DNA of 25,502 nucleotides. Origin: a virus. The position numbers and the translations under genes are program-made. Each line of letters opens with the position of its first letter. Within the stretch, counting starts at the first letter, position 1. Below are positions 1 to 25,502 of this stretch, in pieces. Below the pieces are notes generated by a model that saw only the letters and a list, made by a program, of their open reading frames with translations, was not told the origin of the DNA and ran no database searches. The stretch is from IMG/VR virus record IMGVR_UViG_3300041991_000046, positions 1-25,502 of that record; one strand, 5' to 3'.

Positions 1-1037
1 ACCTCCGTGTCGGAGAGGATTTTGTTCTGGTACGCAGCCATCGCCCCGATGCGCCCAGTAGTCCCATTGGGCCCCAGCGGGCCGTTGTTCCCGTTGGCGG
101 TAACGTAGACCCCTTTGAACTCCCCCCCTGCTGCCGCCCTGTCGGCCCCGTAAAAAGTGCTCTGAGTGCCTGACAAGTCTGTGGTGGTCTGCAGGACACC
201 GTCCAGATAGACCTTGGCTTGGTAGCCGTACGCGACCGTGCCGATAAGATGCACAGGGCCCGTCGCAGCGGAAAGATCAACTGCACCTGCGGCGATAATG
301 GCTCCGGAAAACCGGTAAGGGTCGTTGCCGCTGTTCCACCGATACAGGGTTACGGTCTTCGTCGAGGGGCTGTATAAAAAGAAAGCCGGGTTTGAGTAGA
401 CGTAGCTGCCGGAATCGACGCCGGAGTTATCGGCTTCAAAAACTGCCCCCATCCACACCTCATTACCGGTGCATGTGGTCGGGTCGAAGGCCACCTCGAA
501 ACTGATCTTGGCAGGGAAGCCCCAGCCCTGCGTGACGGAGGCGACGGTCTGCGCGGGGAATGCTACGGCCGACCCAGACATGTCGAACGAAGAAATGTTC
601 GGCGCGCCGGGGGTAATGCTAGGTTGCCCGAAGACGGGCGGCGAGGCATTGGTGTAGAGCGTGCCGCAGTCGAAAGGCTGGCCGCTCCCCGCCCCGTCCA
701 AGGCCCCTGCGTATCCACCAACAGCGCCAAGGGTTCGGGAAAGGTTCGCCCAGTTCCCCCAGAACGTAGCCCCTGAGTACCCCGGAACAGGCTGCACGCG
801 GTCTTGCGACAGCGCGTTCTTCGGGGTCGTGCCGTCTTCATCGGTAGCGGTGAGCAGATAGTCCGATGAATTCTCGTTCAGCCCGTTGAACACGAACCCG
901 CCATCCGGGCGGGTAAGCTGCCGGGAGACGAGCTTCCCTGTAGTACGGTCGTACAGATTCACCGGGGATGCAACCTTAGCAACCCCGTCCTCTGAAACGA
1001 TGCCGAAGATGGCCCCAACCCCTACGATGCGCCCCAT
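1..1037 (-). CDS. Large virion protein with lectin-like region, partial (runs off left edge)
   Basis: An open frame reads from ATG at 1037 to the window edge with no stop, giving at least 345 residues. It begins 12 bases after the stop of the upstream 135-aa virion gene. Residues about 10-70 look like a carboxypeptidase-regulatory/transthyretin-like beta sandwich (VNLYDRTTGKLVSRQ, then PDGGFVFNGL, then YLLTATDEDG). Residues about 150-345 look like a concanavalin A/LamG-like jelly roll (SFEVAFDP, VHLIGTVAYG, KVYLDGVLQTTTDLSG). This architecture is common in phage surface or tail appendage proteins that bind glycans. The role as a virion adhesin is inferred from the domain look and the late-gene position. 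The C-terminus is outside the window. Confidence 0.8.
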   Translation of the reverse strand, partial: MGRIVGVGAIFGIVSEDGVAKVASPVNLYDRTTGKLVSRQLTRPDGGFVFNGLNENSSDYLLTATDEDGTTPKNALSQDRVQPVPGYSGATFWGNWANLSRTLGAVGGYAGALDGAGSGQPFDCGTLYTNASPPVFGQPSITPGAPNISSFDMSGSAVAFPAQTVASVTQGWGFPAKISFEVAFDPTTCTGNEVWMGAVFEADNSGVDSGSYVYSNPAFFLYSPSTKTVTLYRWNSGNDPYRFSGAIIAAGAVDLSAATGPVHLIGTVAYGYQAKVYLDGVLQTTTDLSGTQSTFYGADRAAAGGEFKGVYVTANGNNGPLGPNGTTGRIGAMAAYQNKILSDTE

Positions 1038-1049
1038 AACGAGCCCCGC

Positions 1050-1457
1050 TTAGAGCTTGAAAATCTTGTTGGCACCGTTGTCCCACGTGACGATGATGTC
1101 GCCGCCGTTAGGCGTGATCGGCAGGCCGGTGGCCGTGTCGATAAAGGCGATCAGCGGCGAGGTGGAGTCAGTGCCCGTGTCCTTGTAGAGCACGATGGCC
1201 TCGATTGAAGCCCCGGTGACGGACGAGAACGTCACGTCGTTGGCGTCCGCAGCGCCGCCGACAGTGGCTTTGCCAGTGAACGCGCCGGACGTTGCGATCC
1301 GCGCGCCGGTGCCGATGTCGGACAGAAACTCGTGCGCAGACAGATTGACCGTGTACGTGCCGGTGTCGACAAGGACGGCTTTGATCGTGTCAGTGTTCCA
1401 GTTGAACTGGCCTTCGAGAAAGCGCTGACGGGCCTTGTCGAAAAGTGCGTTTGCCAT
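1050..1457 (-). CDS. Conserved phage virion protein, 135 aa
   Basis: The 135-aa product starts MANALFDKARQRFLEGQFNW and ends with a characteristic stretch (TATGLPITPNGGDIIVTWDN). It resembles a conserved phage structural-protein type found among tail or head accessory genes. An AGGAG Shine-Dalgarno sequence lies about 8 bases before the ATG. It is mostly beta and Gly/Thr/Ala rich, with no membrane segment or signal peptide. It follows the lysis cassette after a 138-base gap with a hairpin and precedes the lectin-like gene. The exact location in the particle cannot be told from sequence. Real gene: high confidence; virion role: moderate. Confidence 0.85.
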   Translation of the reverse strand: MANALFDKARQRFLEGQFNWNTDTIKAVLVDTGTYTVNLSAHEFLSDIGTGARIATSGAFTGKATVGGAADANDVTFSSVTGASIEAIVLYKDTGTDSTSPLIAFIDTATGLPITPNGGDIIVTWDNGANKIFKL

Positions 1458-1477
1458 GGTGTATCTCCTAGCTGGGG

Positions 1478-1495
1478 GCGTAAGCGTAAGCGTAA
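1478..1495. repeat. Three tandem GCGTAA hexamers
   Basis: GCGTAA is repeated three times without interruption (1478-1495), in the gap between Rz1 and the 135-aa virion gene. It lies about 20 bases upstream of that gene's start on the minus strand. It is a short microsatellite in the untranslated leader. No function is evident. Confidence 0.6.
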
Positions 1496-1504
1496 GTATA
1501 AGGT

Positions 1505-1540
1505 GCCGAGGCCGCGTTGCGGAGCGTAACGCTCCTCGGC
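1505..1540 (-). other. Branched hairpin between Rz1 and the 135-aa gene
   Basis: Outer arms GCCGAG (1505-1510) and CTCGGC (1535-1540) enclose an inner hairpin GGAGCG-TAA-CGCTCC (1521-1535). It starts about 55 bases after the Rz1 stop on the minus strand. No T-run follows, so it is not a typical intrinsic terminator. It may separate lysis from downstream virion expression or protect mRNA ends. Confidence 0.35.
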
Positions 1541-1595
1541 TGCCGGTGTTTTAGTCGGGAAGCGAACCGACACGAGCGCCCACCTCCGGCTGGGG

Positions 1596-1871
1596 CTATT
1601 GCGCGTTCTGTTGCGGGCTGTACCACTGCCTCAGCCGTTCGTTCCTTTTCGCGCATGTCCAGAACTGGGTCATCCAGTCTTGTCGGTCCTCAATGATGTC
1701 GCGGGTAGTGACCAGCATGCGGGGCGCGGGCGGCTCGCATATCTCCAGCAAGCTACTTGGCGGCACTGCTTTTTCGAGCTGCACCACCACTTTTGGGGGC
1801 GCAGGTGTCGTTGAGCACGCAGGCAAGATCAGGAGGGATAGGAGTAGCAAGATAAACGCGAACCGCTTCAT
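1596..1871 (-). CDS. Rz1: Rz1-like outer-membrane spanin lipoprotein
   Basis: This 91-aa protein has a classic lipoprotein signal: MKRF, a leucine-rich hydrophobic core, then the lipobox LPAC with Cys19 as the lipidation site. The mature part is short and starts proline-rich (STTPAPPK), as in o-spanins. It starts inside the Rz gene in another frame, sharing 119 bases (1753-1871), which is the classic Rz/Rz1 overlap. The product would sit in the outer membrane, bind Rz across the periplasm and drive outer-membrane disruption as the last lysis step. At 91 aa it is somewhat longer than lambda Rz1. GGAG lies about 9 bases before the ATG. Confidence 0.9.
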   Translation of the reverse strand: MKRFAFILLLLSLLILPACSTTPAPPKVVVQLEKAVPPSSLLEICEPPAPRMLVTTRDIIEDRQDWMTQFWTCAKRNERLRQWYSPQQNAQ

Positions 1872-2223
1872 TTCGTTTCTCCAGTTCCGCCAGCTTTCTC
1901 TTAGCGTTTTCGTTTGAAGTTGCCAGCACTCGGTAATCGGCCACTAGCCCTGATATAGCCTTTGCATCCCGCTCTCTCAGATTGTGAAGCTCGGCAATCG
2001 TAGCGGTCTGCGCTGCGTCGACCGATTGGGCAGCGGCAATCGCTCGGTCAAGCGCGGCGTTTTTCTCCTCCAGAGCGTTTGCGCGGTACCACAGCGCGAT
2101 AGCCAACGCGGTACTGGAGATCACCAAACCAATCAGCGTGTACTCAAGCACGAGGCGCGTCTTGCTCGTTACAAAGGACACGGCGCGGCCAAGAAAAGAG
2201 ACTTTCGCCAGAAAATCAATCAT
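1753..2223 (-). CDS. Rz: Rz-like inner-membrane spanin
   Basis: From ATG at 2223 the product is 156 aa. One N-terminal transmembrane segment at about residues 22-46 (VLEYTLIGLVISSTALAIAL) is followed by a long alpha-helical, Ala/Glu/Lys-rich coiled coil. The end carries YLATPIPPDLACVLND. This is the i-spanin layout. The start overlaps the last 8 bases of the holin gene (2216-2223), implying translational coupling, and the 3' end hosts the start of Rz1. The upstream in-frame ATG at 2337 would bury much of the holin gene and lacks support. The product should pair with Rz1 to fuse the inner and outer membranes. Confidence 0.9.
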   Translation of the reverse strand: MIDFLAKVSFLGRAVSFVTSKTRLVLEYTLIGLVISSTALAIALWYRANALEEKNAALDRAIAAAQSVDAAQTATIAELHNLRERDAKAISGLVADYRVLATSNENAKRKLAELEKRNEAVRVYLATPIPPDLACVLNDTCAPKSGGAARKSSAAK

Positions 2224-2566
2224 TTTTGTCTCCTTCGCTGGGCGCGTCGGGCTTGTCCAGCCCGAGCTTCTTGAACACGGTTTTTTCCAGCATGCGTATC
2301 GAGGCGTTTGCGCCCAGCCAGCCGGAAACGCCAACAACGACCCCCGTCCACTGCGCGGAAAAACCCATTTCGTTGCTCATCATCATGACGAGCAGCCCTA
2401 CAAACCCTGCGGCCAGACCTTCGATGGCCGCACGGCCGTATGAAACCCCATCTTCGTCGTCCAGAGATCTCATGATGTGCCCCAAGAACCCCCCGAAAGC
2501 CGCAAGTGTCGCGTACAGGATTGTCTTTACCCACCAAGAATTGAGCCAGCTTGAAAAGTTATCCAT
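2216..2566 (-). CDS. Holin, three-transmembrane phage type
   Basis: The 116-aa protein has three hydrophobic segments: about residues 15-32 (ILYATLAAFGGFLGHIM), 46-64 (AAIEGLAAGFVGLLVMMMS) and 73-90 (WTGVVVGVSGWLGANASI). The C-terminal tail is charged (KPDAPSEGDKND). Size, topology and position between endolysin and Rz fit a class I holin that opens the inner membrane for the signal-less endolysin. The Shine-Dalgarno AGGAG overlaps the endolysin stop, and the stop overlaps the Rz start. No dual-start antiholin motif is obvious. Confidence 0.85.
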   Translation of the reverse strand: MDNFSSWLNSWWVKTILYATLAAFGGFLGHIMRSLDDEDGVSYGRAAIEGLAAGFVGLLVMMMSNEMGFSAQWTGVVVGVSGWLGANASIRMLEKTVFKKLGLDKPDAPSEGDKND

Positions 2567-2574
2567 GACGGCTC

Positions 2575-3111
2575 CTAGCCTTTGATGCTTGGCTCTTCTG
2601 TGGCGAACAACCTTCCTTTTTCATATTTCGCCGCTACTTTGCCGGCCGCTTCGGCCTTGGTAACCACGCCGTCGCGGTCGCTATCCAGCCCCGCGTTCTG
2701 CTTGTAGATCACGCCGCCGGCGAACAGCGCTGTGTCTTCACTCTTACCGATGTACTTGGGCAACAGGATCGCCAAGTACATGTCCGATAGCGTATGGACG
2801 CGGGCTGCGTACGGGGCAAAGTACCGTTGCACGTAGTCCAGCTGCTCCACCGCACTCATTTCAGCGAGCGCTTCGACAGATGTGCCCATGCCGCGCGCCG
2901 TAGCAGGCATGAACTGAATCAGCCCGGTGGCACCGCTGCCGGCCGCGTTCTTCACGCTGGGGCTGAAGGTTCCTCCGGACTCAAACGCCATGCAGCTCAT
3001 AAGCCACGAGGCGTGCTCGTCCGTCCAGCCCAGCGCGCGACATACGTCGAGCACTTTGGCGCGGAATGCGGGGCTTACTTTCTGCCCCCACGCAAGCTGG
3101 AACGTCCCCAT
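2575..3111 (-). CDS. Lytic transglycosylase endolysin with EF-hand-like loop
   Basis: The 178-aa product is read from ATG at 3111, which has AGGA 7 bases upstream and lies 13 bases after the adaptor stop. A longer frame back to 3255 would overlap the adaptor gene heavily. Hallmarks of the SLT/goose-lysozyme-like fold are MAFESGG with the likely catalytic Glu44 and GATGLIQFMPATA (60-72). Residues 143-154 form a DxDxDG calcium-loop-like motif (DSDRDGVVTKAE). There is no signal peptide, so export would depend on the holin. The enzyme would cleave peptidoglycan glycan strands during lysis. Its place in the holin/Rz/Rz1 cluster supports a lysis role over virion-borne entry, though entry cannot be excluded. 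Confidence 0.88.
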   Translation of the reverse strand: MGTFQLAWGQKVSPAFRAKVLDVCRALGWTDEHASWLMSCMAFESGGTFSPSVKNAAGSGATGLIQFMPATARGMGTSVEALAEMSAVEQLDYVQRYFAPYAARVHTLSDMYLAILLPKYIGKSEDTALFAGGVIYKQNAGLDSDRDGVVTKAEAAGKVAAKYEKGRLFATEEPSIKG

Positions 3112-3124
3112 TTCGAGTCCTATC

Positions 3125-3823
3125 TCAGATGCCGCCGTAGACGACGGTGCGGTGCTTGTGTTCCCGCCGCTCGCGTTCGGCCTTGACCTGATCACAATAC
3201 GCCAGAAACTGGCTACGAAATTCCGAAGAGCGTCCGCGATCATAGGTTTCTGCATCCTGTTTCTCGTGCGCCAGATGCTTCATCCAGCTCAGCAGATGGC
3301 GGTGGTGGTAGGAATCTACCTCGAGTTCAGTAGAGTTCGCGGAGACGTCGTAGATAGGCAGGCGGTACACGATGAGGCGAAGTTCATCGTCTTCGAGAGC
3401 AGGGGCTGACAACCGGAACTGGTCGCCGTCCATGCCGGTGATGATCCCGGTAATCGGGGCGGGGACAGTTGAGAACTTCGCACCGCCGATGTCTAAGTTC
3501 GCGTACTGCCCGTAGTCGTCAGGCACGGTGTTCGGGTGCCCCAGATCAGCAAAGTTGAGAACCCGCACGTTGCGGCCGTCAGACATGCGGCGCACATCGC
3601 GCAGCTTGAGGATGCGGGGGTCGAACACGAGGTACGTGTCCCCCGCCCGCACTGGGACGACGCAGATGGATGAGGTGGAATCGGCGATACCCCCGCTTTC
3701 ACGGCAGAGCATTTTCTGCGCGTCGTCCATGTAGCTATAGACCTCGGGGTCAGACCATAGGTACGGAGCGACTTCGTCGCGGACGTCACTACGGAACAGA
3801 TCACGGAGTTGTGCGGGGGTCAT
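3125..3823 (-). CDS. Head-tail adaptor (phage adaptor protein)
   Basis: This 232-aa protein begins MTPAQLRDLFRSDVRDEVAP followed by YLWSDPEVYSYMDDAQ. That N-terminal pattern is typical of phage adaptor proteins (DUF6682-like), which form a ring under the portal. The middle is beta-rich (AGDTYLVFDPRILKLRDVRR) and the C-terminus is helical (HHRHLLSWMKHLAHEKQDAE). It sits after the capsid genes, where gp4-type adaptors usually lie. It would connect the portal vertex to the tail after packaging. GAGG precedes the ATG. The family assignment is by recognition only. Confidence 0.75.
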   Translation of the reverse strand: MTPAQLRDLFRSDVRDEVAPYLWSDPEVYSYMDDAQKMLCRESGGIADSTSSICVVPVRAGDTYLVFDPRILKLRDVRRMSDGRNVRVLNFADLGHPNTVPDDYGQYANLDIGGAKFSTVPAPITGIITGMDGDQFRLSAPALEDDELRLIVYRLPIYDVSANSTELEVDSYHHRHLLSWMKHLAHEKQDAETYDRGRSSEFRSQFLAYCDQVKAERERREHKHRTVVYGGI

Positions 3824-3847
3824 CGCTTACACCTCAGTTTTCGGTCT

Positions 3848-4243
3848 TCAGTCGTTTGCGGAGGCCACTTTTTCGTGGTACTGCTGCCACACCGTCGCCA
3901 CTTCCTTGGCCTGCACTCGGAAGCCGACCAGCCCGGAAACAGCGCCGACGGTGGGGCTCCCAGCAGCGGTGAAGTTGTCGCGGGCGTTTTCGGCCACGAG
4001 CTTCTCGATTGCGGCAAGAATCAGCACGGCGCGGTCGGCGGGGTCGCTCGGGGCATTGTCCGTGCGCACATCCTCTTCGATCATAGGCTCTTCACCGTCC
4101 GGGGGCATGGCCCCGATGGCCAGAGCCTCTTTGTAGATCGCGGGCGGTACGTGGGTGGGCTGCCCTTTTACGAAGGCCACGGAATGGCCTTTGGTCGTGG
4201 TAAGGGTGTAGTTGCGGTTCAAAACGAGCATGGTTGCGCTCAT
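3848..4243 (-). CDS. Hypothetical virion-cluster protein, 131 aa
   Basis: This gene sits between the decoration-like protein and the adaptor. It starts MSATMLVLNRNYTLTTTKGH with GGAG 8 bases upstream. The N-terminal third (KGHSVAFVKGQPTHVPP) resembles a small beta-barrel start seen in head-completion or accessory proteins. The middle is acidic (DGEEPMIEEDVRTDN), and the rest is probably helical. There is no signal peptide or transmembrane segment. I do not recognise a family with confidence. Position implies a head-assembly or completion role, which is inference only. Confidence 0.8.
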   Translation of the reverse strand: MSATMLVLNRNYTLTTTKGHSVAFVKGQPTHVPPAIYKEALAIGAMPPDGEEPMIEEDVRTDNAPSDPADRAVLILAAIEKLVAENARDNFTAAGSPTVGAVSGLVGFRVQAKEVATVWQQYHEKVASAND

Positions 4244-4284
4244 GGCTTTTCTCCTTCAAGATCGACAGACGCAGATAGAAGAAC

Positions 4285-4300
4285 GGGGGCCGAAGCCCCC
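4285..4300 (-). terminator. GC hairpin with TTCG loop, partial terminator
   Basis: On the minus strand GGGGGC-TTCG-GCCCCC forms a 6-bp all-GC stem with a very stable UUCG tetraloop, followed by the pyrimidine-rich GTTCTTCT rather than a true T-run. It lies 18 bases past the stop of the 146-aa decoration-like gene. It could attenuate read-through, so capsid and decoration genes are made in excess over downstream genes, or stabilise the capsid mRNA 3' end. Confidence 0.5.
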
Positions 4301-4318
4301 GCCATTCAGGACCCGGTA

Positions 4319-4759
4319 TTAGTGGGTCTGAACCTCGTTCATGCGGTTTCGGATGACGTACCCGACCCGCACAGTGAGCCGGCCAGCCGTAGCAGCAGCG
4401 GTGGTCGGGGACACGGTCAAGCGAACTTGACCGCCCGTGCTGAGGTAGCCTGTCGGCACCAGCGGGGTGGTACCGGCGGCAACGCGGTCAGTGGCCGCAA
4501 GATAGCGAGCCGGGTTGGCGGCGTCGCCAACCGACACGTTGTACGCGGCCGAACCGCTGACTGCCACTTCGGTGGTCACGTCACCGCTGACCACAACCGC
4601 GCCGGCAGGCAGGTTGATCACGTCGAACGAGTGCGAGCCAACAGAGGCAAAGGAGTCGTCGGCACCGGCGGTGTTCTGCATGGTGTCCGACGCCGGGTCG
4701 AAAGTGAACTCGGCAACGAGCGGGTATTGCCCGCCGCGAGTGGCGATTTTCTTGGTCAT
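4319..4759 (-). CDS. Candidate head decoration/stabilisation protein
   Basis: This 146-aa, Ala/Thr/Val/Gly-rich, predicted all-beta protein starts MTKKIATRGGQYPLVAEFTF. It lies 42 bases downstream of the major capsid gene and is followed by a strong hairpin. Small beta proteins in this position after N4 gp56-type capsids are often decoration or minor capsid proteins. No motif proves this. AGGAG lies 8 bases before the start codon. There is no signal peptide, Cys or membrane segment. An alternative is a structural protein of unknown location. Confidence 0.75.
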   Translation of the reverse strand: MTKKIATRGGQYPLVAEFTFDPASDTMQNTAGADDSFASVGSHSFDVINLPAGAVVVSGDVTTEVAVSGSAAYNVSVGDAANPARYLAATDRVAAGTTPLVPTGYLSTGGQVRLTVSPTTAAATAGRLTVRVGYVIRNRMNEVQTH

Positions 4760-4801
4760 GGATGTTCTCCTGATTTCCGATGAGGGGACGGAGGGTACGC
4801 C

Positions 4802-5914
4802 TTACTGCGCGGCGTAAACCGAAATCACGCCGAAGTCCTGCGTGGTGTTGCCGGCGTAGATCGAGTTGAACTTCGGCTTCAAGAAGCCGAGGATTTTGCC
4901 CACCGAGATGCCTTGCTGGTTCTCGTAGTCAAAGCCCTTCTCGATCCACTCGGGGTTTCCGATGTCCGCCATGCCCAACGCCTGAGCGCCGCAGAACAGA
5001 ATCTGGCACCCGTCCACCGTGCCGCCAGCACCCCACTTCGAGCCCGAAGCGGCACCGGCCGTGTTGTACACGTTGCGGTACTCGTGGAACACGATACCGT
5101 CGATGGTCACGGCGTCACCGCCGGTAAACAACGGGTTGGATTCCGACCGTTGACGAGCGTTGCGCAGGTTCTGCATGTAGGTCGGGTCCAGCTTCAGGCG
5201 GGCCATGGCCTGCGGGGTCAAGAAGACGTGGAACACCTCATCGCCACCATTGCCCTTGATGCCGCGCAGGAACTGGTCCTTCGCGAAGGCTTTCAGCTGC
5301 ACGAACAGCTCCCACGAAGGGGTGTCGGTTGCGGTCACAGCAGACGTAGCGCCGTTCACTTCCAACGACTTGGTGGTGCCGTTCCAACGCGTCTTGCGCA
5401 TGCTGGTGGGGGCAGACACGTCGTTGGCGAACTCGAGGAACGGGAAATCCGAACCAACGCGGGGAGCGCCGTTGTTGCGCATGGCGTAGCTCACACCGGA
5501 CAGCGTCAGGAACGCCATCTGGTCGATACGCTCGGCCAGCCAGTAGGCCAGTACGTCGCGGCTGTTGTTGCGGAACTCCACAACCGATTTCTGGTTGGCC
5601 ATGCGGCCTTCGTGACGGTTGGCGTGACGAAGCTGGTCGATGCGGATGACTTGGTCATACGACTTCATCGCCTCTTCGTTGCCTTCCAGCGTGCGGTCAC
5701 CCGCGACGCCGTCGCCTTCGAGGTCGGCCAGCAGCGTGATAACTGCACGAGCGCCTTTTTCGGACTTCTTCAGTTCGGTGATGTGCTGGATCATGGCGTT
5801 CGGGCCATTGCCGAGGAACTTGTTCACGAAGGAATAGTTCCGGGCCATGCGCCACGTATCCATCGACCAGACGGTCTTTTGCTCGTTGGTGAGCAGTGCA
5901 AAATTGGTAAGCAT
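4802..5914 (-). CDS. Major capsid protein, N4 gp56 family
   Basis: The 370-aa product resembles the N4 gp56-type major capsid family (PF13252-like): MLTNFALLTNEQKTVWSMDTW near the start, TLLADLEGDGVAGDRTLEGN, and IDQMAFLTLSG. The late region includes HVFLTPQAMARLK and FHEYRNVYN. I chose ATG 5914 because GGAGG sits 6 bases upstream, while the ATG at 5944 has no ribosome site. The protein would form the icosahedral shell through an HK97-like fold. It is separated from its scaffold gene by about 3.4 kb of appendage genes and appears to have its own promoter and long structured leader. It is followed by a decoration-like gene. Confidence 0.9.
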   Translation of the reverse strand: MLTNFALLTNEQKTVWSMDTWRMARNYSFVNKFLGNGPNAMIQHITELKKSEKGARAVITLLADLEGDGVAGDRTLEGNEEAMKSYDQVIRIDQLRHANRHEGRMANQKSVVEFRNNSRDVLAYWLAERIDQMAFLTLSGVSYAMRNNGAPRVGSDFPFLEFANDVSAPTSMRKTRWNGTTKSLEVNGATSAVTATDTPSWELFVQLKAFAKDQFLRGIKGNGGDEVFHVFLTPQAMARLKLDPTYMQNLRNARQRSESNPLFTGGDAVTIDGIVFHEYRNVYNTAGAASGSKWGAGGTVDGCQILFCGAQALGMADIGNPEWIEKGFDYENQQGISVGKILGFLKPKFNSIYAGNTTQDFGVISVYAAQ

Positions 5915-5942
5915 CTTGGGCCTCCTACAGGCGATTGAAAAC

Positions 5943-6001
5943 AAAAAGTCAAACTGTTGATCGCTCAGATTCGCTCTGGGCCAGCGCTAGTTCGACTTTT
6001 T
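5943..6001 (-). other. 12-bp inverted repeat in the capsid mRNA leader
   Basis: Arms AAAAAGTCAAAC (5943-5954) and GTTCGACTTTTT (5990-6001) pair over 12 positions in RNA with one G-U, enclosing a 35-base GC-rich loop. The element lies 28 bases upstream of the capsid ATG on the minus strand. It could stabilise the capsid transcript or control its translation. Confidence 0.4.
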
Positions 6002-6050
6002 AGGAGGCCGGGGCTCCGTGACACTGTCGTAGTCACACTCGAATGCGCAG

Positions 6051-6078
6051 AGTATACGCGAAAAAATGGGAGGGGCAA
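6051..6078 (-). promoter_or_regulatory. Candidate sigma70-like promoter for the capsid operon
   Basis: On the minus strand -35 TTGCCC (6078-6073) and -10 TATACT (6056-6051) are separated by 16 bases. The -10 matches the consensus at five of six positions and the -35 at four of six. It overlaps the terminator of the upstream operon and gives a leader of about 130 bases before the capsid ATG at 5914. It is a prediction from sequence only. Confidence 0.45.
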
Positions 6079-6092
6079 TATGCACCCTCCCC
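6061..6092 (-). terminator. Rho-independent terminator after the appendage operon
   Basis: On the minus strand GGGAGGG, a loop of about 9-10 bases, and CCCTCCC form a GC-rich stem directly followed by ATTTTTT. This is a textbook intrinsic terminator. It lies about 20 bases past the stop of the 85-aa gene and separates the packaging/portal/appendage block from the capsid block. Confidence 0.8.
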
Positions 6093-6112
6093 AAGATCAA
6101 GGCAACTTGCGC

Positions 6113-6370
6113 TCAAGCACTCATCATGCTTTGGGCGGTAGAGGCAGCGTACATCGGCGAGTCGCCGGCCCCAAAGCTCGCGATGCCTGCAACGCCTACC
6201 CCCGGCGCGCGAATATTAATCGGGCTGGGAGAAAGGCGCTCTGCTGCCAGACGCCCAACGGTCGACTCCAGCCTCTCGCGGATCACCGCCCACTGGTCTT
6301 TGGTCGGTGTGTCCGCGATAACGTCAGAAGCGCCGTTGAGCCACAGCACAAATTCGGTTGCATGGTTCAT
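6113..6370 (-). CDS. Conserved phage hypothetical, 85 aa
   Basis: This small protein (MNHATEFVLWLNGASDVIAD, then TKDQWAVIRERLESTVGRLA) resembles short conserved phage proteins often found near virion genes. They share a FxxWLxG opening and a PTxxQWxxIRxRL helix. The start codon overlaps the upstream RyR gene stop in an ATGA junction, indicating translational coupling. The N-terminal half is helical; the C-terminal half is Gly/Ala/Ser-rich and probably disordered. Function is unknown. It is the last gene before the intrinsic terminator at 6061-6092. Confidence 0.8.
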   Translation of the reverse strand: MNHATEFVLWLNGASDVIADTPTKDQWAVIRERLESTVGRLAAERLSPSPINIRAPGVGVAGIASFGAGDSPMYAASTAQSMMSA

Positions 6371-6774
6371 TTGCGTTCCCCCATTCCTTTGTGGGCATCA
6401 AACCCTCGGGCTTCGACTTTCTGCGCAGCGGGCTTTGGCGGACGAAGCGCATGCACCACCGCGCGGAACAGAAAATCCTTCGCTTGCTGTTCTTTCGGCA
6501 ACTGCGAAAACGGGACGAGACAGGGGTGCTTCTTGTGCGCGGGGTCTTTCTCCGGGCCGTATTCCCAACCCTCCGCGCGCTTGTGGGATTCCCAAGCCTC
6601 GTGGCTGGCTTCCGGCCCAACATCCTTGTCCCAGTGTAGGGACACCCCGGCCATTGCGCTGTCGACAACCCAGCTGGGGGCCTCCTCCCAAGGGCCTTGG
6701 GAAAAATCCCCTTGGGACTCGCAGTAGGCTCGGTTCACTTCGTGCGCCACACGCGCAACTTGGTCCTTAAACAT
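6367..6774 (-). CDS. RyR-domain protein
   Basis: The 135-aa product starts at ATG 6774, with AGGAGG 5 bases upstream; a GTG two codons earlier overlaps the ribosome site and is less likely. The central part (ASHEAWESHKRAEGWEYGPE, then KKHPCLVPFSQLPKEQQAKD) matches the RyR repeat pattern known from ryanodine receptors and also from bacteria and phages. The family signature includes W..gW.yG, then K..HP.lvpy..Lp..e. The phage function of this domain is unknown; a protein-protein interaction role is inference. It is coupled to the following 85-aa gene by an ATGA overlap. Confidence 0.85.
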   Translation of the reverse strand: MFKDQVARVAHEVNRAYCESQGDFSQGPWEEAPSWVVDSAMAGVSLHWDKDVGPEASHEAWESHKRAEGWEYGPEKDPAHKKHPCLVPFSQLPKEQQAKDFLFRAVVHALRPPKPAAQKVEARGFDAHKGMGERK

Positions 6775-6793
6775 CTTCACCTCCTAGGTTAGT

Positions 6794-6809
6794 GCCCCGG
6801 TAAAGGGGC
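6794..6809 (-). other. Small GC hairpin after the SGNH fibre gene
   Basis: GCCCC-TTTACC-GGGGC on the minus strand lies just past the stop of the 452-aa gene and just before the RyR ribosome site. The stem is only 5 bp and no T-run follows, so termination would be weak at best. It may insulate or modulate translation of the RyR gene. Confidence 0.3.
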
Positions 6810-6813
6810 GGGT

Positions 6814-8172
6814 TTAGCTGCCTGACAGCGAGGGCATCGGCAGCGGCGCTCTCACACCCAGCAGGGCCGCGCAGGCTTGGGCCGTTCCAGAAGAATTAAG
6901 CAGCCCTCCCGCCACATACCCGGCTGGCGTGGCGTGGCCGGTCGAGCTGTTGATGTATAGGTCGAAGTTCCCCTGACCGGGCAAACCGACAACGGGCATA
7001 GGCACGCCGGCGCTCACGGCGCGTGAATAGCTGACTAGCGGATCGTCCAAAGCAGCGACGGCGTCATACGCGGCGTTCTCGCTTGCCGCCAGCGCGGCGG
7101 TTGCTCCGGCCTGCTGCGCTTCTGCGACTTCAAGATTGGCGAAATACCCCGTTATCAGGAGGGGGACACCCGGCCCGAGCGCGGCACGCGCGGCCTGTAT
7201 TTCAGCCACCACGGCAGCAGCGATCTGGGTGACACTGTACCCTTCGCGCAGATCGTTGATACTGTGCGCGAACACCAATAGATCGGGTGACGCGCCCGTC
7301 CAATCGGCCCTGCGGTAGCTGTAGGGGTAGCTGTTGCCGTAGTTCGAGGCCAGAAACCCGGTGCCATACACCCCCTGCCCCCATACATCTTGTATCCCTA
7401 AGAAGTCTGACAACACGGCGGCGGGGGCGTCCCCCTTTAGGGTAACGCCATAGGCCTCCAGATCGCTGTCGCCCAAGATAATGATGCGCTGGCTGGATTG
7501 CGGAAACGTCGTCAGCATCGTGTCCGAGTCCGGGCAAGCCGCGCCCCAGAAGCGCAGCGCGCCATACCCCTCGACCGTGATCACGCGCTTGCTGCGCGAC
7601 CCAAACTGCAGGACGTACCAGCGATCCGCGCCGGAGCCGCTGACGGTTCCCGTCATGCTGACATAGCGGCCATCGACCAAAAAACGGTAGCCCCCGTCCG
7701 CCGTGGCGTCACTGTCGAGGTGAAAGGCGATGTTCGTGCCGTCGAGCAGGGTGGTGACGCGCCAGTGTCGCCCGACCTTTGTGCTGCCGCTGGGCGTGAC
7801 CACCGGGAACGAGGTCGCCCCGCCCACAGTGACCGGGTTGCCTCCCCCAGCATAAAACGGTGCGCCCGCTGCGCCGAAGACGTAGCTGCGGGTGAAGCCA
7901 GAAGGCTGCCCCGCGCCCGATGCGCCCACCGTGATGCTGAGTGCGCCCGCGTAGGTCGCCCACAGCCTTGGGTTGTTCCAAGCGTGCAGGGCGTAACCGT
8001 CGAGCACAGCGCGCAGCACAGAGGGGGGTTTGGCAGCAAGCTCCACCGGAGTTTGCGCCCCGTCCCCTACCCACAGCCGGCGGTCGGCCGTGTTGGCCGC
8101 GAGTTCCCCCGGCTGCAGCGTGGTTGGTACCACGCCAGCCGTAGTACTGCGTTTGATGCGGATCGAAGCCAT
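6814..8172 (-). CDS. Tail fibre/spike with SGNH hydrolase domain
   Basis: This 452-aa appendage has an N-terminal virion-attachment-like module (MASIRIKRSTTAGVVPTTLQ, then PGELAANTADRRLWVGDG), a type seen at the start of phage receptor-binding proteins. A beta-rich middle (about 60-210) follows, then an SGNH/GDSL hydrolase domain (about 228-440). Likely catalytic blocks are GDSD with Ser236, the Gly-rich block II (GQGVYGTGF), Asn306 in SIND and His413 in GHATPAGY. The Asp usually three residues before the His is not conserved (Ser410), so the active site may be a dyad. Related phage enzymes deacetylate or de-esterify surface glycans. This is probably a capsule or O-antigen modifying fibre, by inference. 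Confidence 0.85.
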   Translation of the reverse strand: MASIRIKRSTTAGVVPTTLQPGELAANTADRRLWVGDGAQTPVELAAKPPSVLRAVLDGYALHAWNNPRLWATYAGALSITVGASGAGQPSGFTRSYVFGAAGAPFYAGGGNPVTVGGATSFPVVTPSGSTKVGRHWRVTTLLDGTNIAFHLDSDATADGGYRFLVDGRYVSMTGTVSGSGADRWYVLQFGSRSKRVITVEGYGALRFWGAACPDSDTMLTTFPQSSQRIIILGDSDLEAYGVTLKGDAPAAVLSDFLGIQDVWGQGVYGTGFLASNYGNSYPYSYRRADWTGASPDLLVFAHSINDLREGYSVTQIAAAVVAEIQAARAALGPGVPLLITGYFANLEVAEAQQAGATAALAASENAAYDAVAALDDPLVSYSRAVSAGVPMPVVGLPGQGNFDLYINSSTGHATPAGYVAGGLLNSSGTAQACAALLGVRAPLPMPSLSGS

Positions 8173-8181
8173 GAGCGCGCC

Positions 8182-8640
8182 TTAGAACGTGCCGCCGTCC
8201 ACCACAGACACGTCGAAGGTGACGAAGCCGTTGCCCGCATCTTTGGCCCATGCCATGCTCGGCCCCATGCGCAGCACTCCGTCGGTGCCGTCGGTGCCCC
8301 AGATGTAGCCCGCCACGCCACCGGAGACAATGGCGACTTTCTCGTCGGTGGAGGTGGCAGGGATGTTGAGCGCCGCCTTGAAAGCGTCGAAGGTGATGCG
8401 CTTTTCTTTCTGCGCTGCGGCTTCGCTGGCGTCGTGGACGATCAGCAAGTCGGCTGCGCCGTCCACGGCGGACATAGCCGAGAGCGCGTCGATGGCCGGG
8501 GTGACAGGCAGCCGGGTGGTGGCGCTGGTGGCGACGTGCAGGTTACCCCGGTCGGTAGTGACCAGCGGCTCGCCGGCGAGCAGCCCGGTGCTGGGGAGGC
8601 CTGCGTGCAGACCGCGTTTGAGTTGGATACGTGAGGCCAT
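8182..8640 (-). CDS. Short tail-fibre protein with shared N-terminal module
   Basis: This 152-aa protein starts MASRIQLKRGLHAGLPSTGL and LLAGEPLVTTDRGNLHVAT. It resembles the N-terminal module of the adjacent 452-aa SGNH fibre and of other phage fibres. A central segment resembles fibre linkers (KRITFDAFKAALNIP), and it ends in VVDGGTF. It lacks a recognisable receptor-binding or enzymatic C-terminus. It may be an adaptor to which another fibre docks, or a shortened duplicate. AAGGAG lies upstream, and the gene is 9 bases from the next one. Confidence 0.75.
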   Translation of the reverse strand: MASRIQLKRGLHAGLPSTGLLAGEPLVTTDRGNLHVATSATTRLPVTPAIDALSAMSAVDGAADLLIVHDASEAAAQKEKRITFDAFKAALNIPATSTDEKVAIVSGGVAGYIWGTDGTDGVLRMGPSMAWAKDAGNGFVTFDVSVVDGGTF

Positions 8641-8677
8641 GGTGAAACTCCTTTACAAGGACAGAGGGGAACTAAGG

Positions 8678-9250
8678 CTAGGGGATAGCGGTGGTGAACG
8701 TACCGCCGTCTATGGTAGCAAGGCCCAAATTGGCGCGGGCTGTTGCGCGTGAAGCATCATCCGAAAACTCCGCGAGGCGCATCGAAATCTGCAGAAAGCT
8801 GCCCGACCCTCCAATGGGCCCCTCGGGACCTACAGGGCCGGGCGGGCCCTCGGGACCTACAGGGCCGGGCGGGCCCGCAGGACCGACTGCTGCGCTCCCA
8901 TCGATAGGGTTGTCAGGCGGGCTGGGCGTGGCCGTGGCCAGATTGATCGAACTCCCCTGAAAAGGCACTTGGAGCAGAAAAGTGCCGCGCGCGGGCCTGC
9001 CCTCAATGTCCTCAGTAACCCGGTACGCCCACCCGGTGGAAGTCAGGTCTGGGTCGTTAGTAGTCGGCAGCTCAACACTGAGCTGCCCCGCAACGACTGG
9101 CGCAGCAATCGTGCGGGGAACTATCAATTCCCCGGCGATGGACACCGGAAACGGGGACTGAAAACGAACAGTCCCGTCTAGCGGTGACCCATCGAGCCCA
9201 ACGTACGTACAGTACACATGAACTGTGGACCAGTTTGCGGGCAAGGGCAT
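8678..9250 (-). CDS. Tail-fibre-like protein with collagen repeats
   Basis: The 190-aa protein has an N-terminal beta-sandwich typical of phage fibre/attachment proteins (WSTVHVYCTYVGLDGSPLDG through GTFLLQVPF, residues about 7-97). A collagen-like Gly-X-Y stretch of about 27 residues follows (around 123-149, GPAGPPGPVGPEGPPGPVGP). The tail contains FLQISMRLAEFSDDASRATA and the fibre-style end LATIDGGTF. Collagen-like repeats in phage fibres form trimeric stalks. It lies between scaffold and the next fibre gene. A role as a trimeric stalk or adaptor in the adsorption apparatus is inference. Confidence 0.8.
   Translation of the reverse strand: MPLPANWSTVHVYCTYVGLDGSPLDGTVRFQSPFPVSIAGELIVPRTIAAPVVAGQLSVELPTTNDPDLTSTGWAYRVTEDIEGRPARGTFLLQVPFQGSSINLATATPSPPDNPIDGSAAVGPAGPPGPVGPEGPPGPVGPEGPIGGSGSFLQISMRLAEFSDDASRATARANLGLATIDGGTFTTAIP
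8822..8875. repeat. 27-bp tandem duplication encoding Gly-X-Y triplets
   Basis: Two identical, adjacent 27-bp copies (8822-8848 and 8849-8875) lie inside the collagen-like gene. Each encodes three Gly-X-Y triplets, so gain or loss of a copy would keep frame and change stalk length. Confidence 0.8.
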
Positions 9251-9294
9251 CGGAGTTCCTTCGACATCGGGCTAGTGAGCGGCAGGGGGGTATG

Positions 9295-10299
9295 TTAGAT
9301 GATATCCCCGCGCAATTTGGCCTTCATCTCCTCGTCCAGCTTGGCAAATTTGTCCTGCGACAGCCGCATGATGTCAACGTCGCCGCCTTTGGAACCACCA
9401 GCTTTGTCGGAGTCCAGCCCGACGCTCTTGCCGTCGGGGGGCTGCTGCTTGTTGGCCTCAGCCGCGCGCTTGCGGGCCTCAGCCGCGCGTTGGTCGACGA
9501 CGTCCTTGGTCGGCGCAGCGTGCGGTGCGCCGAGCGCGTACTTCACAGCGCGCGCCAGTGCTTCGGAGCGCTTCTGACCGGCCTTCACGAAAGCATTGAG
9601 CAACGTGGCCACTTCGTCGGTTTTGGCTTCGTCGAACCCCTCGTGCTCAGGATTCAGCGCGGGGTACTTGGCCTCATACCCAGCCAGCTGGGCGTTGTAG
9701 GTCATGTCCTCGATAGCCGCCAGACGAGCTGCCTCGGACTTGGTGCTGGTCTGATACTCGGTTAGCTCTTCGCGCATGGCATCCACCTGCCGGCGCACGT
9801 TGCGGGCCTCGTCCTTCTTGCCGTCAAGGATCAGGTCTTCGTACTTGTCCTGCAGCTTCTCGATCTCGCTGCGCATGTCCTTGACCGCCTTGGCCGCTGC
9901 GGAGGCCTGCTGGCCACCCTTCAGCTTCTCGATTTCTTCAAGCAGGGCCTGCTCGCGCTGCTTGGCCTTGCCGATGGCCTCGTCAAAGCGCTCTTTCGGG
10001 ATGCGGATGCGCTTCTTCTTTTCAGCCTCAGCCTCAAGGCGCTCGCGTTCGGCTTTTTCTTCGTCCGTTTCGACGCCCTCGTCCTTCGCCGGCTCTGGCT
10101 TCCCGTCGGGGTCGAGCTTGTCGCCCTTGCCGGCGGTGTCCAGCGGGGAGGTTACATTGTCGCCACGGTCGACGGGAGGCGTGTCAGCCGCTTCTGCTGC
10201 TGCCGCCGCCGCGCCGCCGGCCCCGGCTCCGGCATCAGCGCCGTCGTCTGCGGGGGCCCAGTAGCCTCGGGAAATCAGTTGTTGTCGAGAAAAGCGCAT
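9295..10299 (-). CDS. Capsid scaffolding protein
   Basis: The 334-aa protein is highly charged, Ala/Glu/Lys-rich and predicted mostly coiled coil. A disordered Ala/Gly/Asp-rich start (about 16-75) leads into ETDEEKAERERLEAEAEKKK and then IPKERFDEAIGKAKQREQAL. That motif is typical of phage scaffolds following P22- or N4-type portals. The C-terminus is a basic/amphipathic helix (FAKLDEEMKAKLRGDII) suited to bind the coat. It would direct procapsid assembly and then leave the shell. Its ribosome site AGGAG overlaps the portal stop TAG. The capsid gene does not follow immediately, which is unusual. Confidence 0.85.
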   Translation of the reverse strand: MRFSRQQLISRGYWAPADDGADAGAGAGGAAAAAAEAADTPPVDRGDNVTSPLDTAGKGDKLDPDGKPEPAKDEGVETDEEKAERERLEAEAEKKKRIRIPKERFDEAIGKAKQREQALLEEIEKLKGGQQASAAAKAVKDMRSEIEKLQDKYEDLILDGKKDEARNVRRQVDAMREELTEYQTSTKSEAARLAAIEDMTYNAQLAGYEAKYPALNPEHEGFDEAKTDEVATLLNAFVKAGQKRSEALARAVKYALGAPHAAPTKDVVDQRAAEARKRAAEANKQQPPDGKSVGLDSDKAGGSKGGDVDIMRLSQDKFAKLDEEMKAKLRGDII

Positions 10300-10310
10300 G
10301 GTTGCTGCTC

Positions 10311-12482
10311 CTATTTAAGTCCAGCCGGGGCACCCGGCTTTGGTGAGGTGGGGGACGCCTCCCCCGGGGGCTGTGCGTTGTGTACCGCAGCCACTCGGGC
10401 TGCTTTGGCTTGTTCCTTAGCGACAGAAGCCTTGATGGCCAGCTCCGCAGTGGCCTGCTCGCGCTTGAGGGCCATCTCCATCTGCAGCTGCTCGCGCTTA
10501 AGCGCGAACTCGCGCTCCATCTGCTCCTGCTTGAGCTGAAACTCTTGGTCCATCTTCTGCTGCTCGAGGCTCACCTCGTTCTGCCCGAGGTCTTGGCCTT
10601 CTCCGATGGCAGAAATCTCCTTCTGGGTCTTCGCCTGCTTGAGCTGGGAGTCCGCCTGCTTCTGCGCGGCTTCGGCCTCCAGTTTAGCCACCTCGGCCTC
10701 ACTCGCGCGCATTTTGAGCTGGGCCTGCGCCTGCGCCTCGGGGCTGCTTTGATCTCCCTCCATCGCGGAGATGATCTCGGCCTTGTCCTTGAGGCGGCTG
10801 GCCTGCAGAATGAACTTGTCGGGGATCTGTACCCCGGCATCAGTGCGGAGGCGCACAGCTTGGTCGAACTGAGAGTCCTCGAAGGTGTCACGCTCCGGCT
10901 GGTTCGTCACAACAACGGCGTACTCCCCCAGCGTGAGGTCGTTGGCAATCGTCCCCTCCGGAGTAGGCTGGTTCACCATCATCTGCTCGGTGGTGTTCTG
11001 CAACCGGTCTGTGGTGATGTAGACCAAGCGCTGCTCGGTGTAGTACTCCTGAACGAGGTCAAGAACCGCGCGGGCGAGGATGAAGTCTGACCGGTTCATG
11101 TTGTCCATGACCTTGGCCAGATTGGCCTGCCCGCTCTGCTTGTTGGCATTGACGGACTTGGCCGCTACATCTTCGCGCGCAAACCCCTGCATGTAGTCCG
11201 ACACGCCGGAGATTGACTTGATGTGCTCTTCCGCCTTGTAACTGACGCGGTCCAGCCCCGTCGGGGTCTGGTTCGGCTGGATTTTCTCGACGTTGGCGAT
11301 CTCATCCAGCTCGAGCACGATGCCGGACTGCGCGCCGCGCTGCTCCAGCTCGGATGTAGACATGTTCTGCAGGGCGTTGCGCTTCACCTTCCACCCAGAG
11401 TTGGCGGAGGTGTTCACTACGTGGAGCTCTTGCGAGCTAACTTTGTTAAGCAGCTCCTGCGGCCCAATAAGGTTTTCCACCAGCCCAACGGTTCTGCCCC
11501 GGCGAAAATACGGGAAGTAGGGCACAATCGTGAAGTGCTTGTAGGGCGACCAGTCGTCGTGCAGCACGATGTTGTCCGCGATGACGGTCCAACGGATGCG
11601 CTGGATCAGCTTTTTTGTCACCGTCAGGTTCGGTTGGCTCTGCAAATGGGCGGAAATCCGGTCTTGGCCCCAGTCGTGGGGCACAACGCGCGTGTCCCCC
11701 GTCTCGATGTCGACGAAATGGAGCACCTTGTCCAGTTTCTTCCACTGGCGCTCGATCACGCGGACATTTCGGACGTTGTTGTACTCCTCCTGCGTCACCG
11801 TATTGAGAGGCCAGCCGATGGCCCTCTGCGAGCCGAAACGGTCGCGATTGGCGTCGATGGAGTCGTACCCGTAGGGGAAATACGAGTCCGTGCGGGTACG
11901 GAGAAGCTCCGCGTCCTCTTTCCCATACAACAGCTCGATCTGGTCGGGGCTCATCCACTTCGTAACGAGCACGTCGTTCCATTTGTCGGGGTCATACTCG
12001 TCCGCGTCGGAATCAACGAGCACGTTCTTCGGGTTCAGCTGCTCGATGCGCACTTCCCCGCGCAAAGAGTCTGTGAAATCGAGCCGCACGTCGAAAAACC
12101 CACGGGAAGTGACAATCCCGTCGGTGAATACGTCCGAGCGGACCCAGTTGAGCTGGTTGTTGTCCGCAACCTGCATGAACACCTTGGTCAACGCATCGGC
12201 GACGTCGGACGTAGCCCCTTCGTTGCGTGGCTTGAAGGCGATATCCGTTCTGTTGAATATCTGCTCGCCCAACACGTTGGAAATCGTGCTGATGATCTTG
12301 TTGATCGTCAGCGCGGGGCGGCGTTGGGCCTTGAGCAGGGCCAGATCGCTACTGTCCCACTGCAGCCCAGCAAAAAAGTCCTCGCACTTAGCGGCTTTTT
12401 TGACGTAGTCCAGATGGCCGTTGTCCCGCAACCACGTGTAGCGGTTCCAAACTTGCGTGGCTAGGGTGGTGTTGACCGGCAT
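10311..12482 (-). CDS. Portal protein, P22 type
   Basis: The 723-aa product has P22-portal-like features. The start MPVNTTLATQVWNRYTWLRD leads to CEDFFAGLQWD, RRPALTINKI and ISNVLGEQIFNR. The body contains VRIEQLNPKNVLVDSDADEY and the stem/clip region FPYFRRGRTVGLVENLIGPQ. A long C-terminal Gln/Lys/Glu coiled-coil barrel (about 575-690) resembles the P22 barrel helix bundle. It forms the dodecameric DNA gate at one vertex, docks the terminase, and later anchors the adaptor. AGGAG lies close to the start, immediately after the DUF5856-like gene's stop. Length matches P22 portal (about 725). Confidence 0.93.
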   Translation of the reverse strand: MPVNTTLATQVWNRYTWLRDNGHLDYVKKAAKCEDFFAGLQWDSSDLALLKAQRRPALTINKIISTISNVLGEQIFNRTDIAFKPRNEGATSDVADALTKVFMQVADNNQLNWVRSDVFTDGIVTSRGFFDVRLDFTDSLRGEVRIEQLNPKNVLVDSDADEYDPDKWNDVLVTKWMSPDQIELLYGKEDAELLRTRTDSYFPYGYDSIDANRDRFGSQRAIGWPLNTVTQEEYNNVRNVRVIERQWKKLDKVLHFVDIETGDTRVVPHDWGQDRISAHLQSQPNLTVTKKLIQRIRWTVIADNIVLHDDWSPYKHFTIVPYFPYFRRGRTVGLVENLIGPQELLNKVSSQELHVVNTSANSGWKVKRNALQNMSTSELEQRGAQSGIVLELDEIANVEKIQPNQTPTGLDRVSYKAEEHIKSISGVSDYMQGFAREDVAAKSVNANKQSGQANLAKVMDNMNRSDFILARAVLDLVQEYYTEQRLVYITTDRLQNTTEQMMVNQPTPEGTIANDLTLGEYAVVVTNQPERDTFEDSQFDQAVRLRTDAGVQIPDKFILQASRLKDKAEIISAMEGDQSSPEAQAQAQLKMRASEAEVAKLEAEAAQKQADSQLKQAKTQKEISAIGEGQDLGQNEVSLEQQKMDQEFQLKQEQMEREFALKREQLQMEMALKREQATAELAIKASVAKEQAKAARVAAVHNAQPPGEASPTSPKPGAPAGLK

Positions 12483-12494
12483 GGTGTTCTCCTA

Positions 12495-12863
12495 TCATTT
12501 CAACTCGTTCAGCCGGTACATGGCGCGCAGCACCACCGTGCGAATCTCGGCGAGTGCGTTCTCCAGAGAGATGTCATCCGCAGTAAGGTCGTCGGCGTTC
12601 TCGTCGATCCACGCGACGAAGTCCTCACACATACGCGCGCAGGAGCGGGGCACTGGGGCCCACGTCGGGTAGGAGGTAATGCGGCCATTAAGCCCTTGCC
12701 ACTGCTCGACGAAGCTATCAACAGCATCAGGCAGGTGGTTGTACAGCTTCTCAAGCGCCTTGTGCGCCGAGTAACTGTCCGTCTTGAAGTGCTCTAAGTG
12801 GGCCAGCGTGCCCATGTGGAGCCCGCGCACTGCGAGTTCTGCTTGTAGCTGTGAGGCTGCCAT
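12495..12863 (-). CDS. DUF5856-like small helical protein
   Basis: This 122-aa, mostly helical protein starts MAASQLQAELAVRGLHMGTL. The segment HFKTDSYSAHKALEKLYNHL then PDAVDSFVEQWQGLNGRI matches my memory of the phage DUF5856 pattern (H.QT.sfaeHkaLd.yY..l.d.vDdlvE.yqG). That family is ferritin/Dps-like in overall look. Its function in phages is unknown. It lies between the large terminase and the portal, with GGAGGG before its ATG. A structural role is possible but not shown. Confidence 0.75.
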   Translation of the reverse strand: MAASQLQAELAVRGLHMGTLAHLEHFKTDSYSAHKALEKLYNHLPDAVDSFVEQWQGLNGRITSYPTWAPVPRSCARMCEDFVAWIDENADDLTADDISLENALAEIRTVVLRAMYRLNELK

Positions 12864-12884
12864 ATTAAATCCCTCCGTTACCTG

Positions 12885-14504
12885 TCACGCCGCCATGTGG
12901 CCGCACTCCCTCAGCGCGGCGGCGCTTGAGGCGAAGCTATCGAGCTTGTCGCGCCAGCTCCGAAGTGCTGGGGCCGAAGGCTGTATTCTAGGCGGCTCCT
13001 TACCCATGCAGAGGTGCACCGCCCACGCCAAGGCATCAACTACGTCGTCATGGGCCCCGGCGGGGAAGCGTAACAGCTCCTGTTCCGCCTGACTACGCCA
13101 CGCCGCTTCTTCGGGAAAGATTATCCGCCCCTGCTGCATGCGCCCCTGCAGCGGGCGGGCGCGTGCCAGCTTGTCGGTCAGGGGGCGCAGCACCTCGTAC
13201 GGTATGTACTGCCGGCGCTCGGCCATGCGTTTCTTCAGCAGCGGTTCGATGGCCCGCCAAATCTGGCCGTCCTCCGCGCCGAGCAGATACCCCGTCTGTG
13301 GCAGCCCACCCCAGCGCGTGGCCACGTCGAGAATAGCCTCGACAATCTGGAAGCTGTCGCCCTTCATGCGGAACACTTCGACGACGTGCAGCTGGTCCAG
13401 CTCGTCCTGCAAGAGCGTAGCCCCAACCGTCCAGTCGTTCTGCTGCTTCTCGCCAATGGCGAAGTCCCACGCGGTGTAGAGCCGGAGCCCTTCAAAGGGC
13501 GGCAGCTGGCGCTGGTACCTGAAAAACTCTTTCTTGAAGTACATGCCCTCGTCGGGGACTGGGTTCTGCTGGTACAGCGCGGACCAGATGCGGGGCTGAA
13601 GGTTGGCGCGTATGCGCTTGAGCGCTTCGGTCGGGTACCTGTCCTCATGGAGGCAAAAGTCCTTAGGGCGCAGCAGCGTGAGGTGCCGGCTCACCCCCAG
13701 CGGCGGGTTCTTAGTGTCAATCTCGTCGTCTGTACGGAGAATGGGCCCGGGAACCTCCGGGTCAGCGTCGTCCCGGTACTCCCACGAGCTACTCAGCGCG
13801 GGGTACTTGATGATCTCGAAGACATCGACCCCTTCGGCTGTATCCGTGGCCATGGCCATGGCCTGCTGCAGTCGGCCGGCTAGGTCGTCGTCGTTCCACC
13901 ACGTTTGAATCACCAGCACCCCGCCACCGGGGGCAAGCCGGGTGTACGCCGTGGACTGGTACCAATCCCACAGCTTGTCGCGCACCAGAACCGAATCCGC
14001 CTCCTCCTGATCCTTGATCGGGTCGTCGATGATCAGAATGTGTGCGCCTTTCCCGGTAATACCGCCGCCACGGCCGGCGGCGGTGAACCCGCCACCAGCA
14101 GTAGTGTTCCACTTCTCCACCGACTGGGAATCTGGGTCGAGCAGGGCGTCGGGGAACACCGCGCGGTACATGGCCTCGCGGAAAACCTCGCGCACCTTGC
14201 GGCTGAACCCCATCGGGAGGTCCAAGTTGTACCCCACATTGATCAACTCATGGTGCGGGTAGTGCCCAAGGTGCCATGCAGGGAAACGGATGGAGGCCAG
14301 CTCGGATTTACCGTGTCGCGGGGGCATCAGCAGCATGAGCCGTGGGGACTTGCCCTCAGCCACGTCGCGGCTAAACCGCTCAAGCCGCCTGCAGATGTCG
14401 TCATGCACCCAGCCCGCTGAGTACCTCGGGTGGGTCATCTTCGTGAAGTGCAATAAGCGGCGGCGTGCCAGTATTCTCTCCGCCAATACCTTCTTCGATG
14501 ACAC
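12885..14504 (-). CDS. terL: Terminase large subunit (packaging ATPase-nuclease)
   Basis: The N-terminal ATPase has Walker A PPRHGKSE (residues about 61-68) and Walker B ILIIDDP (156-162). The C-terminal RNase H-like nuclease has AWDFAIG (Asp347), AEDG (Asp412) and HDDVVDALA (485-493). The protein (539 aa) pumps DNA into procapsids and cuts concatemers, docking on the portal. I prefer GTG at 14504 because AAGGAG lies exactly 6 bases upstream; the ATG at 14510 would touch that Shine-Dalgarno. Either start overlaps the small terminase gene by about 105 bases. Confidence 0.95.
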   Translation of the reverse strand: MSSKKVLAERILARRRLLHFTKMTHPRYSAGWVHDDICRRLERFSRDVAEGKSPRLMLLMPPRHGKSELASIRFPAWHLGHYPHHELINVGYNLDLPMGFSRKVREVFREAMYRAVFPDALLDPDSQSVEKWNTTAGGGFTAAGRGGGITGKGAHILIIDDPIKDQEEADSVLVRDKLWDWYQSTAYTRLAPGGGVLVIQTWWNDDDLAGRLQQAMAMATDTAEGVDVFEIIKYPALSSSWEYRDDADPEVPGPILRTDDEIDTKNPPLGVSRHLTLLRPKDFCLHEDRYPTEALKRIRANLQPRIWSALYQQNPVPDEGMYFKKEFFRYQRQLPPFEGLRLYTAWDFAIGEKQQNDWTVGATLLQDELDQLHVVEVFRMKGDSFQIVEAILDVATRWGGLPQTGYLLGAEDGQIWRAIEPLLKKRMAERRQYIPYEVLRPLTDKLARARPLQGRMQQGRIIFPEEAAWRSQAEQELLRFPAGAHDDVVDALAWAVHLCMGKEPPRIQPSAPALRSWRDKLDSFASSAAALRECGHMAA

Positions 14505-15024
14505 GTACATCTCCTTCGATCACGTTAAGGAGCTCTTCGTCGCTCATCTCGTTCATGCGCTGGATCACCATCTGACCCTGCACGGAAACTTCGATCTTCG
14601 CCCGAGTCGGCTCATAGAACCCGCACATTTTGCCCACTTCCCGCCACCCTGCGATCATCGCGAGGGAATCGGACTTCAATTTCCCCATCGCAATGGCTTC
14701 CAAAAAGCCGTCGATGACCTGTTTCTTCGTCACTTGGGACGCAACGGCATACTCCGCGCGCCTTCTGGAGATGGCGGCCTGCACTTTGGGCAGGCTCATC
14801 CATTCGCAGGCTATTGCCCCCGGATTTTTTGCGGTTGAGCCTGCTGCGCGGGCCGCAGCGGTCTGCGTCATGCCATGGTCCACGTAATTTACGACGAAAA
14901 GTCGCTGCGCCTCCGTTAGAACGGCGTTCGGGTTGCTTCTTCCGTCTTTTCGACGCAAGCGAGGGTCCTCCAGATTCTCTGGGGCCTGCATTACGTTGGA
15001 GCGGTAACTTTTTTTCGTGGCCAT
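14401..15024 (-). CDS. terS: Terminase small subunit
   Basis: The 207-aa protein has a helix-turn-helix-rich N-terminus in the terminase small subunit style: LTEAQRLFVVNYVDHGMTQT, AAARAAGSTAKNPGAIACEW, then MSLPKVQAAISRRRAEYAVA. It would recognise the packaging site and recruit the large subunit, whose gene overlaps its 3' end. The C-terminus is acidic (EDDPPEVL). No Shine-Dalgarno precedes the ATG at 15024; an A/T-rich stretch with a -10-like TAAAAT ends about 6 bases upstream, so a leaderless message is possible. It is the first gene of the late arm. Confidence 0.88.
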   Translation of the reverse strand: MATKKSYRSNVMQAPENLEDPRLRRKDGRSNPNAVLTEAQRLFVVNYVDHGMTQTAAARAAGSTAKNPGAIACEWMSLPKVQAAISRRRAEYAVASQVTKKQVIDGFLEAIAMGKLKSDSLAMIAGWREVGKMCGFYEPTRAKIEVSVQGQMVIQRMNEMSDEELLNVIEGDVRVIEEGIGGENTGTPPLIALHEDDPPEVLSGLGA

Positions 15025-15104
15025 AGAAAAATTTTAGCGAAATTTTTTGGGGCAAGGGCTTTGAAGAGGGCGGGGGGTGCTTCGGTTTTGGTTTTCTGGG
15101 CCGG

Positions 15105-15175
15105 GAAACTACGAGCCGGGGGATTAAGGGCTAAGAAACTACGAGCCGAGAAACTACGAGCTAAGAAACTAAGAG
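15105..15175. repeat. 15-bp periodic repeats (GAAACTACGAGC)
   Basis: GAAACTACGAGC occurs at 15105, 15135 and 15150, with a variant GAAACTAAGAG at 15165. Spacings are 30, 15 and 15, so a degenerate unit likely fills 15120-15134. Regular 15-bp spacing is iteron-like. It lies about 80 bases upstream of terS on the opposite side of the control region from the early genes. Confidence 0.75.
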
Positions 15176-15208
15176 ATTTTGCACTATGCCCGTGAGCAGC
15201 ATCTCCCT

Positions 15209-15233
15209 CCCCCCTTGCGCTTCGCGCGGGGGG
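15209..15233. other. GC-rich hairpin in the control region
   Basis: CCCCCC (15209-15214) and GGGGGG (15228-15233) flank an inner GCG-CTT-CGC stem. No T-run lies on either side, so it is not a standard terminator. It may separate opposing transcription or mark a binding site. Confidence 0.4.
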
Positions 15234-15302
15234 ACTTCGGATTCGGTTCTCCGGAGCCAAAAAGAAGTCTCTTGTACCTCCACCCTTGGAGAGTAGTGCT
15301 CT

Positions 15303-15366
15303 GCGCTTAAAAATCACGTGCTTCGCACGTATGCCCTTTGTGCTTTGAGCAATCTTGCTCAGTCAC
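15303..15366 (+). repeat. 64-bp double-hairpin repeat, copy 1
   Basis: This copy has 58 of 64 positions identical to copy 2, which lies 95 bases downstream. It contains hairpin ACGTGC-TTC-GCACGT (15316-15330), the linker ATGCCCTTTGT, and hairpin TGAGCAA-TC-TTGCTCA (15346-15361). All six differences from copy 2 are transitions. Confidence 0.85.
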
Positions 15367-15397
15367 TAAGCGCTAAAGCAAAAACCTTTGCTACTTC

Positions 15398-15461
15398 GCG
15401 CTTAGAGATTACGTGCTTCGCACGTATGCCCTTTGTACTTTGAGCGATCTTGCTCAGTTAC
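15398..15461 (+). repeat. 64-bp double-hairpin repeat, copy 2
   Basis: Second copy, ending 17 bases before the first early start codon. Hairpin ACGTGC-TTC-GCACGT (15411-15425) is identical to copy 1. The second hairpin (15441-15456) changes one A to G but can still pair as G-U in RNA. Its 5' edge GCGCTTAG pairs with CTAAGCGC at the end of copy 1. Confidence 0.85.
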
Positions 15462-15478
15462 CCAATCAGGAGTTCATC

Positions 15479-15745
15479 ATGAGTGCATCTTTCGTCTTCG
15501 GTTCGTTCCTCGCCAACACCGTGTTCAAGATCGCCGACGTCAGCGTCGGCACCGCGCGCTTGGCTGCCAAGACCGCATCTACTGCGGCCGCAGTAACCAA
15601 GCATGCGGGCGTCGAGTTCGCCGCTGGCGTCAGCGCAGTACGCGAAGAGCGCGCAACTCCGGTTGCGCCGGTGCGCAAGCGCAAAGCGGTTGCGAAACCT
15701 GCGAAGCCTGTTGCTCGCGCTCGCACCCGTACCCGTACTGCTTGA
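15479..15745 (+). CDS. Basic, Ala/Lys/Arg-rich small protein
   Basis: The 88-aa product starts at ATG 15479 with AGGAG 6 bases upstream. The N-terminal half is a helical, Ala/Val-rich stretch (VFGSFLANTVFKIADVSVGT, then ARLAAKTASTAAAVTKHAGV). The C-terminal third is very basic (RKRKAVAKPAKPVARARTRT), resembling histone H1-like tails that bind nucleic acid non-specifically. It is the first early gene after the control region and is followed by a perfect 12-bp hairpin. DNA or nucleoid binding and host takeover are plausible but inferred. I do not recognise a family. Confidence 0.8.
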   Translation: MSASFVFGSFLANTVFKIADVSVGTARLAAKTASTAAAVTKHAGVEFAAGVSAVREERATPVAPVRKRKAVAKPAKPVARARTRTRTA

Positions 15746-15754
15746 CCCAATTCC

Positions 15755-15780
15755 GCGCGAAGTACCTCGGTACTTCGCGC
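15755..15780 (+). terminator. Perfect 12-bp hairpin after the basic protein gene
   Basis: GCGCGAAGTACC-TC-GGTACTTCGCGC starts 9 bases after the stop of the 88-aa gene. It is very stable but lacks a T-run, so it may attenuate, protect the mRNA end, or act as an RNase site. The arm TACTTCGCGCT also occurs at 15392-15402 in the control region. Confidence 0.45.
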
Positions 15781-15813
15781 TCAGTTCATCTACATACTTT
15801 ACTGGAGTTCACC

Positions 15814-16185
15814 ATGTTCAAAAACATCCGTAGTTTCGTGGCCAAGCTCGTCGTGCAACGTAAGGTTGACCATGCGCATGCATTGGTCAATGAATTCATT
15901 GGCTATGCCGAATTGCTGCAGGCGTCGCATTCGCACATCGCGTTCCAAACGCTGCGCGATGCGGCGAACTCAGTGGTTGCGCAAACAGCCATTGACCCGC
16001 AGCCGCTGCGTAACCTGCTCACTGCTGTTGAGCAGTGCGTTGAGCACTACGGCCCGGGCCTCAAGCTCGTGGCCGCAGAGTTCAAAGAACGCGTGGACTC
16101 CGTGACGGAGGATTACAAGCATCTCGCAACGCGGGAACAGCGTGTCCACGAACTACTTGACGAGGTACTCGAGAATGATCATTGA
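15814..16185 (+). CDS. Hypothetical helical early protein, 123 aa
   Basis: It starts at ATG 15814 with TGGAG 7 bases upstream. The product (MFKNIRSFVAKLVVQRKVDH through RVHELLDEVLENDH) is predicted almost fully alpha-helical, with an acidic C-terminus and scattered His. There is no signal peptide, metal cluster or enzymatic motif. Its 3' end overlaps the start of the membrane protein gene by 11 bases, so the two are probably co-translated. Family not recognised. Confidence 0.8.
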   Translation: MFKNIRSFVAKLVVQRKVDHAHALVNEFIGYAELLQASHSHIAFQTLRDAANSVVAQTAIDPQPLRNLLTAVEQCVEHYGPGLKLVAAEFKERVDSVTEDYKHLATREQRVHELLDEVLENDH

Positions 16186-16516
16186 GAGCGGCGTCATCAT
16201 ATTCCTTGGGCTCATAGCCCTCGGAATTAAGTTGCCGAGAACCGTGTCACTACGGATGCTCGGCAGACCGTTTCTATTGGATTTGTCGGTGAGCGCTGTT
16301 GCGTTCACCATGCATTATGGAACCTTCAGCGGCGTAATGGCTGCTGCGGTTGCTGGATTAATGACATCCGGCTTCTCAGCTGTATGCCGTTTTGCCTTTG
16401 GCTACATCACCAACGGCACCTATGTCCCGGGGCAGATTTGGAAGCTCCGGCTTACCAAGGAGGAACTGCGTGCGCTACGTTCCACTGGAGGAAGCGGCCC
16501 TCGAGGCCGTGCTTGA
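16175..16516 (+). CDS. Small phage membrane protein, 113 aa
   Basis: ATG at 16175 overlaps the end of the upstream gene, with GAGG about 9 bases upstream. Hydrophobic segments lie at about residues 5-19 (SGVIIFLGLIALGI) and 36-72 (LDLSVSAVAFTMHYG, then SGVMAAAVAGLMTSG), predicting two or three membrane helices. The C-terminus is basic (WKLRLTKEELRALR) and probably cytoplasmic. It sits in the early arm, away from the lysis genes, so it is more likely a host-envelope modulator or superinfection-exclusion protein than a holin. That is inference from position. Confidence 0.8.
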   Translation: MIIESGVIIFLGLIALGIKLPRTVSLRMLGRPFLLDLSVSAVAFTMHYGTFSGVMAAAVAGLMTSGFSAVCRFAFGYITNGTYVPGQIWKLRLTKEELRALRSTGGSGPRGRA

Positions 16517-16652
16517 CCCCGCCCAATCTCCTGAACAGTTCCTCGAGTTTCTCGAAGAGCAGCTGGAGTTTGGCGGGCTTACTGAAGACGAACTGGTTCT
16601 ACTGGTTCGTGACTACTGCAACAAATCAACTTTCATCTCAACTAAGGACTAA
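16470..16652 (+). CDS. Small acidic protein, 60 aa, GTG start
   Basis: The frame is open from 16392, but the only convincing start is GTG at 16470, with AAGGAGG exactly 6 bases upstream. The product (MRYVPLEEAALEAVLDPAQS, then EQFLEFLEEQLEFGGLTEDE) is strongly acidic and helical. It starts inside the 3' end of the membrane protein gene, overlapping 47 bases in another frame. It could be a small inhibitor or interaction peptide; no family is recognised. Confidence 0.75.
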   Translation: MRYVPLEEAALEAVLDPAQSPEQFLEFLEEQLEFGGLTEDELVLLVRDYCNKSTFISTKD

Positions 16653-16657
16653 TCACC

Positions 16658-17464
16658 ATGGATAGCTTGTTCTCAACCATCGAATCTTTCGACAACGTCG
16701 CTGCAATCGCTGCCGCTCGCTCAGCGGCCAACTTTGCGATTGCTCGCGAAATTGGGGCGCTTCGCTCCCACGTGCGCGGTGAAGAGCGCAAAATCCGAGA
16801 TACCGAGGCGGACACCCCGTCCATCGACCAGCGGAATTCGGAGGACGAAAACTCTCGTTCCACAGAGGAGCTTGCGGGGGCCATGGGGTTCGAGCAAAAC
16901 ATCCCACCCATGCGGCTGGCCGAAGGCTATTTCAAAACCTACAAGTGGGCTGCGGACTTGATCAGCACCCGATCAAGCTCGATGTGGGATGAACCCCTCG
17001 GGTTTGACGCGATGCTCACGTTCATGACCGAGAAATCCCAAACACTGGACGCTGAACTGCTGAAGCAGCTGGCGGCAGTGGTCAAAGCCGACGAAGCTTC
17101 GATCAGGAAACTGGCAGAACTGCAAGATCGACAGGATCGCGAGAAGCTGAAAGAAATCGCGCCCACGCTCAAGTCGCTTCATGCAGCGCTCGAAAGCGAG
17201 AACGACAACGCGCCCGGCTTGCCGACGCTTAGCGTCATTCAAACCCATCAACTTGCAGTGCGCGTCACGCAAGGCCTGCGGAAATCCGTCGACGCAGCGC
17301 TCGTCCGAATTCTCCGGACAAAAAAGATTTCGGAGATGGGGGACATCCCGCTGCTGACGGCGAGCGCAGGAATACTCACGAAATGGGTTATGGACTTCGA
17401 ACGTCGCCACGCAGATACGCTGCGTGAAGCGCTCGATAGCGGCATCACACTGCAGACGCTGTAA
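16658..17464 (+). CDS. Hypothetical early protein, 268 aa
   Basis: This is the largest unknown in the early block, starting 5 bases after the preceding stop. It is mostly helical and charged. A disordered acidic stretch (about 46-72, EADTPSIDQRNSEDENSRST) separates an Ala-rich N-terminal helix from a helical domain (MRLAEGYFKTYKWAADLIST onward, coiled coil around 125-185). No Walker, nuclease or zinc motif is seen. It ends the first early transcription block, just before the 39-bp palindrome. Function unknown. Confidence 0.85.
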   Translation: MDSLFSTIESFDNVAAIAAARSAANFAIAREIGALRSHVRGEERKIRDTEADTPSIDQRNSEDENSRSTEELAGAMGFEQNIPPMRLAEGYFKTYKWAADLISTRSSSMWDEPLGFDAMLTFMTEKSQTLDAELLKQLAAVVKADEASIRKLAELQDRQDREKLKEIAPTLKSLHAALESENDNAPGLPTLSVIQTHQLAVRVTQGLRKSVDAALVRILRTKKISEMGDIPLLTASAGILTKWVMDFERRHADTLREALDSGITLQTL

Positions 17465-17853
17465 CCACTCGGCGGCTTCGGTTGAAAGGAGCAAGGGGCT
17501 AAGCCCCTTGCTCCTTTCAACCTCGCCGCCGGGCCTTCATGGGTCGTGGGTCGTAGACCCTTCCTTACGGTCTTACGATCCTACGGCCCTTTAGTAACTT
17601 CTTATGGGAATAAAAATTAAGCTATACGTATGTATAGTACCTATACTATTTTTCTAAAACTTTTAGTTTGTTTCGTAAGAATGTAAGAGTGTAAGGAATT
17701 GAAGATCTAAGAAGTAAAACAACAACTTAGCGCATTACGAAATCCTTACGATTTTTCGATCCTTACGATCTTGACTCTGCATTTGCCTAAAAAATAAGCA
17801 CAAAGACTGCATTTGTAGAGCGCACTACTTTTATACCATTTTGGGAGCTATTC
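17465..17853. other. AT-rich intergenic region, candidate origin/operator
   Basis: This stretch of 389 bases has no supportable gene. It starts with the long palindrome (17482-17520) and then becomes AT-rich from about 17590, unlike its GC-rich surroundings. It carries clustered CTTACG/CGTAAG motifs and short CTATAC/GTATAG inverted repeats (17622-17646, including GTATAG-TAC-CTATAC). Directly downstream lie an XRE regulator and a primase-helicase. That context fits a replication origin, an operator, or both. A weak promoter candidate, TATACC (17832-17837), lies just before the ribosome site. Confidence 0.55.
17482..17520 (+). terminator. 39-bp near-perfect palindrome after early block 1
   Basis: Two 19-base arms (17482-17500 and 17502-17520) are exact reverse complements around a single central base, and the pairing extends outward imperfectly through CGGCGG/CCGCCG. 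It begins 18 bases after the stop of the 268-aa gene. As RNA it is a very strong hairpin ending in CTCCTTTC rather than a T-run. It may act as a bidirectional terminator or as a structural DNA element. Confidence 0.6.
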
Positions 17854-17899
17854 GTGACAACTCAAGAAAATTTCGTAAGGATCGACGTATTTCGTAAGG
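17564..17899. repeat. CTTACG/CGTAAG motif field
   Basis: CTTACG occurs at 17564, 17572, 17745 and 17762, and the inverse CGTAAG at 17674, 17874 and 17893, with near-copies GTAAG at 17683 and 17691. ATCCTTACGAT appears twice 17 bases apart (17742-17752, 17759-17769). TTTCGTAAGG appears twice 19 bases apart (17871, 17890), inside the start of the XRE gene. This looks like binding sites for the XRE protein or replication iterons. Confidence 0.65.
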
Positions 17900-18120
17900 T
17901 TCGAAAGGCTTTGAACCTATCCCAAAGGGACCTCGCTTACGAGGCAAATGTGTGCCCAGCGACCGTGGCAAAGATCGAACTGGGCCATGCCCCCAAGCTC
18001 TCCGTGCTGTTCGCCTTAGCCACTGCGATGCACATTGACTACCGCGATCTGCTTGTGCAACCATCTGGCCCTTTCCCCCCGGTCAATGATGCCCTCTGCA
18101 AATCTTTCCTTCATCCATGA
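17854..18120 (+). CDS. XRE-family HTH regulator
   Basis: This 88-aa protein starts at GTG 17854, with GGGAG 6 bases upstream. Residues about 13-45 are a Cro/CI-type helix-turn-helix (VRKALNLSQRDLAYEANVCP, then ATVAKIELG), with the recognition helix around 34-42. The C-terminus is short, without a dimerisation or LexA-type cleavage domain. It likely binds the surrounding CTTACG motifs, two of which lie within its own 5' coding end, so autoregulation is plausible. Its stop overlaps the primase start in an ATGA junction, so regulator and replication enzyme are translationally coupled. It could be a replication initiator rather than a repressor. Confidence 0.85.
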   Translation: MTTQENFVRIDVFRKVRKALNLSQRDLAYEANVCPATVAKIELGHAPKLSVLFALATAMHIDYRDLLVQPSGPFPPVNDALCKSFLHP

Positions 18121-20447
18121 ACATCTACTTCCTGTCTGCTGACAAACCCATCGCGAAGCGCTACGAAGTCAACGCCAAGTTCCCTTACCCCTTCGTCTAC
18201 GAAGTCACCTCGTACCGAGAAACCTGTACCAATCTCCACGATCTTTTCCAACTCCTTCCGACCTACGCGACAAAAGGCGCGTGCATGGTCAAAGGAGAAC
18301 TGGGACGTGATCTCGTACAGGAATCCCGCAAAGGAACGACAGACCCTGAACAGTTGACCGAATGGATTTGTCTAGATCTCGATGGGATCGAAGGCTACCA
18401 ATCCGTCGACCACTTCCTATCCGACATCGGGTGTGCTGACACCGACTACATCCTGCAGTGGTCTAGCTCCATGGGTATCGAGAACTCGAAAGGTTTCCGC
18501 TGCCACATCTTCATGCAGCTCGACAAGCCAGTCCATCCCCAGCTGCTGAAGAATTGGTTGACGGATCTCAACCTGACCCGTGCGATCCTGTCCAGCCAGC
18601 TTCAACTTACCAAGACAGGCAACTCTTTGCGGTGGCCACTCGACATCACCACGTGCCAAAACGACAAGCTGTTGTACATCGCTCCTCCGATACTCGGCAA
18701 AGGAGTAACTGACCCGTTCAAGAAAACTCCTCGTATCACCTTCGAACAACGGAACAAGAAGAAGCTGTCCCTTTCGTTCCAACTGACCCTTCAAGATGCT
18801 CTGCGTGACCGTACACAAGCAAAAGTGACCGAGCTACGCCTAGCAGCTGGGTTGCCAAAGATGAAGTCTGCCAAGTACAAGTTCGATGGCACCATCGAAT
18901 ACATGGCCAACCCGAACCAAGCTACGATCACTGAGATGAAGGAAGAACGCGGCTTCGTCTACTTCAACCTGAACGGCGGGGATTCGTGGGCCTACTTCCA
19001 CCCCGTAGATGCGCCTGAGTTCATCCATAACTTCAAGGGAGAGCCGATCTACCGTACGCAAGAGCTGCTTCCCAGCTATTGGGCCAAGCTCACTCAGCAA
19101 GCAGCTTCAGGTGCTCCTGATCTCCACGGCAACATCTACCTTGCATTTCGTGAGTTCACTTCTGGGGTGTACTGGAATGGCATCTACGACACCGTCGCCG
19201 ACAAGTTAGAGCTGTACCCTGCCAAGTCAGAAACCCAGTTGCGGCATTTCATGAAGAACCACAAGATGCCGCTTGGTGACTCGATTCCTGACTGGCGTAG
19301 AGCCTTCGAGCCAAACAACCCGAATGTGATCGACAGGCAGGCGCAGACGGTGAACATCTACAACCCAAGCGAGCTGATGAAGGACCTCAACCCTCCTAAG
19401 GTTACAGCTCCTCCCCCAATCATCAACAAGATCATCGACCATGTACTCGGCAACGACCCGACTGGAGCGACGCTCGACCAGTTTTACAACTGGCTTGCCG
19501 TTATCGTGCAGTACAAGACCAGAGCAGGCACTGCGTGGGTCCTGCACGGCACCCAAGGCACGGGTAAAGGGCTGTTGATGCACAACATCCTCACTCCGCT
19601 CTTTGGGCATGAGAACGTAGCTGCCAAGCGGATGGAGGAGTTGGAGTCTCAGTTCACTGAGTTCATGGAGAACAAGTTCATCGTGTTCATCGACGAGATC
19701 GAGTCGGGCAAAAGCCTGTACCACACGAAGGTCACCGCTAAGCTCAAGAACCTCATCGTCGAGCCTGTGATCAGCATCCGCAATATGTACCGACCCGCAT
19801 ACCTCGCGCCAAATTTCACGAGCATGATCTTTGCGTCGAACAAACCTTCGAGCGTAGAGATTGCGCCCGACGACCGGCGGTTCAACGTAGGGATCTACCA
19901 AGAGAACAAGCTGCAGATCACGAACGCCGAGATCGACGCCATTGAGACTGAGCTTCCTGATTTCTATGCTTTTTTGATGCACTACCCGGCGGACGCTGAC
20001 CGTGCGCGCACTCCACTGATCTCTCAATCGCGTTCTACGTTGATCGACATCAGCCGTACTGCCATCGACACAATCAGTGATGCCCTACTTGCTGGAGATC
20101 TCCAAACACTTTGGGACCACTTGCCAAGCCAAAAGGGCATCAGTGCTGGCAATGCGCTACTTCAGACCAAGGCCCAAGGGTTTCGCGATCTGATCGTAGA
20201 CATCGTCACCAACATTGCAGCGAATGATCGATTGACGCGTGATGAGCTCTACACAATTTTTGAGTACACAGTGGGCAACATGCCAACCTCGCCAAACAAG
20301 TTGACCAGTACTCTGAAACATCACCGGCTGCACCTCAAGCCGGTATGGAAGCATGGCCGCTCAGTACGCGGCATTGAGGTTGTTTGGAAATACGACCCGG
20401 CATGGCTCGCCCAAGCCCAATCTGAAATCTCTAACGGAATGATCTAA
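18117..20447 (+). CDS. Primase-helicase (AEP-like plus SF3-type ATPase)
   Basis: The 776-aa N-terminal half looks like an archaeo-eukaryotic primase/primase-polymerase: GACMVKGELGRDLVQESRKG (about 54-73), a metal-binding LDLDG (86-90), RCHIF (128-132) and SLRWPLDITT. The C-terminal half is a virus/plasmid SF3-type helicase (DUF5906-like) with Walker A GTQGTGKG (478-485), Walker B FIVFIDE (521-527), the sensor-like region SMIFASNKPSS, and the arginine-finger motif DDRRF near 587. Such fusions prime and unwind DNA at phage and plasmid origins. It follows the candidate origin and is coupled to the XRE gene. No separate polymerase is in the window. Confidence 0.9.
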   Translation: MNIYFLSADKPIAKRYEVNAKFPYPFVYEVTSYRETCTNLHDLFQLLPTYATKGACMVKGELGRDLVQESRKGTTDPEQLTEWICLDLDGIEGYQSVDHFLSDIGCADTDYILQWSSSMGIENSKGFRCHIFMQLDKPVHPQLLKNWLTDLNLTRAILSSQLQLTKTGNSLRWPLDITTCQNDKLLYIAPPILGKGVTDPFKKTPRITFEQRNKKKLSLSFQLTLQDALRDRTQAKVTELRLAAGLPKMKSAKYKFDGTIEYMANPNQATITEMKEERGFVYFNLNGGDSWAYFHPVDAPEFIHNFKGEPIYRTQELLPSYWAKLTQQAASGAPDLHGNIYLAFREFTSGVYWNGIYDTVADKLELYPAKSETQLRHFMKNHKMPLGDSIPDWRRAFEPNNPNVIDRQAQTVNIYNPSELMKDLNPPKVTAPPPIINKIIDHVLGNDPTGATLDQFYNWLAVIVQYKTRAGTAWVLHGTQGTGKGLLMHNILTPLFGHENVAAKRMEELESQFTEFMENKFIVFIDEIESGKSLYHTKVTAKLKNLIVEPVISIRNMYRPAYLAPNFTSMIFASNKPSSVEIAPDDRRFNVGIYQENKLQITNAEIDAIETELPDFYAFLMHYPADADRARTPLISQSRSTLIDISRTAIDTISDALLAGDLQTLWDHLPSQKGISAGNALLQTKAQGFRDLIVDIVTNIAANDRLTRDELYTIFEYTVGNMPTSPNKLTSTLKHHRLHLKPVWKHGRSVRGIEVVWKYDPAWLAQAQSEISNGMI

Positions 20448-20450
20448 ATC

Positions 20451-20759
20451 ATGCATCCCAAAGCCTTTGAAGCCCAAATGAAGCGCGAAATCCGCAGCGT
20501 CGAGAAGATCCAGCTGATCTACGCCAAGCAAGAACGCGGCGTTCACTTCCTGACCGTCAACGACTACACGATTTGCTACCGTGTGCAGCGCCGCGATGTC
20601 GTCGAACTGAGCACTTCTCTCAAGCACCCTTTCGACCGGCCTGACCGGCACACCGGGCAACTCGAAGCCTTTGCCCGCTTTGCCGCTGGCGAGAAGATCC
20701 AAGTCAAGCGGCCGAATTACATGAGCGTGAAAGAGTTTCTTCAGCGCATGTTCTCGTGA
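20451..20759 (+). CDS. Hypothetical early protein, 102 aa
   Basis: It starts 4 bases after the primase-helicase stop, so it is in the same operon. The product is alpha/beta and basic (MHPKAFEAQMKREIRSVEKI, HFLTVNDYTICYRVQRRDVV, then KRPNYMSVKEFLQRMFS). No family is recognised. The stop overlaps the start of the next gene by one base (TGATG). A replication-accessory role is suggested only by position. Confidence 0.8.
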   Translation: MHPKAFEAQMKREIRSVEKIQLIYAKQERGVHFLTVNDYTICYRVQRRDVVELSTSLKHPFDRPDRHTGQLEAFARFAAGEKIQVKRPNYMSVKEFLQRMFS

Positions 20760-21058
20760 TGGACAAGCTCGACGAACAACGCCGCGCGTGGCAGACAGAA
20801 CGCGCAGAGCTGCTCGAACGCTTAGCCCGCTGTGGCGTAGAGGCGCGCCGCGAGGAGCGGGCACGCTTGAACGAGCAGATTCAGAAACTGCACCAACGGT
20901 TTGAATTGATGGCACGCGAGCACTCGGAGCTGGCTGCCATCTTTGACTCAAAAAAGGGCGCACCGTTGGCGGTCAAGTACATGGGGGACTTGGCAGAAGT
21001 CTACAAGTACTGTGCTGACGAGCTCGCCAACGCGCTGATGGTGAAACAGGAGAAATGA
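20759..21058 (+). CDS. Coiled-coil early protein, 99 aa
   Basis: ATG at 20759 overlaps the previous stop in TGATG; a GTG one codon earlier is possible. Residues about 1-60 form a charged heptad coiled coil (RRAWQTERAELLERLARCGV, then RLNEQIQKLHQRFELMAREH). The rest is mixed (YMGDLAEVYKYCADELANAL). It is likely a small oligomeric interaction protein. Family not recognised. The next gene begins 1 base after the stop. Confidence 0.8.
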   Translation: MDKLDEQRRAWQTERAELLERLARCGVEARREERARLNEQIQKLHQRFELMAREHSELAAIFDSKKGAPLAVKYMGDLAEVYKYCADELANALMVKQEK

Positions 21059-21059
21059 A

Positions 21060-21260
21060 ATGTCCTTAACTTTGGCCCAAGAACTACGCAATGTGGCGCG
21101 TTATAACGAGACGCTCTTACGCCGCGCTGCCGACCGAATAAACGCTCTTGAAAACGCCATTGAAGTCATGCGCATCTCAGGTAGCAGCGCTGAGTTTCAG
21201 CTTGCGTTTGACCGGGCGAAAGCTTTATTGAAAGACACCCATGAACTATCGCGAAACTGA
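21060..21260 (+). CDS. Small helical protein, paralogue A
   Basis: The 66-aa helical protein (MSLTLAQELRNVARYNETLL, then RRAADRINALENAIEVM, ending DRAKALLKDTHELSRN) shares the LTLxQELRN...LRRAADxxxAxExAxE pattern with the 81-aa protein at 21427. This copy keeps the complete C-terminal segment EFQLAFDRAK. Its 3' end overlaps the nested zinc-ribbon gene by 20 bases. Function unknown. Confidence 0.8.
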   Translation: MSLTLAQELRNVARYNETLLRRAADRINALENAIEVMRISGSSAEFQLAFDRAKALLKDTHELSRN

Positions 21261-21417
21261 TGATGAGTGCCCCAGCTGTGGAGCCACAGCGCAGGACAGG
21301 AAAGAGAACAAGCCCAATGCTCCACAAGGGCTGTCCGAATGCCCTTTCTGCCACGCAGAGAAGTGCTGCATGTGCGATATGGGCGACGATGTCGAGTGCT
21401 TAAGCTGCGAGCTTTAA
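21241..21417 (+). CDS. Tiny zinc-ribbon protein, 58 aa
   Basis: This frame (ATG 21241, TAA 21415-21417) encodes a Cys-rich peptide: CPSC (10-13), CPFCH (34-38), CCMC (42-45) and CLSC (53-56). Paired CxxC knuckles indicate a zinc ribbon, typically a nucleic-acid or protein-binding fold. It overlaps the end of paralogue A by 20 bases and is followed 9 bases later by paralogue B, fitting tight early-operon packing. It may bind host RNA polymerase or nucleic acid; that is inference. Confidence 0.75.
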   Translation: MNYRETDDECPSCGATAQDRKENKPNAPQGLSECPFCHAEKCCMCDMGDDVECLSCEL

Positions 21418-21426
21418 GGAGGCGCT

Positions 21427-21672
21427 ATGCCAAACCTTGAAAGAACATTGGACCAATTACGCAACGAGCTGGCGCACACTACTGAAGAAGAAGCACGCGC
21501 CTTGAACAGAAGCCGGCTGAAAAGCAAAGCAAATCTAACGCTATCTCAAGAATTGCGTAACGAAGCGAATTTGATGGACACGCTGAACTTGACCATCACC
21601 GCCTCAATTCTTCGTCGCGCTGCTGATCAGCTAGATGCCTTCGAAAAAGCTGTTGAGAGCATACAGCGCTAA
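21427..21672 (+). CDS. Small helical protein, paralogue B, probably frameshifted
   Basis: The 81-aa product starts at ATG 21427 with AAGGAGG upstream. After a coiled-coil N-terminal addition (LDQLRNELAHTTEEEARALN) it carries LTLSQELRNEANLMDTLNLT, then ILRRAADQLDAFEKAVESIQ, aligning with paralogue A. The frame then stops. The next bases in another frame read AKLNFAFDQNEQ, matching EFQLAFDRAK of paralogue A. A single frameshift appears to have cut off the old C-terminus, leaving a shorter gene that may still work. Confidence 0.75.
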   Translation: MPNLERTLDQLRNELAHTTEEEARALNRSRLKSKANLTLSQELRNEANLMDTLNLTITASILRRAADQLDAFEKAVESIQR

Positions 21673-21695
21673 ATTGAACTTTGCGTTTGACCAAA

Positions 21696-21908
21696 ATGAA
21701 CAATCTTCTCGTCACGTGGACTCCATTTTTCATGGAAGACTTCACGAACCCTCACAAGCTCTCCGACAAGGATCTTGAAGAGGCTTATGCGAACACATTG
21801 AGGTATTGCACCCACATAAAGCTCCAAACGGGGGCTCCATCCGCATACCTGAATGAGCTCAAAAAGCTGGAAGATGAATGCAAACTACGTAACTTGAAAG
21901 GTATTTGA
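21696..21908 (+). CDS. Hypothetical small protein, 70 aa
   Basis: The frame starts at ATG 21696 (MNNLLVTWTPFFMEDFTNPH) and ends LKGI. The start lies in the remnant tail of paralogue B and has no Shine-Dalgarno, so the internal ATG at 21732 (MEDFTNPHKLSDKDLEEAYA) is an alternative giving 58 aa. The core is helical and charged. Family not recognised. Confidence 0.6.
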   Translation: MNNLLVTWTPFFMEDFTNPHKLSDKDLEEAYANTLRYCTHIKLQTGAPSAYLNELKKLEDECKLRNLKGI

Positions 21909-21910
21909 AG

Positions 21911-22168
21911 ATGGACATCAAAAAGCTTTGGAACGAGTGGTTCGCCCTCCCTTCTCCGAGCGAAATCGCCGAACGCGAAGGGGAAAAGCACAGCCGTATC
22001 CTCGCTGAAATTTCAGCCAAGGATGAGGCTGAAGAGAAAGAACACGCTCTCCAGCTCAAACGGGCTGTTCGTGAAGCCTCTGAAAACTACTACCAAGCTC
22101 TGGCTGAAATGCGCTCGGCCAAAGTGATTCTGGACACGGCAAATGAGCAGCTTAACGCGTCCCGGTGA
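21911..22168 (+). CDS. Hypothetical coiled-coil protein, 85 aa
   Basis: ATG 21911 follows the previous stop by 2 bases, with AAAGG upstream. The product (MDIKKLWNEWFALPSPSEIA, then KDEAEEKEHALQLKRAVREA) is helical and charged, with a central coiled coil. Its end overlaps the next gene by 26 bases. Family not recognised. Confidence 0.75.
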   Translation: MDIKKLWNEWFALPSPSEIAEREGEKHSRILAEISAKDEAEEKEHALQLKRAVREASENYYQALAEMRSAKVILDTANEQLNASR

Positions 22169-22382
22169 ACGTCTTGCTTGGAGAGTAAACGACAGAGGAT
22201 TCGTCGACATTGAAGACCTATCCGACGATGAGCTACGACGTGCAATAGATGTTTCTCGTCGCCGAGTGGCCGAAGTACGCCTCACTGATGGAAAGATTCG
22301 AGTTTCTGTATTGATCCTTCGATACTTAGAGCTCGAGCAAACCCGAAGAAGAAAGGAGCGCAATGCGGCCAAGAACCTTTAA
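22143..22382 (+). CDS. Hypothetical basic small protein, 79 aa
   Basis: ATG 22143 lies inside the preceding gene in another frame. The product (RGFVDIEDLSDDELRRAIDV, then SRRRVAEVRLTDGKIRVSVL) ends in a basic helix (EQTRRRKERNAAKNL). It overlaps the next gene by 20 bases. It could bind nucleic acid through the basic tail; no family is recognised. Confidence 0.75.
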   Translation: MSSLTRPGERLAWRVNDRGFVDIEDLSDDELRRAIDVSRRRVAEVRLTDGKIRVSVLILRYLELEQTRRRKERNAAKNL

Positions 22383-22566
22383 TGTATCTAATGCATCAAC
22401 TCCAGCCCTCGTCGCGGTTCGCGCCGGGGTCTTCAAACGCTTTGCCTCCGCAAGGCTCTCCGGCAGTTCTGATTCTGAAGAGTATCGCAGGCAGTTAGAA
22501 GAACTCGACGCAGAGCTTCGTCATCGTCACATCACCGTAGAAAGCCCGCTATGTCCGAAAAAATAA
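22363..22566 (+). CDS. Hypothetical small protein, 67 aa
   Basis: The ATG at 22363 has AAGGAG 6 bases upstream, overlapping the previous gene's end. The product starts MRPRTFNVSNASTPALVAVR and ends with a charged helix (SEEYRRQLEELDAELRHRHI). Overlapped frames on both sides support a compact early operon. Function unknown. Confidence 0.65.
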   Translation: MRPRTFNVSNASTPALVAVRAGVFKRFASARLSGSSDSEEYRRQLEELDAELRHRHITVESPLCPKK

Positions 22567-22835
22567 TCAACGAAATCCGCGAACGCTTGCGGAATACAGC
22601 AGGCGTAAAAACCGCTGCTTACTTGGTCCATACCACTGAAGGCACCTACTACTTTGCAGAAGGAGACCCCCAGAAGATAGCAAAGCACATATCGGATTTC
22701 GTGAAGTACCTTGCTTCTGATTCCCCGAATTTCGCAGAAGCGTGGAGCACCGTGCTAGCAGACCAAATGTCCGTGGCGCAGGATGCATCTACAGAGGCCA
22801 ACTCCCTTCTTGCTCGGATGAAGACTCCATCATGA
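22551..22835 (+). CDS. Hypothetical protein, 94 aa
   Basis: The product (MSEKIINEIRERLRNTAGVK, then YLVHTTEGTYYFAEGDPQKI) has a helix, a short beta segment and an acidic helical end. The last residues (SLLARMKTPS) resemble the end of the following gene (SLLTQMKVRS), also at the DNA level, hinting that duplication included the junction. The stop overlaps the next start (ATGA). Family not recognised. Confidence 0.75.
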   Translation: MSEKIINEIRERLRNTAGVKTAAYLVHTTEGTYYFAEGDPQKIAKHISDFVKYLASDSPNFAEAWSTVLADQMSVAQDASTEANSLLARMKTPS

Positions 22836-23086
22836 AGAAGCAGATCCAAATCAACCTTGTTGAAACCCACAACAAGGAACAAATCGCTGCCAATACTAAG
22901 GAGATGTTCGACAACTTCAAAGCCATTAAATCAGAAAACCTTCGCTCCTTCTTGTTCTGCGCCATCGATAAAGACGGCGCGATAAGAACTGGTGTGCTGG
23001 GCAGCGATATGGAGATCGCCGAAATGCTCGCAATCACGGCTAAAGAAGCCGGTTCTCTTCTCACTCAAATGAAAGTCCGATCATGA
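22832..23086 (+). CDS. Tandem-duplicated protein, copy 1, 84 aa
   Basis: ATG 22832 overlaps the upstream stop (ATGA). The product (MKKQIQINLVETHNKEQIAA, then NLRSFLFCAIDKDGAIRTGV, LGSDMEIAEML) is similar along its length to the next gene, about half identical by eye. The shared core is LxxNL-(R)-x-LFCAxDxxxxxxTGVLGSD. An upstream in-frame ATG at 22742 would lie inside the previous gene and is unlikely. It is a small alpha/beta domain of unknown function. Confidence 0.8.
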   Translation: MKKQIQINLVETHNKEQIAANTKEMFDNFKAIKSENLRSFLFCAIDKDGAIRTGVLGSDMEIAEMLAITAKEAGSLLTQMKVRS

Positions 23087-23367
23087 AAGATCAAACCAAA
23101 ATCACCCTTGTTGATATCGACGACAAGGAGCGAATCCTTGCCAACTCCAAGGAGATCCTCGACGGCCTCAAATCCATCGAGCCTGAAAACCTGCGCTGCC
23201 TGTTGTTCTGCGCCGTCGATACGAACAACATGGTCCATACCGGCGTACTGGGCAGTGACGTGGACATCGCCAAAATGCTCGTCACTGTAGCTATCGCTGC
23301 TCGCGGCGGTATCGACGCAGCGAAAGAAACCGAATCGACCAACGACAACAAGAAGGAGATGCACTAA
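23083..23367 (+). CDS. Tandem-duplicated protein, copy 2, 94 aa
   Basis: The ATG overlaps the stop of copy 1 in ATGA. The product (MKDQTKITLVDIDDKERILA, then ENLRCLLFCAVDTNNMVHTG, VLGSDVDIAKML) parallels copy 1 and adds a charged tail (KETESTNDNKKEMH). It likely arose by tandem duplication and diverged. Family not recognised. Confidence 0.8.
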   Translation: MKDQTKITLVDIDDKERILANSKEILDGLKSIEPENLRCLLFCAVDTNNMVHTGVLGSDVDIAKMLVTVAIAARGGIDAAKETESTNDNKKEMH

Positions 23368-23571
23368 ATGACAGTTTCCCCCACCATACGTCTGTATCAG
23401 ATCATCGATACGGCCGCTTCTGGTCCTTCCAGCCACCGGGTAGTACCCGGAAGCTATTTCAGCAACAAAGCGAGCGCCAAAACGAAACGGCAAGAGCTGA
23501 ACAACGGCCAAGGCCTTCGTTTCGTGGTCAGCCCGGGGCCTGATCACCGCCGGTACAAAGGCGATAAGTAG
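23368..23571 (+). CDS. Hypothetical basic protein, 67 aa
   Basis: It starts right after the previous stop, with AAGGAG within the previous gene's end. The product is basic (SNKASAKTKRQELNNGQGLR, then HRRYKGDK) and compact. It is followed by the CCTT repeat and the AAA+ gene. Function unknown. Confidence 0.75.
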   Translation: MTVSPTIRLYQIIDTAASGPSSHRVVPGSYFSNKASAKTKRQELNNGQGLRFVVSPGPDHRRYKGDK

Positions 23572-23572
23572 C

Positions 23573-23596
23573 CCTTCCTTCCTTCCTTCCTTCCTT
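23573..23596 (+). repeat. (CCTT)6 microsatellite before the AAA+ gene
   Basis: Six uninterrupted CCTT units lie between the stop of the 67-aa gene and the AAA+ gene start. They end 21 bases before ATG 23618, upstream of its GGAG ribosome site. The mRNA repeat is complementary to AGGAAG-type sequence and could pair with the ribosome site. Repeat number may vary by slippage. Confidence 0.8.
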
Positions 23597-23617
23597 TCAA
23601 CGCACGGAGCCTGTGAA

Positions 23618-24637
23618 ATGCGTCCTTCCCAAGTAGTTACGTCCCTCGAGTACCTCATCAAAGCCAAACAGCCGGTCATGCTGCATGGTTCACCCGGTGT
23701 GGGCAAATCCCAAGTCGTCAAACAAGTCGCTACCAAGCTTGGTATCGAAATGATCGACCTTCGTCTCTCTCAGCTCGATCCCGTCGATCTGCGCGGCGTG
23801 CCCTCGGTCACGAAGAACAAGACCGTCTGGAACGTACCCTCGTTTCTGCCCACTTCGGGCAAAGGCATCCTGTTCCTCGACGAAATCAACTCGGCGGCCC
23901 AAGCCACTCAAGCTGCGGCTTACCAACTGGTCCTCGACCGCAAGCTCGGTGACTATGAACTGCCTGATGGCTGGAGCATGGTCGCCGCCGGCAACCGCAC
24001 TACCGACCGCGCCATCGTGAACCAGATGTCCACGGCGCTCAAGAACCGTTTCACTCACATCAACTACGAAGTGAACAACGAAGACTGGTGCGACTGGGCG
24101 TTGACGAACGATATCGCTATCGAGGTACTCGGTTTTGTCCGCTTCCGCCCGATGCTGCTCAATGAATTCGAGCAACGCAACGACAGCAAAGAAGAACGTG
24201 AGCGCGTCCAACGCCTCAAAGACGCCCAAGCTTTCGCAACCCCGCGAAGCTGGGAATTCATGAGCAAGGTCGTCAAAGAACAGCCGGCAAACGATATCGA
24301 GTACGAGCTCTATTCAGGCATCGTCGGCGAGGGCTGCGCAGCCGAGTTCATGGGCTACCTCAAGTACTACCGCAACCTGCCGAATCTCGACGCCCTGCTG
24401 ATGAACCCCGACAAGGCTAAGGTGCCCGATGAGCCGGCCGTGCTGTACGCCCTGTCGACCGGTCTGGCGGCCAAGGCCACTCCGGACAACATGGAGCGCG
24501 TGGTGAAGTATGCCTTGCGCATGCCCCCCGAGTTCCAAGTTCTGCTGGTGAAGGACGCCGTCATGCGTGACAGCGCACTGACCAATACCAAGTCCTTCAA
24601 CGAATGGGCTTCGAAGAACAGCAACATCCTGTTCTAA
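23618..24637 (+). CDS. MoxR-type AAA+ ATPase
   Basis: The 339-aa protein shows Walker A GSPGVGKS (24-31), Walker B ILFLDE (84-89), sensor-like AAGN (123-126) and an arginine in NRF (142-145). That matches MoxR/RavA-like AAA+ ATPases found in many phages. The C-terminal half is helical (TPRSWEFMSKVVKEQPAND and so on). MoxR proteins usually work with a VWA-domain or CobT/metallopeptidase-like partner, often encoded next to them. No such partner is within the window, so it may lie just to the right. It would act as a chaperone remodelling a phage or host complex. Confidence 0.9.
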   Translation: MRPSQVVTSLEYLIKAKQPVMLHGSPGVGKSQVVKQVATKLGIEMIDLRLSQLDPVDLRGVPSVTKNKTVWNVPSFLPTSGKGILFLDEINSAAQATQAAAYQLVLDRKLGDYELPDGWSMVAAGNRTTDRAIVNQMSTALKNRFTHINYEVNNEDWCDWALTNDIAIEVLGFVRFRPMLLNEFEQRNDSKEERERVQRLKDAQAFATPRSWEFMSKVVKEQPANDIEYELYSGIVGEGCAAEFMGYLKYYRNLPNLDALLMNPDKAKVPDEPAVLYALSTGLAAKATPDNMERVVKYALRMPPEFQVLLVKDAVMRDSALTNTKSFNEWASKNSNILF

Positions 24638-24651
24638 CTCGTAACTCTCAA

Positions 24652-24680
24652 CCCCACAGGCGATAAGAAAGCCTGTGGGG
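24652..24680 (+). other. Hairpin between the AAA+ gene and the next gene
   Basis: CCCCACAGGC (24652-24661) and GCCTGTGGGG (24671-24680) form a perfect 10-bp stem with a 9-base loop. There is no T-run. The GGGG of the 3' arm is adjacent to the GGGGGA ribosome site of the next gene, so folding could modulate its translation as well as reduce read-through. Confidence 0.5.
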
Positions 24681-24689
24681 GGATCTCCA

Positions 24690-24866
24690 ATGAACGAAAT
24701 AGGAAGCATACCGCTCTCCGAGCCGATCAAGGAGTTTTTTCTTCAGCTCGCTACCGATATGCGGCTCAGAAATCTCTCTCAAGTAACCCTTACCTTTCCA
24801 AAAGGTTCTGGAGTTCCCGAGGTGTCCATAGTGCTTGCCAACTTCACAAAGACAACCCATGAATAA
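24690..24866 (+). CDS. Hypothetical small protein, 58 aa
   Basis: The ATG at 24690 has GGGGGA upstream; an upstream GTG at 24675 lies in the hairpin and is less likely. The product (MNEIGSIPLSEPIKEFFLQL, then SQVTLTFPKGSGVPEVSIVL) is a small alpha/beta unit. Its stop overlaps the next gene start by 8 bases. Function unknown. Confidence 0.7.
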   Translation: MNEIGSIPLSEPIKEFFLQLATDMRLRNLSQVTLTFPKGSGVPEVSIVLANFTKTTHE

Positions 24867-25476
24867 GAAACCCAACCAAGACCTGTCCAAGGTCCAAATC
24901 CCCCAAGGGCAATTCAAACACAGCATGGCCGACCCGCAATTCGGCCGGCTTGTTCCGGACGATTTCCCCGACGAACGCGATGCAATTCACATCGCAACAG
25001 CCGCCGTCTATGCCCATGAAAACCTCGATCCCGGCGACCATGTCGGCTTCGTCACCCGGGACCATGACGTCATGGGCCGAAGTGAAATCGCCCCGGTGGG
25101 CATCGTCGATCCGTTCTTGCCGCACGGAGTGGCAAAAGGCCAACGCTTCTGGGTGTTTCTGTACCCCGGCACTATCCAATCCCTGCGGCATAGCTGGGCG
25201 CATCCGTCTTTTGATGCCCGCCAACAGCTGATTCGCACGCTGGAAGAAACGCCTCAAAAACGGCGCATGGACCAATTCGCCCGAGGGCTTGATGTCGCCT
25301 TCGAAGAGCTAATTGATCGTGCTACGCAGTACGTCAATGGCGGCGAGTACTGGTCCGAAGGTTCTCGTTTTGAAGGCCAAGACCTGTATGACGAGTTCTG
25401 GGACGACTTCGAGTATTTGACCGGGCTTACCGTGCCCGAAAACGACCGGTATTCCTTCTTCTCCTGCAGCTGCTAA
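24859..25476 (+). CDS. Conserved-looking phage hypothetical, 205 aa
   Basis: ATG 24859 is preferred over the upstream ATG at 24835 because of the 8-base coupling overlap. The product contains DERDAIHIATAAVYAHENLD, PGDHVGFV, VGIVDPFLPHGVAKGQRFWV and LYPGTIQSLRHSWAHPSF. This pattern resembles a conserved phage hypothetical family sometimes found near MoxR/AAA+ genes. The C-terminus is acidic (YDEFWDDFEYL) and ends in a Cys-containing FFSCSC. No catalytic motif is certain. Function unknown. Confidence 0.8.
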   Translation: MNKKPNQDLSKVQIPQGQFKHSMADPQFGRLVPDDFPDERDAIHIATAAVYAHENLDPGDHVGFVTRDHDVMGRSEIAPVGIVDPFLPHGVAKGQRFWVFLYPGTIQSLRHSWAHPSFDARQQLIRTLEETPQKRRMDQFARGLDVAFEELIDRATQYVNGGEYWSEGSRFEGQDLYDEFWDDFEYLTGLTVPENDRYSFFSCSC

Positions 25477-25478
25477 CC

Positions 25479-25502
25479 ATGAACGCTAAACGGGCTAAAA
25501 AG
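25479..25502 (+). CDS. Start of next gene, partial
   Basis: An ATG 2 bases after the preceding stop reads MNAKRAKK to the window edge. Only 8 residues are visible, so nothing can be said about function. Position suggests continuation of the same operon. Confidence 0.5.

Follow-up and report, generated by a model that had tools for sequence, protein, structure and literature searches.

In the phage DNA analysed here, short CTTACG words are gathered in front of an XRE-family regulator gene and a primase-SF3 helicase gene, which raises the question of what this field of words is for and which protein reads it. The window, meaning the whole stretch of 25,502 nucleotides that was analysed, corresponds to a 25.5-kb virus record that carries genes for terminase and portal, and its phage is a distant relative of Pseudomonas phage KPP25. 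Sequence evidence strongly supports the words as a candidate origin of phage DNA replication, and their reader is probably the tail domain of the primase-helicase that the phage itself encodes, and not the XRE protein. While iteron origins themselves are well established, little is understood of the way in which initiator and origin words can evolve jointly and still keep replication going.

Seven exact hexamers were located at 17564(+), 17572(+), 17674(-), 17745(+), 17762(+), 17874(-), and 17893(-), all within the about 340 bases for which the original prediction had claimed them, and an eighth lies just beyond that range at 17936(+). The claimed spacings of 17 bp (17745/17762) and 19 bp (17874/17893) are likewise correct, as is the position of two hexamers inside the XRE coding start, where the reading frame opens at GTG 17854. 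Partial copies were found at 17580 (CCTACGG), 17682 (TGTAAG), 17690 (TGTAAGG), and 17734 (ATTACGA). Over the whole window, the frequency of CTTACG is ordinary (13 copies vs. 8.4 expected, with 8 of 100 shuffles reaching 13). A comparison with shuffled sequence, which had been proposed as a check, proved locally extreme: positions 17500–18000 hold eight copies vs. a shuffle mean of 0.34 and a maximum of three, none of 5000 dinucleotide shuffles reached eight, and no 6-mer of any kind did so there in 2000 shuffles. The longer word CTTACGA has seven copies in the 25.5-kb window, all of them within 17572–17942. Three of the window's 13 CTTACG copies stand in tandem at 1479–1496 on the minus strand and belong to a coding 6-nt repeat (YAYAYA) that is unrelated to the field.

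The field consists of four blocks in alternating orientation, in the order forward, AT-rich tract, reverse, short conserved box, forward, and reverse (Table 1). These blocks combine into two inverted pairs of iterons, each spanning about 100 bp: one joins the left forward block with the reverse array and the other the right forward block with the far-right reverse block. In the first pair, 25-nt arms (I2, 17561–17585/17674–17698) are 80% complementary, and in the second pair a 13-bp perfect inverted match (I5, 100% complementary) links the two blocks. The AT-rich region that had been predicted in the field was borne out by a tract with 23% GC vs. 58% for the window. Short repeats clustered far above chance and an AT-rich tract, both expected of an iteron origin of the P4/SaPI kind, are thus found together, and the same element also encodes the kind of initiator expected there, with primase and SF3 helicase domains.

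Table 1. Positions of the field, its neighbouring genes, and the proposed reader domain in the window
Feature	Position	Strand	Details
Perfect 21-bp inverted repeat, 1-nt loop	17480..17522	.	I1, 100% complementary; between upstream 268-aa gene and field
Left forward block	17564..17586	+	Three 8-bp tandem units CTTACGGT / CTTACGAT / CCTACGG
AT-rich tract	17590..17673	.	Flanked by two convergent iteron blocks; candidate DNA-unwinding element
Reverse array	17671..17698	-	TTTCGTAAGAATGTAAGAGTGTAAGGAA, three units spaced 8–9 bp
Conserved box	17717..17734	+	AAACAACAACTTAGCGCA, family form AATCAANNACTTAGCGCA; after reverse array
Right forward block	17734..17769	+	Partial ATTACGA and two CCTTACGAT spaced 17 bp
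XRE-family regulator	17854..18120	+	HTH_3, 2.5e-09; between field and primase
Far-right reverse block	17873..17898	-	Two TTTCGTAAGG spaced 19 bp; inside XRE frame start
Primase-SF3 helicase, proposed initiator	18117..20447	+	776 aa; DUF5906 2.2e-19; phrog_24712 3e-202
C-terminal winged-helix domain, proposed iteron reader	20154..20387	+	Residues 680–757; predicted structure; divergence tracks word
Codons of residues 742 (P) to 744 (W)	20340..20348	+	Proposed to set specificity at word letters 5 (742) and 2 (744)

The 21-bp inverted repeat in front of the field is a probable transcription terminator or insulator. It carries no T tail, and no T-run terminator was called there in a promoter/terminator scan.

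Searches with the primase-helicase yielded about 90 further loci, and 86 loci were used for the locus counts. In most relatives, an AT trough lies directly upstream of the primase-helicase gene. Most of the 86 loci have such an AT-rich place with repeats next to the primase, and an over-represented 6-mer (p<=0.01) was found beside the primase in 25 of the 86 loci. The words vary by lineage and include CTAGCA, ATCTCA, CTTCCA, CTTCCAA, GTTCCGA, TCGGAA, CTTACA, GTTAGA, and others. Their geometry is conserved. Among site pairs from 30 loci, with words picked blind to orientation, same vs. opposite orientation was counted as 86:12 at distances of 5–25 nt, 31:87 at 26–75 nt, 28:86 at 76–125 nt, and 64:26 at 126–180 nt, and all four distance classes lie beyond 5000 orientation shuffles. 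AT-rich control regions 2.4–4.9 kb downstream in the same loci had no orientation pattern, and repeated words were rare in them. Many loci have a box similar to AATCAANNACTTAGCGCA after their reverse array, e.g., AATCAATGACTTAGCGCA in L084, with a score that is partly circular because the seed was taken from the sequences themselves (13 for the reverse-strand control vs. 16 forward). A counterpart of the far-right reverse block, about 100 nt past the forward block, is also present in L006, L073, and L077, and in three relatives of 61–67 kb the word is concentrated at the primase-side place (6 of 9, 7 of 13, and 7 of 10 copies). Several relatives, such as L014, L040, L045, and L074, have no recognisable field beside the primase, and GC skew gave no clear origin signal in the window or in five relatives.

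Since the XRE gene lies directly downstream of the field and holds two sites in its start, the protein might bind the CTTACG words, repress its own operon, and control the origin as in plasmid replicons, and the original prediction had taken the locus for such a plasmid-style origin with an autoregulating XRE. HTH_3 proteins commonly autoregulate, and a precedent is given by pRN1, for which PMC4234260 describes a repressor gene and a primase-helicase in one replication operon. However, just six of the 86 loci (the window, L003, L005, L010, L011, and L016) have an XRE gene between the field and the primase, which falls short of the consistent presence with the motif field expected of an XRE-controlled plasmid-style replicon, and many loci without XRE retain the field and the same geometry with other words. 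XRE was therefore rejected as the general reader of the words. Furthermore, the word tracks the primase-helicase, as described below, and two XRE-bearing loci have separate palindromes just before their XRE genes (L003 at about -531 and L005 at about -500 to -430 from the primase start; TTCTAGCAC/GTGCTAGAA, AGTTCTTGGC/GCCAAGAACT, and CTCCGTGTATTA/TAATACACGGAG). These are more typical of XRE operators and are likely to be such operators, distinct from the field words. Control of the field by XRE is hence highly improbable. What stood of the prediction are the origin-like repeats round an AT-rich tract before a primase-SF3 helicase, whereas XRE as initiator, autorepressor, or reader found no support. 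The field can be explained without the XRE gene, a lineage-specific insertion with its start overlapping the final iteron block. This gene may have a regulatory function in the operon, and it may have an additional role at the two sites in its own start. When XRE's own sequence was used for a search, no relatives in viral contigs were confirmed.

With the primase-helicase as the probable reader, the C-terminal part of this protein becomes the region of interest. A structure model built from 77 relatives reached a mean pLDDT of 92.2, and its C-terminal order of helix-strand-helix-helix-strand-strand, at residues 680–754, corresponds to a winged helix. Pfam assigned no family to the isolated C-terminal domain. 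For the covariation tests that follow, words were partly read by eye and the related loci are non-independent; under these conditions, word distance correlated with winged-helix divergence over 33 loci (Mantel rho 0.296, p 0.0015; partial 0.263, p 0.0005), and the winged helix was the sole part tracking the word after correction, as opposed to other parts of the primase-helicase (partial p of at least 0.15). Fully automatic 6-mers gave a weaker domain correlation in the same direction (29 loci, partial 0.154, p 0.005; 23 loci, partial p 0.055).

A scan of all 776 columns over the 33 loci pointed to residue 744, which is R or K in nine of nine loci with G-words and in none of the 24 others (max-statistic p 0.002). 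Predictions for this residue, written before the residues of further loci were inspected, were right in all 26 testable cases. On a tree built without the winged-helix domain, word class and residue-744 class need nine changes each, and word letter 2 and residue 744 agreed in eight of eight independent tree pairs (p 0.0078). Over 61 rows, R/K at residue 744 goes with G at letter 2 in a 15 vs. 46 split without error, the next best column making seven errors. Residue 742 covaries with letter 5. Where letter 5 is C, it is K or R in 14 of the 18 loci of the first set and in all 11 of the further loci, and where letter 5 is A, in none of eight and none of 15, respectively, the second set being not strictly blind, as its words had been read earlier but its residues had already been displayed once; where letter 5 is G, residue 742 is Q in three of three loci. 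The window has W744 with C at letter 2 and P742 with A at letter 5. The natural pairs include close sisters that differ (L058/L065 and L050/L052). For L016, the residue-742 rule spoke for CTAGC instead of the CTTCTA read initially, and the DNA there does contain CCTAGC sites, in forward-forward-reverse order.

A recognition code in the wing strand is likely to underlie these patterns. At letter 2, G would call for R/K at residue 744, and C or another non-G letter for W; at letter 5, C would call for K/R at residue 742, A for a small or hydrophobic residue, and G for Q. The code would operate within one origin geometry that a widespread phage lineage shares and whose word has changed many times. 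Covariation and predicted structure together suggest that the two residues contact the DNA. It was also considered whether a different phage protein that is co-inherited with the primase-helicase reads the words, so that the link to residues 742 and 744 would be indirect. Genes near an origin travel together, and small ribbon-helix-helix-like open reading frames lie beside some fields (L003 and L007). However, linkage would raise many columns equally, while a single one of 776 fits without error; all eight independent switches coincide; and column 744 belongs to the predicted winged helix, with which proteins of this kind usually read DNA. A co-inherited reader is accordingly the least probable of the alternatives and deserves very little credence. 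The open reading frames concerned (L003, 3993–4211(-); L007, 4425–4664(-)) are small, divergent, and adjoin the field.

The primase-helicase of the window is 42% identical to its homologue in KPP25, which has R744. No field was found beside the KPP25 primase gene, and all 13 genomic copies of TGTTACGA lie in the two most AT-rich spots of this genome at 26.4 and 58.2 kb (L115, 26219–26894; L116, about 58.2–58.6 kb). Roughly half a genome separates the two fields, one of which lies about 12 kb upstream of the primase gene and the other about 17 kb past it. TGTTACGA is a G-word, as the R744 rule demands. Conserved counterparts of the field at 26.4 kb exist in phiR18, CRPAP1904, and YMC17/07/R4900a, and an origin or iteron is not described in the CRPAP1904 paper. 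Kochitakasuvirus KPP25 and its relatives thus resemble the window in having a homologous primase-helicase and fields with the word predicted for R744, but differ from it in that KPP25 has two fields, both off the primase gene, and GTTACGA instead of CTTACGA. Another relative, G001 (L011, W744), also has two fields off its primase, with CCTAGC at about 25.5 and 50.3 kb. From these two phages it follows that the field can move and double while still matching the protein. As a separate observation, KPP25 has a dense short repeat at about 29.7–30.0 kb (L115), with as many as 32 copies of CCAGCC per 400 bases.

The positions in KPP25 also bear on another explanation, according to which the field is a promoter or operator for the control of early transcription by the primase-helicase or by a different phage protein, with replication starting elsewhere. 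The field is intergenic and directly upstream of the operon, and iteron initiators often repress their own promoter. Against this, no sigma-70-like promoter was found at the field in the promoter/terminator scan, the KPP25 fields are far from the primase gene at the two most AT-rich places, the 23%-GC tract lies between convergent blocks, and SF3 primase-helicases are initiators in related systems. A purely transcriptional role is thus very unlikely. As the last iteron pair overlaps the XRE start, the initiator could nevertheless influence the operon.

On the basis of sequence and modelled structure, 17564–17898 very probably constitutes a replication origin, in which the downstream primase-SF3 helicase binds the CTTACGA iterons with its C-terminal winged helix and in which initiator and words co-evolve. 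By analogy with P4 alpha, SaPI Rep, and Cch2, the primase-helicase would bind the inverted iteron pairs via its winged helix, helicase rings would be recruited to both sides of the DNA to be melted and oriented there by the two pairs, the rings would unwind the AT-rich tract, and the primase domain would start synthesis. Direct binding, ring loading, and a replication start at the field are thus expected from these related systems, and the field would work like a P4/SaPI-type iteron origin of a self-loading primase-helicase.

Like the protein described here, P4 alpha combines primase and SF3-type helicase parts in a single protein. The 8-bp iterons of P4 (type 1 repeats) resemble the field in forming blocks of two or three with 8–18 bp spacing and alternating orientation, the block order being FF-RR-F twice in crr and RRR-F-RR in ori, and the two separate fields each of KPP25 and G001 are reminiscent of P4 ori and crr. 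The helicase regions of P4 alpha and the window family were aligned by hhalign (probability 93.6, E 2e-07), with an alignment that stops before the winged helix. Unlike in P4, the blocks here are wider (about 80–110 bp from forward to reverse) and are accompanied by an AT-rich tract, a conserved box, and lineage-specific words.

SaPI Rep and SCCmec Cch2 recognise short iterons beside their own gene with a C-terminal DNA-binding domain (PMC7581432); they are self-loading helicases with a C-terminal reader of iterons, as is proposed here for the phage protein. The model matched the SaPI5 primase-helicase (7ola) over residues 296–751, C-terminal end included (Z 16.6, rmsd 4.6, 352 aligned, 11% identity). 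In contrast to SaPI and Cch2, the origin here lies upstream of the gene, not downstream, and has the four-block geometry. The closest solved relative is the NrS-1 primase-polymerase, with a sequence match of 8.6e-60 and a C-terminal region that aligns up to model residue 756 (Z 30.2, rmsd 3.7, 397 residues). For NrS-1, two 8-nt recognition copies in the genome centre have been reported (PMC7102993), whereas no iteron field such as that of the window is described in that paper. The NrS-1 Tail (6k9c), reported as a novel fold (PMC7102993), aligns with model residues 680–756, the part modelled here as a winged helix.

Lineage-specific iteron words are also a feature of geminiviruses, in which the specificity residues lie in Rep; Rep shares such words with the system described here, but is an unrelated rolling-circle initiator of a single-stranded genome. 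The novelty lies in a four-block geometry that is conserved while its words turn over, together with a two-residue recognition rule. If true, origins would become predictable from protein sequence alone, and initiator specificity would be explained by two residues. Dozens of natural pairs point to two residues and two base positions, which makes initiator-origin co-evolution directly testable, and candidate origins that were previously unrecognised can be named in cultured phages such as KPP25. The primase-helicase was also found in bacterial contigs of 87–144 kb (L085, Herminiimonas sp. CN; L086, Variovorax; L084, a Janthinobacterium MAG), and for this reason the group may include prophages.
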